A stretch of 64,000 bases of DNA from Sporichthyaceae bacterium. Its GTDB lineage: Bacteria > Actinomycetota > Actinomycetes > Sporichthyales > Sporichthyaceae. The notes under the pieces were generated by a model. The model made no database searches, had not been told where the DNA came from, and worked only from the letters and a program-made list of their open reading frames with translations. Location of the stretch: NCBI GenBank assembly GCA_036493475.1, contig DASXPS010000010.1, positions 1 through 64,000 on the forward strand, written 5' to 3'. Positions 1 to 64,000 of the stretch are shown here, one piece after another. The translations under genes and the position numbers were made by a program. Each line of letters starts with the position of its first letter. The first letter of the stretch is position 1.

Positions 1-79
1 CACACTCGATCGGCTCGGGAGCCAGAGCGAAAAGCGTGCTCCGGCTCCGCTCGCCTCACTCGTGTGTAGCGTGCAAGGC

Positions 80-1261
80 ATGAAGTGCGACGTCCCGACC
101 CGGGTCATGTGGGACCCCGCGCTCATTGGCTATGACTTCGGTCGCGGCCACCCGCTCGCCCCGATTCGGGTCGACCTGACCATGCGGCTGGCCCGTGAGT
201 TCGGGGTGCTGGAGCGCTCCAACGTGACTGTGGCCGCCGCCCCCGCCGCCGCCCCCGAGTTGCTCGGCATGCTGCACACCGCCGACTACCTGGCCGCGGT
301 GCGTAAGGCCGGGGCGGATCCGCGGGCGGTGGACCTCTCCCGCGGCCTGGGCACCGGGGACAACCCCACCTTCGCCGGCATGTACGACGCCTCCGCCCTG
401 GTCGCCGGTCAGACTGTGGCCGCCGCCGAGGCGGTGTGGCGCGGCGAGGTTGCGCACGCGGTGAACATCGCCGGCGGCCTGCATCACGCCATGGCCGGCA
501 CCGCCAGCGGCTTCTGCGTGTTCAACGACGTCGCGCTGGGCATCGCCCGGCTGCTCGAACTCGGTGCCGAGCGCATCGCTTACGTTGACGTCGATGTGCA
601 CCACGGCGACGGCGTGCAGGAACTGTTCTGGGATGACCCGCGGGTGCTGACCATCTCCCTGCACGAGTCCGGCCGCACGTTGTTCCCCGGCACCGGCTTC
701 CCGGCCGAGATCGGTGGGTCGGGCGCGGAGGGCAGCGCGGTGAACGTGGCGCTGCCCGCGGGCACCGGTGATGCCGGCTGGTTGCGTGCCTTCCACGCGA
801 TCGTGCCGCCCCTGGTGCGGGCGCACGCACCCGACGTGTTGGTCACCCAACACGGCGCCGACAGCCACATGGACGACCCGTTGGCGCACCTGGCGTTGAC
901 CGTGGATGGGCAACGCAGCGCCTATGCCGCGCTGCACGAGCTGGCCCACGAGGTAGCCGGTGGTCGCTGGCTGGCCACCGGCGGCGGCGGGTACGCCCTG
1001 GTCGACGTCGTCCCGCGGGCCTGGACGCACCTACTGGCCGAGCTCACCGGGGAGCCCATCGACCCGATGGTGGATACCGCCCCCGCATGGCAGGCACACG
1101 TGCGTGGGTTGGGCGCGAGCCCGCCAACCCGGATGACCGACGGCGCCGACGGCAACTACCAGGCGTGGACCGGCCCGGTTGCCGGTGATCAACTGGATGG
1201 CAGCGTGCAGGCCACCCGGGACGCGGTGTTCGCCCGGCATGGTTTGGACCCGGCGGGATGA
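80..1261 (+). CDS. acuC: AcuC-like histone-deacetylase-family protein
   Basis: A 393-residue zinc-dependent deacetylase of the class I histone deacetylase/acetoin-utilisation family. Cytoplasmic; members remove acetyl groups from lysines, for example on acetyl-CoA synthetase. Visible signatures are the His pair in GGLHHAM (about residue 135), the metal-binding DVDVHHGDG (about 170-178) and the glycine-rich GGGGYAL near residue 306. ATG at 80 was chosen because the protein then begins close to the family N-terminus; an in-frame GTG at 62 is possible. The stop overlaps the next start as ATGA, so the two are probably translationally coupled. The substrate cannot be told from sequence. Confidence 0.88.
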   Translation: MKCDVPTRVMWDPALIGYDFGRGHPLAPIRVDLTMRLAREFGVLERSNVTVAAAPAAAPELLGMLHTADYLAAVRKAGADPRAVDLSRGLGTGDNPTFAGMYDASALVAGQTVAAAEAVWRGEVAHAVNIAGGLHHAMAGTASGFCVFNDVALGIARLLELGAERIAYVDVDVHHGDGVQELFWDDPRVLTISLHESGRTLFPGTGFPAEIGGSGAEGSAVNVALPAGTGDAGWLRAFHAIVPPLVRAHAPDVLVTQHGADSHMDDPLAHLALTVDGQRSAYAALHELAHEVAGGRWLATGGGGYALVDVVPRAWTHLLAELTGEPIDPMVDTAPAWQAHVRGLGASPPTRMTDGADGNYQAWTGPVAGDQLDGSVQATRDAVFARHGLDPAG

Positions 1262-2052
1262 CGGTTCTGGACCGCGAGGCGTTGCGCGCGCAGTTGGTCG
1301 CCACGCGCATCGCCGGGGATGTGGCCACCCCACGGGAAGCCAACCTGCGTAGCTACCGCCGGCTGGCCGACGGCAGCAGCTACCAGCGCTTCGGGTTGGT
1401 CCTGCACCGGCGGTGGACCGGGCCGGCGATCCTGGAGGCCATGGCCCGGCTGGTCGGCGTCTCGCCCGACCCGGCGCACACCCACGGTCCGGACACCATC
1501 GATCCCGACCTCACCCTGGACGCGCTGGACGCGGCCGCGAAGCTGCTCGGCGATGCCGCTCGGGACCGGGCCCGGGTCATGCTGGCCACCGGCCACCCGT
1601 CGGGCCTGCTGCCGGTGCACCTGGCGCTGGCCGCCGGGCTGCGCGCGGCCGGCTGCACCGTGCTCACCCCGGTGCCCGGTTGGCGCTACGAGGAGTACAA
1701 GAACGACGACCTGGTGTTGCGGGAGATCCGCTACATCGGCGACGTGGCCATGGTGTCCAACCGCGGCGAGCTCAACCACACCCACTCCGCGGTGCCCATG
1801 CAGGGCGTGCTGGCCGCGTTGATCGAGACCGGCGAGGCGTTGCCGGATCTGGTGGTGGCCGACCATGGCTGGGCGGGTGCCGCGGGCGAGGCCGGGGTGA
1901 CCGTCATCGGCTTCGCCGACTCCAACGATCCCGGCCTGTTCCTGGGTCAGGAGGAGGGCAAGGTTGACGTGGCGGTCCCATTGGATGACAACGTGTCACC
2001 ACACCTGTACGGACCGTTGATTGGGTACCTGCGGCATGCCAGCGGCCTGTGA
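1258..2052 (+). CDS. conserved actinobacterial phosphatase-like protein
   Basis: A 264-residue soluble protein starting with the ATG that overlaps the acuC stop. Orthologs occupy the same place upstream of the bdtA/bS22 genes in other actinobacteria and are usually labelled phosphatase. I see no HAD DxDxT signature, so that label rests on family history. Candidate conserved segments are ATGHPSGLLPVHLALA (about residues 110-125), GWRYEEYKNDD, and a C-terminal half rich in Asp/His (VVADHGWAGAAGEAG, GFADSNDPGLF). Coupling to acuC suggests a linked function. The exact reaction is unknown. Confidence 0.72.
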   Translation: MTVLDREALRAQLVATRIAGDVATPREANLRSYRRLADGSSYQRFGLVLHRRWTGPAILEAMARLVGVSPDPAHTHGPDTIDPDLTLDALDAAAKLLGDAARDRARVMLATGHPSGLLPVHLALAAGLRAAGCTVLTPVPGWRYEEYKNDDLVLREIRYIGDVAMVSNRGELNHTHSAVPMQGVLAALIETGEALPDLVVADHGWAGAAGEAGVTVIGFADSNDPGLFLGQEEGKVDVAVPLDDNVSPHLYGPLIGYLRHASGL

Positions 2053-2300
2053 AAAAAATTCTGTTCACTGCCAGGTAAAGCACGTCGATGGCGCGGGGCG
2101 CTTTGTCATCAAATTTCCGAACACATCGGTCAACGCGTGTCGCGCCTGGCCCGGGCACCTCAATCAGGCACAATGCGGCCCCTTCCCCATCCGTACCTCA
2201 GGCCACTACTGTTGATGGTGTTGACGCAGAATCCCGCTCTGCGCCGTCGCGACGTGGGCCCACACTCACGCCGCCTTTGGCCGAAAGGTCCGGTGTGCCC

Positions 2301-2510
2301 ATGGCAGCGAACGAGCAGCCTCTCGCCGACGTCTCGTTCCTCACCGTGGCCGAGGTCGCCACGAAGATGCGGGTGTCGAAGATGACCGTGTATCGGTTGG
2401 TGCACAACGGCGAGCTGCCCGCGGTCCGCGTGGGTCGCTCGTTCCGGGTTCCGGAGAACGCGGTGCAGGCCTACCTGCGTTCGTCGTATTACGAGGCCGA
2501 CATCGGCTGA
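2301..2510 (+). CDS. excisionase-family helix-turn-helix regulator (BdtA-like)
   Basis: A 69-residue MerR/excisionase-type DNA-binding protein. Its single wHTH runs from FLTVAEVATKMRVSKMTVYR to VGRSFRVPENAVQAYL, which is nearly the whole protein. The context (bS22, epimerase and acyltransferase downstream) matches Streptomyces SCO3328/bdtA, which I recall as a BldD target, and Mycobacterium Rv0500A. ATG at 2301 was chosen because it removes about 70 unrelated upstream residues that are open in the same frame. No effector domain is present, so it is probably a small sequence-specific regulator. I did not find a clear BldD box upstream. Family assignment is firm; target genes are unknown. Confidence 0.85.
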   Translation: MAANEQPLADVSFLTVAEVATKMRVSKMTVYRLVHNGELPAVRVGRSFRVPENAVQAYLRSSYYEADIG

Positions 2511-2663
2511 GCCGATCGCGCTTCTTCCGACGCCGATCCAATCCTCGCGGTTGGGTCGGCGTTCGCATGATGCGGCCGGCGAGCCGCGCCACACTGACGG
2601 GTAGGCTGACCCCCTTGCGCGCGCCGCTGGGCCGCGTGCCACTGAAGCGAGCGAAGGTACCCC

Positions 2664-2762
2664 GTGGGCTCTGTCATCAAGAAGCGTCGCAAGCGCATGG
2701 CGAAAAAGAAGCACCGCAAGCTGCTCAAGCGCACCCGGGTGCAGCGCCGCAACAAGAAGTAG
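2664..2762 (+). CDS. small ribosomal protein bS22 (AURKAIP1/COX24 domain)
   Basis: A 32-residue, extremely basic protein beginning [12 protein letters not shown] from a GTG start and ending RVQRRNKK. It is nearly identical in plan to mycobacterial bS22, a small 30S subunit protein, and to Streptomyces SCO3327. It is too short for ordinary gene calling and lies inside a longer spurious reading frame of the downstream epimerase. About 60% of residues are Lys or Arg, as expected for an rRNA-contacting peptide. It sits 153 bases after the HTH gene and 41 bases before the epimerase start, the conserved order. Confidence 0.9.
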
Positions 2763-2803
2763 CGCCCGCACCGGACAAGCACTGCGGCGGACGGGGTCGA
2801 CGG

Positions 2804-3880
2804 GTGGGACGCACGGTTCTGGTCACCGGGGTCTCCCGACACGTGGGTAGTCGTCTGGTTCATCGGCTCAACGATGAACCGGGCGTCGATCGGGTGATCG
2901 GGATCGACGTGGTCCCGCCGCGCAGTGACCTTGGTCGGGCCGAGTTCGTGCGCGCGGACATCCGCAACCCGATCATCGCCAAGGTCATCGGGGCCGCGGA
3001 GGTGGACACCGTCGTGCACCTGAGCGTGAACTCCACGGGTTCGGGTTCCGGCGGCGCGTCGGCCAAGGAACTCAACGTCATCGGCACCATGCAGTTGCTC
3101 GCGGCGTGTCAGAAGGCACCGAGCCTGCGCCGGTTGATCGTGAAGTCCACGACCACGGTGTACGGCGCCTCGGCCAAGGACCCGGCGCTGTTCACCGAGG
3201 CCATGGAGCCGGTGGTGGCGCCGCGCGCCGGATTCGCCAAGGACGCGGTCGAGGTGGAGACCTACGTGCGCGGCTTCGCCCGACGGCGGGCCGATGTCGG
3301 CGTGTGCGTGCTGCGGTTCGCCAACTTCATCGGCTCCGACGTGGACTCACCGTTCACTCGGCTGTTCACGCTGCCGGTGATTCCCACCGTGCTCGGCCAC
3401 GACGCGCGCCTGCAGTTCGTGCACGAACAGGACGCCCTGGAGGTGCTGCGCCGCGCGGTGGTCGCTGACCATCACGGAGTGTTCAATGTGGCCGGCGACG
3501 GCGTGCTGTTGCTGTCCCAGGCCGCGCGGCGGGCCGGCCGACCGACCTTCCCGGTGCCCGGGCCTTCGGTGAGCACGTTGGGCGGGTTGGCCCGGCGCAT
3601 CGGCGCCTTCCATCTGTCCGGGGAGATCGTGCAGTACCTGACCCACGGCCGCGCAGTGGACACCACCCGGTTGCGGCAGGTGTTCGGCTACATCCCGCGG
3701 ATGACCACCGCGCAGGCCTTCGACGACTTCCTCGCCGCGCGGGGCCACGGGCCGATCACCCCGGACCTGGTCGGGGCGGTCACCGACCGCGCCCACGACG
3801 CGGTCCGCGCGGTGACCCGCTACGTGCCCTCGCCGCGGGTGGCCGTGCCGGCCGGTTTCCGGGAGCGCCTTGATGATTGA
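2804..3880 (+). CDS. NAD-dependent epimerase/dehydratase (SDR family)
   Basis: A 358-residue extended short-chain dehydrogenase. The Rossmann motif is at the very start (TVLVTGVSRHVGSRLV, a TGxxxxxG variant), followed by the acidic strand end VIGIDVVPP. The catalytic region around STTTVYGAS shows the Tyr. This is the GalE2-like gene (Rv0501/SCO3326 position) that follows bS22. GTG at 2804 was chosen because the family begins at GRTVLVTG; the frame stays open upstream only because it runs through the bS22 gene. Substrate is probably a nucleotide sugar, but this is not proven by context. It precedes a membrane acyltransferase gene by 8 bases and is probably cotranscribed with it. Confidence 0.86.
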   Translation: MGRTVLVTGVSRHVGSRLVHRLNDEPGVDRVIGIDVVPPRSDLGRAEFVRADIRNPIIAKVIGAAEVDTVVHLSVNSTGSGSGGASAKELNVIGTMQLLAACQKAPSLRRLIVKSTTTVYGASAKDPALFTEAMEPVVAPRAGFAKDAVEVETYVRGFARRRADVGVCVLRFANFIGSDVDSPFTRLFTLPVIPTVLGHDARLQFVHEQDALEVLRRAVVADHHGVFNVAGDGVLLLSQAARRAGRPTFPVPGPSVSTLGGLARRIGAFHLSGEIVQYLTHGRAVDTTRLRQVFGYIPRMTTAQAFDDFLAARGHGPITPDLVGAVTDRAHDAVRAVTRYVPSPRVAVPAGFRERLDD

Positions 3881-3888
3881 GTTCGGCG

Positions 3889-4833
3889 ATGACTGACGCC
3901 CGGGTGATTCCGCTCGACCCGCAGGGTCGTCGCCGGCCCAACCGGAGCCTCGCCGAGGTTGCCGAGCCGGCGGAGACCGACGGCGGTGGCCTGCGCCGCT
4001 TGGACCGCGCCGCGGCCCGCACGTTCTCGTTCCTGCGCCGCCGCTTGGTCGGCGAGTACGAGGTCGACGAGTTCGGCTTCGATGCCGAGCTCACCGATGC
4101 GGTGTTGATGGCGCCGTTCCGCCCGCTGTACTCGTCCTGGTTCCGGGTGCAGACCCGCGGGCTGGAGCACGTGCCGGACGTCGGCGGCGCGTTGTTGGTG
4201 GCCAACCACTCCGGCACGCTGCCGCTGGACGGCATCATGACCTCCCTCGCGCTGCACGACCATCACCCGGCGCACCGACACCTGCGGACGCTGGGTGCCG
4301 ACCTGCTGTTCGGCACCCCGTTCCTCGGCTCCCTGGCCCGCAAGAGCGGTGCCACGCTGGCCTGCGTACCCGACGCGGAGCGGCTGCTGCGCGACGGGGA
4401 GATCGTCGGGGTGTGGCCGGAGGGCTACAAGGGTCTGGGTAAACCATTCGCCGAGCGGTACAAGCTGCAGCGGTTCGGCCGCGGTGGATTCGTCACCGCG
4501 GCACTGCGCGCCGGTGCGCCGATCGTGCCAACCGCGATCGTCGGCGCCGAGGAGATCTATCCGGTGATGGGCAATCTGTCCGCGGTGGCGCGCGCGGTCG
4601 GCCTGCCCTACCTACCGATCACCCCGACTTTCCCGTGGTTGGGGCCGCTCGGGCTGATCCCGTTGCCCTCGAAGTGGATCATCGAGTTCGGCAAGCCGAT
4701 CCGCACCGACGAATACCCGGCGAATGCGGCCGACGATCCCATGCTGGTGTTCGACCTGGCCGATCAGGTGCGCGAGGCGATCCAGCAGGCGCTCTACCGG
4801 TTGTTAATGCAGCGACGCAGCGTCTTTACCTGA
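3889..4833 (+). CDS. lysophospholipid acyltransferase (PlsC-like)
   Basis: A 314-residue 1-acyl-glycerol-3-phosphate acyltransferase-family enzyme. Motif I appears as NHSGTLPLD (NHxxxxD) around residue 105, and motif III as VWPEGYKGLGKP. It would transfer an acyl group to a lysophospholipid or related acceptor at the inner face of the membrane. A hydrophobic stretch lies near YLPITPTFPWLGPLGLIPLP. ATG 3889 is preferred; TTG 3877, overlapping the epimerase stop, is the alternative. It is the conserved partner of the upstream epimerase (Rv0502/SCO3325). It ends 23 bases from the convergent anti-sigma gene. Confidence 0.86.
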   Translation: MTDARVIPLDPQGRRRPNRSLAEVAEPAETDGGGLRRLDRAAARTFSFLRRRLVGEYEVDEFGFDAELTDAVLMAPFRPLYSSWFRVQTRGLEHVPDVGGALLVANHSGTLPLDGIMTSLALHDHHPAHRHLRTLGADLLFGTPFLGSLARKSGATLACVPDAERLLRDGEIVGVWPEGYKGLGKPFAERYKLQRFGRGGFVTAALRAGAPIVPTAIVGAEEIYPVMGNLSAVARAVGLPYLPITPTFPWLGPLGLIPLPSKWIIEFGKPIRTDEYPANAADDPMLVFDLADQVREAIQQALYRLLMQRRSVFT

Positions 4834-4853
4834 CGGGCTTGACACCTGACGGG
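4828..4853. repeat. 10-bp direct repeat at a convergent gene junction
   Basis: ACCTGACGGG occurs twice, at 4828-4837 and 4844-4853, spanning the acyltransferase stop and the gap before the rsbN stop. The second copy is followed by TAGTCAG and can pair weakly with CTGAC, giving a short hairpin. It may act as a bidirectional terminator; no U-tract is seen. Confidence 0.35.
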
Positions 4854-4856
4854 TAG

Positions 4857-6080
4857 TCAGCGCTCCAGGTGCATGTGGGCTTGTTTGCTGCCGGCCCGGG
4901 AGTCGCTGAAGTCCAGGCTGGCCGAGAGGCTGCCGGGCACCTTGGTGTCGATGCTGTCGAAGGGCAGCGGCAACAGGCCGAACAACCGAATCGCCGCGGA
5001 CGGCGGAGGCTGTTCCACGGCACTCACCGAGCGGTGTTGGCCAATGCCACCGGGCAGGGCGCCCACCGAAGCCTGACCATTGCCCAGCAGGTCGACGTAC
5101 ACCAACTTGTGCACGTTGCGCTCGACCGCGACCTGCTGCGCCGACTTCGGCTGCGGCTTGGCCGCGGCCTCGGCGTTACGCCGTGCGTCGGCGACGGCCT
5201 TGTCGATGTCACGGACCGCCTTGGTGACCGAGCGGGCCAACGTGTCACGCTGATCGCTGCGGCTGGCCCGCGCCGCGAGGTCGGCGTTCAACGCCGACGA
5301 CGGCGCGGAGATGCCCGCCACCGGGTGGCCGGTCACTGTGGCCACCCGGGCCGCGATGGTGTCCATCTCGACGACCAGCGTGTCCTGGCTCTGCCACAGC
5401 TCGGCAGGCAGCATCGGACGAACCTCGTCCAGTGTCACCGAGCGCTGGGCCAGGAAGCGCTCGAGCGGAGCCATCACGGCGGCGTCCGCGGTGCGGTTGA
5501 ACACCTCGAAGAACCGCTCGCTGCCCGCCGCCAACGCGTCGGACATCGCTGACATCGTGTCGCGCAGCTCCTGGATGAGCACCGGGTCAGAGATCTGCCC
5601 ATCGCTCTCCCGCAGCATCGCCTGCACCTCGCCCAGCCGGGTGGACGCGATCGACAGGTAGCGCTCGCCCCTGGCCAGATCCGAGTTCGCCAGCGCGAGC
5701 TGCATGGTTTCCATGGCGCGCTTGACGTCGTAGAGCCGGTCACCCGGCAGGGCGTGCTCGCTGGCCGCCGCGGTCGCCGCGGCGCCACCGGTGGCGACGG
5801 CCACCACCACGCCGGCAGCCACCAGACGGCGGCGCCACGGCGCGGGAGTGGCGGTCGGGACGATGGTCGGCGTCACCGCGCCGACGGCAAGCAACCGCTG
5901 GCGCAGGGCAAAGCGGAATTCCTCGGGCGGGCCCACGACCACGCCGCCGGCCGCGCTGAGCGCGGTGGCGACCCTGGTCCACGGGGCCATGGTCAGGTCA
6001 TTGACCCCGACCTTGTCCAGCACGACCGCGAATTCGCGGGCACGCTGCCGGTCACCTGGTCGCATCGGCATCCAGTGCAC
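4857..6080 (-). CDS. rsbN: RsbN-like membrane anti-sigma factor (DUF5667)
   Basis: A 407-residue protein directly downstream of the BldN-type sigma gene. The N-terminal about 80 residues (REFAVVLDKVG...EEFRFALRQRLLAV) are the likely sigma-binding part. One transmembrane segment follows (LVAAGVVVAVATGGAAATAA, about residues 85-105). A long helical extracytoplasmic region starts with ALPGDRLYDVKRAMETMQLA, the DUF5667 signature. The C-terminus is low in similarity. In Streptomyces RsbN holds sigma-BldN inactive until aerial growth; position and domain order match. The start is uncertain: ATG at 6065 (MRPGDRQ) is equally possible. It lies 174 bases after bldN. The gene name rests on synteny and topology. 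Confidence 0.82.
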   Translation of the reverse strand: MHWMPMRPGDRQRAREFAVVLDKVGVNDLTMAPWTRVATALSAAGGVVVGPPEEFRFALRQRLLAVGAVTPTIVPTATPAPWRRRLVAAGVVVAVATGGAAATAAASEHALPGDRLYDVKRAMETMQLALANSDLARGERYLSIASTRLGEVQAMLRESDGQISDPVLIQELRDTMSAMSDALAAGSERFFEVFNRTADAAVMAPLERFLAQRSVTLDEVRPMLPAELWQSQDTLVVEMDTIAARVATVTGHPVAGISAPSSALNADLAARASRSDQRDTLARSVTKAVRDIDKAVADARRNAEAAAKPQPKSAQQVAVERNVHKLVYVDLLGNGQASVGALPGGIGQHRSVSAVEQPPPSAAIRLFGLLPLPFDSIDTKVPGSLSASLDFSDSRAGSKQAHMHLER

Positions 6081-6254
6081 CCCCGCCCTTACCCGGTCGT
6101 GGCGGCACGCGCCTCGACAGATTTGTCCGCTCGAAGGCCAACCGTTGCGGCGGGACGGTTGACCTCACTTGATCAATCCAACGACGCCGAGAGGCCGAGG
6201 TTACGGGCGGGTTCACGCTCGGCTGTCGCGTGGATATAACGATTGGGTATTCCG

Positions 6255-7049
6255 TCATCGGATGCCCTCCGGCAGTAGCTGGGCAAGTGTTCGCACCGCC
6301 CGGTACTGCAATGTCTTGATGGCACCCTCGTTCTTGCCCATGATCTTCGCGGTTTCCGCGACGGACAGACCTTGCAGGAAACGCAGCACCAGACATTCCT
6401 GCTGCTGCGGGTTCAGTCGCTTGACCGCGGCCAGCAGGGCGGCATTGGTCAGCGAGCGCAGTACCACGCCCTCGGGGCTTTCCGCGGATTCCGCGGCGCC
6501 CTCGGTGGCCACCATGTCGGCGATGGTGACCTCCAACCGGAACCGGCTGGATTTGAAGTGGTCGGCGACCAGATTGCGCGCGATGGTGACCAGCCAGGCG
6601 CCGAAGTCGCGGCCCTGCCAGGTGAACGTGCCCACGCTGCGCAGCGCGCGCAGGAACGTCTCGCTGGTCAGGTCCTCGGCGAGCTGCCGCGAGCCGACCC
6701 GGTAGTAGATGTATCGGTAGATGGTGTCCAGGTACCGGTCGTAGAGCTGGGCGAAGGCGTCGGTGTCGCCAACCTTGGCCCGCTCGACCAGCTGGCCGAC
6801 CCGGCCGGTGGACGGGTCGACGGCGGGGCCGGCGACCGGCTGCGCGGGCGCCGGCAGCCCAAAGCCGCCAAGGGCGGGTTTGGCTGCCGCGGCGGCCGCC
6901 CCGGCGCTGACGCTGAACAGCGTCTGCGGGCCGCGCGGTCCGGCCAAGTTGGCCGCCGGCGCGGGCGTCCGGGACGGCGCCGGCAAGCCGGACAAAACTG
7001 CCGCACGCAGCCCGGAAAGGCCTGGCGCATGTGACGGCGGACGGGACAT
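6255..7049 (-). CDS. bldN: BldN-type ECF sigma factor with N-terminal pro-extension
   Basis: A 264-residue group 4 sigma factor. Sigma-2 begins near residue 90 (VGQLVERAKVGDTDAFAQLY) and includes YRYIYYRVGSRQLAEDLTSE and the near-invariant stretch GTFTWQGRDFGAWLVTIARN. Sigma-4 runs LNPQQQECLVLRFLQGLS to GKNEGAIKTLQYRAVRTL. These blocks match Streptomyces BldN almost residue for residue from memory. The first about 85 residues are Pro/Ala-rich and unrelated to the core, like the cleaved pro-sequence of Streptomyces BldN. ATG 7049 was chosen because palindromes lie just upstream; ATG 7109 is also open. Known role of the family: switching on chaplin/rodlin and aerial-hypha genes. Confidence 0.92.
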   Translation of the reverse strand: MSRPPSHAPGLSGLRAAVLSGLPAPSRTPAPAANLAGPRGPQTLFSVSAGAAAAAAKPALGGFGLPAPAQPVAGPAVDPSTGRVGQLVERAKVGDTDAFAQLYDRYLDTIYRYIYYRVGSRQLAEDLTSETFLRALRSVGTFTWQGRDFGAWLVTIARNLVADHFKSSRFRLEVTIADMVATEGAAESAESPEGVVLRSLTNAALLAAVKRLNPQQQECLVLRFLQGLSVAETAKIMGKNEGAIKTLQYRAVRTLAQLLPEGIR

Positions 7050-7090
7050 CGGCTCCCCGGGCGGGATTACGGCGGACGGGCTACTGGGGT

Positions 7091-7101
7091 TTCGGTCCGA
7101 A
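7091..7101. promoter_or_regulatory. palindrome TTCGGTCCGAA upstream of bldN
   Basis: A perfect 11-bp palindrome (TTCGG-T-CCGAA) 42 bases before the bldN ATG at 7049. The half GGTCCGAA recurs at 7172-7179, and a degenerate GGTCCGGA lies near 7121. It is a candidate operator; the binding protein is unknown. Confidence 0.45.
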
Positions 7102-7161
7102 TGGGCCAATGGTAGGCGCCGGTCCGGATTTCGACCAGGTTGTGTGAACGAAGCTTGACCT

Positions 7162-7179
7162 TTCGGACTCCGGTCCGAA
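7162..7179. promoter_or_regulatory. inverted repeat TTCGGAC-N4-GTCCGAA upstream of bldN
   Basis: Two 7-base arms that are perfect reverse complements, separated by TCCG, between serB and bldN and about 113 bases before the bldN ATG. It shares the GGTCCGAA sequence with the 7091 palindrome, which makes a repeated regulator site plausible. Confidence 0.5.
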
Positions 7180-7223
7180 GGCGGACGAACGACACAGTCC
7201 GGGCGCAGCCGTATTACAAACCT

Positions 7224-7239
7224 GTGATTAGTTCGTGAT
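7224..7239. promoter_or_regulatory. direct repeat GTGAT-N6-GTGAT
   Basis: GTGAT occurs at 7224-7228 and 7235-7239, an 11-base (one helical turn) period, just after the serB stop and upstream of bldN. The sequence resembles half-sites of the BldD consensus (AGTGA...TCAC) but in direct rather than inverted orientation, so BldD binding is only a guess. Confidence 0.25.
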
Positions 7240-7244
7240 CTGCC

Positions 7245-8105
7245 TCAGGCGTGCGCTCGGCGTACCGAGATCGCGGCCGCGATTCCGCCCGCCAGGGCCC
7301 CGGCACCGACCGCTGTCGGCAATCCGATCTTGGCCGCTTTACGTCCGGTCCGATAATCCCGGATTCGCCATCCATGAGTTTTTGCGTGCGCGCGCAGATC
7401 GGCGTCCGGATTGACCGCGCAGGGATGCCCGACCAGGGTCAGCAGCGGGATGTCGTTGGCCGAGTCGCTGTACGCCGAACACCGCGCCAGGTCGAGCCCC
7501 TCCGCTGCCGCCAATGCCGCCACAGCCTCGGCTTTTGTGGGTCCGTGCAAGGGTTCTCCGACCAATCGGCCGGTGTATCGGCCCTCGGAGATCTCGGCCA
7601 CCGTGCCCAGCGCGCCGGTCAGCCCGAGCCGGTCGGCGATGGTCCGGGCGAGCTCGATCGGGGAGGCGGTGACCAGCCACACCCGCTGCCCCGCATCCAG
7701 GTGCATCTGGGTCAACGCCCGGGTTCCCGGCCAGATTCGTCCGGAGATCAACTCATCGAAGATCTCCTCTCCCACGCGTTGCAGTTCTTCCACGCTGTGA
7801 CCTTCGATGAAGCTCAGCGCGCGGGCGCGTACGGAATTCATGTCATCGAGATCTTCTGCACCGCCCACGACAAACTTCAGTTGCATGAGCGCGAATCGCG
7901 CTATGTCCCGATTTGTAAAGAAATGTCGGGCGTAGAGTCCGCGTGCGAGGTGAAATATCGATGCCCCGCGCACCACCGTGTTATCAACGTCAAAGAAGGC
8001 AGCCGCAGTCGGATCCGGCGCCCGGCGGCGGGGCCGTGGGCGGGGCACCGTTTCAACGGATGCGACCGCGCGCGGTTGCGGCGTGACGATCTCCCCAGCT
8101 GTCAC
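7245..8105 (-). CDS. HAD-IB family phosphatase (SerB1-like)
   Basis: A 286-residue HAD-superfamily IB hydrolase. Motif I is [11 protein letters not shown] (DxDxT with Asn in place of the usual Gly), motif II LVTASP, and motif [13 protein letters not shown]. The family dephosphorylates phosphoserine or similar small phosphomonoesters. The C-terminus is hydrophobic ([20 protein letters not shown]) and may touch the membrane. The frame is open to 8279, but the upstream part is Cys/Pro-rich and unlike the family, so GTG 8105 was chosen; starts at 8111 or 8120 cannot be excluded. The SCO/Rv0505c ortholog sits at the same place. The coding start region is noticeably more AT-rich than its neighbours. 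Confidence 0.8.
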
Positions 8106-8211
8106 GCGAACGAGACTAACCCTCCCCGATGACAGCCGTGGGTCGCGCGAGCCGGCCTGTCGATGGCGCTTCGCCCAACAGCAGGCACCGCCCGTCGGGG
8201 GGCTACCCGCC

Positions 8212-8281
8212 GCATGACACGCGCAGGCGGGCCTTGTCGTGCGTCCAGACGCCTGACAAGCGCCTTCTGCGCATGTCATGC
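8212..8281. promoter_or_regulatory. 13-bp inverted repeat in a divergent promoter region
   Basis: GCATGACACGCGC (8212-8224) and GCGCATGTCATGC (8269-8281) are reverse complements with one mismatch, 44 bases apart, in the gap between the divergent SerB-like phosphatase and acyl-CoA ligase genes. Spacing near four helical turns suits a looping repressor; a cruciform or hairpin is the alternative. Confidence 0.4.
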
Positions 8282-8324
8282 GTCAGGGTGAGGGCGCGGT
8301 GCGGGTGTGCCAGACTCGCGAGGC

Positions 8325-9818
8325 GTGGACCAGCGCAGCGCGAATCTCGCCGGGTTGGTCGCCGCCGCCGCAGCGGCACGGTCGCAGCGCCCCGCGTTGC
8401 TGGCTGGGGGAATCCGCTGGACCTGGGCGGAACTCGATGCGGTGGTTGATGCGGCCGCGGCCGGGTTGCGAGCAGCAGACCTACGGATCGGCGACCGGGT
8501 TGCGCTGCTGACCACGGACGCTGTCGGCTTCATCCGCTGCTACTTGGGCGCCCTGCGCGCCGGGTTGGTCGCGGTCCCGCTGGATCATTCCGCCGCCGGG
8601 CCGGAGGTCGCCGCCGCGCTGACCGAGACCGGCGCCCGGCTGTTGATCGCAGACCCCGGCACCGAGCCCACCGCGCGGGCCGGGGCCGCGGCCGGTGGTG
8701 CCCGGCTTGCCGTCATCGGCTCGGCCGGCCCGGACGGGCTGGACGCGCTGCTCGCCGGGGGTCGCCCCGGGCCGCTGGACCCACCCGGATCCGGCGGCGA
8801 GGCCATCGCCGTGCTGCTGCAGACCGCCGGCACCGGCGGCCGGCCGAAGCGCGCGATGCTCTCCCACCGGGCCCTGTTGGCCAACCTCGACCAATGTGCC
8901 GCGTTGGACCCGGCCCCGGTCACCGCCGCCGACACCGTGCTGCTGGCGTTGCCGCTGTTCCACGTGTTCGGCCTCAACGCTGTGCTCGGCCAGGCCCTGC
9001 ACGCCGGCGCCGCCGTGGTGGTGGCCACCGATCCGGACCCGGCCGCCACCCTCACGCTCATCGCAAACGAGCGGGTCACCAGCGTGGCGGGCACCCCGTC
9101 GACGTTCGCCGCCTGGGCCGGCGAACCCGCCGCGGCCGCGGCACTGCGCGGGGTTCGGGTCCTGGTCAGCGGGTCGGCGCCGATGCGGCCGGAGGCCGCG
9201 GAGGCCTTCCGCGCGGCCACCGGCAAACCCGTCTGGCAGGGCTACGGGCTCACCGAGGCCGCCCCGGTGGTCTCCGCGTCCATGCGGCCCGTCCCCGGCT
9301 CGGTCGGCGCCCCCCTGCCCGGCATCGAGATTCGCCTGCTGGACGCCGACGGCGCGCCGGTGGCCGAGGGCGACCCCGGCGAACTGTGGATCCGGGGCGC
9401 GAACCTGTTCTCCGGGTACTGGCCGGACCGGCACGACGGCCCCGGCCCGGACGGTTGGTTCGCCACCGGCGACGTCGGCTGGTCGGACCCGGACGGCAAC
9501 CTGTTCATGGTCAGCACCCGCTCGGACGTCATCGTGGTCAGCGGCTTCACCGTCTACCCGGGTGAGGTGGAAGACGTGGTCGCGGCCATGCCCGGGGTGC
9601 GCGAGGCCGCCGTGGTCGCCGTCCCCGATGAGGGAACCGGGCAAGCGGTGAAGCTGTTCGTGGTGGGCGAGGCCGCGCTGGACATCGACGCCGTTCGGGA
9701 GTGGTGCGCGGCTCGGCTCGGCCGGTTCAAGGTGCCCCGTCAGGTGGAGTTCGTCGCGGAACTGCCCCGATCCGTGGCGGGCAAGATCGCCCGGGGCCGG
9801 CTGCGGGATGCCGAATGA
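8325..9818 (+). CDS. AMP-dependent acyl-CoA synthetase/ligase
   Basis: A 497-residue adenylate-forming enzyme (ANL superfamily). Visible motifs: a degenerate phosphate-binding loop TAGTGGRPKRAMLSH near residue 168, QGYGLTEAAPVV, GELWIRGANLFSGYW, WFATGDVGW, the hinge, and the C-terminal catalytic Lys in SVAGKIARGRL. It would activate a carboxylic acid with ATP and join it to CoA. GTG 8325 was chosen because the frame upstream to 8307 adds only six unconvincing residues. Its stop overlaps the glutaredoxin ATG (ATGA). The P-loop deviates from TSGTTGxPKG at several positions, so substrate or activity may be altered. Confidence 0.85.
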   Translation: MDQRSANLAGLVAAAAAARSQRPALLAGGIRWTWAELDAVVDAAAAGLRAADLRIGDRVALLTTDAVGFIRCYLGALRAGLVAVPLDHSAAGPEVAAALTETGARLLIADPGTEPTARAGAAAGGARLAVIGSAGPDGLDALLAGGRPGPLDPPGSGGEAIAVLLQTAGTGGRPKRAMLSHRALLANLDQCAALDPAPVTAADTVLLALPLFHVFGLNAVLGQALHAGAAVVVATDPDPAATLTLIANERVTSVAGTPSTFAAWAGEPAAAAALRGVRVLVSGSAPMRPEAAEAFRAATGKPVWQGYGLTEAAPVVSASMRPVPGSVGAPLPGIEIRLLDADGAPVAEGDPGELWIRGANLFSGYWPDRHDGPGPDGWFATGDVGWSDPDGNLFMVSTRSDVIVVSGFTVYPGEVEDVVAAMPGVREAAVVAVPDEGTGQAVKLFVVGEAALDIDAVREWCAARLGRFKVPRQVEFVAELPRSVAGKIARGRLRDAE

Positions 9819-10060
9819 CGCCGACGCCGCGGGTGACCCTGCTCGGCAAGCCCGGCTGTCATCTGTGCGAGGAGGCGCGCACGGTGATCGAGGCGGTGAC
9901 CGCCGAACTCGGCGTCGGCTATACCGAAGTCGACATCACCAGCGATGAGGAGCTGTACACGCGCTGGTGGGAGCAGATCCCGGTGACCCTGGTGGACGGC
10001 GTCCAGCACGACTTCTGGCGGGTCGACCCGGACCGGTTGCGCGCCGCCCTGCGTCGCTGA
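9815..10060 (+). CDS. glutaredoxin-like protein
   Basis: An 81-residue thioredoxin-fold protein with the redox motif CHLC at residues 14-17 (GKPGCHLCEEA) and the cis-Pro region IPVTLVDG. Orthologs (Rv0508 type) sit just upstream of hemA in many actinobacteria and are called glutaredoxin family DUF836. ATG 9815 overlaps the ligase stop. Being translated from the same message as the acyl-CoA ligase, it is separated by the Rex operator from the heme operon that follows. Its partner protein is unknown. Confidence 0.85.
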   Translation: MTPTPRVTLLGKPGCHLCEEARTVIEAVTAELGVGYTEVDITSDEELYTRWWEQIPVTLVDGVQHDFWRVDPDRLRAALRR

Positions 10061-10109
10061 CGGCAAGAGCCACGACGTCCACATACTGAGACGAGGGCCG
10101 TCTCCGAGT

Positions 10110-10127
10110 TTGTTCCTGTGTTCACAA
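10110..10127. promoter_or_regulatory. Rex operator (ROP) upstream of rex-hemACDB
   Basis: TTGTTCCTGTGTTCACAA compared with the Rex consensus TTGTGAAnnnnTTCACAA: the right half is perfect and the first four bases of the left half match. It lies 42 bases before the chosen rex start. Streptomyces Rex binds such sites to repress its own rex-hem operon when NADH/NAD+ is low. The site also argues against starting Rex at GTG 10118, which is inside it. Confidence 0.75.
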
Positions 10128-10168
10128 ATGCTTACCCTGGCGTCCGCGTCGAGCGAAACGGAGGCCCC

Positions 10169-10861
10169 GTGGTCGCAGGACAAGACGATGGTGTAAGCAT
10201 CGTCCGCCCCTCTCGGGGTTCCCGGCGCGCCGGCCTCCCCGACGCCACCATCGCGCGCCTCCCGGAGTACCTGCGGGCGCTGCTCGCCCAGTCCGAGCGC
10301 GGGGTGGAAACGGTCTCCTCGGAGTCGCTGGCCGCCGCCACCGGGGTGAACTCAGCGAAGCTGCGCAAGGACCTGTCCTACCTGGGCTCCTACGGCATTC
10401 GGGGCGTCGGCTACGACGTGGCGTACCTGGTGCACCAGATCTCCAAGGAACTCGGGCTGACCCAGGACTGGTCGGTGGCCATCGTCGGGATCGGGTCGCT
10501 CGGCCACGCCCTGGCCAACTACGGCGGCTTCTCCTCCCGTGGTTTCCGCATCGTCGCGCTGATCGACGCCGACCCCGCGCAGGTCGGCGAGACGCTGGCC
10601 GGCGTCACCGTGGAACCGCTGGACGTGCTGGAGGACGTGGTACGCGCCCGGCGGGTTTCCATCGGGGTGATCGCCACCCCGGCGGCGGCCGCACAGGACG
10701 TCTGCGACCGGTTGGTCGCGGCCGGCGCGATGTCCATCCTCAACTTCGCCCCGGTGCTGCTGACCGTCCCGTCCGGCGTGGACCTGCGCAAGGTCGATCT
10801 GTCGCTGGAGCTGCAGATCCTGGCCTGCCACGCGCAGCGCAAGCTGGAGGTATTGGCGTGA
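10169..10861 (+). CDS. rex: redox-sensing transcriptional repressor Rex
   Basis: A 230-residue repressor. The N-terminal winged helix covers LPEYLRALLAQSERGVETVSS and GVNSAKLRKDLSYLG; the Rossmann domain begins VAIVGIGSLGHALANYGGF and includes ALIDADPAQVG and GVIATPAAAAQ. The C-terminal swapped helix is DLSLELQILACHAQRKLE. Rex senses the NADH/NAD+ ratio and represses respiratory and heme genes. GTG 10169 was chosen because GGAGG lies at 10160-10164 and the operator lies at 10110-10127; the spacing to the SD is short. The hemA start overlaps its stop (GTGA), so Rex and the heme enzymes are one operon. Confidence 0.95.
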   Translation: MVAGQDDGVSIVRPSRGSRRAGLPDATIARLPEYLRALLAQSERGVETVSSESLAAATGVNSAKLRKDLSYLGSYGIRGVGYDVAYLVHQISKELGLTQDWSVAIVGIGSLGHALANYGGFSSRGFRIVALIDADPAQVGETLAGVTVEPLDVLEDVVRARRVSIGVIATPAAAAQDVCDRLVAAGAMSILNFAPVLLTVPSGVDLRKVDLSLELQILACHAQRKLEVLA

Positions 10862-12192
10862 GTGTGCTCGTGGTCGGGCTCTCGCACCGCACCGGTCCGG
10901 TGAGTCTGCTGGAGCGGGTGACCATCAGCGGTGACGCGCTGACCAAGCTGATCACCGACGCGGCGGCGGCGGAGCACGTGGTGGAGATCGCCGCGCTGTC
11001 CACCTGCAACCGCATGGAGCTCTACGCCGACGTGGACAAGTTCCACGGTGGCCTGGCCGACCTGTCCGAACTGCTCTGCCGGCACACCGGCGTCGGCCTG
11101 GAACAACTGCGTCCGCACCTGTACGTGCACTACGAGGACCGGGCCGTGCAGCACCTGTTCACGGTGGCCTGCGGGTTGGACTCGATGGTGGTCGGGGAGA
11201 GCCAGATCCTCGGTCAGGTACGGGCCTCATTGGCCGCCGCCCAGAAGCTGGGCACGGCCGGGCCGGTGCTCAATGAGCTGGTCCAACACGCGTTGCGGGT
11301 GGGCAAGCAGGCCCGCAACCGAACCGGCATCGACCGGGCCGGGCGTTCGCTGGTCGGCGTCGCCCTCGAGCAGGCTGCCGCGGTGCTCGGCGGATTGGCC
11401 GGACGGCGCGCACTGGTGGTCGGTGCGGGGTCGATGAGCGCATTGGCTGCCACGTCGCTGACCCGGGCGGACATCGGCGAACTGATCGTGGCCAACCGCA
11501 CCCGCTCGCGCGCCGATCGGCTGGCGCGGGCCATGGGTGGGCGCGCTGTAGCGATGGACGACCTGCCCTCGGCGTTGGCCGCGGTGGACGTGGTGGTCTG
11601 CTGCACCGGGGCCACCGAGCAGGTGCTCGGCCTGCCCGCGATGAGCGCGGCGGCCGATGGGCGTCCGTTGGTGGTGCTGGACCTGGCCATGCCGCGGGAC
11701 ACCGACCCGGAGATCGCCGGCCTGCCGGGCCTGACGCTGATCGACCTGTCCGCGCTGGCCTGTGTGGAGGCCGCGGCCGGCACCCCGGCAGACGTGGAAG
11801 CGGTGCGGCGCATCGTGGCCGCCGAGGTGGCGAACCACGCCACCGAGCAGCGTGCCGCGCAGGTGGCCCCGACCGTGGTCGCGCTGCGCACCATGGCCGA
11901 CGACGTGGTTGCCGCGGAGATGCTGCGGTTGGAGGGGCGGCTTCCGGAGCTGGACCCGCGACACCGCGAGGAGATCGCCCGCTCGGTGCGCCGGGTGGTG
12001 GACAAGCTGCTGCACGGGCCGACGGTGCGGGTCAAGGAACTGGCGGGCGGCCCGGATGGTCATGCCTACGCCACGGCGCTGCGCGAGCTGTTCGACCTGG
12101 ACCGTAACGCGGTGGAGGCGGTCATCCGGGCGGACCTGACCGCCGAAGAAACGGCGTTGCCGCTCGAGTTCGGCAAGACGGAGTTGCTGTGA
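10858..12192 (+). CDS. hemA: glutamyl-tRNA reductase
   Basis: A 444-residue enzyme that reduces glutamyl-tRNA(Glu) to glutamate-1-semialdehyde with NADPH, the first committed step of tetrapyrrole synthesis in C5-pathway organisms. The start VGLSHRTGPVSLLERV, the catalytic Cys in LSTCNRMELYAD (about residue 50) and GESQILGQVRASLAAAQ are diagnostic. The NADPH domain starts at LVVGAGSMSALAATSL and a long dimerisation helix region ends the protein. GTG start overlaps rex; the stop overlaps hemC. Likely limiting step under Rex control. Confidence 0.97.
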   Translation: MSVLVVGLSHRTGPVSLLERVTISGDALTKLITDAAAAEHVVEIAALSTCNRMELYADVDKFHGGLADLSELLCRHTGVGLEQLRPHLYVHYEDRAVQHLFTVACGLDSMVVGESQILGQVRASLAAAQKLGTAGPVLNELVQHALRVGKQARNRTGIDRAGRSLVGVALEQAAAVLGGLAGRRALVVGAGSMSALAATSLTRADIGELIVANRTRSRADRLARAMGGRAVAMDDLPSALAAVDVVVCCTGATEQVLGLPAMSAAADGRPLVVLDLAMPRDTDPEIAGLPGLTLIDLSALACVEAAAGTPADVEAVRRIVAAEVANHATEQRAAQVAPTVVALRTMADDVVAAEMLRLEGRLPELDPRHREEIARSVRRVVDKLLHGPTVRVKELAGGPDGHAYATALRELFDLDRNAVEAVIRADLTAEETALPLEFGKTELL

Positions 12193-13145
12193 CTCTTCGA
12201 CTCGGCACCCGGGCCAGTGCGTTGGCGCTGGCCCAGGCCAATTCCGTGGCCGCGGACCTCACCGCATTGACGGGTCGTCAGGTGGAGCTGGTGGAGATCA
12301 GCACCTCCGGCGACACCTCCACCGAGCCGCTGGACCGCATCGGCGGCACCGGGGTTTTCGTCAGCGCGCTGCGGGAAGCGCTGCTCGATGCGCGCATCGA
12401 CTTCGCCGTGCACTCGATGAAGGACCTGCCCACCGCCGATGCGCCCGGCTTGGTGATCGCGGCGGTGCCGCCGCGGCAGGATCCGCGCGACGTGCTGGTC
12501 ACCTCCGATGGCCGCACGCTCGGTGAGTTGCGGCCCGGCGAGCGGATCGGTACCGGCTCGCCCCGACGGGTGGCCCAATTGCATGCGCTGGGCTTCGGGT
12601 TGGACGTCGTCGGCGTGCGCGGCAATGTGGACACCCGACTGCGCAAGGTCGCCGAGGGCGCGTTGGCCGGTGTGGTGCTGGCCAGGGCGGGTCTGGCCCG
12701 GTTGGGCCGGTTGCCCGAGATCAGCGAGGTGCTCGACCCGCTGCTGATGCTGCCCGCACCGGGCCAGGGCGCACTGGCCGTGGAGTGCCGGGCGCCGGAC
12801 ACCGACGCCGCGGCGGCGGAGTTGTGCGCGCTGCTGGCCGGCCTGAACGACCCGGATTCCCGCGCGGTGGTTGCTGCCGAACGCGCGCTGCTGGCGGCGC
12901 TGGAGGCCGGGTGCACGGCCCCGGTCGGTGCTCTCGGTGAGGCGATCACCGGCGACGAGGAGTACGAGGACGAGTTCTATCTCCGCGCGATTGCGCTCAG
13001 CCCGGATGGGTCAGCAAGCGTGAAGCTGTCGATCACCGGACCGTTGGCCGACGCAGAGGCCCTGGGCCGCAAGCTCGCCGGCGAGATGCTCAGCGAGGGC
13101 GCCACGGATTTGATGCAGGATGGAAGTTGGGAGCACAACGAATGA
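12189..13145 (+). CDS. hemC: hydroxymethylbilane synthase
   Basis: A 318-residue porphobilinogen deaminase that polymerises four porphobilinogens to hydroxymethylbilane. Signatures: LRLGTRASALALAQAN at the start, the substrate loop HSMKDLPT, RIGTGSPRRVAQL, VRGNVDTRL, and the dipyrromethane-anchoring Cys in EAGCTAPVGA (about residue 240). The C-terminal domain carries a short acidic insertion (GDEEYEDEFYL). GTG start overlaps the hemA stop. The end overlaps the hemD ATG (ATGA). Confidence 0.97.
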   Translation: MTLRLGTRASALALAQANSVAADLTALTGRQVELVEISTSGDTSTEPLDRIGGTGVFVSALREALLDARIDFAVHSMKDLPTADAPGLVIAAVPPRQDPRDVLVTSDGRTLGELRPGERIGTGSPRRVAQLHALGFGLDVVGVRGNVDTRLRKVAEGALAGVVLARAGLARLGRLPEISEVLDPLLMLPAPGQGALAVECRAPDTDAAAAELCALLAGLNDPDSRAVVAAERALLAALEAGCTAPVGALGEAITGDEEYEDEFYLRAIALSPDGSASVKLSITGPLADAEALGRKLAGEMLSEGATDLMQDGSWEHNE

Positions 13146-14791
13146 GCCCCACCCGCAAGGCGACCGCCAAGACCAGCCCCGCCGCGGCCCCCGCCAAGCC
13201 CGCCGTTCCGGTCGGCTCGGTGGCATTCGTGGGCGCAGGTCCGGGGGATCCTGGCCTGCTCACCGTGCGCGCGGTGGAACTGCTCGGGGAGGCGCAGGTC
13301 GTGGTCCTGGCCGAGCACTCCCGCGAGCAGTACCTCGGCGCGTGTGCGCCGGACGTGGCGGTGCTCGACGGGGCTTTCGACGCCGCAGGTGCAACATTGA
13401 CTCCGTCGGCTCGGGGCAGGGTGCTGACCGCCGCGGCCAAGGGAGGCCGTCGGGTGGTGCGGCTGATGGACGGCGACCCCGGCCTGAACGGCGCGCTGGC
13501 CGAGGAGGCCGCGGCCTGTCTGAAGGCCGGGCTGGAGTTCCAGGTGGTGCCCGGTGTCGCGCCGATCAGCGCGGTGCCGGCGTTCGCCGGGGTGCCGCTG
13601 ACCAACCGCACGGTGCGCGAGGTGCGGGTGGTCGACGCGCAGGACCCGAAGGTGGATTGGGCCGCCCTGGCCAGCAAGGACGCCACCCTGGTGGTGACCC
13701 ATACGACCAGCACCGCACTGGTGGCCGGTGCCGCCGCCAAGTTGATCGAGGCAGGCCTGGACCCGGCCACCCCGGCGCTCACCACCTGGGCCGGCACCAC
13801 CACCGAGCAGCGCACGGTGGCCGCCGCGCTGGCCGGCCTCGGCAAGGCGCTGCCGCATGAGCCATTGGAGCCGGGCGGTTTGACCGTGATCGGCGACGTG
13901 GTGGCGCTGCGCGATTCGCTGTCCTGGTTCGAGACCCGTCCGCTGTTCGGGTGGCGGGTGCTGGTGCCGCGCACCAAGGAGCAGTCCGCGGGGCTGGTGT
14001 CCCGGCTGCGCTCGTTCGGCGCTGTCCCCGAGGAAGTGCCGACGATTTCCGTCGAGCCGCCGCGCGCGCCGCAGCAGATGGAGCGCGCCATCAAGGGCCT
14101 GGTCACCGGTCGCTACGAATGGATCGCGTTCACCTCGCGTAACGCGGTGAAGGCGGTGCGGGAGAAGTTCGAGGAGTACGGCCTGGACGCCCGCGCGTTC
14201 TCCGGCATCAAGGTCGCGGCGGTCGGCGAGCAGACCGCCGCGGACCTGGCCGGCTGGGGCATCAAGGCCGACCTGGTGCCCAGCGGTGAGCAGTCCGCGC
14301 AGGGCCTGCTGAACGACTGGCCGCCCTACGACGACGTGTTCGACCCGATCAACCGGGTGTTCCTGCCGCGCGCGGACATCGCCACCGAGACGTTGGTGGC
14401 CGGGCTCATCGACCTCGGATGGGAGGTGGACGACGTCACCGCATACCGCACGGTGCGCGCCGCTCCGCCGCCCGCGCCGGTGCGTGAGGCCATCAAGAGC
14501 GGCGGTTTCGACGCGGTGGTGTTCACCTCGTCCTCGACCGTGCGCAACCTGGTCGGTATCGCGGGCAAGCCGCACGCCAGCACCGTCATCGCGTGCATCG
14601 GCCCGGCCACCGCGGCCGCGGCCGAGGAGCACGGGTTGCGGGTTGACGTGCTGGCCGAGACCCCGTCCGCGGTGGCCCTGGCCGATGCTCTTGCCGCGTT
14701 CGGCACCGCCCGGCGCACTGCCGCCGCGGAAGCCGGCGACCCGGTGCTGCGCCCGTCCGAAAAGCGCTCCAGCGCCCGCCGGCGGCGGTGA
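13142..14791 (+). CDS. hemD: uroporphyrinogen-III C-methyltransferase/synthase fusion
   Basis: A 549-residue two-domain protein. Residues about 20-265 are a CobA/SUMT methyltransferase-like domain (FVGAGPGDPGLLTVRAVELL; PGVAPISAVPAFAGVPLTNR). Residues about 270-530 are uroporphyrinogen-III synthase (WRVLVPRTKEQSAGLVSRL; WIAFTSRNAV; VVFTSSSTVRNL; CIGPATAAAAEEHG), which cyclises hydroxymethylbilane. The methyltransferase GGDPFVFGRG block appears as MDGDPGLNGALAEE, so methylation activity is doubtful. The fusion is usual for actinobacteria. ATG 13142 overlaps the hemC stop. Confidence 0.92.
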   Translation: MSPTRKATAKTSPAAAPAKPAVPVGSVAFVGAGPGDPGLLTVRAVELLGEAQVVVLAEHSREQYLGACAPDVAVLDGAFDAAGATLTPSARGRVLTAAAKGGRRVVRLMDGDPGLNGALAEEAAACLKAGLEFQVVPGVAPISAVPAFAGVPLTNRTVREVRVVDAQDPKVDWAALASKDATLVVTHTTSTALVAGAAAKLIEAGLDPATPALTTWAGTTTEQRTVAAALAGLGKALPHEPLEPGGLTVIGDVVALRDSLSWFETRPLFGWRVLVPRTKEQSAGLVSRLRSFGAVPEEVPTISVEPPRAPQQMERAIKGLVTGRYEWIAFTSRNAVKAVREKFEEYGLDARAFSGIKVAAVGEQTAADLAGWGIKADLVPSGEQSAQGLLNDWPPYDDVFDPINRVFLPRADIATETLVAGLIDLGWEVDDVTAYRTVRAAPPPAPVREAIKSGGFDAVVFTSSSTVRNLVGIAGKPHASTVIACIGPATAAAAEEHGLRVDVLAETPSAVALADALAAFGTARRTAAAEAGDPVLRPSEKRSSARRRR

Positions 14792-14866
14792 GGTCGTTGC
14801 TGACGTCATCCTCCCTGGCCACGGCTCCGGGCGATTTGTCCGGTTTGGCCGGCAAGGACGACTGAC

Positions 14867-15847
14867 ATGACCGGTCAGTTCCCGGCGGTCCGGCCGCGGC
14901 GGTTACGCCGGAGCGCTGCGCTGCGCCGGTTGACCGCGGAAACCACGCTGGCGCCCCGTCAGTTGGTGCTGCCGATGTTCCTCCGGGAGGGCGCGAGCGA
15001 GCCGATCCCGATCGCGTCCATGCCCGGCGTGGTGCAGCACTCGGCGGACTCGCTGCGCAAGGCCGCGGTGGAGGCGGTCGAGGCCGGCGTCGGTGGGCTG
15101 ATGCTGTTCGGCATCCCCAACGCCAAGGATGCCCGCGGCTCGGGCGCGGACGACCCGAACGGGGTGCTCAACCGAGCGGTTGCCGACTTGGTCTGCGAGG
15201 TCGGCGACGCCACCGTGCTGATGACCGACCTGTGCCTGGACGAGTTCACGGATCACGGTCACTGCGGCGTGCTCGCCGCGGACGGCAGTGTGGACAACGA
15301 CGCCACATTGGTCCGCTACGCCGAGATGGCGCTGGCGCAGGCCGCGGCGGGAGCCCACGTCCTGGGGCCCTCGGGAATGATGGACGGTCAGATTGGATAC
15401 GTGCGGACGGCGCTGGACGCTGCCGGGTATGCCGACGTCGTGCTGCTCGCCTATGCCGCCAAGTACGCCTCGGCGTTCTACGGTCCGTTCCGGGACGCGG
15501 TGGAATCGAGCCTCCTCGGCGATCGGCGGGCCTACCAGCAGGACCCGGCCAACGGCCGGGAGGCGCTGCGCGAGGTCGCGCTGGACGTCGCCGAGGGCGC
15601 GGACATCGTCATGGTCAAACCCGCGATGGGATACCTGGACGTGCTGCACGCGGTGCGGGCCGCCGTCGACCTGCCGGTGGCCGCGTACCAGGTCTCGGGG
15701 GAGTACGCGATGATCACCGCCGCGGCCGCGGCCGGCGTGCTCGACCGCGACCGGGCCATCGAGGAGTCATTGCTGTCCATCCGTCGCGCGGGCGCGGACA
15801 TCGTGCTCACCTATTGGGCGACGGAATGGGCGCAGCGGCTGCACTGA
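14867..15847 (+). CDS. hemB: delta-aminolevulinic acid dehydratase (porphobilinogen synthase)
   Basis: A 326-residue enzyme joining two 5-aminolevulinate molecules into porphobilinogen. The two Schiff-base lysines are seen in [15 protein letters not shown] and [11 protein letters not shown]. The metal segment reads [16 protein letters not shown]: the first and last Cys of the zinc type are kept, but the middle Cys is Asp, as in mixed-type enzymes. It lies 75 bases after hemD and is probably the last gene of the rex-hem operon. A CTGACG-N3-CGTCAG hairpin follows. Its end overlaps the tail of the convergent GIDE gene by 41 bases. Confidence 0.96.
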
Positions 15848-16580
15848 AACCATCCTGACGGTCCGTCAGCGACTGTGGGTGGTTCTGGTGGTGCGGCGCG
15901 TCGCTGAGGCACAGCGAGCCCAGCGCAATCAGCGCCAACCCGGCGCCGGCCAGCAGCAGGTCGCGCTGAAACGTGTGCTGCGCCGGGTCGCCGAGCGCGG
16001 CCGCATCCCCGCCGCCGGACAACGTCACCTCGCCGCCGAGCGTCGGGGTGCCGTCCGGCGCGCTGCCCACCTCGCCGGCCGCCAGCAGGTCCTCCCCGCC
16101 GGCCAGGGAGAACTCGAGGACCTGCACCGAGCCGACCGTGGTGGGCGCCTCGTCGAACCACGGGTGCGGCGCGTCCGCCTCCATCCGATAGGACGGCGCA
16201 ATCTGTTCCAGGGCCGGGCACACCGGTCCCACCAGCACACGGCGGCCGGCCGCGTCCTGCAACGCGAACGGTGCCGGAGAGTAACGATCGACCGTGGACC
16301 GTTCGCCGTCGGCGACCGCGCTCTGGCTGGCCAGGTACCAGACGCACGCCGTGCCGGACAGCGGCGCGCGCAGCACGCCGCCCGGCCCGGCGACGACGGT
16401 GCCGCGGACCACCACCCGGCTGCCCGGCTTGGCCTCGGCCGGGGCGACGGAGTCCATGTCGACCGGCTTGCGGCCGGGCAGCAGGCGCATCTGCAGCCCA
16501 GCGCCGACCGCACCGAGCATTCCGATGATCGCCAGGAATGACCCGGTGAGCACGCAGACCAGACCGGCGAGCACGAGCAC
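15807..16580 (-). CDS. GIDE-domain membrane protein
   Basis: About 257 residues. An N-terminal transmembrane segment ([20 protein letters not shown]) is followed by the GIDE/Mulan-type domain: [29 protein letters not shown], then [15 protein letters not shown] second membrane segment ([16 protein letters not shown]) is near the C-terminus. The architecture TM-GIDE-TM matches bacterial proteins related to mitochondrial E3 ligase MULAN but lacking a RING finger. The function in bacteria is unknown. The frame is open to 16715; GTG 16580 places the membrane segment at the N-terminus as in the family, but the start is weakly supported. The 3' ends of this gene and hemB overlap in opposite strands. 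Confidence 0.7.
15855..15869. terminator. perfect hairpin CTGACG-GTC-CGTCAG after hemB
   Basis: A 6-bp perfect stem with a 3-base loop, 8 bases after the hemB stop and inside the 3' end of the convergent GIDE gene. The same CTGACG-N3-CGTCAG palindrome recurs at 57109-57123 at another convergent junction. Termination is inferred; no U-tract follows. Confidence 0.45.
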
Positions 16581-16742
16581 GGCGCAACGGTAGCCATCGC
16601 CGCGACAGCCCGTTGCGCCGGACGGGTGAGGGCATCCCGGACAAACCCGGACGAGCCGGGACATGTCGCGCCGTGCCGTGCAACCAGCCCGGTGCCGCCA
16701 ACGTCGAACGGACACGGGGGAAGCCGGTTACAGGAGGTGAGC

Positions 16743-17414
16743 GTGGTGCGGGGCACCATCCACAATCGATTCACGACGATCGCGCTGGGCATCGGGACGG
16801 CGGTGGCCTCGCTGGCCTGCGTCCTGGCGGGCCCGGCGACCGCGCAGGCCGACAATGCACCCACCGCCGCGGCGGGCGGCCCATTGTTCGTCTCCACCGA
16901 CGCGCTGCCGCAGGGCGCGCGGTTCGGCTCCTGGCACGGCGGCGCGGCGATCACCGGCGTGCCCGGCCGGGCCCCGTTCTGCCTGGGCGGGAAGTTCGAT
17001 CCCGGTCACACCAAGTACCGGACCTACTCCGCGTCGCCCAAGGTGAACGCGCAGGAGTACATCAGCGTGATGCCGAGCGAGGCCGCGGCGAGTGCCCTGA
17101 TCAGCAAGCTGGGTGCGCAACTGCAGGATTGCTACCGCAACTGGCTCGCCATGGACATCAAGGCGTACCACGACCACAAGCGCAGTGCGAGCTGGGAGAA
17201 GTACGCCTCGGACACCCCGGGCGGGATGACCGTCTACGGCGTGTTCACGGTGCCGCCGAAGGGCTATGACCCGGCCACCCACATGTACGCGGTGGGCCGA
17301 GAGGGCAGCACCGTGCTGCTGATGCACATGTCGATCGTCGGCGGCCGGGACAGCGCACCGGTGACTTCGTTCACCAAGGCCGCGGACACCGCGCTGCAGG
17401 TTATGTACCCCTGA
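16743..17414 (+). CDS. secreted protein of unknown function
   Basis: A 223-residue exported protein. The signal peptide is clear: basic RGTIHNRF, hydrophobic core ALGIGTAVASLACVLAGPA, cleavage near ATAQA-DNA. The mature part of about 185 residues has no motif I recognise; it contains FGSWHGGAAITGVPGRAPFCLGG, a regular acidic/basic middle and VYGVFTVPPKGYDPATHMYA. Two Cys in the mature part could form a disulfide. AGGAGG at 16732-16737 supports GTG 16743 (or 16746) as start. It lies 45 bases upstream of hemL but a hairpin separates them. Confidence 0.72.
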   Translation: MVRGTIHNRFTTIALGIGTAVASLACVLAGPATAQADNAPTAAAGGPLFVSTDALPQGARFGSWHGGAAITGVPGRAPFCLGGKFDPGHTKYRTYSASPKVNAQEYISVMPSEAAASALISKLGAQLQDCYRNWLAMDIKAYHDHKRSASWEKYASDTPGGMTVYGVFTVPPKGYDPATHMYAVGREGSTVLLMHMSIVGGRDSAPVTSFTKAADTALQVMYP

Positions 17415-17427
17415 CGGGACCGGTCAG
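17411..17427 (+). terminator. imperfect hairpin after the secreted protein gene
   Basis: CTGAC...GTCAG arms with inner GG/CC pairs; the left arm includes the TGA stop codon of the upstream gene. A short terminator-like stem without a U-tract. Confidence 0.3.
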
Positions 17428-17458
17428 AGCATCCCGCGCGGTTTGAGACCATGGAGGG

Positions 17459-18763
17459 GTGAATCCCTCCGTTCCGGCACGTTCCGCGGCCCTGTTCGAC
17501 CGGGCCCGGGCGGTCACGCCCGGCGGGGTGAACTCTCCGGTGCGCGCGTTCGGTGCGGTGGGCGGCACCCCGCGGTTCATGGCGTCCGGACGCGGTGCGT
17601 ACCTGACCGACGTGGACGGCCGGTCCTACGTCGACTTGGTCTGCTCCTGGGGTCCGCTGATCCTGGGCCACGCCCACCCCGCGGTGGTCGCCGCGGCTAC
17701 CGCCGCGGCCGCGGCCGGATCATCCTTCGGTGCGCCCACGGTCGGTGAGGTCGAACTCGCCGAGGAGATCGTGGCGCGGGTGCCGATCGTCGAGCAGGTG
17801 CGCCTGGTGTCCTCCGGCACCGAGGCCACCATGTCCGCGCTGCGGCTGGCCCGCGGCGTCACCGGCCGAGCGGCAGTGATCAAGTTCGCCGGCTGCTATC
17901 ACGGTCACGTCGATGCGTTGCTGGCCGCGGCCGGTTCCGGGGTGGCGACCTTTGCCCTGCCGGACACCGGCGGCGTCACCGGTGCCGCGGTCGCGGACAC
18001 CATCGTGCTGCCCTACAACGACCTGGACGCGGTCGCCGCGGCCTTCGCGGCCAACCCCGAGGGCATCGCCGCGCTGATCACCGAGGCGGCGCCGGGCAAC
18101 ATGGGGGTGGTCCCGCCCCGGCCCGGCTTCACCGCGGGGCTGGCGCGGCTGTGCCGGCAGTACGGGGCGCTGTTGATCTCCGATGAGGTGATGACCGGGT
18201 TCCGGGCCGGCCCGCAGGGCTGGTTCGGGGTCGAGGGCATCGCCCCGGACCTGATCACGTTCGGCAAGGTGATGGGCGGCGGCTACCCGGCCGCGGCGTT
18301 CGGCGGTCGGGCCGAGCTGATGTCCGCGCTGGCCCCGACCGGCCCGGTCTACCAGGCGGGCACGCTGTCCGGGAACCCGGTTGCAGTGGCCGCGGGCCTG
18401 GCTACGTTGCGTGGCTGCACCCCGGACGTGTACGACCACCTGGCCAAGGCGGGCGAGGTGATCGCGGGAGCCGCCGCCGAGGCGTTGACGGCGGCCGGTG
18501 TCGAGCATCGGGTGCAGTTCGCCGGAACCATGTTCTCCGTGTTCTTCACCGACGCCCCGGTGCGCGACTACGCGGCGGCCCGCACGCAACGGCTGGACCG
18601 CTACGCCGCGTTCTTCCACGCCATGCTCGATCACGGCGTGTACCTGCCGCCCTCGGCGTTCGAGGCCTGGTTCCTCTCCGCCGCGCACGACGCGGAGGCC
18701 GTGGGCCGGGTGCTGGACGCGCTGCCGCACGCCGCCCGGGCCGCCGCGGAGGTGGGCGCGTGA
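17459..18763 (+). CDS. hemL: glutamate-1-semialdehyde 2,1-aminomutase
   Basis: A 434-residue PLP enzyme that moves the amino group of glutamate-1-semialdehyde to give 5-aminolevulinate, the step after HemA. Signatures: the start [64 protein letters not shown] and the PLP Lys in [21 protein letters not shown] start after GGAGGG. The stop overlaps the next start (GTGA). Its separation from the rex-hem operon is typical for actinobacteria (Rv0524, SCO4469). It heads the transcript that continues into cytochrome c maturation genes. Confidence 0.97.
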
Positions 18764-19404
18764 CCACGCCGGTGACGCTGGTGCACGTGGTGCGCCATGG
18801 CGAGGTGCACAACCCGCAGAAGGTCCTGTACGGGCGGCTGCCCGGCTACCACCTCTCCGAACTCGGCCTGAAGATGGCCGAGCGGGTGGCGGAGTCCTTG
18901 GCCGGCCGCGACATCACCGCGGTGGTGTCCTCGCCGTTGGAGCGCGCCCTGGAGACCGCCGCGCCTCTCACGGCGGCCTTCGACCTGGAGATCTCGACCG
19001 ATTCCCGGCTGATCGAGGCCGCCAACCACTTCGAGGGCAAGACCTTCGGCGTGGGTGACGGGTCGCTGACCCGTCCGGCGCACTGGCCCTACCTGGTCAA
19101 TCCGTTCCGGCCGTCCTGGGGCGAACCGTACGAGAAGCTGGCCGCCCGGATGTTGGCCGCGGTCCAGGCCGCGCGTGGCCGGGCCGTCGGGCACGAGGCG
19201 GTGTGCGTCTCCCACCAACTGCCGATCTGGATCCTGCGTTCGCGCATCGAGGGCCGACACCTCTGGCACGACCCGCGCAAGCGGCAGTGCAACCTGGCCA
19301 GCATCACCACCATCCGCTTCGAGGGCGACCGCGTCCGCTCGCTGACCTATCGCGAACCGGCCGTCGACCTGGTGCCGCGCAAAGCCGGACCTCCGGGAGC
19401 CTGA
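18760..19404 (+). CDS. histidine phosphatase family protein
   Basis: A 214-residue phosphoglycerate-mutase-like phosphatase. The catalytic His is in [12 protein letters not shown] near the N-terminus, with the acid/base region [14 protein letters not shown] and the second His in [12 protein letters not shown]. Orthologs (Rv0525 type) always sit between hemL and the cytochrome c maturation genes, yet their substrate is unknown. It overlaps both neighbours: GTGA with hemL and ATGA with ccdA, so it is tightly coupled in translation. Confidence 0.88.
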
Positions 19405-20183
19405 TGTTCGCCGTGCACACCTCCGGGACGCTGTCCCGACAGATCACCTCCGGCTCGTTGCTGGTGGCGATGCCGGTGGCGTTGCTGGCCGGGCTGGTGT
19501 CCTTCCTCTCCCCGTGCGTGCTGCCGTTGGTGCCCGGCTACCTGTCCTACGTGACCGGACTGGCCGGGGAGGATCTCGGCAGTGCCGATCAGGATGGGCG
19601 GCGGCGCGGTCGCATCTTGGCGGGCACCACGTTGTTCGTGCTCGGCTTCGCCGCGGTGTTCGTCTCGTTCGGCGCTGCCTTCGGCTACGTCGGGTCGCAC
19701 TTGGTCGCGCATACCGACGCGGTGGACCGGGTGCTCGGGGTGATCACGATCCTGCTCGGGCTGAGCTTCCTCGGCCTGCTGCCAGGCACCGGTCGGGAGT
19801 TCCGGCTGCTGCACCGCGCGCCCGCCGCGGGCCTGTGGGCGGCGCCGGTGCTCGGCGTGCTGTTCGGCGTGGGCTGGTCGCCGTGCATCGGGCCGACGCT
19901 GGGTGCGGTGCAGGCCCTGGCCTTCAACTCGGCCAGCGCGGGTCGGGGAGCGCTGCTCACCTTCGTCTACAGCCTCGGGTTGGGGCTGCCGTTCATCGCG
20001 GTGGCGCTGGGCCTGCGTCGTGCGCTGGGCGCGATCGGTTGGGTGCGCGCACACCACCGGGTGGTCATGCGCACCGGCGGCGCCATGCTCTGCCTGCTCG
20101 GCGTGCTGCTGGTCACCGGGGTCTGGGAGACCGTGTCCGTGCACCTGCGCATCTGGAGCTCCGGCTTCGAGACGGCGATCTGA
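19404..20183 (+). CDS. ccdA: cytochrome c biogenesis protein CcdA
   Basis: A 259-residue integral membrane thiol-disulfide carrier of the DsbD/CcdA family with about six transmembrane helices. The two redox Cys are visible in SFLSPCVLPLVPGYLSY and GWSPCIGPTLGAV. It passes electrons from cytoplasmic thioredoxin to extracytoplasmic apocytochrome c thiols, normally via ResA. ATG 19404 was chosen because it overlaps the preceding stop; the frame is open further upstream only inside the phosphatase gene. The thioredoxin-like ResA gene usually found just before ccdA is absent here. Confidence 0.95.
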   Translation: MFAVHTSGTLSRQITSGSLLVAMPVALLAGLVSFLSPCVLPLVPGYLSYVTGLAGEDLGSADQDGRRRGRILAGTTLFVLGFAAVFVSFGAAFGYVGSHLVAHTDAVDRVLGVITILLGLSFLGLLPGTGREFRLLHRAPAAGLWAAPVLGVLFGVGWSPCIGPTLGAVQALAFNSASAGRGALLTFVYSLGLGLPFIAVALGLRRALGAIGWVRAHHRVVMRTGGAMLCLLGVLLVTGVWETVSVHLRIWSSGFETAI

Positions 20184-20188
20184 GCGCC

Positions 20189-21799
20189 ATGGTCGTCGAC
20201 ACTCGCATCTCCGAGGAGCCGGTCGCGGTACCCCCGCCACTGGGTCCGCTGGCCACCGCGCGCTGGGCCTGGCGCCAGCTCACCTCGATGCGCACCGCGC
20301 TGATCCTGCTGTTCCTGCTCGCCGTCGCGGCCATTCCCGGTTCACTGATCCCGCAACGGCCGGTGGACCCGATCACGGTCGGCCAGTTCCACGCCCGGCA
20401 CCCCGGTCTGTCCCGGTGGTACGACCGGGGATCGCTGTTCGACGTTTTCACCTCGCCGTGGTTCTCCGCGATCTACCTGCTGTTGATGATCTCGCTGATC
20501 GGCTGCGTGGTGCCGCGATCCAAGGTGTACCTCACCGCGGTCCGTGCCCGGCCACCGGCCGCGCCCCGCTACCTGGACCGATTGCCGGAGAATGCCAGAC
20601 TGGACAGCAATCTGACGGTTGATCAGGTACTTGAGGCGAGCGTGACGGCGTTGCGCCGTCGACGCTTCCGGGTGGACCGGGTCGACGGCACGGTGTGCGC
20701 GGAACGCGGGTATCTGCGCGACACCGGCAACCTGGTCTTCCATCTGTCCCTGGTGGTGGTGCTGGTCGGCGTCGCCTACGGGCATCTGTACGGGTTCAAG
20801 GGCAGTGCGTTGGTGGTCGAGGGGGAGGGGTTCGCCAACACCGTCACCCAGTACGACAATGTGCACGCCGGCGCCCGCTACGACACCGACCAGCTGCCCC
20901 CGTTCGCGCTGAAACTGGACTCGTTTCACGCCACCTACCAGTCCGAGGGACAACAGATGGGCGCCGCCCGGTCGTTCTCCGCGGACGTGGACTACACGCC
21001 CGCGCCGGGCCAGCCCGCCGAGCGCCGGTTGATCAAGGTGAACCACCCGCTGCATGCCGGGGGCACCAAGGTGTACCTCGGCCCGCACGGCTACGCGCCG
21101 GTGGTCACCGTCAAGGACGGCAAGGGTGCCACTGTGTTCTCCGGGCCGGTGCCCTTCCTGCCCGAGGATCCGGTCGGGCTCACCTCCCGCGGTGTGGTCA
21201 AGGTGCCCGACGCCCAACCCAGCCAGCTGGGCTTCCAGGGCTTCTTCCTGCCCACAGCCGCGACGGACACTGTGCGCGGCCTGTTCTCGCTGTTCCCGGC
21301 GCCGAAGAATCCGCGGCTGGTGCTCAACGCGTGGACGGGTGATCTCGGTCTGGACGACGGCGTCCCGCAGTCGGTGTACCGGTTGAACACCGAACACATG
21401 GCCCAGGTGCACCAGGCGGCGGCCGCGGGCGCCCCACCGTTCACGGCGGCGCTGGCCACGGGGGAGACGATGACGCTGCCGGGCGGGCTGGGCAGCCTGA
21501 CGTTCGATGGCTACCGGCAGTGGGTGGTGTTGCAACTGGCTGACGACCCCGGCCGCGGGTTGACCCTGCTCGGCGCGGTGTTGGCCGTGCTGGGCCTGCT
21601 CGGTTCGCTGTTCGTGCGGCCCCGCCGATTGTGGGTGCGCGCAACCCCCGACGGGGCCGGGCGTACCGTGGTCGACGTCGGTGCGCTGGCCCGCAGTGAC
21701 GGCCCGGACCTGGCCGCGGACGTCGCCGGGGTGTTGGACGCCGTGCACGCGGGCCCGCCCGCTCACCGCGACATTGCTCAGCGTGGGAACGAGGAGTAG
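20189..21799 (+). CDS. resB: cytochrome c biogenesis protein ResB
   Basis: A 536-residue subunit of the system II heme-attachment complex. Three N-terminal membrane helices are visible (LILLFLLAVAAIPGSLIPQ; WFSAIYLLLMISLIGCVVP; LVFHLSLVVVLVGVAYGHLY), followed by a large extracytoplasmic domain, a fourth helix near residue 455 (LTLLGAVLAVLGLLGSLFV) and a cytoplasmic tail. ResB and CcsB together move heme across the membrane and link it to CXXCH motifs. ATG 20189 follows the ccdA stop by 5 bases; ccsB follows by 3. Confidence 0.94.
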   Translation: MVVDTRISEEPVAVPPPLGPLATARWAWRQLTSMRTALILLFLLAVAAIPGSLIPQRPVDPITVGQFHARHPGLSRWYDRGSLFDVFTSPWFSAIYLLLMISLIGCVVPRSKVYLTAVRARPPAAPRYLDRLPENARLDSNLTVDQVLEASVTALRRRRFRVDRVDGTVCAERGYLRDTGNLVFHLSLVVVLVGVAYGHLYGFKGSALVVEGEGFANTVTQYDNVHAGARYDTDQLPPFALKLDSFHATYQSEGQQMGAARSFSADVDYTPAPGQPAERRLIKVNHPLHAGGTKVYLGPHGYAPVVTVKDGKGATVFSGPVPFLPEDPVGLTSRGVVKVPDAQPSQLGFQGFFLPTAATDTVRGLFSLFPAPKNPRLVLNAWTGDLGLDDGVPQSVYRLNTEHMAQVHQAAAAGAPPFTAALATGETMTLPGGLGSLTFDGYRQWVVLQLADDPGRGLTLLGAVLAVLGLLGSLFVRPRRLWVRATPDGAGRTVVDVGALARSDGPDLAADVAGVLDAVHAGPPAHRDIAQRGNEE

Positions 21800-21802
21800 C
21801 CC

Positions 21803-22801
21803 GTGCACGTGCACCACAACCTCGCGCACCTCAGCGACCGCTTCATCCACTTCTCGCTGTTCGTCTACGCGCTGGCGATGTTCGCGCTGTGCGCGGAATG
21901 GGCCTTCGACTCCCGGCGGTTCGCAACGGCGCCGGCCGCCGTGCCCGCGGCCCAACTCGTCGGGGTGGGCGCCCGTGGGGTGGACGCATCCGTCGCGCCG
22001 CCGGCCGCTCCGATCCGGCCGTCCCGAACCGAGACCGAGCGCGCGGAACGGTTCGGGCGCATCGGGATCTCGTTGACCACGCTGGGCTTCGGACTGCACT
22101 TCGCCGGCGTGCTCTGCCGCGGCCTGGCCGTACAGCGGGTGCCCTGGGGAAACATGTACGAGTTCTCCACCGCGGCGGCACTCGCCGCCGTGGGGGTGTT
22201 CCTGGTGCTGACCCGCCTCTACGACGTGCGCTGGCTCGGCGTATTCGTGATCGCCCCGGTGCTGCTCACCATGGGCCTTGCGGTCACCGTGCTCTACACC
22301 GACGCCGAGCAACTGCAGCCCGCACTGCAGTCCTACTGGTTGGTGATCCATGTGGTCGCCGCGGTCACCTCGGCCGGGGTGTTCACCGTGGGCGCGGCGG
22401 TCAGCGTGCTGTACCTGATCGTGGACCGCGCCGAGCGGCGCGCGGTGATGGGACGCGCTGTTAGCGGGCGGTTGGCCGAGCGGTTGCCCAGCGCGGCCGC
22501 GCTGGACCGGTTGGCCTACCGGATCCACGCGTTCGTGTTCCCGCTGTGGACGTTCGCGGTGATCGCCGGCGCGATCTGGGCGGAAAGTGCCTGGGGCCGG
22601 TACTGGGGCTGGGACCCCAAGGAGACCTGGGCATTCATCACCTGGGTGGTCTACGCCGCGTACCTACACGCGCGGGCCACCGCGGGTTGGAAGGGCCGTC
22701 GCGCCGCGGCGATCGCGCTGACCGGCTTCGGCTGCTTCCTGTTCAACTACTTCGTGATCAACCTCGTGGTCACCGGGTTGCACAGTTACGCCGGGACCTG
22801 A
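21803..22801 (+). CDS. ccsB: cytochrome c synthase subunit CcsB/CcsA
   Basis: A 332-residue polytopic heme handling protein. The tryptophan-rich WWD heme-binding motif is seen as WGRYWGWDPKETWAFITW, and flanking His residues lie in FGLHFAGVL, VIHVVAAVTSAG and GLHSYAGT. About eight membrane helices; a 70-residue Ala/Pro-rich cytoplasmic insert lies after the first. GTG 21803 was chosen by spacing (3 bases after resB). With ResB it forms the cytochrome c synthetase. The presence of this set implies membrane-bound c-type cytochromes such as the bcc complex. Confidence 0.94.
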   Translation: MHVHHNLAHLSDRFIHFSLFVYALAMFALCAEWAFDSRRFATAPAAVPAAQLVGVGARGVDASVAPPAAPIRPSRTETERAERFGRIGISLTTLGFGLHFAGVLCRGLAVQRVPWGNMYEFSTAAALAAVGVFLVLTRLYDVRWLGVFVIAPVLLTMGLAVTVLYTDAEQLQPALQSYWLVIHVVAAVTSAGVFTVGAAVSVLYLIVDRAERRAVMGRAVSGRLAERLPSAAALDRLAYRIHAFVFPLWTFAVIAGAIWAESAWGRYWGWDPKETWAFITWVVYAAYLHARATAGWKGRRAAAIALTGFGCFLFNYFVINLVVTGLHSYAGT

Positions 22802-22805
22802 CCGT

Positions 22806-23144
22806 TCAGTCGCGGGCGGTTTGCTCGCCGTCGGTGTCCGGGCCGGGTTCGCCGCGCAGCCGACGCTGCAGGTCGAGGCGGGCCTCGATATGCCGCATGA
22901 ACTCGGGATCGTCGTCGGGCGCCGGGGCCGCGACCCTTGCCGGACGCGGCCGCTCCGGCGCCGGAGTGGCGACCTTGGGCCGACCCAACCAGAACCAGGC
23001 CAACGGACCGAACGCGAAGACCAGCGCGATCAGCAGCGCCCACACCGGCCGTGGCAACTGGCGCACATGCTTGGGGTCCGCCTGCGCCACCTCGACCAGC
23101 GCCCACACCATCACGACCACGCCGAGGAGCAGCAGTATGGCCAT
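22806..23144 (-). CDS. PLDc_N-domain small membrane protein
   Basis: A 112-residue protein with two N-terminal transmembrane helices (AILLLLGVVVMVWALVEVA; VWALLIALVFAFGPLAWFWLG), which match the PLDc_N (phospholipase D nuclease N-terminal) domain that occurs alone in many actinobacteria. The C-terminal half is a charged cytoplasmic tail with DPEFMRHIEARLDLQRRLRG, a probable helix. ATG 23144 is supported by GGAAGGAGT upstream on its strand; the longer frame to 23273 is rejected. The function of stand-alone PLDc_N proteins is unknown. It converges with ccsB. Confidence 0.78.
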   Translation of the reverse strand: MAILLLLGVVVMVWALVEVAQADPKHVRQLPRPVWALLIALVFAFGPLAWFWLGRPKVATPAPERPRPARVAAPAPDDDPEFMRHIEARLDLQRRLRGEPGPDTDGEQTARD

Positions 23145-23271
23145 GCCACTCCTTCCGGTCGTTCTCCGCGGTTGGCGCAGAACTCCAGAATAGTGCCCGC
23201 CGGCCGCTGATCCGGGGCGTATCCGACGGCCGGCGCCCCGGTCGGCACCCAGATCCGGGCGTCGTGCTTTC

Positions 23272-23574
23272 ATGGGCCGCGTGCAGTTGCCTCCCGCCGT
23301 GTCCTACTCGATCCGCCGGATCGCCCTGTTCCTGGCCACGTTGGCGTTGGCTGCGGCCAGCCTGCGTGGAGTAAATTTCTTTGCGGTGATTCTGGTCGCC
23401 ACGCTCGTGTCCGGTGTGCTCAGTTATGTCCTGTTATCCGGGCCGCGGGAGCAGATGGCCAGGTCAGTGTCAGGTCGGGTGGGCCGACTCAGCGCCCGGA
23501 TTGATGCTTCCGCCGCCCGTGAGGACGCCGCGCTGGATGCGCCCGAAGCGGCCCGGCCGGCCCCCGAGCAGTAA
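23272..23574 (+). CDS. DUF4229 membrane protein
   Basis: A 100-residue protein with two closely spaced membrane helices (RIALFLATLALAAASLRGVN; FFAVILVATLVSGVLSYVLL) and a basic/acidic C-terminal tail (GRLSARIDASAAREDAALDA). This is the DUF4229 pattern, commonly next to menaquinone or cytochrome c genes in actinobacteria. ATG 23272 or GTG 23281 could start it; neither has a strong ribosome site. Function unknown. Confidence 0.75.
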   Translation: MGRVQLPPAVSYSIRRIALFLATLALAAASLRGVNFFAVILVATLVSGVLSYVLLSGPREQMARSVSGRVGRLSARIDASAAREDAALDAPEAARPAPEQ

Positions 23575-23755
23575 ACCGTTCGGCGCAATCTAATTCCCCT
23601 TTCACCGGTTCGGGGCGAATTCTGCATTGTGACCACACGCCCGAAGTGCGCGAGTTAGCGTGCTGGTGAGGTGGGCCGCCCGGCCGAGCCGGGGCAAACA
23701 GCGTCAATGGCCCGGCATAGCCGGGACAGCACGGTCAACGTCATAGGGGGACGTC

Positions 23756-24985
23756 GTGGGTGGTAACGGACCGAGCTCGCGGATCACGCCCGAGCTCAAT
23801 CTTTGGGCTCAGGCGGTCCGCGGGTCGATGCGCAGCCTGAAGCGGCGCCGCGAGATGGGCTACCGGCATGGGTCCGGTTGGGCCGCCGCCGAGCCGCACT
23901 ACTACGAAGCCCGGGGCATGGCCGCGCCGGAGGGTGGCGTACCGGCCGTGCACATCCCGGCGCAGACCACGGCGGCCACCGCCTACCGGGTGCCCAAGCG
24001 TGCGGCGGGCGCGGCCTTTCTGGCCCGTCGGCGCACCGCGCTGACCGTGGTGGGCATCGTGGCCGGTGCCAGTGTCCCCGCATTCGCGCTGGTCGCCGCG
24101 CTGACCGCACCGTCCATGCACGCCGGTGACCTGAACAACGTCACCGCCGACGGCCCGTCGGTGAGCGTCCCGGCGCAGGGCGCCCGGGCCGACCAGCAGC
24201 CGGCCGTCACCACCCAGGATTCCGACGCCGCGCAGCAGGCAGCCGAGGTTGCCGCCGCTCAGCAGGCCGCCGACCAGCAGGCCGCCGACCAGCAGGCCGC
24301 GGCTGAGCAGGCCGCCGCCCGGGCGGCCTCGGAGGCGACCCGCTCCACCTCCGCCGCCGACCCGGCCGCCGTGGCCCCGGCCGCGCCCATGCAGCACAGC
24401 GCGCCGGCGCAGCACGCCGCAACCACGCCCAAGCACGTGATCACCAAGGCACCCGCGCACCCCGCCGCGCCCACGGTGCACAGCGAGCCGAGCAGGCCGA
24501 CCAGGCCCGCGCGGTCGGACCAGCACGGTTCCCGGTCCGACGCCTCGCAGCACAGCTCGCACAGCTCGCACGCCTCGCATCACCCGAGCGTGCCCGCCAC
24601 CTCTACCGGCGGGGCCACCTTCACCGGCACCGCGCCGTCCGCGCCCACATCCCCGACCACCCCGAGCGGGCCGTCGGTGACCCAGGACCCGGCCGACCCG
24701 GGGAACAACTCCTCTCCCCAGGACCCGGCGCAGGACCCGTCGAACCCGGACTACGGCGCGGACAACCCGTCGGCGCCCGCCCCGGCCACCCCCCAGCAGC
24801 CGGTGTCCGACCCGGCCACTCCGGCCGCTCCGGCCGCTCCGTCCGCGCCCGCGGCGCAGCCGGTCACCCAGCCGCCGGTCGCCACCAAGCACAGCGGCGA
24901 GCGGTTCGAGCCGCGGGACACCGAGCCCTCGATGCACTCGGACTCGCACGACAGCGGTGACCCGTCGCAGCCCACCAACGGCTGA
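23756..24985 (+). CDS. Pro/Ala/Ser-rich single-pass surface protein
   Basis: A 409-residue protein I do not recognise. The cytoplasmic N-terminal 90 residues are basic (SSRITPELNLWAQAVRGSM, RSLKRRREMGYRHG). A membrane segment follows (ALTVVGIVAGASVPAFALVA). The remainder is low complexity: an Ala/Gln heptad-like stretch (AADQQAADQQAAAEQAAA) that may be a coiled coil and is encoded by 15-base tandem repeats near 24260-24330, a Ser/His patch (SSHSSHASHHPS), then a Pro/Ser/Thr tail probably spanning the cell wall. GTG 23756 follows AGGGGGA. Similar N-termini occur in actinobacterial cell-wall proteins, but no function can be assigned. It converges with menA 4 bases away. Confidence 0.65.
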   Translation: MGGNGPSSRITPELNLWAQAVRGSMRSLKRRREMGYRHGSGWAAAEPHYYEARGMAAPEGGVPAVHIPAQTTAATAYRVPKRAAGAAFLARRRTALTVVGIVAGASVPAFALVAALTAPSMHAGDLNNVTADGPSVSVPAQGARADQQPAVTTQDSDAAQQAAEVAAAQQAADQQAADQQAAAEQAAARAASEATRSTSAADPAAVAPAAPMQHSAPAQHAATTPKHVITKAPAHPAAPTVHSEPSRPTRPARSDQHGSRSDASQHSSHSSHASHHPSVPATSTGGATFTGTAPSAPTSPTTPSGPSVTQDPADPGNNSSPQDPAQDPSNPDYGADNPSAPAPATPQQPVSDPATPAAPAAPSAPAAQPVTQPPVATKHSGERFEPRDTEPSMHSDSHDSGDPSQPTNG

Positions 24986-24989
24986 GGAA

Positions 24990-25862
24990 TCAACGGGAGA
25001 AAGACAGAGCCAGCGCGAGCAGCAGCCCGTAACTGAGTTGCGCGCGCGCCGTCCCGGCCAACGCCGGGATCAGATCACGACTGTGCGCCCCGCCGGTGAC
25101 CGCGAGCACCGGCGGGCGCGCTGCTGGTAGGGCCAGTAACGCCAGCGCGGCCCATGGATGGCGGGGCAGCAGGGCCAGGACCACCGCGAACGGCAGCAGC
25201 AACAGCGCCACGAACAGCGTGCGGGTGCGCCGATCGCCGAGCACCACCGCCAGGGTCTTCTTGCCCACCTTGGCGTCGCCGGGCGCGTCACGCAGGTTGT
25301 TCACCACCAGCAGCGCGCAAGCGAGCATGCCGACCGGCACCGCCACCACCACCGACAACGCGGTGAGCTCCCCGAGCTGGGCGTACGTGGTGCCGAGCAC
25401 GGCGACCAAGCCGAAGAACACGAAAACCGACAGCTCACCGAGCGCCCGGTAGCCATACGGCTTGCTGCCGCCGGTGTACCCCCAGGCCGCCGCCACCGCG
25501 GCGATGCCGACTCCGAGCAGCCACCAGGAGCTGGTGGCCGCCAGCACCAACCCGGCAATCCCGCCGACCCCGAACGCGGCGAAGGCGGCCGCCTTGACCT
25601 GCCCCGGCGGGGCCAGCTTGCCGCCGACCAACCGGGCCGGACCAACCCGCAGCTCGTCGGTGCCGCGCACCCCGTCGGAGTAGTCGTTGGCGTAGTTCAC
25701 CCCCACCTGCATGGCCAGCGAGACCACCAGCGCCAGCAGCGCCTTCCACCACACCGCGCCGTGGGCCTCGGCAGCCGCCCCGGTGCCCACCGCCACCGGG
25801 GCCACCGCGGCCGGCAGCGTGCGCGGCCGGGCACCGGCCCGCCATTGCCCGCAGGTCGCCAT
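24990..25862 (-). CDS. menA: 1,4-dihydroxy-2-naphthoate polyprenyltransferase
   Basis: A 290-residue UbiA-family prenyltransferase with eight to nine membrane helices. The Asp-rich prenyl-diphosphate motif is NYANDYSDGVRGTDE (NDxxD). It attaches the isoprenoid tail to dihydroxynaphthoate, the membrane step of menaquinone synthesis. ATG 25862 (MATCGQWRAGARPRTLPAAV) fits the family start; the frame continues to 25958 across the divergent stress-protein promoter. Other men genes follow within 3.6 kb. Confidence 0.95.
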   Translation of the reverse strand: MATCGQWRAGARPRTLPAAVAPVAVGTGAAAEAHGAVWWKALLALVVSLAMQVGVNYANDYSDGVRGTDELRVGPARLVGGKLAPPGQVKAAAFAAFGVGGIAGLVLAATSSWWLLGVGIAAVAAAWGYTGGSKPYGYRALGELSVFVFFGLVAVLGTTYAQLGELTALSVVVAVPVGMLACALLVVNNLRDAPGDAKVGKKTLAVVLGDRRTRTLFVALLLLPFAVVLALLPRHPWAALALLALPAARPPVLAVTGGAHSRDLIPALAGTARAQLSYGLLLALALSFSR

Positions 25863-25911
25863 GGTGCCAGTGTTCCAGGGGGCTTCGGCGCCTGGAACTG
25901 GAGGGATTCGG

Positions 25912-26358
25912 ATGTACACCACGATCGTGGTCGGCACCGACGGGTCGCCCACCGCCACCCTGGCCGTGCAACGGGCGGCGGCGATCGCCGCCGGGTTGAG
26001 CGCTCATCTGCACGTCGTCAGCGCGCACCGACCGTCGGGCGCGGGCGTGATTGCCGGTGCCGAGGGTGCCTTCGCGGGCGCTCACGGCGCCGAATGGAAT
26101 GCCGAATTGCGCAGCGGCCTGACCACCATGCTCGAGGCCGTGGTCAACGAGCTGGCCGCCGGTGGGGTCAAGGCCACCGGGCACGTCGTGGACGGGCATC
26201 CGGTGTCGGTGCTGTTGGACATGGCCAAAACGCTGCACGCCGATCTCGTCGTGGTCGGCAACAAGGGCATGAAGGGCGCCCGTCGCATGCTCGGCAGCGT
26301 GCCCAACGATGTGGCCCACAAGGCCGGTTGCGATGTGCTGATCGTCAGCACAACCTGA
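25912..26358 (+). CDS. universal stress protein (UspA family)
   Basis: A 148-residue single-domain Usp. The start MYTTIVVGTDGSPTATLAVQ and the ATP-binding signature GNKGMKGARRMLGSVPNDV (G-2x-G-9x-G-S) indicate the nucleotide-binding subclass. A GGAGGG ribosome site precedes ATG 25912. It is inserted between menA and menE and is not expected to be part of the pathway. Role in stress survival is only known for the family. Confidence 0.92.
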   Translation: MYTTIVVGTDGSPTATLAVQRAAAIAAGLSAHLHVVSAHRPSGAGVIAGAEGAFAGAHGAEWNAELRSGLTTMLEAVVNELAAGGVKATGHVVDGHPVSVLLDMAKTLHADLVVVGNKGMKGARRMLGSVPNDVAHKAGCDVLIVSTT

Positions 26359-26366
26359 TCGTCGCC

Positions 26367-27515
26367 TCAGGGCGAGGTCTCGACCGCGCGCCGCACCGCG
26401 ACCCGGTCGACCTTGCCGGAGGGCAGCATCGGCAGCCCCGCCGCCACCCGGAACTCGCGTGGCACGTGCGCGCGCCCCAACGCGCCGGCGACCGCCGCAC
26501 GCAGTGGTTCCGGGTCGGGCGGGACAGCCGGATCGGCCGGCACCAGCAGCGCGACCACGCGCATGCCCCATTCCGGATCCGGCCGGCCGACCACCGTCAC
26601 CGCGGCGACCCCGGGTTGGCCGGCCAGCACGGCCTCCACCGCTTGGGCGGCAACGTTCACCCCGCCGGTGACGATCACGTCGTCGGCCCGGCCGTGGACG
26701 TGCAGTACCCCGGCGGCATCGAGGTGGCCGAGATCCGAGGTGGCGAACCAGGCGCCGTGAAATCCCGACGGCGGCGGTCCCAGGTAGCCGTGGCCCAGCA
26801 CCGGGCCGGAGATGTGAATCAGACCGTCCTCGCTGATTTTGAGCCGCACGCCGGGCAGCGGCAGCCCGTCGTAGACGCACCCACCACACGTCTCGGTCAT
26901 CCCATAGGTGCGCACCACGCGTGCCCCGGCGGCGGCGGCGCGCTCGGGCAACCCGACCGGGATCGGGCCACCGCCGAGCAGGATCGCGTCCAGGTCGGCC
27001 AACCCGACCCCGGCGTCCAACAAGCGGATCAACTGGGTGGGCACCAGCGCGCTGTACCGGCGGGTGCCGGCGTCCATGCGGGCCACCGCGGCCGCGAAGG
27101 CGTCCGGGCGGAACCCGTCGAGCATGTCCAGCGCCACCGACGCGACGTCGGCCGTGCGGCAGCGCACCAGCACGGTCAGCCCGGCGATGCGGGCCGGGGA
27201 CATGGCCAGCAACCACTGGCCGGGACCGCCGAGGTGGGTGTGGGTGGCGGTGGCGGAGTACTCCAACGCGGCGGTGCCGATTCGCACGCCCTTCGGCTCC
27301 CCGGTGGAGCCCGAGGTGGGGACCACGACTGCGGTGTCCGCAGGGACGACGCCGGCGCACGACGCCATCAGGTGCGCGGCGACTTGTGCGCCGTGCACCC
27401 CGGCCGGCACCGGTAGCAGCGCCGGGCCGGCCCCGGTCAGCGCCGCGTCCAGGCCCGGCACCGGGTCGGCGGCCGTGGCGTCGACGACGACCGGGACGAG
27501 GTCGCGGGTGTCCAC
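26367..27515 (-). CDS. menE: o-succinylbenzoate-CoA ligase
   Basis: A 382-residue adenylate-forming ligase, shorter than typical acyl-CoA synthetases, as MenE is in actinobacteria. Motifs: PTSGSTGEPKGVRIG, RTYGMTETCGGCVYDG, TSDLGHLD, and the C-terminal GKVDRVAVRR with the catalytic Lys. It activates o-succinylbenzoate to its CoA ester, the substrate of MenB. GTG 27515 directly abuts the menB stop (TGAGTG), which supports both the start and the MenE assignment. Confidence 0.92.
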   Translation of the reverse strand: MDTRDLVPVVVDATAADPVPGLDAALTGAGPALLPVPAGVHGAQVAAHLMASCAGVVPADTAVVVPTSGSTGEPKGVRIGTAALEYSATATHTHLGGPGQWLLAMSPARIAGLTVLVRCRTADVASVALDMLDGFRPDAFAAAVARMDAGTRRYSALVPTQLIRLLDAGVGLADLDAILLGGGPIPVGLPERAAAAGARVVRTYGMTETCGGCVYDGLPLPGVRLKISEDGLIHISGPVLGHGYLGPPPSGFHGAWFATSDLGHLDAAGVLHVHGRADDVIVTGGVNVAAQAVEAVLAGQPGVAAVTVVGRPDPEWGMRVVALLVPADPAVPPDPEPLRAAVAGALGRAHVPREFRVAAGLPMLPSGKVDRVAVRRAVETSP

Positions 27516-28427
27516 TCAGAAGTACCAGGGGAAGCGGGACCAGTCCGGTGCGCGCTTCTCCAGGAACGAGTCGCGACCTTCGGTGGCCTCGTCGGTCATG
27601 TACGCCAACCGCGTGGTCTCCCCCGCGAAGATCTGCTGGCCGACCAGCCCGTCGTCGATGAGGTTGAACGAGTACTTCAGCATCCGTTGCGCCGTGGGGC
27701 TCTTGCCGTTGATGATCCGCGCCCAGCGCAGCGCCTCGGTCTCCAGCTCGGCGTGCGGCACCACTTTGTTCACCGCGCCCATCCGGTACGCGTCCTCGGC
27801 GGAGTACTCCTGACCGAGGAAGAAGATCTGCCGGGCGAACTTCTGGCCGACCTGCCGGGCCAGGTACGCCGAGCCGTAGCCGCCGTCGAAGCTGCCCACG
27901 TCCGCGTCGGTCTGCTTGAACCTGGCGTGCTCGGCGGAGGCCAGCGCGAGGTCGGCGACGACGTAGAGGGAGTGCCCGCCGCCGGCCGCCCAGCCGGGGA
28001 TCACCGCGATGACCACCTTGGGCATGAACCGGATCAGCCGCTGGCATTCCAGGATATGCAGTCGGCCGGCCCGCGCCGGGTCGACGGTCGCCGCGGTCTC
28101 GCCGCTGGCGTACCGGTAACCCGTGCGGCCGCGGATGCGCTGGTCCCCGCCGGAGCAGAACGCCCACACCCGGTCGCGCGGGGAGGGCCCGTTGCCGGTG
28201 AGCAGCACGCACCCGACGTCGCTGGACATGCGGGCGTGGTCCAGTGCCCGGTACAGCTCGTCGACGGTGTGCGGCCGGAACGCGTTGCGCACCTCGGGCC
28301 GGTGGAACGCGATGCGCACGGTGCCGGAGTCGACGGACCGGTGGTAGGTGATGTCGGTGAGGTCGAACCCCTCGACCGGCTTCCATGCGTCCGGCTCGAA
28401 CAGCTCCGAAACCCCGTTGTCAGTCAC
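27516..28427 (-). CDS. menB: 1,4-dihydroxy-2-naphthoyl-CoA synthase
   Basis: A 303-residue crotonase-family enzyme that cyclises o-succinylbenzoyl-CoA. Diagnostic blocks: RIAFHRPEVRNAFRPHTVDE, FCSGGDQRIRGRTGY, AVIPGWAAGGGHSLYVVADL, DVGSFDGGYGSAYLAR and the C-terminal RDSFLEKRAPDWSRFPWYF. GTG 28427 was chosen because the family starts a few residues later; the frame extends far upstream through the menC region. Divergent from menC with 84 bases between, so a shared promoter region is likely. Confidence 0.95.
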   Translation of the reverse strand: MTDNGVSELFEPDAWKPVEGFDLTDITYHRSVDSGTVRIAFHRPEVRNAFRPHTVDELYRALDHARMSSDVGCVLLTGNGPSPRDRVWAFCSGGDQRIRGRTGYRYASGETAATVDPARAGRLHILECQRLIRFMPKVVIAVIPGWAAGGGHSLYVVADLALASAEHARFKQTDADVGSFDGGYGSAYLARQVGQKFARQIFFLGQEYSAEDAYRMGAVNKVVPHAELETEALRWARIINGKSPTAQRMLKYSFNLIDDGLVGQQIFAGETTRLAYMTDEATEGRDSFLEKRAPDWSRFPWYF

Positions 28428-28511
28428 CCCGCCACCGTATCCACGCGTGGCGTCCGGCCCACCCGCACCTATAACTACGGGTTGGCCGCACGCAACGGGG
28501 AGGATGGGTGG

Positions 28512-29474
28512 GTGCTGGAGGTCCACACGTATGCGATTCCGCTGCGCACCCGGTTCCGCGGGTTGACGGTGCGCACCGGGGTGTTGGTGCGGGGGCCGGT
28601 GGGGTGGGGAGAGTTCTCGCCGTTCGACGACTACGACGTCGCGTCCTCGGTGCCGTGGTGGCAATGCGCGCTGGAGGCGGCCACGGTTGGTTGGCCCGCG
28701 CCGGTGCGCGACCGGGTGCCGGTCAATGTCACGGTTCCGGCCTGCGAGCCCGACCGGGCTGCCGCGATCGTCGCCGCTCATCCGGGTGCGCACACCGCCA
28801 AGGTGAAGGTGGCCGAGGTCGGTCAGGCCCTTGCCGAGGACCTGCAGCGGGTGGGCGCGGTGCGCGATGCGCTCGGACCATGGGGACGCATCCGCGTCGA
28901 CGCCAACGGCGGTTGGCCGGACCCGGACGCCGCCGCGGCGGCGATCCTCGCGCTGGACCGTGAGGTCGGACTGGAATACGTCGAGCAGCCCTGCGCCACC
29001 GTCGAGGAACTGGCCGCGGTGCGCCGATTGGTGGACGTGCCGATCGCTGCGGACGAGTCGATCCGGCGCGCGGCCGACCCGCTGCGGGTGGCCCGCGAGC
29101 ACGCCGCGGACATCGCGGTGATCAAGGTGGCGCCGCTGGGCGGGGTGGCCGCCGCGCTGCGGCTGATCGAGCGGATCGGGCTGCCCGTGGTGGTGTCCTC
29201 GGCGTTGGAGACCTCGGTCGGCATCGCGGCCGGGGTGGCGCTGGCCGCGGCCCTGCCCGAGCTGCCCTACGCCTGCGGGCTGGCCACTGTTGCGCTGCTG
29301 GAGCGTGATGTGTGCGCGGACCCGTTGCTGCCGGTGGACGGGCACCTGGCGGTGCGTTCGGTCGTCCCGGACCCCGCCGCGCTGGCCGCGCTGGCCGCCC
29401 CCCACGATGTGACGGTGGCCTGGGAGCAGCGACTGACCGCCGTGCGCGCGGCCGCGGATGGGAGTACCCGTTGA
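28512..29474 (+). CDS. menC: o-succinylbenzoate synthase
   Basis: A 320-residue enolase-superfamily dehydratase. The KxK base motif is KVKVAEVGQ; metal ligands are in IRVDANGGWPDP, YVEQPC and IAADESIRR; the second base Lys is in AVIKVAPLGG. It dehydrates SHCHC to o-succinylbenzoate. GTG 28512 lies 8 bases after GGGGAGG. Its stop overlaps the menD start (TTGA). Confidence 0.93.
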   Translation: MLEVHTYAIPLRTRFRGLTVRTGVLVRGPVGWGEFSPFDDYDVASSVPWWQCALEAATVGWPAPVRDRVPVNVTVPACEPDRAAAIVAAHPGAHTAKVKVAEVGQALAEDLQRVGAVRDALGPWGRIRVDANGGWPDPDAAAAAILALDREVGLEYVEQPCATVEELAAVRRLVDVPIAADESIRRAADPLRVAREHAADIAVIKVAPLGGVAAALRLIERIGLPVVVSSALETSVGIAAGVALAAALPELPYACGLATVALLERDVCADPLLPVDGHLAVRSVVPDPAALAALAAPHDVTVAWEQRLTAVRAAADGSTR

Positions 29475-31150
29475 ACCCGTCGACTGCGCTGGCCCGGGTA
29501 GTGGTCGACGAGCTTGCCCGCTGCGGCGTCACCGAGGCGGTGCTGGCGCCGGGCTCGCGGTCCGGGCCGCTGGCATTGGCGCTGCACGACGACGAGTACA
29601 TCCGGCTGCACGTGCGCATCGACGAACGCTCCGCGGCTTATCTGGCCATCGGCCTGGCCCGCGGGTCCGGCCGACCGGTGGCGGTGGTGTGCACGTCGGG
29701 CACCGCGGCCGCGGCCCTGCACCCGGCGGTGCTGGAGGCCGACCTGGGTCGCGTGCCGCTGCTGGTGCTGACCGCCGACCGGCCGCCGGAGCTGCGGGGT
29801 ACCGGGGCCAGTCAAACCGTCGACCAGATCGGGCTGTTCGGACGGGCCGTGCGGATGTTCGCCGAGGTTGGCGTGGCGCAGCCGGTGGCCGGTCAGGTTG
29901 GCTACTGGCGTTCCCTGGTGGGTCGGGCCGTGGCTGCGGCCGAAGACGGGGGGCCGGTGCACCTGAACCTGGCGTTTCGCGAGCCGCTGGTGCCCGACGC
30001 CGACCTCTCCTGGCCGGAGTCGCTGGACGGGCGGGCGGACGACGCCCCGTGGGTGTCGAAGGACCGGGTGGAGCCGGCCTCCATGCCGGTGTCCGAGCTC
30101 CTCGGGCAGACGGTTCCGCAGCGCGGTGCGGTGGTGGCCGGGGACGGCGTGGTCACCCCGTCCGGGGTCATCGCTATGGCCAAGCACCTGGGCTGGCCGC
30201 TGTTCGCCGAGCCGACCAGCAACTCCCGGCTCGGGCCCAACGCGATCGCCGGCTACCCCTTGCTGCTGGCCGAGGAGTCGCTGGCGGCGGTGCCGCCCGA
30301 CGTGGTGTTCACCGTGGGCCGACCGGGCCTGTCCCGCTCGCTGCTGAGCTGGCTCGGCCGGGCCGGCGCGCAGGTCGTGATGGACTACCCGTCGCCGGTC
30401 TGGCCGGACCCGACCCGCACCGCGAGTCGGGTATTGCCCAGGCCGCCGTTCCTCGACCTACCCTCCGCGGAGCCGACCGATTGGCTGCGGACCTGGCAGC
30501 GCGCCGGCCGCGTCGCCGCGGCCGTGCTGGACGCTGAATTCGACGCTGCGCGGTTGACCGAGGTCGGCGTCGCCGGGGTGCTCGGCGCGGCCCTGCCCGC
30601 GGGCAGCCTGCTGGTCTGCGGGCCCAGCCGACCCATCCGTGACGTGGACCTGACACTGCCCGCCCGCGACGACATCACGGTGGTGGCCAACCGCGGGGTG
30701 AACGGGATCGACGGCGTGGTGTCCACCGCGATCGGCGCGGCATTGGCACACCAGCGCGCATGCGGCGGCGGACACGCCGTCGCGCTGCTCGGCGACCTGA
30801 CGTACCTCTACGACCGCAACGGCCTGCTGCTCGGCCCGGACGACCCGCGCCCGGACCTGGTGCTGGTGGTCGTGGACAACGACGGCGGCGGGATCTTCGG
30901 TACGCTGCCGCAGGCCGACCTGCCCGGCTTCGAACGCGTCTTCGGCACCCCGCACGGTCTCGACCTGTGCGCCGACGCCGCCGTGGCCGGTATCCCGGCG
31001 ACCACTGTGACCACCAGGGCCGAACTCGAGGCCGCGATCAAACCCGGTCCCGGCCTGCGTCTGGTGCGGGTGCCCGTCGATCGGGCGGACACCGCGACCG
31101 GGTTGGCCGGTCTGCAGCAGCAGATCGGCGCGGCACTGCGACAGCCGTGA
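29471..31150 (+). CDS. menD: 2-succinyl-5-enolpyruvyl-6-hydroxy-3-cyclohexene-1-carboxylate synthase
   Basis: A 559-residue ThDP enzyme condensing isochorismate with 2-oxoglutarate. The N-terminus ALARVVVDELARCGVTEAVL, APGSRSGPLALAL, the activating Glu in IDERSAAYLAIGLARGSGR, and the C-terminal ThDP/Mg segment LLGDLTYLYDRNG with VVDNDGGGIF identify it. The start is an unusual TTG at 29471, backed by GGGAG six bases before it and coupling to menC. With menA, menB, menC and menE here, most of the classical pathway to demethylmenaquinone is present; menF, menH and the methyltransferase are outside the window. Confidence 0.94.
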   Translation: MNPSTALARVVVDELARCGVTEAVLAPGSRSGPLALALHDDEYIRLHVRIDERSAAYLAIGLARGSGRPVAVVCTSGTAAAALHPAVLEADLGRVPLLVLTADRPPELRGTGASQTVDQIGLFGRAVRMFAEVGVAQPVAGQVGYWRSLVGRAVAAAEDGGPVHLNLAFREPLVPDADLSWPESLDGRADDAPWVSKDRVEPASMPVSELLGQTVPQRGAVVAGDGVVTPSGVIAMAKHLGWPLFAEPTSNSRLGPNAIAGYPLLLAEESLAAVPPDVVFTVGRPGLSRSLLSWLGRAGAQVVMDYPSPVWPDPTRTASRVLPRPPFLDLPSAEPTDWLRTWQRAGRVAAAVLDAEFDAARLTEVGVAGVLGAALPAGSLLVCGPSRPIRDVDLTLPARDDITVVANRGVNGIDGVVSTAIGAALAHQRACGGGHAVALLGDLTYLYDRNGLLLGPDDPRPDLVLVVVDNDGGGIFGTLPQADLPGFERVFGTPHGLDLCADAAVAGIPATTVTTRAELEAAIKPGPGLRLVRVPVDRADTATGLAGLQQQIGAALRQP

Positions 31151-31161
31151 GACGCTGAGCC

Positions 31162-31740
31162 GTGGCCGACGGGGACGAGAGCACCGGGTCGCTGGTGGAT
31201 TCGACCCCGCCCGCCGCACCGCCGGCGGGGTTGCGGCGCAGCCGGTTGGTGCTGCTGGGAGTGGCCGCCGCCGCGGTCTACGCCATTGACCTGACCACCA
31301 AGGTGATCGCGGTGCATCACCTTGCGCACCGCACGCGCCCGGTGACCATCGTCCACTCCGCGTTCGACCTGGAACTGGTGCGCAACCCCGGCGCCGCCTT
31401 CGGACTGGGGGTCGGCATGACGATCGTGTTCAGCGCGGTCAGCATCGCCGTCATCGCCGCGATCCTGCGCTACGCCTCCCGGCTGGGCAGTGCGTGGTGG
31501 GCGCTGGTGTTCGGCCTGGTGCTGGGGGGCGCGCTGGGCAACCTCACCGACCGAATCTTCCGTGACCCGGGCTTCGGCCGCGGGCACGTGGTCGACTTCC
31601 TGCACATCCACCATTGGCCGGTGTTCAACGTCGCGGACAGTGCGTTCACCGTTGCCGGTGCCATCGTGGTGCTGCTGGCCATCAACAACGTGCCCCTCGA
31701 GGGCCGCGCACAGCGCGGAGCGGGTACAACGGAAGCATGA
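31162..31740 (+). CDS. lspA: lipoprotein signal peptidase
   Basis: A 192-residue aspartyl protease of the membrane that removes signal peptides from prolipoproteins. Four membrane helices; the family boxes are VRNPGAAFG, GALGNLTDRIFR and FNVADSAFTVA with the two catalytic Asp. The N-terminal 30 residues are a hydrophilic extension. GTG 31162. It overlaps the aldo/keto reductase start. Several lipobox proteins in this window would be its substrates. Confidence 0.94.
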   Translation: MADGDESTGSLVDSTPPAAPPAGLRRSRLVLLGVAAAAVYAIDLTTKVIAVHHLAHRTRPVTIVHSAFDLELVRNPGAAFGLGVGMTIVFSAVSIAVIAAILRYASRLGSAWWALVFGLVLGGALGNLTDRIFRDPGFGRGHVVDFLHIHHWPVFNVADSAFTVAGAIVVLLAINNVPLEGRAQRGAGTTEA

Positions 31741-32705
31741 CCTCCCGCATCCCGCATCGTCCGCTCGGCCGCACCGACATCACCGTGGGGGCCATTGGCC
31801 TCGGCTGTATGAGCATGTCGTGGGCCTATGACCCGTCCCAGAAGGACGACGACGCATCCGTCGACACCATCCACGCCGCCATCGACGCGGGCGTCACGCT
31901 CATCGACACCGCACCGGCCTACGGGCCGCACCACAACGAGGAGCTGGTCGGTCGCGCGCTGGCCGGTCGCCGCGAGGAGGTCACGCTGGCCACCAAGCTC
32001 GGCCTGTACGTCGACCTGACCACGTTTGAGTTTCGCAAGGAGGGCCGTCCGGAAACCGTCGCGACCCAGGTGGAGGACTCGCTGCGCCGGTTGCAGACCG
32101 ACGTCATCGACCTCTACCAACTGCACCGGGTGGACCCGAACGTGCCGATCGAGGAGACCTGGGCAGCGATGGCGGCGCTCGTCGAGCGCGGTCTGGTGCG
32201 GGCCCTCGGGCTGTCCGAGACCAGCGCCGAGGAGTGCGCCCGGGCGCACGCCGTCCACCCGGTGTCCTCGGTGCAGTCGGAGTTCTCGCTGTGGACCAGG
32301 GACGTTATGCAGAACGGCGTGCTGGCCTGGTGCGAGGCCAACGGGGCCACCTTCATCCCGTTCGCCCCGCTCGGCCGTGGCTTCCTCACCGGTGCGATCG
32401 GCGCGGACCACCAGTTCGAGGCCAACGACTTCCGGGCACGCAACCCACGTTTCGCCGACGATGCCCGGGCGGCCAACCAGCACTTGGTGGACGAGGTGCG
32501 CGCGGTGGCGGGCGAGCTGGACGCCTCGCCTGCCCAAGTGGCCCTGGCCTGGACCTTGGCCGGCTCTCCGGCGATCGTGCCGATTCCCGGCACCCGGCGT
32601 CGGGAGCGGGCGCTGGAGAACACCGCCGCGGCGAACCTGGTGCTGCCCGATCACCTGCTCAAGCGGCTCGACGAGCTGCCGGCACCGGTGGGCGCCCGCT
32701 ACTGA
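31737..32705 (+). CDS. aldo/keto reductase
   Basis: A 322-residue NADPH-dependent TIM-barrel oxidoreductase (AKR11/13-like). Tetrad and cofactor residues: Asp-Tyr in LIDTAPAYGPHHNEELVG, Lys in LATKLGLY, His in LYQLHRVDP, and the cofactor loop PIPGTRRRERALEN. ATG 31737 overlaps the lspA stop (ATGA). Substrate not deducible; the family reduces aldehydes and ketones. The upstream frame to 31614 lies inside lspA and was rejected. Confidence 0.92.
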   Translation: MTSRIPHRPLGRTDITVGAIGLGCMSMSWAYDPSQKDDDASVDTIHAAIDAGVTLIDTAPAYGPHHNEELVGRALAGRREEVTLATKLGLYVDLTTFEFRKEGRPETVATQVEDSLRRLQTDVIDLYQLHRVDPNVPIEETWAAMAALVERGLVRALGLSETSAEECARAHAVHPVSSVQSEFSLWTRDVMQNGVLAWCEANGATFIPFAPLGRGFLTGAIGADHQFEANDFRARNPRFADDARAANQHLVDEVRAVAGELDASPAQVALAWTLAGSPAIVPIPGTRRRERALENTAAANLVLPDHLLKRLDELPAPVGARY

Positions 32706-32809
32706 CGCCGGCCTGCGGTCCACCGTGATCGTAAGAAGCCGTTGAGCGGGTAGGGGTTCTTCGTTCCGCATCGGCGCCGGAGGTGCGCCGACGGAGGCGG
32801 AGGTATGCG

Positions 32810-32932
32810 GTGCACACGCTGGCGGTGCTGATCGTCGTCCTAGCCGTACTGATCGCGTTCGCGATGCTGGTCGGTCTCCTGCAGATGCGCCGCCGTCGCG
32901 GCGGCGTTGTCGGCATCGGACGCAACCGATGA
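32810..32932 (+). CDS. 40-residue single-pass membrane protein
   Basis: A very small gene: GTG 32810, with GGAGGCGGAGG just upstream, encodes HTLAVLIVVLAVLIAFAMLV, a near-ideal membrane helix, followed by a basic tail QMRRRRGGVVGIGRNR. The stop overlaps the next ATG (ATGA), so it is coupled to the first PRC-barrel gene. Topology by the positive-inside rule puts the tail in the cytoplasm. I recognise no family. It could anchor or regulate the PRC-barrel proteins. Confidence 0.62.
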   Translation: MHTLAVLIVVLAVLIAFAMLVGLLQMRRRRGGVVGIGRNR

Positions 32933-33513
32933 CCCTCGCGCACGCCGGCGCGCTGCACGGCCTGCCGGTGGTGACCCTGGCCGGGGATCGCGAGGCGCTG
33001 GTCAAGGACGTGGTGTTCGACCGCGCCGACGGACGGGTCACTGGCTTCACATTGAACAACCCCGGCCTGCTCAGTCGCTCTCGCAAGGATGCGTTGCCGA
33101 TCGGTGCGGTGCACGGCTTCGGCGACGTCGCGGTGATCATTAGCGACCCTTCGGTGCTGGTGCCGATCGACGAGGTCGCCCCCGCCGCGGAACGGGAGCG
33201 TGCGGACGTGCTGCAGGGGCAGGTACTCACCGACGCCGGGCAGGAACTGGGCAAGGTCGTCGACGTGATCCTCGATTTGGGCGCGCGTCCGCCGGACGTG
33301 GTCGGCTACGAGATCGAGCCCGGTCCGGCATTGCCCGGACACGGCCGGCGGGTGCTGCTGCCGCTGCCGGTCACCGGCGCGGTCTCCGGGGAGCGGTTGA
33401 TCATTCCCGCCGCCGCCACCGAGTTCGTGGCCGACGATTTGGGTGCGTTCGCGATGACCATGCAGGCCTTTCGCGAGCGCATGGCCACAGGTATGACGGA
33501 GGGTCAGAACTGA
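32929..33513 (+). CDS. PRC-barrel domain protein (two tandem barrels)
   Basis: A 194-residue soluble protein made of two PRC-barrel repeats: the first about residues 8-85 (GLPVVTLAGDREALVKDVVFD), the second about 90-175 (VLQGQVLTDAGQELGKVVDVI). PRC barrels occur in photosystem H subunits and RimM, and as small stress-associated proteins. No catalytic motif is expected. It is translationally coupled with the tiny membrane protein before it and the second PRC gene after it (TGATG). Confidence 0.78.
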   Translation: MTLAHAGALHGLPVVTLAGDREALVKDVVFDRADGRVTGFTLNNPGLLSRSRKDALPIGAVHGFGDVAVIISDPSVLVPIDEVAPAAERERADVLQGQVLTDAGQELGKVVDVILDLGARPPDVVGYEIEPGPALPGHGRRVLLPLPVTGAVSGERLIIPAAATEFVADDLGAFAMTMQAFRERMATGMTEGQN

Positions 33514-33947
33514 TGCGGCTGCGCGAGACACGACAACGCGAGGTGGTGGACACCTCCAACGCCGCCGGCGTGGGGCGGGTGGACGGCGCGGTGCTGCAGC
33601 TGGACCCGCCACGGGTGCATGCACTGCGGCTGAGCAAGACCAAGGACGGCGCGCTGCTGTCCTGGTCGGACCTGACCGCCATCGGGCCCGACGCGGTGAC
33701 CGTGCCGAACAAGAACGTGCTGCGCGAGGCCGTCGACTCCGCCGAGGCGGCCGCCGCGGACGCGGACCGGGACCTGTTGGACAAGCCGGCCCTCAGCGAG
33801 TTCGGCATGGACCTCGGTACCGTGCTGGACGCCGAGGTGGACCCGGACACCGGTGCGCTGCTGAGCATCGTCACCGACCGCGGCGAACTCGACCCGCAGC
33901 GGCTGCTCGGCGTTGGTGGCTACGCCGCGATCTTCCGCGACGGCTGA
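33513..33947 (+). CDS. second PRC-barrel-like protein
   Basis: A 144-residue protein starting in the overlapping TGATG of the preceding gene. The opening MRLRETRQREVVDTSNAAG, then VGRVDGAVLQLDPPRVHALRL and LGTVLDAEVDPDTGALLSIV, fit two diverged PRC barrels. The middle is Ala/Asp-rich. Together with the two preceding genes it forms a compact three-gene unit. Function unknown. Confidence 0.72.
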   Translation: MRLRETRQREVVDTSNAAGVGRVDGAVLQLDPPRVHALRLSKTKDGALLSWSDLTAIGPDAVTVPNKNVLREAVDSAEAAAADADRDLLDKPALSEFGMDLGTVLDAEVDPDTGALLSIVTDRGELDPQRLLGVGGYAAIFRDG

Positions 33948-34024
33948 CGGGCGCGGGAGAGCAGGCCGGCGCCGTGAGCCCGCCGCATAGGGTGGGGACG
34001 GTAGGCCGAGCTCGAGGAGTTGGC

Positions 34025-35842
34025 ATGACAGCCGGCACGGACGCCGCCGCGTCGATTCCCGCCCTGTTCGCGCAACGGGTGGCCCAAACGCCCGACAGCC
34101 TCGCGTTCCGGTACCGCAGCGAGAACGGCTGGACGGACCTGACCTGGGCGCAGTCCGAGGTGCCGGTGCGTCAGCTGGCCTCCGGGCTGATCGCGCTCGG
34201 GGTGGGCGAGGAGAGCCGGGTGGCCATCCTGGCCGGTACCCGGTGGGAGTGGATCCTGGCCGATCTGTCGATCCTGGCCGCCGGTGGCGCGACCACCACG
34301 ATCTACCCGTCGAACACCGCCGAGGAGTGCGCGTTCGTGATCGCCGACTCCGACTCGATTCTGGTGGTCGCGGAGAACGAGGCCCAGGTGGCCAAGTTGC
34401 GCACGGTCCGGGAGAAGATTCCCGCGGTGCGTCACGTGATCGTCATGGACGGCGACGCCGACGACGATTGGGTGCTGACGCTGGATCAGGTGCGTGCCGC
34501 CGGCGCCGAACTGGCCGCGGCCTCACCCGGTGAGTACGCCGCGCGGATCGCGGCCATAAAGCCGGAGCGACTGTCCACGCTGGTCTACACCTCGGGTACC
34601 ACCGGCCGGCCCAAGGGCGTGGAACTGACCCACGACAACTGGGTGTACGTGGCCGAGGCCTCCCTCGCGCTGGACCTGGCCCGTTCCGATGACCTGCACT
34701 TCCTGTGGCTGCCGATGTCGCACGTGTTCGGCAAGGTGCTCGAGGTGATCATGATCGCCAACGGCACGCCGACGGTGATCGACGGCGCGGTGGACAAGAT
34801 TGTGGCCAACCTCGGGGAGATCCGCCCGACGATCATGGCCGGCGCGCCCCGGGTGTTCGAGAAGGCGCACAACACGATCGTGTCCACGGTGCGCAATGAG
34901 GGCGGCGCCAAGCTCGCGTTGTTCCAGTGGGCCCGCGGGCTGGGCCTGGCCGCGAGTCGGGCCCGTCAGCAGGGCAAGTCCCCGTCGTTGGTCACCCGGG
35001 CGCAGTTGCTGCTCGCCGACCGGTTGGTGTTCGCCAAGATCCGCGGTCGGTTCGGCGGCCGGGTGCGCGCGTTCATCTCCGGTTCCGCGCCGCTGTCCGC
35101 GGAGATCGCTGAGTTCTTCGACGGCGTCGGCATGCCGATCCTGGAGGGCTACGGGCTCACCGAGTCCTCCGCGGCCAGCTTCGTCAACCGGCCGAACTCG
35201 GCGCGCTACGGCACCGTCGGACCGCCGCTGCCCGGCACCGAGGTGCGCCTCGCCGAGGACGGTGAGGTGCTTATTCGTGGCCGCGGCGTCATGCGCGGCT
35301 ACCACGGGTTGCCCGAGGAGACCGCAGCCACGCTGCTGCCCGGCGGTTGGTTGGCCACCGGGGACATCGGGGAACTCGACGAGGCCGGCCGGTTGCGCAT
35401 CACCGATCGCAAGAAGGAGCTGATCAAGACCTCGGGTGGCAAGTACGTGGCGCCCGCGCCGATCGAGGGCAGGATCAAGGCGGCGTGCCCGTTCGCGTCC
35501 AACGTGGTGGTGCACGGGGAGCGGCGCAACTTCTGCGTCGCGCTGCTCACCCTCGACCCGGACGTGACCCGGGCGTGGGCGGCGGTGCACGGCAAGTCGC
35601 AGGACGTGGCCGTGCTGGCCGAGGACGAGACGCTGCGCGCGGAGGTGCGCAAGGCCGTTGACTCGGTCAACGCCGACCTGCCCAGTTACTCCACCATCAA
35701 GGACTTCGCGATCCTGCCCGCCGATTTCACTGTGGAGAGCGGGGAGCTGACCGCGAGTCTGAAGGTGCGACGCAAGATCGTGGAAACCAAGTACGCCGAC
35801 GTGTTGGACCGCTTCTACGTAGGTGCTGTCGAGCAAATCTGA
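34025..35842 (+). CDS. long-chain fatty-acid-CoA synthetase
   Basis: A 605-residue FadD15-like acyl-CoA synthetase. All family motifs are intact: YTSGTTGRPKGVELTH, LPMSHVFGKVLE, the fatty-acyl signature around EGYGLTESSAAS, WLATGDIGELDEAGRL, and DRKKELIKTSGGKYVAP. ATG 34025 follows GAGGAG; the frame opens upstream to 33974 without a ribosome site. It activates long-chain fatty acids for beta-oxidation or lipid synthesis. It lies 77 bases after the PRC unit and may have its own promoter. Confidence 0.94.
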   Translation: MTAGTDAAASIPALFAQRVAQTPDSLAFRYRSENGWTDLTWAQSEVPVRQLASGLIALGVGEESRVAILAGTRWEWILADLSILAAGGATTTIYPSNTAEECAFVIADSDSILVVAENEAQVAKLRTVREKIPAVRHVIVMDGDADDDWVLTLDQVRAAGAELAAASPGEYAARIAAIKPERLSTLVYTSGTTGRPKGVELTHDNWVYVAEASLALDLARSDDLHFLWLPMSHVFGKVLEVIMIANGTPTVIDGAVDKIVANLGEIRPTIMAGAPRVFEKAHNTIVSTVRNEGGAKLALFQWARGLGLAASRARQQGKSPSLVTRAQLLLADRLVFAKIRGRFGGRVRAFISGSAPLSAEIAEFFDGVGMPILEGYGLTESSAASFVNRPNSARYGTVGPPLPGTEVRLAEDGEVLIRGRGVMRGYHGLPEETAATLLPGGWLATGDIGELDEAGRLRITDRKKELIKTSGGKYVAPAPIEGRIKAACPFASNVVVHGERRNFCVALLTLDPDVTRAWAAVHGKSQDVAVLAEDETLRAEVRKAVDSVNADLPSYSTIKDFAILPADFTVESGELTASLKVRRKIVETKYADVLDRFYVGAVEQI

Positions 35843-35852
35843 GTTTGCGTCA

Positions 35853-36581
35853 CTACTTCTGTGGCGTGGTCACTGTCGAGGCGGCCACCGAGCCGTGCGG
35901 CGTGGGCTGTTCCGGCGCGTTGCCGGTCGGCAGCACGATGCCCACGATCAGCGCGATCGCGGCCAGCGCGGTGAGCCAGGCCGCCATGCGGTTGCCCGCC
36001 CAACCGCCATAGTTCTCGGCGCCTTCGGCGCGCTGGGTGAGCCGCGCCGCCCGCCGGTGCTGGCGGGGCACACTCGGCTCCAGCCGGCGCAGGAACACCT
36101 TCTCGGTGTGGTTGCGGGTGATCGCCCGCAGGTTCGCGAACGGGGCGAGCACGCCCCACCAACCGCGCCGCAAGGTCTCCCGCTGCACCCGCTGGTAGGT
36201 GGCCAGGCCGCAGGTGCGGCACAGCAGTGCGTTGTGCACCGTGCTGCGGGCGCGTAGACCGCCGGGGGCCACGGAGTGCAGGCTGACCCGTACCGCCGGC
36301 GTGGCGGTGCACTGCCGGCAGCCGCGCGCCCGGCGCGGGAACAGGACGCCGTGCTCATGCGCCTGCTCGATCGCGTGCCAGGCCAGGTCCAGTTCGTGGT
36401 GGCACAGGTCGGCGGATACGGCGCGGGCGGCGGCGGAGTTGCCGGCGTCGTGGTTCTGCTCGGTGGCCGTCTCGGAGAGCAGAGCGGCCCAGATCAGGTA
36501 GGCATCACGTGCTTGGGCGAGGGTGGCGTCGTCATCGAGCCCGAGCGTGGCGTATGCACGCCGAAGTTCCCTCACGTCCAT
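35853..36581 (-). CDS. membrane protein with N-terminal helical and zinc-ribbon-like region
   Basis: A 242-residue protein of unknown function. The N-terminal 75 residues (VRELRRAYATLGLDDDATLA onward) resemble the helix pattern of a J-domain but have no HPD. A pair of CxxC motifs, GCRQC and CRTC, about 35 residues apart could bind zinc. A conserved-looking block follows (RRGWWGVLAPFANLRAITRN), and one membrane helix lies near the C-terminus (ALAAIALIVGIVLPTG). ATG 36581 was chosen; the frame upstream to 37187 overlaps the lipoprotein gene on the other strand. Confidence 0.62.
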   Translation of the reverse strand: MDVRELRRAYATLGLDDDATLAQARDAYLIWAALLSETATEQNHDAGNSAAARAVSADLCHHELDLAWHAIEQAHEHGVLFPRRARGCRQCTATPAVRVSLHSVAPGGLRARSTVHNALLCRTCGLATYQRVQRETLRRGWWGVLAPFANLRAITRNHTEKVFLRRLEPSVPRQHRRAARLTQRAEGAENYGGWAGNRMAAWLTALAAIALIVGIVLPTGNAPEQPTPHGSVAASTVTTPQK

Positions 36582-36738
36582 GTGCCGCCCCCGCGAACCA
36601 CTGCTCCCCTGGATCCCTTTGTTGTAGGGGATTTCCCCGTCCGCCCGGGGCGGTTTGCCGGCATACCGTCCGAACGACCGATGCCCGGCCCATCCGGGTG
36701 GGTTGAGTTGGCTCGGGCAGGCCGGGACAATTCGGGGC

Positions 36739-37323
36739 ATGAGACCCACAACGCCATTGATGCTGACCGCGGCCCTACTCCTGGCCGGCTGCGGTTCGGG
36801 CTCGTCGAACGCGTCGAACAACACGGCGGCCACCTCGGTGCCGACGGTTCCGACGCCGTCGGTCGCGCCCAGCTCGTCCATCCGGGTCAGCGTCGACGCG
36901 TTCACCGACGGCGCCACCATCCCGGAGGAGTACACCTGTCGGGGCGCGGGCAAGCGGCCGGTGGTCAGCTGGACCGGGGTACCCAGCGGGGCGACGTCGA
37001 CCGCACTCGCGGTGACCGACCCGGACGCGCCCACCGGGGAGTACCTGCACTGGCTGGTATTCGACCTGGCGCCGGACTCGAGCGGTCGGCTGGCCGCAGG
37101 GCCGGTGACCTCACCCGCGAAGGAGGCGGACAACAGCGGCGGCACGCCCGGCTGGAAGGCGCCCTGCCCGCCCAAGGGCACCGGCACGCACCACTACCAC
37201 GTCACCGTGTTCGCGGTGGCGGGCACGATCACGGCCGGTGATTCAAAGGCAGAACTCGCCGCGGTCCGCAAGCAGGCCACGGCGCAGGGCGAGATCGTCG
37301 GTCTGGTGGCCGCGCAGTCCTGA
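36739..37323 (+). CDS. YbhB/YbcL-family (PEBP-like) lipoprotein
   Basis: A 194-residue lipoprotein. The signal peptide has a lipobox LLLAGC, followed by a Ser/Thr/Pro spacer. The phosphatidylethanolamine-binding-protein fold is shown by FTDGATIPEEYTCRGAG, SWTGVPSGATSTALAVTDPDAP, HWLVFDLAP and GTHHYHVTVFAV. Family members bind anionic ligands or regulate proteins; the bacterial role is unclear. ATG 36739 starts the signal peptide. It is divergent from the zinc-ribbon membrane gene and convergent with asnS 7 bases on. Confidence 0.88.
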   Translation: MRPTTPLMLTAALLLAGCGSGSSNASNNTAATSVPTVPTPSVAPSSSIRVSVDAFTDGATIPEEYTCRGAGKRPVVSWTGVPSGATSTALAVTDPDAPTGEYLHWLVFDLAPDSSGRLAAGPVTSPAKEADNSGGTPGWKAPCPPKGTGTHHYHVTVFAVAGTITAGDSKAELAAVRKQATAQGEIVGLVAAQS

Positions 37324-37330
37324 CAGCGTC

Positions 37331-38740
37331 TTAGAAGTCCGCGTTGCGCGGAGTGCGTGGGAACGGGATCACGTCGCGCACGTTGGTCATGCCGGTGGCG
37401 TAAACCATGGTGCGCTCGAAGCCCAGGCCGAACCCGGCGTGCGGCACGGTCCCGTAGCGGCGCAGGTCCCGATACCACCAGTAGTCGTCGCGGTTCAGCC
37501 CCATCTCGTCCAGCCGCGCGTCGAGCACGTCCAGGCGCTCCTCGCGTTGCGAGCCGCCGATGATCTCCCCGATGCCCGGTGCCAGCACGTCCATCGCGGC
37601 CACCGTGCGGCCATCGTCGTTGGCGCGCATGTAGAACGCCTTGATATCGCGCGGGTAGTTCATCAGCACCACGGGGCGGCCGACGAGTTCCTCGGTGAGG
37701 TAGCGCTCGTGCTCGGACTGCAGGTCGGCGCCCCAGGCCACCGGGAACTCGAACTTCGTGCCGGCTGCCACGGCTTTTTCCAATGCGGCGATGGCGTCGG
37801 TGTAGGTCATCCGCTCGAAGCTGGACTCGACGAAGCTCTCCAGCCGGCTGATGCAGTCCGGGTCGATGCGCTCGGCGAAGAAGGCGAGGTCGTCGCCGCG
37901 TTCGTCGAGCACCGCGCGGAACAGGTATTTCAGGAACGCCTCGGCCAGGTCGGCGTCGGCGGTGAGATCGGCGAAGGCGATCTCCGGTTCGATCATCCAG
38001 AACTCGGCCAGGTGCCGCGCGGTGTTGGAGTTCTCCGCGCGGAACGTCGGGCCGAACGTGTAGACCTTGCTCATCGCCAGGCAGTACGTCTCCACGTTCA
38101 GCTGGCCGGACACGGTCAGGTGCGCCTCGCGGCCGAAGAAATCCTCGTTGAAGTCGACCTTGCCGTCCGGGGTGCGCGGCAGGTTGGCCAGGTCGAGGGT
38201 GGACACCCGGAACATCGCCCCGGCGCCCTCGGCGTCGTTCGCGGTGATGATCGGGGTGTGGATCCAGAAGAAGCCGCGGTCGTTGAAGAATCGGTTCACG
38301 GCCATCGACAGGCAGTGCCGGACCCGGGTGACGGCGCCGAAGGTGTTGGTGCGGGCGCGTAGGTGCGCGATCTCCCGCAGGTACTCGAACGTGTGCTGCT
38401 TGGCGGCGGCGGGATAGGTGTCCGGGTCGTCCACCCAGCCGAGCACCTCGACCCGGCTCGCGTCCACCTCGACGCTCTGCCCCTTGCCCTTGGACTCCGC
38501 CACGGTGCCGGTGACCACCACCGAACAGCCCGTGGTCAGTCGAGTGATCTCATTGGCGTAGTTGTCCAACTCGGGTCGCGCGACCACCTGCAGGGTGGCG
38601 AAACAGGAGCCGTCGTGCACGGCGAGGAACGACAGCCCCGCCTTCGCGTCCCGCCGCGTCCGCACCCACCCCTGCACGGTCACGGTGTCGCCGACCCCGG
38701 CGTCGCCGCGGAGAACCTCGGAGATCATCAACGTGGTCAC
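37331..38740 (-). CDS. asnS: asparaginyl-tRNA synthetase
   Basis: A 469-residue class IIb aminoacyl-tRNA synthetase. An OB-fold anticodon-binding domain ([16 protein letters not shown], residues about 18-105) precedes the catalytic core: motif 2 is near [20 protein letters not shown], and motif 3 is [15 protein letters not shown]. The sequence [20 protein letters not shown] and an insert of the AsnRS kind separate it from AspRS. GTG 38740 gives a normal N-terminus. A palindromic gap of 288 bases lies upstream. Confidence 0.96.
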
Positions 38741-38866
38741 CGGGGCAGCCTAGCCGGCAGGTACCTCAGCCCACCCGCGTGATGTCCGGCCAGACCCGGC
38801 GGTGGATGCGCAGCACCTCCGCATCCACTCGCGCCGCCGCGTAGGGCCGGTGCTCCCCTACCGAAA

Positions 38867-38880
38867 GCCTCGCCCGAGGC
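38867..38880. repeat. palindrome GCCTCG-CC-CGAGGC
   Basis: Perfect 6-bp arms with a 2-base spacer in the asnS upstream gap; first of three palindromes in 114 bases. Confidence 0.45.
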
Positions 38881-38889
38881 GCTTCTCTC

Positions 38890-38905
38890 CGCTCATTCAT
38901 GAGCG
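38890..38905. repeat. palindrome CGCTCAT-TC-ATGAGCG
   Basis: Perfect 7-bp arms with a 2-base spacer, 10 bases after the previous palindrome. Confidence 0.5.
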
Positions 38906-38915
38906 CAGCGGGCTC

Positions 38916-38980
38916 TGTCATACGCGGGGCGTCACTTTCGGGGCTCTGGGGGCCCCGAGAATGACGCCCCACGTATGACA
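38916..38980. repeat. 65-bp extended palindrome
   Basis: TGTCATACGCGGGGCGTCA (38916-38934) is the reverse complement of 38962-38980 with one mismatch. The interior continues to pair (TTTCGGGGC with GCCCCGAGAA). The result is a long hairpin between the 3' end of the EamA gene and the start of asnS. It could be a terminator for the EamA transcript, a REP-like dispersed repeat, or a regulator site. No U-tract follows, which weakens a simple terminator reading. Confidence 0.65.
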
Positions 38981-39028
38981 GTCACGTCCGACGCCACGCG
39001 CCGCGCCGCCGCCGGTGGCGTGGATCCC

Positions 39029-40054
39029 CTAGTGGCCGGTTCGCCACCAATCGGCATCGGCCATCGACCGCAGCGCCCACGCCTGCCCGAACCGTCGGCG
39101 CTCGGATTTCAGCGAGGGAAACGGCGCGTGGCCGAGGGATTGGCCCGCGGCGGTCGGAGCCGACGCCCGCTTCCCCATGACCACCGCGCCCAGCACGACC
39201 AGCGCGGTGAGCACCGCGGCGGGTTGCACGGCCTCGCCGAAGAAGGCCGCCGACCAGATCATGGTCAGCACCGGCTGCGCCAATTGCAGCCGACCCACTC
39301 GCGCCAGGCCGCCGCGGGCCAGCCCGGCGTACCAGGCGAAGAACCCGCCCCACATGCTGATCGCGCCGACATAGGCCAGGCCCGCCACCGCGCCGCTGGT
39401 GACGTGCTCGGGGCGCCGCAGCGCCAGGGAGAGCGCGGTCAGCGGCAACGACAGCGGCAGCACCAGCAACACCGCCCAGCAGATCACCCGCCACCCGCCG
39501 TGCCGGCGCGCCAGAATCGCGCCCTCGGTGTAGGAGATGCCCGCGGCCAGCATCGCGCCCAGCAGGTAGCCGTCGGCCGGCGTCGGGCGGCCGGCACCCT
39601 GCACGGCGGCGAAGCAGAGCACCGCGGCCAGGCCAACGCCGGTGGCCGGCCAATAGCGGCGATCGGGTCGCTCGCCGGCCCGAAGCACGGCAAGCCCCGC
39701 GGTGATCGCTGGGATCAGCCCGGCCATCGCGGCTGCGTGCGTGCTGTCCACGTCGCGCAGCGCGAGCGTGGTCAGCAACGGGAAGGCGAACGTGGCGCCG
39801 ACGGCGACCACGGCGATCTGTCCGGTGGCCTCGCGAGGTGGATGGGGCTCATGACGCATCGCCAACAGCACCGCGGCCAACACGCCGGCCGCCGCGGCCC
39901 GGGCGGTCACCACCGTCACCACGCCAAAGGCGGGCTCCGCGGCCCGAGTGGCCGGGAAGGTGAGGCTGAAGGCGAGGACGCCGAGCGCGCCGAGAAGGAT
40001 TCCGCCGCGATGCGCTTCCCTACCGACCGCGGATGCGCTTTCCTTGTGTCCCAT
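39029..40054 (-). CDS. EamA/DMT-family transporter
   Basis: A 341-residue drug/metabolite exporter-type protein with about ten membrane helices in two EamA repeats (LGALGVLAFSLTFPATRAAE start; second repeat from LLGAMLAAGISYTEGAILAR). WGGFFAWYAGLARGG and LQLAQPVLTMIWSAAFFGE are typical. The C-terminal 40 residues are a basic tail. The ATG is the reverse of the CATG that also starts the divergent MocR gene. Pairing with a PLP-dependent MocR regulator suggests amino-acid- or amine-like cargo under that regulator's control. Confidence 0.88.
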   Translation of the reverse strand: MGHKESASAVGREAHRGGILLGALGVLAFSLTFPATRAAEPAFGVVTVVTARAAAAGVLAAVLLAMRHEPHPPREATGQIAVVAVGATFAFPLLTTLALRDVDSTHAAAMAGLIPAITAGLAVLRAGERPDRRYWPATGVGLAAVLCFAAVQGAGRPTPADGYLLGAMLAAGISYTEGAILARRHGGWRVICWAVLLVLPLSLPLTALSLALRRPEHVTSGAVAGLAYVGAISMWGGFFAWYAGLARGGLARVGRLQLAQPVLTMIWSAAFFGEAVQPAAVLTALVVLGAVVMGKRASAPTAAGQSLGHAPFPSLKSERRRFGQAWALRSMADADWWRTGH

Positions 40055-40084
40055 GAACTACGATAGCGGAGCCGATGCGCTTCT
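40009..40084. promoter_or_regulatory. three direct repeats GATGCGCTT around a shared start codon
   Basis: GATGCGCTT occurs at 40009, 40032 and 40074 in the same orientation, each followed by T/C. The 23- and 42-base periods are close to two and four helical turns. MocR proteins such as GabR and PdxR bind direct repeats, so these may be the operator of the 40053 regulator. Two copies lie in the 5' ends of the two coding regions. Confidence 0.5.
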
Positions 40085-41447
40085 CCTAGAGCTGGAGCGA
40101 ATCACGCGGGATTCTCCGCCCCAGACGCAACTTCCCGCCACGCGTGAGCTGCAGAAGCGCTTCCGCGTCAGCGCGCTGACCACGCAACGAGTGCTGGCCG
40201 CGCTCGCGGCCCGTGGGCTGCTGGTGACCCGGCCGGGGCGGGGCACGTTCACCGCCGCGGCACCCACGCCGGGTCGGGCGTTGGACCCGTCCTGGCAGGT
40301 GCTGGCGTTGGGCGCCCGACCCGAGCTGGCCGTCGAACTGGACGACCTGTTGGCCCCGGTGCCGGCGGGGACGGTCTCGCTGGTGACCGCATTCCTGGAC
40401 CCGTCGCTGCAGCCGCTGGGGCTGCTGCAGGCCGCGGCCGGTCGGGCGGCGCGGCGTCCCGGCTCCTGGGCGCATCCCAGCGCCGAGGGTCTGCCCGAAC
40501 TGCGCGCACACCTGGCCGCCGAGCTCGGGCCCGGCCACCGCGCGGACGACGTGCTGATCGCCCCGGGCGGGCAGGCCGCATTGGCCGCGGCGTTCCGCTA
40601 CCTCGCCGCGCCTGGCGACCCGGTCGTGGTCGAATCGCCCACCTACCCCGGCGCGCTGGCCGCGGCTCGCAACGCCGGGCTGCGCCTGGTGCCGGTGCCC
40701 ACCGATGCGGACGGCGTGCTGCCCGACGCGCTGGAGGAGGCACTGACCCGCAGCGGTGCCCGGCTGGTCTACCTGCAGCCCCGGCACGCCAACCCCACCG
40801 GCGCGACGCTGTCCGCCGACCGGCGCGACCCGGTGCTGGCCGCGGTCACCCGCGCGGGGGCGTTTCTGGTCGAGGACGACTGGGTGCGCGACCTGGACCT
40901 GGACGGCCCTACGCCGCCGCCCCTGGCCACCCGCGATTCGCACGGCGCGGTGGTGCACATCCGCTCGCTGACCAAGCCCGTCGCCGCCGGGCTGCGGGTC
41001 TCCGGCCTGATTGCCCGCGGGCCGGTGCTGGCCCGGCTGCGCCGTGGCCGACTGTGCGACGACCTGTTCGTCTCCCCGCTGCTGCAGCAGATTGCCGTCG
41101 ACGTGCTCACGGCGCCGGGCTGGCCGCGGCATCTGGCCGGGGTCCGGCGTGTGCTGCGTGAGCGGCGTGCCGCCCTGCTGCAGGCGGTACTGGGCCTGCC
41201 CGGTGTGGAATCGGTGGGCACCCCCCGTGGCGGTGTGCACCTGTGGGTGCGGCTGCCCGCCGGCGTGGAGGAGCGCACGCTGGTGGAGGCAGCCCGCCGG
41301 CACGGCGTCGCGGTCGGCGCGGGCCGCGCCTATGTCGCCGGTGAACCGGACGCCGCCCACCTGCGCCTCAGCTACGGCGCCGCGGCGCCCGAGACCCTGC
41401 GCGAGGGCGTCGCCCGGCTCGGGACGGCGTTGCGCGAGGTCAGCTGA
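40053..41447 (+). CDS. MocR-family (GntR-wHTH/aminotransferase) regulator
   Basis: A 464-residue chimera. Residues 1-75 are a GntR winged helix (LPATRELQKRFRVSALTTQR, LAALAARGLLVTRPGRGTF); residues about 110-464 are a fold-type I aminotransferase domain with PTYPGALAAARNAG, YLQPRHANPTGATLS, LVEDDWVRDLDLDG and the PLP Lys in IRSLTKPVAAGLRVSG. Such proteins sense PLP or amino compounds and regulate divergent genes. ATG 40053 overlaps the reverse ATG of the EamA gene in one CATG. The long frame upstream to 39948 is inside that gene. Confidence 0.88.
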   Translation: MNYDSGADALLLELERITRDSPPQTQLPATRELQKRFRVSALTTQRVLAALAARGLLVTRPGRGTFTAAAPTPGRALDPSWQVLALGARPELAVELDDLLAPVPAGTVSLVTAFLDPSLQPLGLLQAAAGRAARRPGSWAHPSAEGLPELRAHLAAELGPGHRADDVLIAPGGQAALAAAFRYLAAPGDPVVVESPTYPGALAAARNAGLRLVPVPTDADGVLPDALEEALTRSGARLVYLQPRHANPTGATLSADRRDPVLAAVTRAGAFLVEDDWVRDLDLDGPTPPPLATRDSHGAVVHIRSLTKPVAAGLRVSGLIARGPVLARLRRGRLCDDLFVSPLLQQIAVDVLTAPGWPRHLAGVRRVLRERRAALLQAVLGLPGVESVGTPRGGVHLWVRLPAGVEERTLVEAARRHGVAVGAGRAYVAGEPDAAHLRLSYGAAAPETLREGVARLGTALREVS

Positions 41448-41466
41448 CGTAAGAGGGGGCGGGGTA

Positions 41467-42075
41467 CTAGCGGGAGTAGTACTCGACCACCAGCTGCTCG
41501 TCACACACGATGGGGATCTCGGAGCGGACCGGCGGGCGTTCCAGGCGGAATTTCAGATCGTCGTGGTTCACCTGCAGGTACGGCGGGATGACCTCGGCGG
41601 CGTTCGCACCCGCGGCGGCCACCTGGAAGTTCTTCTTGTTCCGGCTGCGGTTGGCCACGGCGACCACGTCGCCGGGCTGCACCCGGTAGGACGGACGGTC
41701 CACCCGGGAGCCGTTCACCTCGAGGTGCTGGTGGGTGACCATCTGGCGGGCCTGGTAGATGGTGCGGGCCAGACCGGAGCGCAGCACCAGGGCGTCCAGT
41801 CGGGTCTCCAGGTCGACGATGAGCACCTCACCGGTCTTGCCGGTGTGCGCGTGGGCGTGCTCGAAGGCGCGGCGCAGCTGGGTCTCGGAGATGTCGTACT
41901 GCGCGCGCAGGCGCTGCTTCTCCAGCAGACGGGTCTTGTAGTCCGAGGTCTGCTTGCGACCACGGCCGTGCACGCCCGGCGGGTAGGGGCGGGCCTCGAA
42001 GTACTTCACGCACTTCGGGGTCAGCGGGATGCCCAGTGCGCGGGACAGCTTGGCCTTGGGTCGGGAGTTGTTCAC
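41467..42075 (-). CDS. rpsD: 30S ribosomal protein S4
   Basis: A 202-residue primary 16S rRNA-binding protein. It is the zinc-free form: the N-terminal Cys cluster is missing and the start reads NNSRPKAKLSRALGIPLTPK. FEARPYPPGVHGRGRKQ, LLEKQRLRAQYDISE and the S4 RNA-binding domain RLDALVLRSGLARTIYQARQ follow; it ends CDEQLVVEYYSR. GTG 42075 was chosen by family length; GGAG is upstream. It stands alone, not in the alpha operon, and has a structured leader. In other bacteria S4 represses its own message. Confidence 0.95.
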   Translation of the reverse strand: MNNSRPKAKLSRALGIPLTPKCVKYFEARPYPPGVHGRGRKQTSDYKTRLLEKQRLRAQYDISETQLRRAFEHAHAHTGKTGEVLIVDLETRLDALVLRSGLARTIYQARQMVTHQHLEVNGSRVDRPSYRVQPGDVVAVANRSRNKKNFQVAAAGANAAEVIPPYLQVNHDDLKFRLERPPVRSEIPIVCDEQLVVEYYSR

Positions 42076-42124
42076 GTCGGTGGTCTCCGTCGGTCGCGTG
42101 TGTGCGTCTGCGTGCGGGCAAGGG

Positions 42125-42189
42125 AAAAAGTGCAGCGTCGGTCCGGAGGGACCTCCGGTGGCACGATGTGCCTCCACCGGGCTGCACTT
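42125..42189 (-). ncRNA. structured rpsD leader with terminator-like 3' end
   Basis: Read on the minus strand: a 9-bp outer helix (AAGTGCAGC/GCTGCACTT) encloses two hairpins, one with CCGGTGG/CCACCGG arms and one GGTCC-CTCC-GGACC. It is followed at once by TTTTT and lies 49 bases before the rpsD start. This three-way junction plus U-run looks like an intrinsic terminator/attenuator. No minus-strand gene lies just upstream that it could end, so it is best read as a regulatory 5' leader, possibly bound by S4 itself. The structure is seen; the role is inferred. Confidence 0.6.
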
Positions 42190-42306
42190 CCAAGGCCCCG
42201 GAGAACCGGGATGCCTGCATGGTGCGGGGCGCCACCACAGGGCGGCGCCGGGCCAGCCTAGGGCACCGGCCCGGACGGGAGCGAATCGGGCCGACGGGGG
42301 CCTACC

Positions 42307-43248
42307 GTGACCAGCGTGATCCGGCGCCGGAGGTGGACCTTCGTCGCCGCGATGCTGGCGCTGAGCTTGAGCGGCTGCGGCGGCGCGGGAGGTTCGGCGG
42401 GGTCGGCGAGCGGGTCCAGCGCGGAGCCGAACCCGCCGGCCACCGGCCCGGCGAACACGGCACCGGCCTCCGGAACCGCGGCCGCGCTGCTCGCCACGCT
42501 GGCGGTGAAGGGGCGCGCGCCGATGACCGGCTACAGCCGGGAACAATTCGGCCAGGCCTGGGCCGACGTGGACCGTAACGGCTGCGACACCCGCAATGAC
42601 GTGTTGCGCCGGGACCTCACCGGCCTCGCGTTGCGTCCGGGCACGCACGACTGTGTGGTGGTGTCCGGGACGCGCGCCGATCCCTACACCGGGCAGGACC
42701 TGCACTACGTCCGGGGCGGCAGCGTCGGCGTGGACATCGACCACGTGGTCGCGCTCGGTGACGCCTGGGCCACCGGGGCGCAGTACTGGCCGGTGGCCGA
42801 ACGCATCGCGTTGGCCAACGACCCGGGGAATCTGCTCGCGGTGGACGCCTCGGCGAACCGGCAGAAGGGCGACGCGGACGCGGCCAGTTGGCTGCCGCCG
42901 CAGAAGTCCTATCGATGTGCCTATGTAGCGCGGCAGGTCGCGGTGAAGGCCAAGTACGGGTTGTGGGCCACCGCCGCCGAGCGGGACGCAATCGGTCGGG
43001 TGCTCACCACCTGCCCGGTCCAACCGGCGCCGGCGGTCGGCCTGATGGTGCTTGCCGCGCCGGGGTTAGGTGTGGTGCCGACCGCATCGGCAACGCCGCG
43101 GTCGTCCACCACGTCCGCGGGGACTGACCCGCAATTCGCCACCTGTGCCGAGGCGCGTGCACACGGGTATGGGCCTTACACCAGAGCCGACACGGAGTAT
43201 GGCTGGTACCGCGACGCCGATGGCGACGGGACGGTCTGCGAGAGCTAA
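42307..43248 (+). CDS. secreted HNH nuclease (DUF1524) with excalibur domain
   Basis: A 313-residue lipoprotein-like protein. Signal with Cys after FVAAMLALSLSGC, then a Gly/Ser/Pro linker. The DUF1524/GmrSD-like HNH region reads VDIDHVVALGDAWATGAQYW, NDPGNLLAVDASANRQKGD, with the His-Asn-Asn/His catalytic pattern. The C-terminal excalibur domain is CAEARAHGYGPYTRADTEYG then RDADGDGTVCE, a calcium-type motif. Likely a surface-anchored DNase for nutrient uptake or defence. GTG 42307. The stop overlaps that of the convergent lipoprotein gene. Confidence 0.88.
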   Translation: MTSVIRRRRWTFVAAMLALSLSGCGGAGGSAGSASGSSAEPNPPATGPANTAPASGTAAALLATLAVKGRAPMTGYSREQFGQAWADVDRNGCDTRNDVLRRDLTGLALRPGTHDCVVVSGTRADPYTGQDLHYVRGGSVGVDIDHVVALGDAWATGAQYWPVAERIALANDPGNLLAVDASANRQKGDADAASWLPPQKSYRCAYVARQVAVKAKYGLWATAAERDAIGRVLTTCPVQPAPAVGLMVLAAPGLGVVPTASATPRSSTTSAGTDPQFATCAEARAHGYGPYTRADTEYGWYRDADGDGTVCES

Positions 43249-43799
43249 CTGCTGCCGTTCTCCGGGGCCAGGTCCGCGCAGGCCAGCTTGGGCGGGTTGA
43301 GTTCCTGCAGGGTCTGATCCGGTGACTTCTGCATGTAGATCACCACTGACTTGGCCGCCGAGCCGTCCCCGTCCACGGTCTTGTCGGCGGTGATCCCGGT
43401 GAGTTTCGCGCCGTGTCGGTCGACCTCAAAGGTGATGTCGAAGCGCACGGTGTTCGGCGGTTGATCGCTCCCGGCAGGGTCGAACTTGAAATGCGGGCCG
43501 CCCGGATCGGTGGCCGAGCAGGAGTCCGCATGCAACCACCCGAAGTACTGGCCATTGTTGTCCAGACCCGCGGCGGTGATAGTGATTCGGGTCTTGCCGT
43601 GCCCGACGACCATCTCGGTCAAGCCGACGACCGCGTCGATGTTCTTCGGCGCGGCGGGCAGGTTCGCGAAGCTGCCCTCAAAGCTTTTGTTCGCCGGGTC
43701 GGAGGCCACCAGGTCGGTCGGTGCCTTGCTCCCACCACCGCATCCGGCCAGCAGCGTCACAGCAGCGAGCGCCGCCGCCGGCGTCGCGCGCATCTTCAT
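43245..43799 (-). CDS. lipoprotein with degenerate superoxide-dismutase-like region
   Basis: A 184-residue lipoprotein (lipobox LLAGCGGG). The middle part FGWLHADSCSATDPGGPHFKFDP recalls the Cu/Zn-SOD disulfide/metal loop (HxxxxCxxxxxxGGHFxP), but the other copper His residues are absent. The C-terminus reads VVIYMQKSPDQTLQELNPP. Possibly a non-catalytic SOD-fold protein. Its stop codon shares bases with the stop of the nuclease gene on the other strand. Confidence 0.6.
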   Translation of the reverse strand: MKMRATPAAALAAVTLLAGCGGGSKAPTDLVASDPANKSFEGSFANLPAAPKNIDAVVGLTEMVVGHGKTRITITAAGLDNNGQYFGWLHADSCSATDPGGPHFKFDPAGSDQPPNTVRFDITFEVDRHGAKLTGITADKTVDGDGSAAKSVVIYMQKSPDQTLQELNPPKLACADLAPENGSS

Positions 43800-43954
43800 A
43801 CCCGGACGTCTCCAAACTCCGCTCGGCGAACTCCGCGCGGGCCATGCTAGAGCCGCTTCCTTTGGCGGACGCGGAGCACGCCGCGCACGGGCCGCGAACG
43901 TGGCCGCTCACTAGACTCGGGCCGAATCCTTCGACGCCTTGGACGTGACCGCTC

Positions 43955-46933
43955 GTGCTGACCATGCAGGACGCCCTGCTCGCGCTCACCACCTACTGGA
44001 CCGAGCGCGGCGCGATGATCGTGCAGCCGATGAACACCGAGGTCGGTGCGGGCACCGCGAACCCGGCGACGTTCCTGCGGGTGCTCGGCCCGGAGCCGTG
44101 GCGGGTGGCCTACGTGGAGCCGTCGGTGCGGCCGGACGACGCCCGCTACGGGGAGAACCCCAATCGGATTCAGATGCACACGCAGTACCAGGTGATCCTC
44201 AAGCCGGAGCCCGGCGACCCGCAGCAGCAGTACCTGGGCAGCCTCGAGGCGCTGGGCGTCGACCTGCGCGCGCACGACGTGCGTTTCGTCGAGGACAACT
44301 GGGCGCAGCCGGCCATCGGCGCCTGGGGCCTGGGCTGGGAGGTCTGGCTCGACGGCATGGAAATCACCCAGTTCACGTACTTCCAGGCGGTCGGTGGGCA
44401 GACCCTGGACCCGATCCCGGTCGAGCTGACCTACGGCATGGAACGCATTCTGATGGCCCTTCAGGGCGTCGGGCACTTCAAGGAGATCACCTACGCGCCG
44501 GGCATCTCCTACGGCGAGGCCTTCGGCCAGGCCGAGTACGAGATGAGCCGCTACTACCTCGACGACGCCGATGTCGCGACCAACCGCGCGCTGTTCGAGC
44601 ACTACGTGGTCGAGGCGCGGCGGATGGTCGAGGCGGCGCTGCCGGTGCCCGCGCAGATCTACGTGTTGAAGGCCTCGCACGCCTTCAACGTGATGGACGC
44701 CCGCGGCGCGGTCTCCACTGTCGATCGGCAGAAGTCCTTCGGCATCATGCGCGATCTGGCTCGCGACGTGGCCGGGCTGTGGATCGCCAAGCGGGCCGAA
44801 CTCGGGCACCCGCTCGGCATCCCCGCCGTGTCCGAGCCGCCGCCGCTGGCCGAGGCGGGAAATGTGCCGACCGGTCCGGTGCCCCTGGTGTTCGAGATCG
44901 GTGTGGAGGAGATGCCGCCGCACGAGTGCGGAAACACGGTCTGCGCGGTGCGCGACGCGTTGACCGCGGCGTTGGCCGGCACCGGGTTGACCCACGGCGC
45001 GATCACCGTGGACGCCACCCCGCGTCGGGTGGTCGCGACCGTCGCCGACGTCGCCGCCCGCGAGGAGGATTCGCGCCGCACGGTGAAGGGCCCGAAGGTG
45101 GCCGCGGCCTACGACGCGGACGGCAACCTAACCAAGGCCGCGCAGGGCTTTGCCCGGGGGCAGGGCGTCGAGGAGTCCGCGCTGGAGCGGATCACCCTGG
45201 ACGGCGTCGAGTACATCGGGGTCAGCACCGCGGCGGTCGGGCGTCCGGCGATTGAGGTGCTCGCCGAGATTCTGCCGGGCATCGTCACCGGGCTGCGCTC
45301 GGAGAAGAACATGCGCTGGAACGCGCCGGGGCTGTCCTTCACCCGGCCGGTGCGCTGGATCCTCGCGTTGCTCGGTGAGGCCGTGGTGCCGTTCCAGGTG
45401 TCCAATCTGTCCAGCGGGCGCGAGACGTGGGTGCACCGCGACGCGGACGCGCCGATCGTGTCGGTGCCCTCGGCCGGGACGTACGCGGACGTGCTCGCGG
45501 GCGCCGACATCGTGCTGGACAGCGCGGCCCGTCGTGCCGCGATTGTCACGGGGGCGCGGGAACTGGCCGCCTCGGTCGGCGCGACTGTCGACGTCGAGGG
45601 CGAGGCAGACGTCATCGACGAGGTGACCAACCTCGTCGAGTCCCCGAACCCGATCCTCGGCTCGTTCGAGCAGCGCTATCTGGAGTTACCGTCGGACATC
45701 CTGGTGACGGTCATGCGCAAGCACCAGCGTTACCTGCCGGTGCGCGCGGCCGACGGGACGCTGCAGGCGCACTTCGTCGCGGTCGCCAACGGCGACTGCG
45801 ATGCCGACGTGGTCCGGGCCGGCAACGAGGGTGTGCTGCGCGCCCGCTACGAGGACGCCGCCTTCTTCTGGCGCGCGGATCTGCAGGTGCCGCTCGCGGA
45901 GTTCCGAGCCCGGTTGGACAAGCTGACCTTCGTCGACAAGCTGGGTTCGATCAGCGACCGCGCCGCGCGCATCGCCGCGATCGCCGTGGACCTGTCGGCG
46001 CACGTCGAGCTGTCGGCGCCCGAACGCACGACGCTGGCCCGGGCGGGCGAACTGGCCAAATTCGACCTGGCCACCGAGATGGTAGTCGAGCTGTCCAAGC
46101 TCGCCGGTGTGATGGCGCGGGAGTACGCCACCCGGGCCGGGGAGACAACGGAGGTGGCGCAGGCGCTGCACGAGATGGAGATGCCGCGCTCCTCCGGCGC
46201 GGCCCTGCCGACGTCGCTGCCCGGCTCGCTGCTCGCCGTCGCCGACCGCCTGGACCTGCTCGCCGGTCTGTTCGGCATCGGGCTGGAGCCGAAGGGGTCG
46301 GCCGACCCGTACGCGCTGCGCCGCGCGGCCCTCGGGTTGCTCGCCATCCTGCGCGCGCACCCGCAGTTGGCCGGTATCACGATCTCCGGCGGTCTGGCCG
46401 CGGCTGCCGCGCGGCAGCCCGGCGAGGTCGCCGAGTCCCGGCAGGCCGACACCGCCAGGTTCATCGTCGGCCGCTACGAGCAGTCGTTGCTCGACGCCGG
46501 TCACCCGCACAGGCTGGTGCGGGCCGTGCTGCCGCTCGCCGACCGGCCCACAGTGGCCGACTCGACGCTGAGTTCCCTGACCCGGCTGGAACCTGACGCC
46601 GCGTTCGCATCACTGGTGGAGGCCGTGCTGCGGGTGCGCCGCATCGTGCCCGCCGATGCGCCGGCCGGCGTCGACGCGGCCCTGTTCGCCGACCCCGCCG
46701 AGGGCGCGCTCGCCGACGCCATTGCCAAGGCCCGCGCCGAACTCGGCGACGCCCCCGCGGACCTCGACCGGTTCGCCGAGGTCGGAGCCGGCCTGGTCGC
46801 CCCGATCAACACCTTCTTCGACGCGGTGCTGGTCATGGCCGAAGACCCGGCGGTCAAGGCCAACCGCGTCGGCCTGCTCGCCTCGATCCGCGACCTCGCC
46901 GACGGCGTCGTCGGCTGGGAGGCGCTGGCCTGA
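43955..46933 (+). CDS. glyQS: fused alpha-beta glycyl-tRNA synthetase
   Basis: A 992-residue fusion of the bacterial heterotetrameric GlyRS subunits. Residues about 1-290 are GlyQ (alpha catalytic): NTEVGAGTANPATFLRVLGP, VRPDDARYGENPNRIQMHTQ, EDNWAQPAIGAWGLGWEVWL, QAVGGQTLDPIPVELTYGME. Residues about 312-992 are GlyS (beta, tRNA binding): FEIGVEEMPPHE, KNMRWNAPGLSFTRPVRWIL, VMRKHQRYLPVRAADG, LDKLTFVDKLGS and a C-terminal DALR-like anticodon domain. Most actinobacteria use the unrelated eukaryote-like dimeric GlyRS, so this is unusual. GTG 43955. The reading frame is intact. Confidence 0.92.
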   Translation: MLTMQDALLALTTYWTERGAMIVQPMNTEVGAGTANPATFLRVLGPEPWRVAYVEPSVRPDDARYGENPNRIQMHTQYQVILKPEPGDPQQQYLGSLEALGVDLRAHDVRFVEDNWAQPAIGAWGLGWEVWLDGMEITQFTYFQAVGGQTLDPIPVELTYGMERILMALQGVGHFKEITYAPGISYGEAFGQAEYEMSRYYLDDADVATNRALFEHYVVEARRMVEAALPVPAQIYVLKASHAFNVMDARGAVSTVDRQKSFGIMRDLARDVAGLWIAKRAELGHPLGIPAVSEPPPLAEAGNVPTGPVPLVFEIGVEEMPPHECGNTVCAVRDALTAALAGTGLTHGAITVDATPRRVVATVADVAAREEDSRRTVKGPKVAAAYDADGNLTKAAQGFARGQGVEESALERITLDGVEYIGVSTAAVGRPAIEVLAEILPGIVTGLRSEKNMRWNAPGLSFTRPVRWILALLGEAVVPFQVSNLSSGRETWVHRDADAPIVSVPSAGTYADVLAGADIVLDSAARRAAIVTGARELAASVGATVDVEGEADVIDEVTNLVESPNPILGSFEQRYLELPSDILVTVMRKHQRYLPVRAADGTLQAHFVAVANGDCDADVVRAGNEGVLRARYEDAAFFWRADLQVPLAEFRARLDKLTFVDKLGSISDRAARIAAIAVDLSAHVELSAPERTTLARAGELAKFDLATEMVVELSKLAGVMAREYATRAGETTEVAQALHEMEMPRSSGAALPTSLPGSLLAVADRLDLLAGLFGIGLEPKGSADPYALRRAALGLLAILRAHPQLAGITISGGLAAAAARQPGEVAESRQADTARFIVGRYEQSLLDAGHPHRLVRAVLPLADRPTVADSTLSSLTRLEPDAAFASLVEAVLRVRRIVPADAPAGVDAALFADPAEGALADAIAKARAELGDAPADLDRFAEVGAGLVAPINTFFDAVLVMAEDPAVKANRVGLLASIRDLADGVVGWEALA

Positions 46934-46949
46934 CGCCGAACCGAACCGA

Positions 46950-49091
46950 TCAGGTCCGCTCCACCTCGACCAGGGTGTCGGAGAAGGTCGGGGCATTGCC
47001 CAGGTCGGCGAACTCGAAGGAGTTCACCGCGCTCACCGTGGCCAACGCCCGGGAGAGCTTGCGCCAGGCGCCGAGGTAGGCACAGGCCACGCCGGGTGCG
47101 ATCTCGTCGCTGGTCCTGGCCACCACCGTGAACGAGCCGCGGTCGTTGAACACCCGCACCTCATCGCCGTCGGTGATCTTGCGGTCGGCGGCGTCGGTGG
47201 GGTGCAGGAGAATCGCCGGGTCGCCGGCCACCCGCCGCTGCGCCGGTTGGTCGCCGTAGCTGGAGTTCAGGTAGCTGTGTGCCTTCGGCGAGATCAGGTT
47301 CAACCCGCGACCGGACGCCCAGGAGGACTCCCGCGGTGGGATGTAGTGCGGCAGCGGGTCCACCGGCTGGCCCGCCTGGTGGTCGTTGGAGCCCTGCCGG
47401 AACAGCGGCAGCACGAAGTTACCACCCGCCGCGATCGAGGCCACGAACTCTGTTTTCCCTGACGGGGTGGGGAAATTGCCCTCCGCGTGCGGGGCGTAGT
47501 GGTCCGGGTCGGGCAGGTTGAGCCGCGCCCAACCGGTTTCCCGCAGCGACTCCAGAGTGATGCCCTGCATGGCCGGCGCCGACCAGTCGAACGCGGCGGC
47601 GAGCATGTCCTCGTCGGTGCGGGTGAAGTACCCCTCGGTGAATCCCATCCGTCGCCCCAGCCGACGGAACAACTCGGTGTTCGGGATTGCCTCGCCCAAC
47701 GGTTCGATGGCCGGCTGATTGAGCGTCACGTAGAGATGACCCCAACTGAACATGATGTCGTGCTGTTCCAGCTGGCTGGTCGCGGGCAGCACGATGTCCG
47801 CCCAGTCCGCGGTGTCGGTCAGAAAGTGCTCGGAGACCACGGTGAACAGGTCCTCGCGCTTGAGCCCTTCGATCATCTTGTCCTGCTCCGGACAGACGAT
47901 GACAGGGTTGGAGTTGTAGACCATGAGCGCCTTGATCGGCGGATCCAGCGGGATGTCGCCGTTGAGGTGACGACCCAACAGGAACTGGTTGAGCACCCGG
48001 GTGCCGGGTTTGATCATCTCGGCACCGAGGAACGCCGGCCAGTTCACCGGGAACGCCCACAGCGGCAACTGCAGGATGCCGCCGCCGACCTTGCGCCAGG
48101 CCCCGACCAGCGCCGGCAGCGAAGCCAGCGCGCGCACCGTCTGCCCGCCGCCCGCGTGCCGCTCGATGGCCACGCCGATACGAATCATCGAGGGTTGCGT
48201 GGTGGCGTACTCGCGGGCGAGTGTGCGGATGTCCTCGGCGTCCAGGCCGGTCTCCGCCGCCGCGAACTCGGGCGTGTACTGACCGACGCGCTCGGCGAGG
48301 TCGGTGAAACCCGCGGTGTGGTCGCGGACGTAGGCCTCGTCGATCAGGCCCTCGTTGATGATGACGTGGATCATGGCCAGCGCCAGCGCACCGTCGGTGC
48401 CCGGCCGGATCGGCAAATGCCAATCCGCGCGTTTGGCGGTCCGGGTGCGCACCGGGTCCACCACCACGACCTTGGCGCCGCGGCGCTGGGCCTCGGCGAC
48501 GAACTTCCACAGGTGCAGGTTCGTGCTGATCATGTTGCAGGCCCAGATCAGGATGAACTTGGAGTGCACCAGGCTCTCCGGGTCCACGCCCGCGGTCGCG
48601 CCGACGGTCATCGCGTAGGCCGTGCAACAGCCGGAGTCGCAGAAAGTTCGTTCGCTGACCGTCGCACCCAGCCGGTTGAAGAACGCGTCGCCCGCGTTGA
48701 GCCCGTTGAGGATGCCCTGCGTGCCCAGGTAGCTGATCGGCAGGATCGCCTCCGCGCCGTACTCGGAGACGATCGAGGTGAATCGGGACCCGATCTCCTC
48801 GATCGCGGAGTCCCAGCTGATCCGTTCGAACTGGCCGCTGCCCTTCGGGCCGGTGCGCCGCAGCGGGAACAGAATGCGGTCGGGGGAGTAGACGGTGTCC
48901 GTGAAGTTGTTGACCTTCACGCACAGGCCGCCGTCGGTGAACGGGTGGTCGGGATCGCCGCGCACTCCCAGCGCTTTGCCGTTCTCGACGGTGACGAGCA
49001 TCGCGCACGTGTCCGGACAGTCGTGCGGACAGGCGGCCCTGACCACGCTCTGGCCGGCGGCGTTGTCGGTAAGAGGCAGGGTCGCGGTCAT
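46950..49091 (-). CDS. molybdopterin-dependent oxidoreductase (DMSO reductase family)
   Basis: A 713-residue catalytic subunit. N-terminal 4Fe-4S ligands are in AACPHDCPDTCAM and GGLCVKVNN. The cofactor regions are YLGTQGILNGLNAGDAFFN, FCDSGCCTAYAMTVG, VVVDPVRTRTAKRADWHLP, NPVIVCPEQDKM and a C-terminal molydopterin-dinucleotide domain (LLHPTDAADRKITDGDEVRV). There is no twin-Arg signal, so it is cytoplasmic. No partner iron-sulfur or membrane subunit lies nearby. Substrate unknown. ATG 49091 with GGAG; divergent from an AraC-type regulator gene. Confidence 0.9.
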   Translation of the reverse strand: MTATLPLTDNAAGQSVVRAACPHDCPDTCAMLVTVENGKALGVRGDPDHPFTDGGLCVKVNNFTDTVYSPDRILFPLRRTGPKGSGQFERISWDSAIEEIGSRFTSIVSEYGAEAILPISYLGTQGILNGLNAGDAFFNRLGATVSERTFCDSGCCTAYAMTVGATAGVDPESLVHSKFILIWACNMISTNLHLWKFVAEAQRRGAKVVVVDPVRTRTAKRADWHLPIRPGTDGALALAMIHVIINEGLIDEAYVRDHTAGFTDLAERVGQYTPEFAAAETGLDAEDIRTLAREYATTQPSMIRIGVAIERHAGGGQTVRALASLPALVGAWRKVGGGILQLPLWAFPVNWPAFLGAEMIKPGTRVLNQFLLGRHLNGDIPLDPPIKALMVYNSNPVIVCPEQDKMIEGLKREDLFTVVSEHFLTDTADWADIVLPATSQLEQHDIMFSWGHLYVTLNQPAIEPLGEAIPNTELFRRLGRRMGFTEGYFTRTDEDMLAAAFDWSAPAMQGITLESLRETGWARLNLPDPDHYAPHAEGNFPTPSGKTEFVASIAAGGNFVLPLFRQGSNDHQAGQPVDPLPHYIPPRESSWASGRGLNLISPKAHSYLNSSYGDQPAQRRVAGDPAILLHPTDAADRKITDGDEVRVFNDRGSFTVVARTSDEIAPGVACAYLGAWRKLSRALATVSAVNSFEFADLGNAPTFSDTLVEVERT

Positions 49092-49241
49092 GGGAACTCC
49101 CGGGTCGATGCGATCGAACCATCCTCCCGGTCCGCGCGCAGTGGAGCCATGACGGCGAACGACGCGGGGTTGACCACCGACGACAGGCCTCGGTACGGCC
49201 GGTTATCGTCGTCGCGCGGGTAATTGGGAGGCGATCTGCCC

Positions 49242-50192
49242 ATGGGCGTGGGCAATGCCGTCGCGGCCACCCGGACCGGTCGGGTGGGTGTGTGGCGCGA
49301 CATCGTGCGCGAGCACTTCGTCACGCTCGATGTGGACGCGGCCCGGGTCGGGCACTTCGAGGGCGTCGTGGCCACCGACGAAATCGCGCATTTGCGAGTG
49401 TCCGATGTGTCATCGGTGACGCAGGGAGTCCGCCGTACCCGGGCTTTTGCCCAGCAGGACGGAGTTCGCTATCTGCAGGCCGGGTTGGTCACCCGCGGCC
49501 GCGGACTGGTGAGCCAGGACGGTCGGGAATGCCAGTTGGGTCCGGGCGATTTCGCCGTCTACGAGACCGACCGCCCGTTCTTCTGGGGCCTGTCCGGGGA
49601 CGCCACCGCCCGCTGGAACCTGCTGGTGTTCACCTGGCCGCGTACCTGCGTGGCGCTGACCGAGCAGCAGACCGCGGCGTTGACCGCGCGGCGGCTGTCC
49701 GGACATGAGGGCATCACCGGCGTGGTCTCCCGCATGCTGCGCGATCTCGCGGGAAATCGGCCACACCCCACCGAGGGCGGCGCCGCCAAGATCGCCGATT
49801 CGTTGGCCGAGCTGGTGCTCACCGCGGCCGGCGAGGCCTGCCCCACCGGGCTGTCCGTCGCCGAGTCCGACCTGTTGGCCCGCATCGAGCAGTACCTGTT
49901 GGACAACCTCGGCGACCCGTTCCTGTCTCCGGACGGGATCGCTGCCGCGCACTTCATCTCCACCCGAGCGCTGCAGCGACTGTTCGCCGCGCGCGGGCGT
50001 ACCGTTTCCCAGTCGGTGCGCGAGGCACGGTTGGAGGCCTGCCGCCGCGACCTGCTCGCCGCCGGCCCGGGGGAGTCGGTCAGCGCGATCGCCCGGCGCT
50101 ACGGGTTTACCGACGCCGCGGTGTTTTCCCGCGCGTTCCGGGCCGCCTACGGCACCACGCCGACCGGCTACCGGGCACTGGGCGCTCGCTAG
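49242..50192 (+). CDS. AraC-family transcriptional regulator
   Basis: A 316-residue regulator. The N-terminal AraC-binding-like sensor domain includes GLVTRGRGLVSQDGRECQLG and WNLLVFTWPR. The C-terminal double HTH covers IEQYLLDNLGDPFLSPDGIA, FISTRALQRLFAARGRTVSQ, and the classic AraC tail AIARRYGFTDAAVFSRAFRA, YGTTPTGYR. ATG 49242 lies 10 bases after GGGAGG; TTG 49224 is possible. Probably regulates the divergent molybdopterin oxidoreductase. Confidence 0.88.
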   Translation: MGVGNAVAATRTGRVGVWRDIVREHFVTLDVDAARVGHFEGVVATDEIAHLRVSDVSSVTQGVRRTRAFAQQDGVRYLQAGLVTRGRGLVSQDGRECQLGPGDFAVYETDRPFFWGLSGDATARWNLLVFTWPRTCVALTEQQTAALTARRLSGHEGITGVVSRMLRDLAGNRPHPTEGGAAKIADSLAELVLTAAGEACPTGLSVAESDLLARIEQYLLDNLGDPFLSPDGIAAAHFISTRALQRLFAARGRTVSQSVREARLEACRRDLLAAGPGESVSAIARRYGFTDAAVFSRAFRAAYGTTPTGYRALGAR

Positions 50193-50345
50193 GGCGTTCT
50201 TCCCATCCCAGCCGGATGCGGCGGCGACGACAACGCGGCCAGGGGGCGTCCGGGCGTCGATCCGCGCCGGCTTACGGGATGGGGAGACACGCCCTCCGGC
50301 CCGCCCGCCAGAATGGGCCGGACGGAACCGAGCGAGGAGTTGGCG

Positions 50346-51431
50346 ATGGCACACCAGGTCAGCGGAGTCGTAGCGCTGCACAAGGGCGCTCCGGTCAGTG
50401 TGGAGACGATTCTCGTTCCCGACGCGGGCCCGGGTGAGGCGCTGGTGAAAATCGCCGCCTGCGGGGTCTGCCACACCGACCTGCATTACCGCGAGGGCGG
50501 TATCAACGACGACTTCCCGTTCCTGCTCGGCCACGAGGCCGCGGGCACCGTGGAGGCGGTCGGTCCCGACGTCACCGACGTCGCGCCCGGTGACTTCGTG
50601 ATCCTCAACTGGCGCGCGGTCTGCGGGCAGTGTCGGTCCTGCAAGCGCGGGCGCCCCTGGTACTGCTTCGCCACGCACAACGCCACCCAGAAAATGACCC
50701 TGGCTGATGGCACCCCGCTGTCCCCGGCGCTGGGCATCGGGGCGTTCGTGGAGAAGACCCTGGTCGCCGCCGGGCAGTGCACCAAGGTCGACCCGGCCGC
50801 GCCGGCCACCGCCGCCGGACTGCTCGGCTGCGGCGTCATGGCCGGCCTGGGCGCCGCGATGAACACCGGCCATGTCGGTCGGGGGGACACCGTCGCGGTG
50901 ATCGGCTGCGGCGGTGTGGGCAACGCTGCAATCGCGGGCGCCCGGCTGGCCGGGGCGCGCACGATCGTCGCCGTCGACGTGGACGAACGCAAGCTGGAAT
51001 GGGCCCGCGGCCTGGGCGCCACCCACACCGTCAATGGCAAGAATGAAGACGTGGTGGAGGCGATCCGCGCGGCCACCGAGGGCAACGGGGCCGATGTGGT
51101 GATCGAGGCGGTGGGCCGCCCGGAGACCTACAAGCAGGCCTTTTTCGCCCGCGACCTGGCGGGCACCGTGGTGCTGGTCGGCGTGCCCACCCCGGACATG
51201 GTGCTGGAGCTGCCGCTGATCGAGGTCTTCGGCCGTGGCGGGGCGCTGAAGTCCTCCTGGTACGGCGATTGCCTGCCCAGCCGGGACTTCCCGATGCTCA
51301 TCGACCTGTACCTGCAGGGCCGTCTCGACCTCGACGCGTTCGTGTCCGAGACCGTCGGTATCGGCGACGTGGAGAAGGCCTTCGAGCGCATGCACCATGG
51401 CGATGTGCTGCGCTCCGTGGTGGTGATGTAG
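50346..51431 (+). CDS. mscR: S-(hydroxymethyl)mycothiol dehydrogenase
   Basis: A 361-residue zinc alcohol dehydrogenase of the MscR type (Rv2259). Catalytic zinc site [15 protein letters not shown] and GHEAAG; structural zinc cluster [18 protein letters not shown] fold [19 protein letters not shown] with Asp in [24 protein letters not shown] is characteristic. It oxidises the mycothiol adduct of formaldehyde (and reduces S-nitrosomycothiol), showing that the organism makes mycothiol. ATG 50346 follows GAGGAG. An MBL hydrolase gene follows after 2 bases, the standard pair. Confidence 0.94.
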
Positions 51432-51433
51432 GG

Positions 51434-52063
51434 GTGGTGGCGCCGATTCAGCGACTGGTCACCGCGGGCACCTTCACTCTCGACGGGGGCAGCTGGGAGG
51501 TGGAGAACAACGTCTGGATCGTCGGCGACGAACGCGAATGTGTGGTGATCGACGCCGCACACGACGCGGACGCGATCGAGCAGGCGATCGGCGGCCGGTT
51601 GGTCAGCGCGATCCTGTGCACCCACGCGCACAACGACCACGTCAACGCGGCCACCGAACTGGCCGCCCGCAGCGGAGCGAAGATCTGGCTGCACCCGGAC
51701 GACATGGTCCTCTGGCAGATGGTGCACCCGCATTGGAACCCGGACCGCAATCTCGCCGACGGCACCACCATTTCGGTCGCGGGCACCGCATTGCACGCGC
51801 TGCACACACCGGGCCACGCGCCCGGCGCGGTGTGCTTCCACGCCCCGGACCTCGGCGTGCTGTTCTCCGGCGACACCCTGTTCGCCGGCGGGCCGGGCGC
51901 CACCGGACGGTCCTTCAGTGACTTCGCCACGATCATCGAATCGATCCGCGATCGGCTGCTGGTGTTGCCCGCGGACACCGAGGTGCGCACCGGCCACGGT
52001 GAGGGCACCACCATCGGCGCCGAGGGGCAACACCTGGACGAATGGATCACCCGCGGTCACTAG
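51434..52063 (+). CDS. MBL-fold hydrolase partner of mscR
   Basis: A 209-residue metallo-beta-lactamase-fold enzyme. Metal ligands THAHNDH (about residues 64-70), HTPGHAPGAV, FSGDTLFAGG and a final TGHGEGTTIG. By position (Rv2260 equivalent) it probably hydrolyses the S-formylmycothiol made by MscR, analogous to glyoxalase II. GTG 51434 (or the next GTG at 51437) begins it. Its TAG stop shares a CTAG with the stop of the convergent kinase gene. Confidence 0.9.
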   Translation: MVAPIQRLVTAGTFTLDGGSWEVENNVWIVGDERECVVIDAAHDADAIEQAIGGRLVSAILCTHAHNDHVNAATELAARSGAKIWLHPDDMVLWQMVHPHWNPDRNLADGTTISVAGTALHALHTPGHAPGAVCFHAPDLGVLFSGDTLFAGGPGATGRSFSDFATIIESIRDRLLVLPADTEVRTGHGEGTTIGAEGQHLDEWITRGH

Positions 52064-53409
52064 GGCGTCGGTATATCCCCGCTGTCCGGGTTGTCCGCCG
52101 GGTCCCCGGTGGACGAGGGCGTCGCGCTGAACGGGGGCAGATCCAGGATCGGCCCCCCGGTGCCGGCCGGCGCGGGGCTGCCGGTCGAGGTCGGGTTCTC
52201 ATTGGGCAGCGGCAGCAGCGGCGGCGGGCTGAAGTTCGGTGAACCGCTCACCGTGGGCGGCGGGGCGAACGTTTCGGTGGGTTCCGGGGTCTCGGTCGGC
52301 GTGATCGTCGGGCTGGGCACCGGAGGCACGGGCACGGGTGTGGGCCCGGAGTCGTGCGACCGGGTCAGCGCCCAGGCCGCACCGCCCAGGGCGAGGGCCA
52401 CCACGACGGCCAGCGCGGCGAGCGCCACCCGCTTGGCGCGCGTGTCCGCCGCGTGCGAGGGCGGCGGGGGCGGCGGCGGCAGTTGCGCGGTGGCGCCGGA
52501 CCGGCCGTTGGTGGCCCCCGGCGGTGGAGCCGCTCCGCCGAACGTGCGGGTGGGCATCGGCACCGGGCCGGGCGACGGCCGGGCCGAGGTGCCGCCGACC
52601 AACCGGCGGGCCACCTCGGCGCAGTTCGCCGGTCGATCCTCCGGGCGCTTGGTGAGCAGGTCGGCGACCAGCGCGTCGAGGTCGGCGGGCACCTCGGGGC
52701 GGCGACTGGAGCACAGCGGCGGCGTCTCGGACAGGTGCTTACCGAGGATGTCGACCGGGCTGTCGTCGGTGAACGGCGGTTTCCCGGTGAGCAGCGTCAT
52801 CAGCAGGCAGCCGAAGCTGTACAGGTCCGAGCGGGCGTTCGCCCGGCTGCCGGTGGCCTGCTCCGGCGCGAGATACGCGGCGCTGCCGATGATCGCGCCG
52901 TGCTCGGTCAGCGTGGCCTCGAACGTGGCGCCCAGCGCGATCCCGAAGTCCACCAGACGGGCCGAGGAGGTGTTGTCCAGGACCACGTTGGCCGGCTTCA
53001 GGTCGCGGTGCACCACCCCCGCGTCGTGCACCGCCTGCAGCGCGCTCGCGGTTTGCGCCCCGTACCGGCGCACGGTGTCGATCTCCAACGGGCCGGAGGA
53101 CCGCAGCAATTCGGCCAGCGACGGCCCGGGCAGCAGTTCCATCACCAGATACGGCCGACCGCCGTCCACGCCGTAGTCGTAGACGGTGACCACGCCGGGG
53201 TGGCGCAGCGAGGCCAGCGTGCGCGCCTCCCGGGAGAACCGCTCGGCCGTCGCCGGGTCCTCCATCTGCCGCAACACCTTGATCGCGCAGTAGCGATTCA
53301 GTCGTTCGTCGTAGGCCCGCCAGACCTCACCCATGCCGCCCTTGCCCAGGCTCTCGGTGAGCCGGTATCGCTCGGCGAAGCGGGACGACGATTCGGGCAC
53401 GGTGATCAT
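52060..53409 (-). CDS. membrane-anchored Ser/Thr protein kinase
   Basis: A 449-residue Hanks-type kinase. Kinase domain about residues 12-270: GKGGMGEVWRAYD, the ATP Lys in CAIKVLR, catalytic loop VVHRDLKPANVV, DFGIALGATFEATLTEHG, then SAAYLAPEQATGSRANARSDLYSFG. A Pro-rich juxtamembrane segment, one membrane helix (VALAALAVVVALALGGAAWAL) and an extracellular Pro/Thr/Ser tail without PASTA repeats follow. ATG 53409 is preferred over GTG 53439. Receives no obvious ligand-binding domain. It is divergent from a secreted protein gene. Confidence 0.93.
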   Translation of the reverse strand: MITVPESSSRFAERYRLTESLGKGGMGEVWRAYDERLNRYCAIKVLRQMEDPATAERFSREARTLASLRHPGVVTVYDYGVDGGRPYLVMELLPGPSLAELLRSSGPLEIDTVRRYGAQTASALQAVHDAGVVHRDLKPANVVLDNTSSARLVDFGIALGATFEATLTEHGAIIGSAAYLAPEQATGSRANARSDLYSFGCLLMTLLTGKPPFTDDSPVDILGKHLSETPPLCSSRRPEVPADLDALVADLLTKRPEDRPANCAEVARRLVGGTSARPSPGPVPMPTRTFGGAAPPPGATNGRSGATAQLPPPPPPPSHAADTRAKRVALAALAVVVALALGGAAWALTRSHDSGPTPVPVPPVPSPTITPTETPEPTETFAPPPTVSGSPNFSPPPLLPLPNENPTSTGSPAPAGTGGPILDLPPFSATPSSTGDPADNPDSGDIPTP

Positions 53410-53527
53410 TCTGACGCCGGCTGTGATCGGCCGCAGCACCGCGTCGCCACCGCTGACCGAAACAGTTATGGATCTTGTCCGGGGCCGGGGAATGGCCTAC
53501 CGAGTCTGGGGCAGAAGTTGTGCAAAC

Positions 53528-54508
53528 ATGCGGTTGGGGTTATTGAGCCAAGGGGGTCCATCGTTGCGCAGCACCGCGACCCGTTGTCTGATCGTCACCA
53601 CGCTCGGCCTGGGCGCATCCGTGCCCACGGTGGCCGCTGCCGCGGACCGAGACGACAAGATCGCCCCGCAGATCAGCGCGGTCACCCTGAACCCGAACGA
53701 CGTGCTGCTGCCCGCGTCCCGTTCGGCCCACAAGACCACCGCGTTCACCATCAGCATGCGGGTCTCCGACCCCAGCGGGGTGGACACCGTGGTGGCCGGT
53801 CTGTACGGCCCGAAGGGCGGCTCCGGGCGTGCTTATCGCCTGGCCCGTACCTCGGGCACTGCCGCCAACGGGATGTGGAAGGTCGTGGTGCGGCTGGCCA
53901 ACCCGCAATCGACCGGCCAGTGGCAGCTACAGGCCTTTGCCGTGGACAACAAGCAGAACAGCACCGATCCCGGCCGGGTCTACGGCGACTACCTGGTTCG
54001 GGAGGCCACCCACTTCGCGCACTTCGACGCCACCGAGCCCACCCCGGTGGGACAGGACGTGAAGTTCTCCGGCTTCCTGCAGCGCTTCGACCACAAGACC
54101 GGCTGGACCGGCTACCCGGGACGGGAGGTTGCCATCGAGTTCCGCCCGGCGGGCGGCAAAGCGTTCCGGCCCGTGCAGACCGTCCGCACCGGCGCGGATG
54201 GCTCGGTGTCGGGCGCCGCGGTGGTGGCCAAAAGTCCCGGCACCTGGCGGATGAGCTTTGCGGGCAACCCCGAGCGGGCCCCGTCCGTCTCCCGGGCTGA
54301 TGACGTGGGACTGCCTGCGGTGGCCACCCCGCCCCGACCGGCCGTGCCGCCGGGGGTGCGCTGCCAGGGCACCTGCCCCACTGCGACGCCGACGCCCCGG
54401 GCCGAACGCACGGCCGATCCGACCCCGACACCGACCCCCGCGGCCAAACGCACGGCCGATCCGACCCCGACACCAACAGCTACTTACCGACGGTCAGTTC
54501 CTCGCTAA
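53528..54508 (+). CDS. secreted protein with Ig-like region and Pro/Thr tail
   Basis: A 326-residue exported protein. The signal peptide is MRLGLLSQGGPSLRSTATRC with core LIVTTLGLGASVPTVAAAA. The mature part has two beta-rich segments of an Ig/Big type (TAFTISMRVSDPSGVDTVVA; PVGQDVKFSGFLQRFDHKTG, a Big_3-like beta-strand pattern). The C-terminal tail is a repeated RTADPTPTPT unit, encoded by a 27-base exact direct repeat at 54406-54432 and 54448-54474. ATG 53528 starts the signal peptide. Function unknown; probably cell-surface or matrix. Confidence 0.72.
   Translation: MRLGLLSQGGPSLRSTATRCLIVTTLGLGASVPTVAAAADRDDKIAPQISAVTLNPNDVLLPASRSAHKTTAFTISMRVSDPSGVDTVVAGLYGPKGGSGRAYRLARTSGTAANGMWKVVVRLANPQSTGQWQLQAFAVDNKQNSTDPGRVYGDYLVREATHFAHFDATEPTPVGQDVKFSGFLQRFDHKTGWTGYPGREVAIEFRPAGGKAFRPVQTVRTGADGSVSGAAVVAKSPGTWRMSFAGNPERAPSVSRADDVGLPAVATPPRPAVPPGVRCQGTCPTATPTPRAERTADPTPTPTPAAKRTADPTPTPTATYRRSVPR
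54406..54474 (+). repeat. 27-bp direct repeat, period 42, in a coding tail
   Basis: Two identical 27-base copies begin at 54406 and 54448. The 42-base period is 14 codons, so the repeat is in frame and doubles the Pro/Thr tail of the secreted protein. A slippage-prone site. Confidence 0.8.
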
Positions 54509-54533
54509 GCTGAAGGCGGTCGAGGGAGGCGAG

Positions 54534-55178
54534 ATGAGCAGCGCGGCGGCGGAGTCGGACGGCGGTCCGCGGCGGCGCATGCCGCGAGCCCAGCGCGAGG
54601 CGCTCATGCTCGACGTTGCGGAGGAGATGTTCGGCGAGCGCGGATACCAGGCCGCGTCCATGGACGAGATCGCGGCGCGGGTCGGGGTCTCCAAGCCGAT
54701 GCTCTACCACTATTACGGATCCAAGGAGGGCCTGTTCCTGGCCTGCCTGGGTCGGGCCCGGGCGGGCATGCGGGACGCCATCCTCACCGGCGCGATGAGC
54801 GCCGAGGCACGGGGTGACCGGCTCTACACCGCCCTGGTGGCCTGGTTCCGCTTCGCCGACGAACACCGCACGCTGTGGAACATCATTGACGAGTCGGTGC
54901 GCGAGTTCAGCGGTGCGGCCGAGGAGGTCGAGTCGATCCGCGACGAGCACACCGTGCTGATCGCGGGCCTGATCGCGGCGCACGCCGGCACCGACCATCT
55001 GGCCGACCCGGCGGAGATCGAGGTCATCGCCGCGGCCATCAGCGGCGTGGGGGAACGGGTCGCCCGTTGGCGCACCCGCAACCCCGGGTTGAGCCCGGAA
55101 CGCACCGCCCGCCACCTCATGCAGCTGCTCTGGCTGGGCCTGGAGCGGATGGACGTGGGCGAGGTCTGGACGCCCTGA
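54534..55178 (+). CDS. TetR-family transcriptional regulator
   Basis: A 214-residue repressor. The N-terminal HTH reads LMLDVAEEMFGERGYQAASM, DEIAARVGVSKPMLYHYYGS; the C-terminal ligand domain is all-helical (WFRFADEHRTLWNIIDESVR). GGGAGG lies before ATG 54534. No divergent target; it may control itself or the upstream secreted protein gene 25 bases away. Ligand unknown. Confidence 0.92.
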   Translation: MSSAAAESDGGPRRRMPRAQREALMLDVAEEMFGERGYQAASMDEIAARVGVSKPMLYHYYGSKEGLFLACLGRARAGMRDAILTGAMSAEARGDRLYTALVAWFRFADEHRTLWNIIDESVREFSGAAEEVESIRDEHTVLIAGLIAAHAGTDHLADPAEIEVIAAAISGVGERVARWRTRNPGLSPERTARHLMQLLWLGLERMDVGEVWTP

Positions 55179-55295
55179 CCGCCCAGCGCCGATACGCGGC
55201 GTGTTGCCGGGAACTCATCGGGCGTCTGGTACGACCATGTCGGGGGTACCCCGGTGCCGTACGCCGGGGCAGAGACGCAGGGAAGGGATCCGACT

Positions 55296-55772
55296 GTGCT
55301 GGGACGGACCGGGACCGGCGCTGCCGGCGCACTCGCCGCGATCGTGTTGTTGGTCAGCGGCTGTGGTGGCAGCGGCAACAAGAACAACGTGGACAGCTCG
55401 GCGGGCGCGCCCGCGGCCACGCCCAGCGCGGCGAGCAATGACTCCATGGCGGGCATGCCCGGCATGGACCACAGCTCGACGACCGCCTCGCCGTCGGCCA
55501 CCCCGTCCGGTGTCGTGGTGCACATCGACCTGGTCAACGGGAAGCCGACGGTCCGCCCGGAGGCGATCGTCAAGGTGAAGAAGGGCGAAACGTTCACGCT
55601 GATCGCCACCTCGGACAAGGCTTATGAGATCCATATCCACGGCTACGACAAGAAGCTCGAGCTGACACCGGGTCAGGTGGGCACCGAGACGTTCGTGGCC
55701 GACGAGACCGGAACGTTCGAGGTGGAGATCGAGGACACCTCCACGCACCTGTTCAGCCTGCAGGTGCGGTAA
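55296..55772 (+). CDS. cupredoxin-like lipoprotein with Met-rich motif
   Basis: A 158-residue lipoprotein (lipobox LLVSGC). After a Ser/Ala linker comes SMAGMPGMDHSSTT, a Met/His patch of the copper-binding type. The remaining about 90 residues form a cupredoxin-fold domain (VVVHIDLVNGKPTVRPEAIV; FTLIATSDKAYEIHIHGYDK; HLFSLQVR). The classical type-1 copper Cys is absent, so it may be a copper chaperone rather than an electron carrier. GTG 55296 is supported by GGAAGGGAT. It precedes a large membrane protein by 7 bases, an apparent operon. Confidence 0.8.
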   Translation: MLGRTGTGAAGALAAIVLLVSGCGGSGNKNNVDSSAGAPAATPSAASNDSMAGMPGMDHSSTTASPSATPSGVVVHIDLVNGKPTVRPEAIVKVKKGETFTLIATSDKAYEIHIHGYDKKLELTPGQVGTETFVADETGTFEVEIEDTSTHLFSLQVR

Positions 55773-55779
55773 CCCGGCG

Positions 55780-57105
55780 ATGCGCCACGTGCTGCTGCCG
55801 CTGCACGGCGTCAGTTCGCGTCAGGACCTGCCCCTCCCGTTCAGCTATGCGCTCACCGGTGCGGTGTGTGCGCTGGTGGTGTCCTTCCTGGCCTTGGCGT
55901 TCCTCTGGCGCACCTCCAAGTTCCGCGGTGTGCAGTCCGGTCGGCCGCTGCCGGCCGGACTCGCCGAGTTCCTGGACAGCCCTGAGTTCCGCTGGGGCAT
56001 GCGGGGTCTGGGTCTGCTGGTGGTCGGGTTCGTCGCGTTCGCCGCCACCGCGGGCCCGGACCTCGCGACGAACCCGACCGCTGGCCTGATCTACGTGGTG
56101 TTCTGGGTCGGCCTGGTGCCGGCCTCGTTGCTGTTCGGGCCGGTCTGGCGGCTGCTGAACCCGTTGCGCACTCTGCACCTGCTCATCAACAAGGCGATCG
56201 GCCTGGACCCGAACGACCCGCCCGCGCGGCTGCCGCGGTGGGTGGGTTACTGGCCCGGAGCGCTCGGCCTGTTCTCCTTCGTCTGGCTGGAGTTGTGCGC
56301 CCCGCACCGGGACTCGCTGAGCACGCTGCGTACCTACTTCGCCCTTTACGGCGGGATCAATCTGCTCGGCGCCCTGGCCTTCGGTGCGGGCTGGTTTGCC
56401 CGCTGCGACGGCTTCGAGGTGTTCTCCTCCACAATCGGCCGGCTGTCGGTGTTCGGTCGGCGCTCGGACCGCGCCCTGGTGTTGCGCAACCCGCTGGCGA
56501 ACCTGGACACCCTGGTGATGGCGCCCGGTCTGGTCGGCCTGCTCGGGGTGATGCTCGGCTCCACCGCGTTCGACTCGTTCACCTCCACCAGTTGGTGGAT
56601 CAACAGGAGCTACGACTCCTCGCTGTCCCCGACGCAGTTGGCCACCATCGCGCTGGCCTGTTCGGTCGGCGTGGTGATGGCGTTGTTCTGCATCGCCTCC
56701 TGGCTCACCGGGTTACTGTCCCGCCAGGGCTGGTCCGGTACGGCCACCAAGTTCGCGCACTCGCTGGTGCCGATCGCCACCGGCTACCTGATCGCGCACT
56801 ACTTCTCGTTGTTCGTGTTCGCCGGGCAGCAGACGATGATCCGTGCCTCGGACCCGTTGCTGAATGGGGGCAACTGGTTCGGCACGGCCCATCTGTCGGT
56901 GGATTACGGCGTGCTCACCACCACCTCGATCGCGGTGGTGCAGGTGATCGCGATCATCACCGGGCACGTGCTCGGCGTGTTCTCCGCGCATGACCGCGCG
57001 ATGCGGCTGTTCACGGCCAAGGAGGCCATCGTCGGACAATTGCCGATGATGGCCTTGATGGTCGGCTACACCATCGGCGGGCTGTCGCTGCTGTTCAAGG
57101 GATGA
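55780..57105 (+). CDS. polytopic membrane protein of unknown function
   Basis: A 441-residue integral membrane protein with about ten to eleven helices (for example YALTGAVCALVVSFLALAFL; FCIASWLTGLL; LVPIATGYLIAHYFSLFVF; VVQVIAIITGHVLGVFSAHD). Candidate conserved residues are His in RTLHLLINKAIGLDP, HYFSLFVF, GHVLGVFSAHDRA and the segment AGQQTMIRASDPLL. It is cotranscribed with a cupredoxin-like lipoprotein, which suggests metal (copper) transport or copper-enzyme assembly. I do not recognise a named family. A hairpin ends the gene. Confidence 0.75.
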   Translation: MRHVLLPLHGVSSRQDLPLPFSYALTGAVCALVVSFLALAFLWRTSKFRGVQSGRPLPAGLAEFLDSPEFRWGMRGLGLLVVGFVAFAATAGPDLATNPTAGLIYVVFWVGLVPASLLFGPVWRLLNPLRTLHLLINKAIGLDPNDPPARLPRWVGYWPGALGLFSFVWLELCAPHRDSLSTLRTYFALYGGINLLGALAFGAGWFARCDGFEVFSSTIGRLSVFGRRSDRALVLRNPLANLDTLVMAPGLVGLLGVMLGSTAFDSFTSTSWWINRSYDSSLSPTQLATIALACSVGVVMALFCIASWLTGLLSRQGWSGTATKFAHSLVPIATGYLIAHYFSLFVFAGQQTMIRASDPLLNGGNWFGTAHLSVDYGVLTTTSIAVVQVIAIITGHVLGVFSAHDRAMRLFTAKEAIVGQLPMMALMVGYTIGGLSLLFKG

Positions 57106-57108
57106 GAA

Positions 57109-57123
57109 CTGACGGAGCGTCAG
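57109..57123. terminator. perfect hairpin CTGACG-GAG-CGTCAG
   Basis: A 6-bp stem, 3-base loop, between the membrane protein gene and the convergent sigma-factor gene; identical stem to 15855-15869. It may serve both directions. Confidence 0.5.
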
Positions 57124-57707
57124 CGCAGCCGGTGCAGGCGACGCGCTGCGGGTGCCGGCGTCTCGGCGGCCTCCTGCTCGGCCAGCTGGCCCAGCAGTTG
57201 TTCCCGCGCCCGGGCCATTCGGGAGCGGATGGTGCCGATCGGCACCCTGCACACCTCGGCGGCTTCCGCATAGGACAACCCGTGCACCTGGGTGAGTACG
57301 AACGCTGCGCGTTTGTCCTCGTCCAGTCCGGCGATCAGCAGCCGCAGGGCGAGCTCTCCGGCACCATCGGGTTGGGCCGGGCCGATGCGATCCACCAGGC
57401 CGTCGGCGGCGTCCAGGCTGGTCGCGATCGACGGGGTGCGTCCCTGCTTGCGGAAGTGGTCCACCACCGCGCGCCGGGCGATGGACAGTAACCACACCCG
57501 GGCCGCGGTCTGTGCCCGGAACGTGCGCAGCCCGCGCAACGCGCGCAGGTAGGTCTCCTGGGTCAGGTCGTCGGCGGCGGCCCGGTCCACCAGGTAGGCC
57601 ACGTAGCGCCAGACGTCGGCCTGCGTCGCGCGCACGAACGCGGCGGTTGCCTCCGCGTCACCCCGGCCGGCCGCCAGGGCCAGCTCGGTGATCTCATCGT
57701 CGCGCAT
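57120..57707 (-). CDS. ECF sigma factor (SigC-like)
   Basis: A 195-residue ECF sigma factor. Region 2: ATQADVWRYVAYLVDRAAAD, DLTQETYLRALRGLRTFRAQ, ARVWLLSIARRAVVDHFRKQ. Region 4: LDEDKRAAFVLTQVHGLSYA, EVCRVPIGTIRSRMARARE. These resemble Mycobacterium SigC from memory. ATG 57707 (MRDDEITELALAAGRGD) is the family start; the frame upstream to 57752 adds non-homologous residues. A membrane zf-HC2 anti-sigma gene is divergent 172 bases away. Confidence 0.9.
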   Translation of the reverse strand: MRDDEITELALAAGRGDAEATAAFVRATQADVWRYVAYLVDRAAADDLTQETYLRALRGLRTFRAQTAARVWLLSIARRAVVDHFRKQGRTPSIATSLDAADGLVDRIGPAQPDGAGELALRLLIAGLDEDKRAAFVLTQVHGLSYAEAAEVCRVPIGTIRSRMARAREQLLGQLAEQEAAETPAPAARRLHRLR

Positions 57708-57748
57708 GCGCCGTCCCGTCGAACGGGTAGAACCCCGGGCTGTACGGA

Positions 57749-57819
57749 CCAACGGGCCGCGCGGTCAGCGAACAAACCTGGCAAAACCGGGGCAGCGAAT
57801 AGTAGCAAGCGCCCGTTGG
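57749..57819. promoter_or_regulatory. 9-bp inverted repeat in the sigma/anti-sigma divergent region
   Basis: CCAACGGGC (57749-57757) and GCCCGTTGG (57811-57819) are perfect reverse complements 53 bases apart, about five helical turns, inside the divergent promoter region. Candidate operator pair for looping. Confidence 0.4.
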
Positions 57820-57843
57820 CCCGCTATTTCTTCGCGACGGTCC

Positions 57844-57869
57844 GGAACCAGCGCGCCTGCTTCGACGAC
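57844..57869 (+). promoter_or_regulatory. ECF-type promoter for the anti-sigma gene
   Basis: GGAAC (57844-57848), 17 bases, then CGAC (57866-57869) is close to the ECF pattern GGAAC-N16/17-CGTC. It would place the start of transcription only a few bases before the ATG at 57880, giving a leaderless or near-leaderless message. Autoregulation by the adjacent sigma is inferred. Confidence 0.4.
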
Positions 57870-57879
57870 TTCTCGGAGC

Positions 57880-58533
57880 ATGAGATGCCAGACGTGGCGG
57901 GAGGCCCTGTCCGCCCGCGTTGACGCCGAGCCGCTCGGCCTGGACGCCGCGCTGCTGGACGCCCACCTGGCCGCCTGCGCGGGCTGTCGGGAGTACGAGG
58001 CGGGGCTGAACCGGCTGCACCGCATGGTGCGGGTGTCATCGGCCGACGTGGTGCCCGATCGCACCGAGGAGATCCTGGCGGCGGCCGCCGGACAGCGGTT
58101 TCCCCGGCTGGGTGTGGTGTTGGTGCTGCGCTGGCTGCTGGTGGTCATCGCCGCCGCGGAGATGGGGATGTCCTCCCCGGAGTTCCTCAGCCGTTGGCAC
58201 ACCGGCGGTGAGCTGGGCACCTGGGGCATCGCCACCGGGATCGGCTTCCTGTCCGTCGCCGCGCGCCCGCAACGCGCCGCGGGCATGTTCCCCATGCTGG
58301 CCTGCGCCGCCCTGCTGACCACCTATGTGAGCACCCGGGATGTGGCCGACGGGGCCACGTTCATGTCCCGCGAGTGGCCGCACGGGCTGCTGCTGTTCGG
58401 CGTGGCGGTGCTCGCCCTGATCTGGCGGCTCGCCCCCGAGGCGACCGAACCCGGCCCGCACCGTTCGGGCGAACTCGACGCGACCGGGGTAGCCCGCTTC
58501 GGCGGCCGCTGGCGGTTCGGCCGCGCCGCCTGA
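57880..58533 (+). CDS. membrane anti-sigma factor (zf-HC2)
   Basis: A 217-residue protein. Its N-terminus carries the anti-sigma zinc motif HLAACAGC (H-x3-C-x2-C) within LDAALLDAHLAACAGCREYE. Four membrane helices follow (VVLVLRWLLVVIAAAEMGM; WGIATGIGFLSVAA; MFPMLACAALLTTYVS; GLLLFGVAVLALIWRL). It would hold the divergent SigC-like factor at the membrane. ATG 57880 is near a GGAG. The upstream frame to 57688 belongs to the other promoter. Confidence 0.85.
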   Translation: MRCQTWREALSARVDAEPLGLDAALLDAHLAACAGCREYEAGLNRLHRMVRVSSADVVPDRTEEILAAAAGQRFPRLGVVLVLRWLLVVIAAAEMGMSSPEFLSRWHTGGELGTWGIATGIGFLSVAARPQRAAGMFPMLACAALLTTYVSTRDVADGATFMSREWPHGLLLFGVAVLALIWRLAPEATEPGPHRSGELDATGVARFGGRWRFGRAA

Positions 58534-58635
58534 CGGCCAACCGTGATTTGACCGCCGCTCTACCTCAGGCGGGAGTCCAAACGATCACACTGAAGGTGAC
58601 CAAGATCCACTTGCGGTACGGGCTGGGAGAAGACG

Positions 58636-59439
58636 ATGAACCGTCACATCGCACGCAGTGTGCTGATCTCCGTCCTGGCGGTGGGCTTCGGCGCACTCGC
58701 GCTGCCCGCCTGGGCGCACGTGACGGTGAGTTCGGATCACGCCGTCAAGGGCGGCTACGCGACATTGACCTTCAAGGTGCCCACCGAGGAGGAGAACGCC
58801 AACACCACCAAGCTCGAGGTGGACCTCCCGGCCGACCACCCGTTCGCCTCGGTGTCCACCCAGCAGAAGAGCGGCTGGGACATCGCGGTGGTGAAGACCG
58901 CGTTGACCACCCCGATGACCGATGACGACGGTGCGCAGGTCACCGAGCGGGTCGCCACCATCACCTGGACGGCGAAAACTTCGGACGCGGCCATCCACCC
59001 CGACCAGTTCGACACCTTCCCGATCAGCGTGGGCCCGCTGCCCACGGACGCCGACACGCTGACGTTCAAGGCGCTGCAGACCTACAGCAACGGCGACGTG
59101 GTGCGTTGGATCGAGGAGTCGGCGCCGGGTGGGCCCGAGCCTGAGCACCCGGCCCCTTCGATCACGCTGGTGGACTCCGCCGCAGCGGGCGGTGTCGCCT
59201 CGGCCACCCCGACGAGCGTTGCGGTGCAACCGGCCACCACCACGGACACCGGCTCGACGGGCGGCGTGCAGATCACCGCGGACGACAAGGTCCCGACGAC
59301 CAACCAGGTGAACACCGCAGTGGGCCTGGCCATCGGCGGCATCGCATTGGCGTTGATCGCGGCCGGTCTGGCCGGGGCCGCACTGGCCAAGCGGTCCAGC
59401 CCCCCGCTGCCGCCGCCGGGCCCGCCGCCGGCCTTCTGA
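58636..59439 (+). CDS. YcnI-family copper-binding protein (DUF1775)
   Basis: A 267-residue exported protein. After the signal peptide (SVLISVLAVGFGALALPAWA) the mature protein starts with His (HVTVSSDHAVKGGYATLTFK), the monohistidine copper-binding position of YcnI. A conserved Trp is in VVRWIEE. The DUF1775 domain spans residues 28-180; a linker and a C-terminal membrane anchor (VGLAIGGIALALIAAGLAGA) with a basic/Pro tail follow. ATG 58636. Strong sign that this locus handles copper. It converges with a histidine kinase gene. Confidence 0.9.
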   Translation: MNRHIARSVLISVLAVGFGALALPAWAHVTVSSDHAVKGGYATLTFKVPTEEENANTTKLEVDLPADHPFASVSTQQKSGWDIAVVKTALTTPMTDDDGAQVTERVATITWTAKTSDAAIHPDQFDTFPISVGPLPTDADTLTFKALQTYSNGDVVRWIEESAPGGPEPEHPAPSITLVDSAAAGGVASATPTSVAVQPATTTDTGSTGGVQITADDKVPTTNQVNTAVGLAIGGIALALIAAGLAGAALAKRSSPPLPPPGPPPAF

Positions 59440-59441
59440 GG

Positions 59442-59459
59442 TCCCGTCAGACGACGGGA
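59442..59459. terminator. hairpin TCCCGTC-AGAC-GACGGGA at a convergent junction
   Basis: Perfect 7-bp arms, 4-base loop, directly after the YcnI stop and overlapping the stop codon of the convergent kinase gene. A likely bidirectional terminator. Confidence 0.5.
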
Positions 59460-61000
59460 AGCAGTACCCGGAACACCGCACCGGCCCCCGGTACGGATTG
59501 CACGGTGACGTTGCCGCCGTGCGCCGCCACCAGCGCCGCGACGATGGACAGCCCCAGCCCGGAGCCGCCGGTGCTGCGGTTGCGTGAGGTATCGGTGCGG
59601 TAGAAGCGCTCGAAGACGCGTTCGCACTCCTGGGCGGACAGCCCGGGGCCGTCGTCGGCCACCTCCAACAGCGCCCACTGCCGTCCGGTCGGGTCGAGCA
59701 CCGAGCCCACCCCGACCCGCACGTCGGTTCCCGCCGGGGTGTGCGTGCAGGCGTTGGTGACCAGGTTCCCGGCAATCTGGCGCAGCCGCGCGTCGTCGCC
59801 CATCACGCCGGGCGGGTCCTCGTCCGGGGAGAGCATCCGCACCTGCACGGTGCGGTCCGGATGCGCTGCGCGGGCCGACACCACTGTGTCGCCGGCGATG
59901 GCCACCAGGTCCACCGGCTCTCGCTCCAGCGGTCGTTGCTGGTCCAGGCGGGCCAGCAGCAGCAGGTCCTCGACCAGCAGGCCCATGCGCGTGGCCTCGC
60001 CCTCGATGCGGGACATCAGACCGGGGATCTTCTCCGGTGCGGCCGCGCCCTGCCGGTAGAGCTCGGCGAACCCGCGGATGCTGGTCAACGGGGTGCGCAA
60101 CTCGTGGCTGGCGTCGGTGACGAACCGACGCATGCGCTCCTCGGAGGCCTGCGCGGCCGCCGCGGACTCCTCGCGCTCCTTCAATGCGGTTTCGATCTGA
60201 CCGAGCATCACGTTGACCGCATGGGCCAACCGACCGACCTCGGTGCGTACCGGGTTGGCCGGCACGCGGCGGGACATGTCACCGCCGGCGATGGCCTCCG
60301 CGGTGGCCTCCACCTCGCGCAGCGGGCGCAGGCTGGTGCGCACGATGACGTAGGCGCCCAAGCCGGTGAGCGCCAGCACCGCCAGCCCGACGGCCCACAG
60401 GATGCGTTCCAGGTGGCTGAGCGTGCCGTCCACCTCGTCCAGGCTCAGCGCCAGCGTGAGGCTGCCCGAACCGTCGGCCAGCGGGGTGACCATCACCCGC
60501 CAGCGCGGCTGCTTGCTGTTCTGGGCGAGCACGGTGAACGGTTCGCCGCCGCGGTCCTTGGCCTGTGCGATGGTCGTCGCGGGCAGCCGGGGCGCGGCGG
60601 TGGGGACGTCCAGCTGCGAACTCTCCCGACGGATCTCCACGCCGTTGACGTCGCGGGTCACCGCGAAGTAGGTGGTGGAGAACCGTGGCCGGTTGAACGG
60701 CCGGTTGGGGTCGGTGCTGCCGCTGCTGCCGGAGCCGGAGCGCGGGAACAACAGCGAACTGTCCGGGGCGGCGTTGCCGGTCAGATACGGCATCGAGTTG
60801 GTGGTGAACCGGTGCAGTTGGTTGTCCACCCGGTTGAACAGGTATGAGCGCAGCACCGCGGTGGCAGCCGCCGAGGTGCCCACTACCGCCACCGTGCTCA
60901 ACACCAACATGGCGGCCATCAGCTTCACCCGCAGCGGGGTGTGCGCCGATAGCCGCCGCAGCCCGCCGAAAGCGCCGATGAGGCGGCGCACTCTACTCAT
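59447..61000 (-). CDS. sensor histidine kinase
   Basis: A 517-residue membrane sensor. TM1 (LMAAMLVLSTVAVVGTSAAA), an extracytoplasmic domain of about 140 residues, TM2 (ILWAVGLAVLALTGLGAYVI), HAMP (LRPLREVEATAEAIAGGDMS), HisKA with the phospho-His in DASHELRTPLTSIRGFAELY, and HATPase_c (GNLVTNACTHTPAG, ADDGPGLSAQECERVFERFY, GSGLGLSIVAALVAAHGG). Similar to mycobacterial TcrY/MprB kinases. It follows its response regulator by 21 bases on the same strand. The signal sensed is unknown. Confidence 0.95.
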   Translation of the reverse strand: MSRVRRLIGAFGGLRRLSAHTPLRVKLMAAMLVLSTVAVVGTSAAATAVLRSYLFNRVDNQLHRFTTNSMPYLTGNAAPDSSLLFPRSGSGSSGSTDPNRPFNRPRFSTTYFAVTRDVNGVEIRRESSQLDVPTAAPRLPATTIAQAKDRGGEPFTVLAQNSKQPRWRVMVTPLADGSGSLTLALSLDEVDGTLSHLERILWAVGLAVLALTGLGAYVIVRTSLRPLREVEATAEAIAGGDMSRRVPANPVRTEVGRLAHAVNVMLGQIETALKEREESAAAAQASEERMRRFVTDASHELRTPLTSIRGFAELYRQGAAAPEKIPGLMSRIEGEATRMGLLVEDLLLLARLDQQRPLEREPVDLVAIAGDTVVSARAAHPDRTVQVRMLSPDEDPPGVMGDDARLRQIAGNLVTNACTHTPAGTDVRVGVGSVLDPTGRQWALLEVADDGPGLSAQECERVFERFYRTDTSRNRSTGGSGLGLSIVAALVAAHGGNVTVQSVPGAGAVFRVLLPVV

Positions 61001-61021
61001 CGAAGCCCGGCGGGACGAGGC

Positions 61022-61765
61022 TCAGCCCGGCGGCAGGCGCAACACGTACCCCACACCGCGCAGCGTGTGCAGCAGCCGGGGCTCCACCGTGTCGATCTTG
61101 CGGCGCAGGTAGGAGACGTAGGACTCGACAATGTTCATCTCGCCGTTGAAGTCGTAGTTCCAGACATGATCCAGGATCTGGGCCTTCGACAACACGCGGC
61201 GCGGGTTGTTCATGAAGTAACGCAGCAGCTTGAACTCGGTGGGGGATAGCGACACCGCGGTGCCCGCCCGCCACACCTCGTGGGTCTCGGTGTCCAGCTC
61301 GAGGTCGGCGAACACCAGCCGCGGGGACATCGCCGGTTCCGGTCGGGCGGTGCGGCGCAGCACCGCGTGGATGCGCGCGATGACCTCGTCCAGGCTGAAC
61401 GGCTTGGTGACGTAGTCGTCGCCGCCCAGGGTCAACCCGGAGATCCGGTCCTCGGTGGCGTCGCGGGCAGTGAGGAACAGCACCGGCACCGTGGAGCCGC
61501 TGGAGCGCAGCTGCTTGACCACGCCGAATCCGGAGATGTCCGGCATCATCACGTCGAGCACCAGCAGATCGGGGTCGAAGGACTCGGCGACCTTCAACGC
61601 CTCCTCGCCGTTGTTCGCGGTGGCCACCTCGAACCCCGCGTAGCGCAGCGAGGTGCTGAGCAGTTCGACGATGTTGTCCTCGTCGTCGACCACCAACAGG
61701 CGGTGACCGCCCGAACCGTTGGTGTGAATGTCCGCGCCCGAGCCCGACTCGGTCCTGGGGGTCAT
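61022..61765 (-). CDS. OmpR/PhoP-family response regulator
   Basis: A 247-residue regulator. Receiver: LLVVDDEDNIVELLSTSLRY, phospho-Asp in LLVLDVMMPDISGF, switch residues LFLTARD and DDYVTKPFSLDEV. DNA-binding winged helix: LSPTEFKLLRYFMNNPRRVL, SYVSYLRRKIDTVEPRLLHT, RGVGYVLRLPPG. ATG 61765 with GGAG; upstream frame to 61858 is not conserved. Forms a two-component pair with the kinase. Located next to copper-related genes, but whether it responds to copper is open. Confidence 0.95.
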   Translation of the reverse strand: MTPRTESGSGADIHTNGSGGHRLLVVDDEDNIVELLSTSLRYAGFEVATANNGEEALKVAESFDPDLLVLDVMMPDISGFGVVKQLRSSGSTVPVLFLTARDATEDRISGLTLGGDDYVTKPFSLDEVIARIHAVLRRTARPEPAMSPRLVFADLELDTETHEVWRAGTAVSLSPTEFKLLRYFMNNPRRVLSKAQILDHVWNYDFNGEMNIVESYVSYLRRKIDTVEPRLLHTLRGVGYVLRLPPG

Positions 61766-61945
61766 GATGCGTCGCTCCGCTCGTCGTCCATTGCCGGGCG
61801 GCGACACCTCGCCCCCCGTGGGTCCACCTTGAGCATGCCCAGCAAATGCCGTGTTCAATCGGTGAAATGACTGGGAGTTGACTGTGAGATTTGTGTAGAA
61901 ACGCCGGACGTCGCGCGTACCGACCCGCGGGTAATCTGGATCGGC

Positions 61946-62857
<912 letters not shown>

Positions 62858-62860
62858 GCT

Positions 62861-64000
62861 ATGCCCAAGGAGCTCGTCCTGGTCTCCGACACCACGCAGA
62901 CGATGGTCGGGTTCGCCCGCACGCTGCGTGCCGCGGGCGTGGAGGCGAGCACGGACCGGGTGCAGGCGCTGCTCAGCGCGCTGAGCCAACTCGACGTCAC
63001 CTATGGCCGGGACGCCTACTGGGCGGGACGGCTGACCATGTGCGCCGGCCCGCTGGACGTGGAGCGCTACAACGCCGCATTCGCGGCGTACTTCGGCAAC
63101 GAACTGCCCCGGGTGGCCCGGGTCGGCCTGGTGCCGCAGCAGCCGAAGCTGATCTCGGTGCAGACCGCGCCCGACCAGAACATGGGCGAGGACGAGGACC
63201 TGCAGTCCAACCCGATGTTGAGCAAGGCCAGTGACATCGAGTTGCTGCGCCGCAAGGACTTCGCGGCGCTGTCCGAGGCAGAGCGCGACGAGGCGCGCCG
63301 GCTGCTGGCCCGGCTGGACGTGCGTGGTCCCAGCCGCCGTTCGCTGCGCTGGACGCCGGCGCCGCGCGGCGGCGTGGACGCGCGTCGCACCGTGCGGGCC
63401 ATGCTGCGCCGCGGCGGGGAGATCGAGGAGATCTACGCCCGGCGGCACCGGCCGCGCCCGCGGCGCATCGTGGAGCTCATCGACGTGTCCGGGTCCATGG
63501 AGATGTACGCCGACGCACACCTGCGTTTCGCGCACGTGCTGACCCGGCGTCGGCCGGACGTGGAGGTGTTCACCATCGGTACCCGGCTGACCAGGGTGAC
63601 CCGGCAGCTGACGGTGCGGGACCCGGACGCGGCGCTGCGCGCGGTGGGCACCGCGGTGCCGGACTGGTCCGGTGGCACCCGGCTCGGTGAGCTGCTCAAG
63701 GCGTTTCTGGACCGTTGGGGTCAGCGCGGCACCGCCCGTGGTGCCGTGCTGGTTATTGCCAGCGATGGATGGGAACGCGGTGATGCAACGTTGTTGGGAG
63801 AGCAAATGGCCCGTCTGCACCGGCTGGCGCATGCTGTGATCTGGGTGAACCCGCACGCCGGTAAGGAGGGCTACGTCCCGGCCACCGCAGGCATGACGGC
63901 AGCGCTGCCGTACATCGATGCGTTGGTCGCAGGGCACAATGTGGCTGCGTTCGAGGCCCTCGCGCAGCGTTTGTCGCAGGAAGGAAACAGCGGTGCGTGA
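62861..64000 (+). CDS. VWA-domain protein (CoxE-like)
   Basis: A 379-residue protein. An N-terminal helical region (MVGFARTLRAAGVEASTDRV, QALLSALSQLDV, VTYGRDAYWAGRLTMCAG) is followed by the von Willebrand A domain with its MIDAS motif in VELIDVSGSMEMY and later WSGGTRLGELLKAFL and VIASDGWERGD. CoxE-type proteins pair with CoxD-like MoxR ATPases in maturation of molybdenum hydroxylases. The stop codon TGA is exactly the last three bases of the window; a GTG at 63993 overlapping it may start the next gene. Confidence 0.93.
   Translation: MPKELVLVSDTTQTMVGFARTLRAAGVEASTDRVQALLSALSQLDVTYGRDAYWAGRLTMCAGPLDVERYNAAFAAYFGNELPRVARVGLVPQQPKLISVQTAPDQNMGEDEDLQSNPMLSKASDIELLRRKDFAALSEAERDEARRLLARLDVRGPSRRSLRWTPAPRGGVDARRTVRAMLRRGGEIEEIYARRHRPRPRRIVELIDVSGSMEMYADAHLRFAHVLTRRRPDVEVFTIGTRLTRVTRQLTVRDPDAALRAVGTAVPDWSGGTRLGELLKAFLDRWGQRGTARGAVLVIASDGWERGDATLLGEQMARLHRLAHAVIWVNPHAGKEGYVPATAGMTAALPYIDALVAGHNVAAFEALAQRLSQEGNSGA

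Follow-up and report, generated by a model that had tools for sequence, protein, structure and literature searches.

A conserved, branched RNA element upstream of rpsD in Sporichthya-related actinobacteria, a candidate S4 leader

Known ribosomal-protein leaders either work through conditional terminators or mask the ribosome-binding site (PMC7247131). For ribosomal protein S4, autoregulation has been described in Escherichia coli and Bacillus subtilis, where it proceeds via unrelated structures (PMC10931766). A survey of new ribosomal-protein leaders reported S4 candidates only in Bacteroidia, Flavobacteria, Clostridia and Fusobacteriales, and none for Actinobacteria (PMC7247131). Likewise, we found no actinobacterial rpsD leader in the literature, and S4 control in actinobacteria with a stand-alone rpsD appears to be undescribed in the publications searched.

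Here, we analyzed the region upstream of rpsD in a 64,000-nucleotide stretch of Sporichthyaceae DNA (hereafter, the window). In this genome rpsD is the sole S4 gene found, and it stands alone as the only ribosomal-protein gene at the locus. This resembles B. subtilis, where S4 represses its own stand-alone rpsD gene (PMC10931766 section 2.3); however, the B. subtilis leader is described as translational, while the window element has no Rfam match and its binding of S4 is putative. With the E. coli alpha-operon operator (Rfam Alpha_RBS) the element would share S4 autoregulation via an mRNA structure, but that operator is a pseudoknot over the rpsM ribosome-binding site, whereas the window carries a hairpin and a three-way junction some 50 nt 5' of rpsD. 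The surveyed S4 candidates are, like this element, lineage-specific predicted leaders of transcription units with rpsD, but they precede rpsD-rpoA or rpsM operons (PMC7247131).

On the minus strand, positions 42189-42125 read AAGUGCAGC-CCGGU..ACCGG-A-GGUCC..GGACC-GAC-GCUGCACUU, followed by UUU (Table 1). The initial annotation had described a 9-bp helix around two hairpins, then T5 and 49 nt to the GTG at 42075, and all of these parts are present in the sequence and its fold, with linkers of one and three nucleotides around P3 in the three-way junction. The minimum free energy of this segment is -35.2 kcal/mol compared with a mean of -20.9 for shuffled sequences (z = -4.4), and none of 200 shuffles reached it. 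The two inner hairpins can also pair in another way that is only 0.1 kcal/mol from this minimum in the window sequence; the sequences of relatives settle the choice in favor of the pairing given in the annotation. It had also been noted that rpsD has no adjacent upstream gene on its strand, which is borne out, since the nearest gene in that direction on the minus strand has its end at 43245, on the far side of the divergent plus-strand gene. At the equivalent place in the related locus L004 this divergent gene is missing, and it was therefore apparently inserted.

Table 1 Features of the rpsD region in the window.
Feature	Position	Strand	Basis or remark
rpsD, ribosomal protein S4, 202 aa, GTG start at 42075	41467..42075	-	Pfam Ribosomal_S4 + S4
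5' leader, ~173 nt	42076..42248	-	Inferred from position of -10-like hexamer
GGAG, Shine-Dalgarno-like, 9 nt 5' of rpsD GTG	42085..42088	-	Sequence
T5 after P1, window species only; possible intrinsic-terminator tail	42125..42129	-	Sequence and alignment
P1, 3' strand (GCTGCACTT)	42128..42136	-	Fold and alignment
P3 hairpin	42140..42153	-	One pair U-A / C-G / U-G across relatives
P2 hairpin, no spacer after P1	42155..42180	-	4/8 pairs change on both sides across relatives
P1, 5' strand (AAGTGCAGC)	42181..42189	-	Fold and alignment
P0, upstream hairpin, conserved TGCAGGC before it	42194..42215	-	Alignment A1
TAGGCT, -10-like hexamer	42255..42260	-	Transcription start placed near 42248, upstream of element
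Divergent gene upstream of rpsD	42307-43248	+	Putative secreted or lipoprotein-like product, GmrSD_C and Excalibur domains

The comparison within the order covered five Sporichthya-related genomes from two genera, namely that of the window and four relatives. The window species and L004 make up the window genus (genus 1), and genus 2 includes L003, L005 and L006; among the genus 2 genomes, one is registered as a Sporichthya MAG (L032). Identity at 4-fold degenerate sites of rpsD is 0.56-0.75 between these genomes and 0.90 in the close pair L005/L006. In 5/5 genomes the element, composed of hairpin P0 and the three-way junction P1-P3, was found upstream of rpsD only, each genome having a single rpsD, with the shared architecture of a TGCAGGC-preceded hairpin P0 and then AGTGCAGC-P2-A/U-P3-G(A/C)C-GCTGCACT. 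Its position in each of them would fit a 5' leader of rpsD, with a -10-like hexamer further upstream as a putative promoter element.

The covariation check in relatives that had been proposed with the annotation was run on this alignment. Standard pairs fill 96.2% of 130 pair cells, and sliding the 3' partners by one to three columns lowers pairing to 31-59%. Five pairs change on both sides, four of the eight in P2 and one in P3, one of the four in P2 being unpaired in two sequences, while eight of the nine pairs of P1 show no variation at all. Since there are only five sequences, three of them close, this covariation rests on few independent events. Fold z-scores of the relatives on the rpsD strand range from -3.4 to -5.3, and both the alignment and the leave-one-out models point to a structure conserved with compensatory changes, as in ribosomal-protein leaders.

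Covariance-model searches gave a congruent picture. A model built without the window sequence recovers the window leader in cmsearch with 47 bits (E = 1.7e-9), the runner-up having 17 bits (0.011), and a model from genus 2 only recovers L004 (E = 6.7e-12) and the window (E = 6.5e-9). Strong matches in the five genomes of the order are rpsD leaders only, the next best having an E of 0.07. When the leave-one-out model R2 was run over the whole genome, the site was not listed, apparently as no more than 150 first-look candidates are scored; direct cmsearch on the window finds it. Outside the order, model R1 yielded only weak, approximately chance-level matches over 247 genomes of the class (E 5e-4 to 0.01), and it gave no match in 29 rpsD-region loci of other families (best E 0.05). 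The Rfam 15 families, S4 leaders included, gave no match at gathering score (best sub-threshold hits 13-14 bits, E above 3), and a permissive Rfam scan of the region returned chance-level matches only. The annotation had suggested a new actinobacterial RNA leader: a structured, covarying rpsD leader without Rfam match is indeed found, but “actinobacterial” is too broad, because the element was detected only in the order of the window and the rpsD leaders of Streptomyces differ.

The hexamer TAGGCT recurs identically in L004 at -201 and in L003 at -367, and in L005/L006 it is supplied by a conserved rare CTA Leu codon inside the divergent DUF2470 gene. These occurrences suggest a distal rpsD promoter upstream of the element but do not prove one. 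Within the window the same hexamer is found again at 38747-38752 (minus strand), directly 5' of the GTG start at 38740 of an asparagine-tRNA-ligase-like ORF (37331-38740), which suggests a leaderless transcript for this ORF.

The genus 2 genomes carry the element in antisense orientation within the 5' end of the divergent DUF2470 gene (Pfam PF10615), whose domain is described as a hemoprotein family (PMC11014987). Here, an iron-box-like palindrome (TTAGGTTAGGCTCACCTAA) is located between the element and rpsD; because this promoter region separates the two, not all rpsD transcripts of genus 2 need carry the leader. Between L003 and L005/L006, identity at 4-fold degenerate sites of the DUF2470 gene reaches 0.88-0.89 within the element, as against 0.48-0.53 in the rest of the gene, and amino-acid identity is similar in both parts (82-85% inside, 72-74% outside). 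Where the P2 stems of L003 and L005 differ, the changes compensate each other, and they lead to amino-acid replacements (D to G, L to F, V to A). This pattern would look like that expected of a nucleic-acid structure under selection, and it offers a rare case in which compensatory changes of an RNA helix take precedence over the amino acids that an overlapping gene encodes. The window genus lacks the DUF2470 gene at this locus, with a paralogue elsewhere, and retains the element.

Altogether, the element is a probable further member of the ribosomal-protein leaders, with S4 as a putative ligand. On balance, and with clear reservations, we interpret it as a lineage-specific S4 leader that acts in cis on rpsD, with S4 recognition and attenuation being our conjecture. 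Transcription would start near 42248, and in the nascent RNA hairpin P0 would form before the three-way junction P1-P3. S4 in excess of free 16S rRNA, the most likely ligand, would then bind and stabilize the junction and thereby lower rpsD expression. In the window species, where U5 follows P1, the stabilized junction might serve as a transcription attenuator, and attenuation at T5 is plausible there for this reason. As the relatives lack U5, attenuation is not a shared mechanism, and in those species the same RNA would have to work via translation or mRNA stability. No convincing antiterminator for P1 was seen in the leader: the upstream UGCAG can pair with CUGCA, which gives 5 nt compared with the 9 bp of P1 according to sequence and fold. 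Local alignment of the leader with the 16S 5' domain, a comparison of primary sequence only for which the genus 2 genome G002 was used, as the window assembly gave no 16S match, was no better than with shuffles. Because of these two results, we treat S4 binding as presumptive. The leader is short, has a defined fold and is open to test.

Several other explanations have to be considered for an element of this kind. The annotation had called it a three-way junction terminator, and it might be an ordinary intrinsic terminator or insulator against stray transcription into rpsD. A G+C-rich 9-bp stem with a direct U-tract is found in the window species, and chance is an unlikely reason for the location of T5 directly after the helix, since the minus strand of the 64-kb window (71% GC) contains T5 in three places only and one of them is located exactly at the end of P1, a coincidence that was noticed after the fact. 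In L004, in addition, a same-strand gene ends about 270 nt upstream of rpsD. However, the 4/4 relatives carry GCTATCC, GCTTGG or TTGTTCG in place of T5 and still keep the junction, so a conserved terminator was rejected: of the annotated feature the junction stood, and the terminator did not. Furthermore, the 1.1 kb upstream in the window contain no end of a minus-strand gene, and altogether we regard this explanation as unlikely. A simple terminator scan of the window missed the site at 42125 because the scan ignores branched stems.

A more serious contender, although still doubtful, is a conserved and structured rpsD leader that does not bind S4 and instead senses another signal, for example iron or heme status, or serves RNA stability or processing only. 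The structural evidence fits it equally well, no 16S mimicry was found, and both the nearby gene of a hemoprotein family and the iron-box-like sites in relatives are in line with it. On the other hand, ribosomal-protein leaders are usually under autogenous control by the encoded protein (PMC7247131, PMC10931766), and the only ribosomal-protein gene at the locus is that of S4. It is improbable that the element functions in the DUF2470 mRNA, on the other strand, or at the DNA level and is a leftover in the window genus: in genus 2 it overlaps the DUF2470 coding start and that strand folds well too, yet several G-U pairs of the rpsD strand become A-C mismatches there, and the element persists despite loss of the gene. 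The rpsD-strand fold is also the more stable one in L003 and L005 and slightly so in L004, but slightly less stable in the window. That the element is a functionless relic of DUF2470 coding sequence is very improbable, even though in-frame remnants are readable on the plus strand (KCSVGP...GLH; QCSGG...GLHSLGARG). Between the window and L004, conserved letters are mostly limited to the paired segments, P1 is conserved regardless of codon position, and P2, though different, remains paired.

Starting from the S4-leader interpretation, a more specific evolutionary course can be sketched, which we offer as speculative and rather unlikely in its entirety. An S4-sensing junction may lie antisense in the 5' coding region of an iron-box-linked DUF2470 gene, so that ribosome supply and iron/heme metabolism would share one bidirectional regulatory region. 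The window genus would then have lost the neighbor and kept the RNA, and the window species would have gained a U-tract that turned the RNA into an attenuator.

A different rpsD leader of about 175 nt, highly conserved and apparently structured, is present in one group of Streptomyces at L008:1282-1455 and L009:2151-2324 as well as at 15 further loci (alignment A2), with the motif CTCGCGTGCTGCACGTATGTGCCCAGACC; in the four loci scanned it had no Rfam match. Like the window element, it is a conserved, apparently structured region upstream of a stand-alone rpsD without Rfam match, but its length, motifs and branching differ and model R1 misses it. Homology of the window element with the Streptomyces leaders is unsupported by this model. 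The existence of distinct Streptomyces leaders next to this element points to several separate inventions of S4 regulation within a single class.

A second Streptomyces-type arrangement upstream of rpsD was observed in L007, L033, L035, L043, L052, L117-L122 and others. In these loci, a three-way junction can form on the rpsD strand opposite the sequence for the DUF2470 N-terminus, and synonymous sites there are constrained; L052 and L033 retain the segment and seem to have lost the DUF2470 gene. Stand-alone rpsD genes of L151 and L161 (family f3) and of L157 and L182 (family f36) have their own conserved 5' regions, which are unlike that of the window and without Rfam match. Finally, many actinobacterial families (L003, L005, L007, L034, L050, L065, L078, L110 and others) have iron-box-like palindromes of the TTAGGTTAGGCTNNCCTTA type in the interval separating rpsD from a divergent DUF2470-like gene, hinting at iron-linked control of rpsD, of the DUF2470-like gene, or of both.
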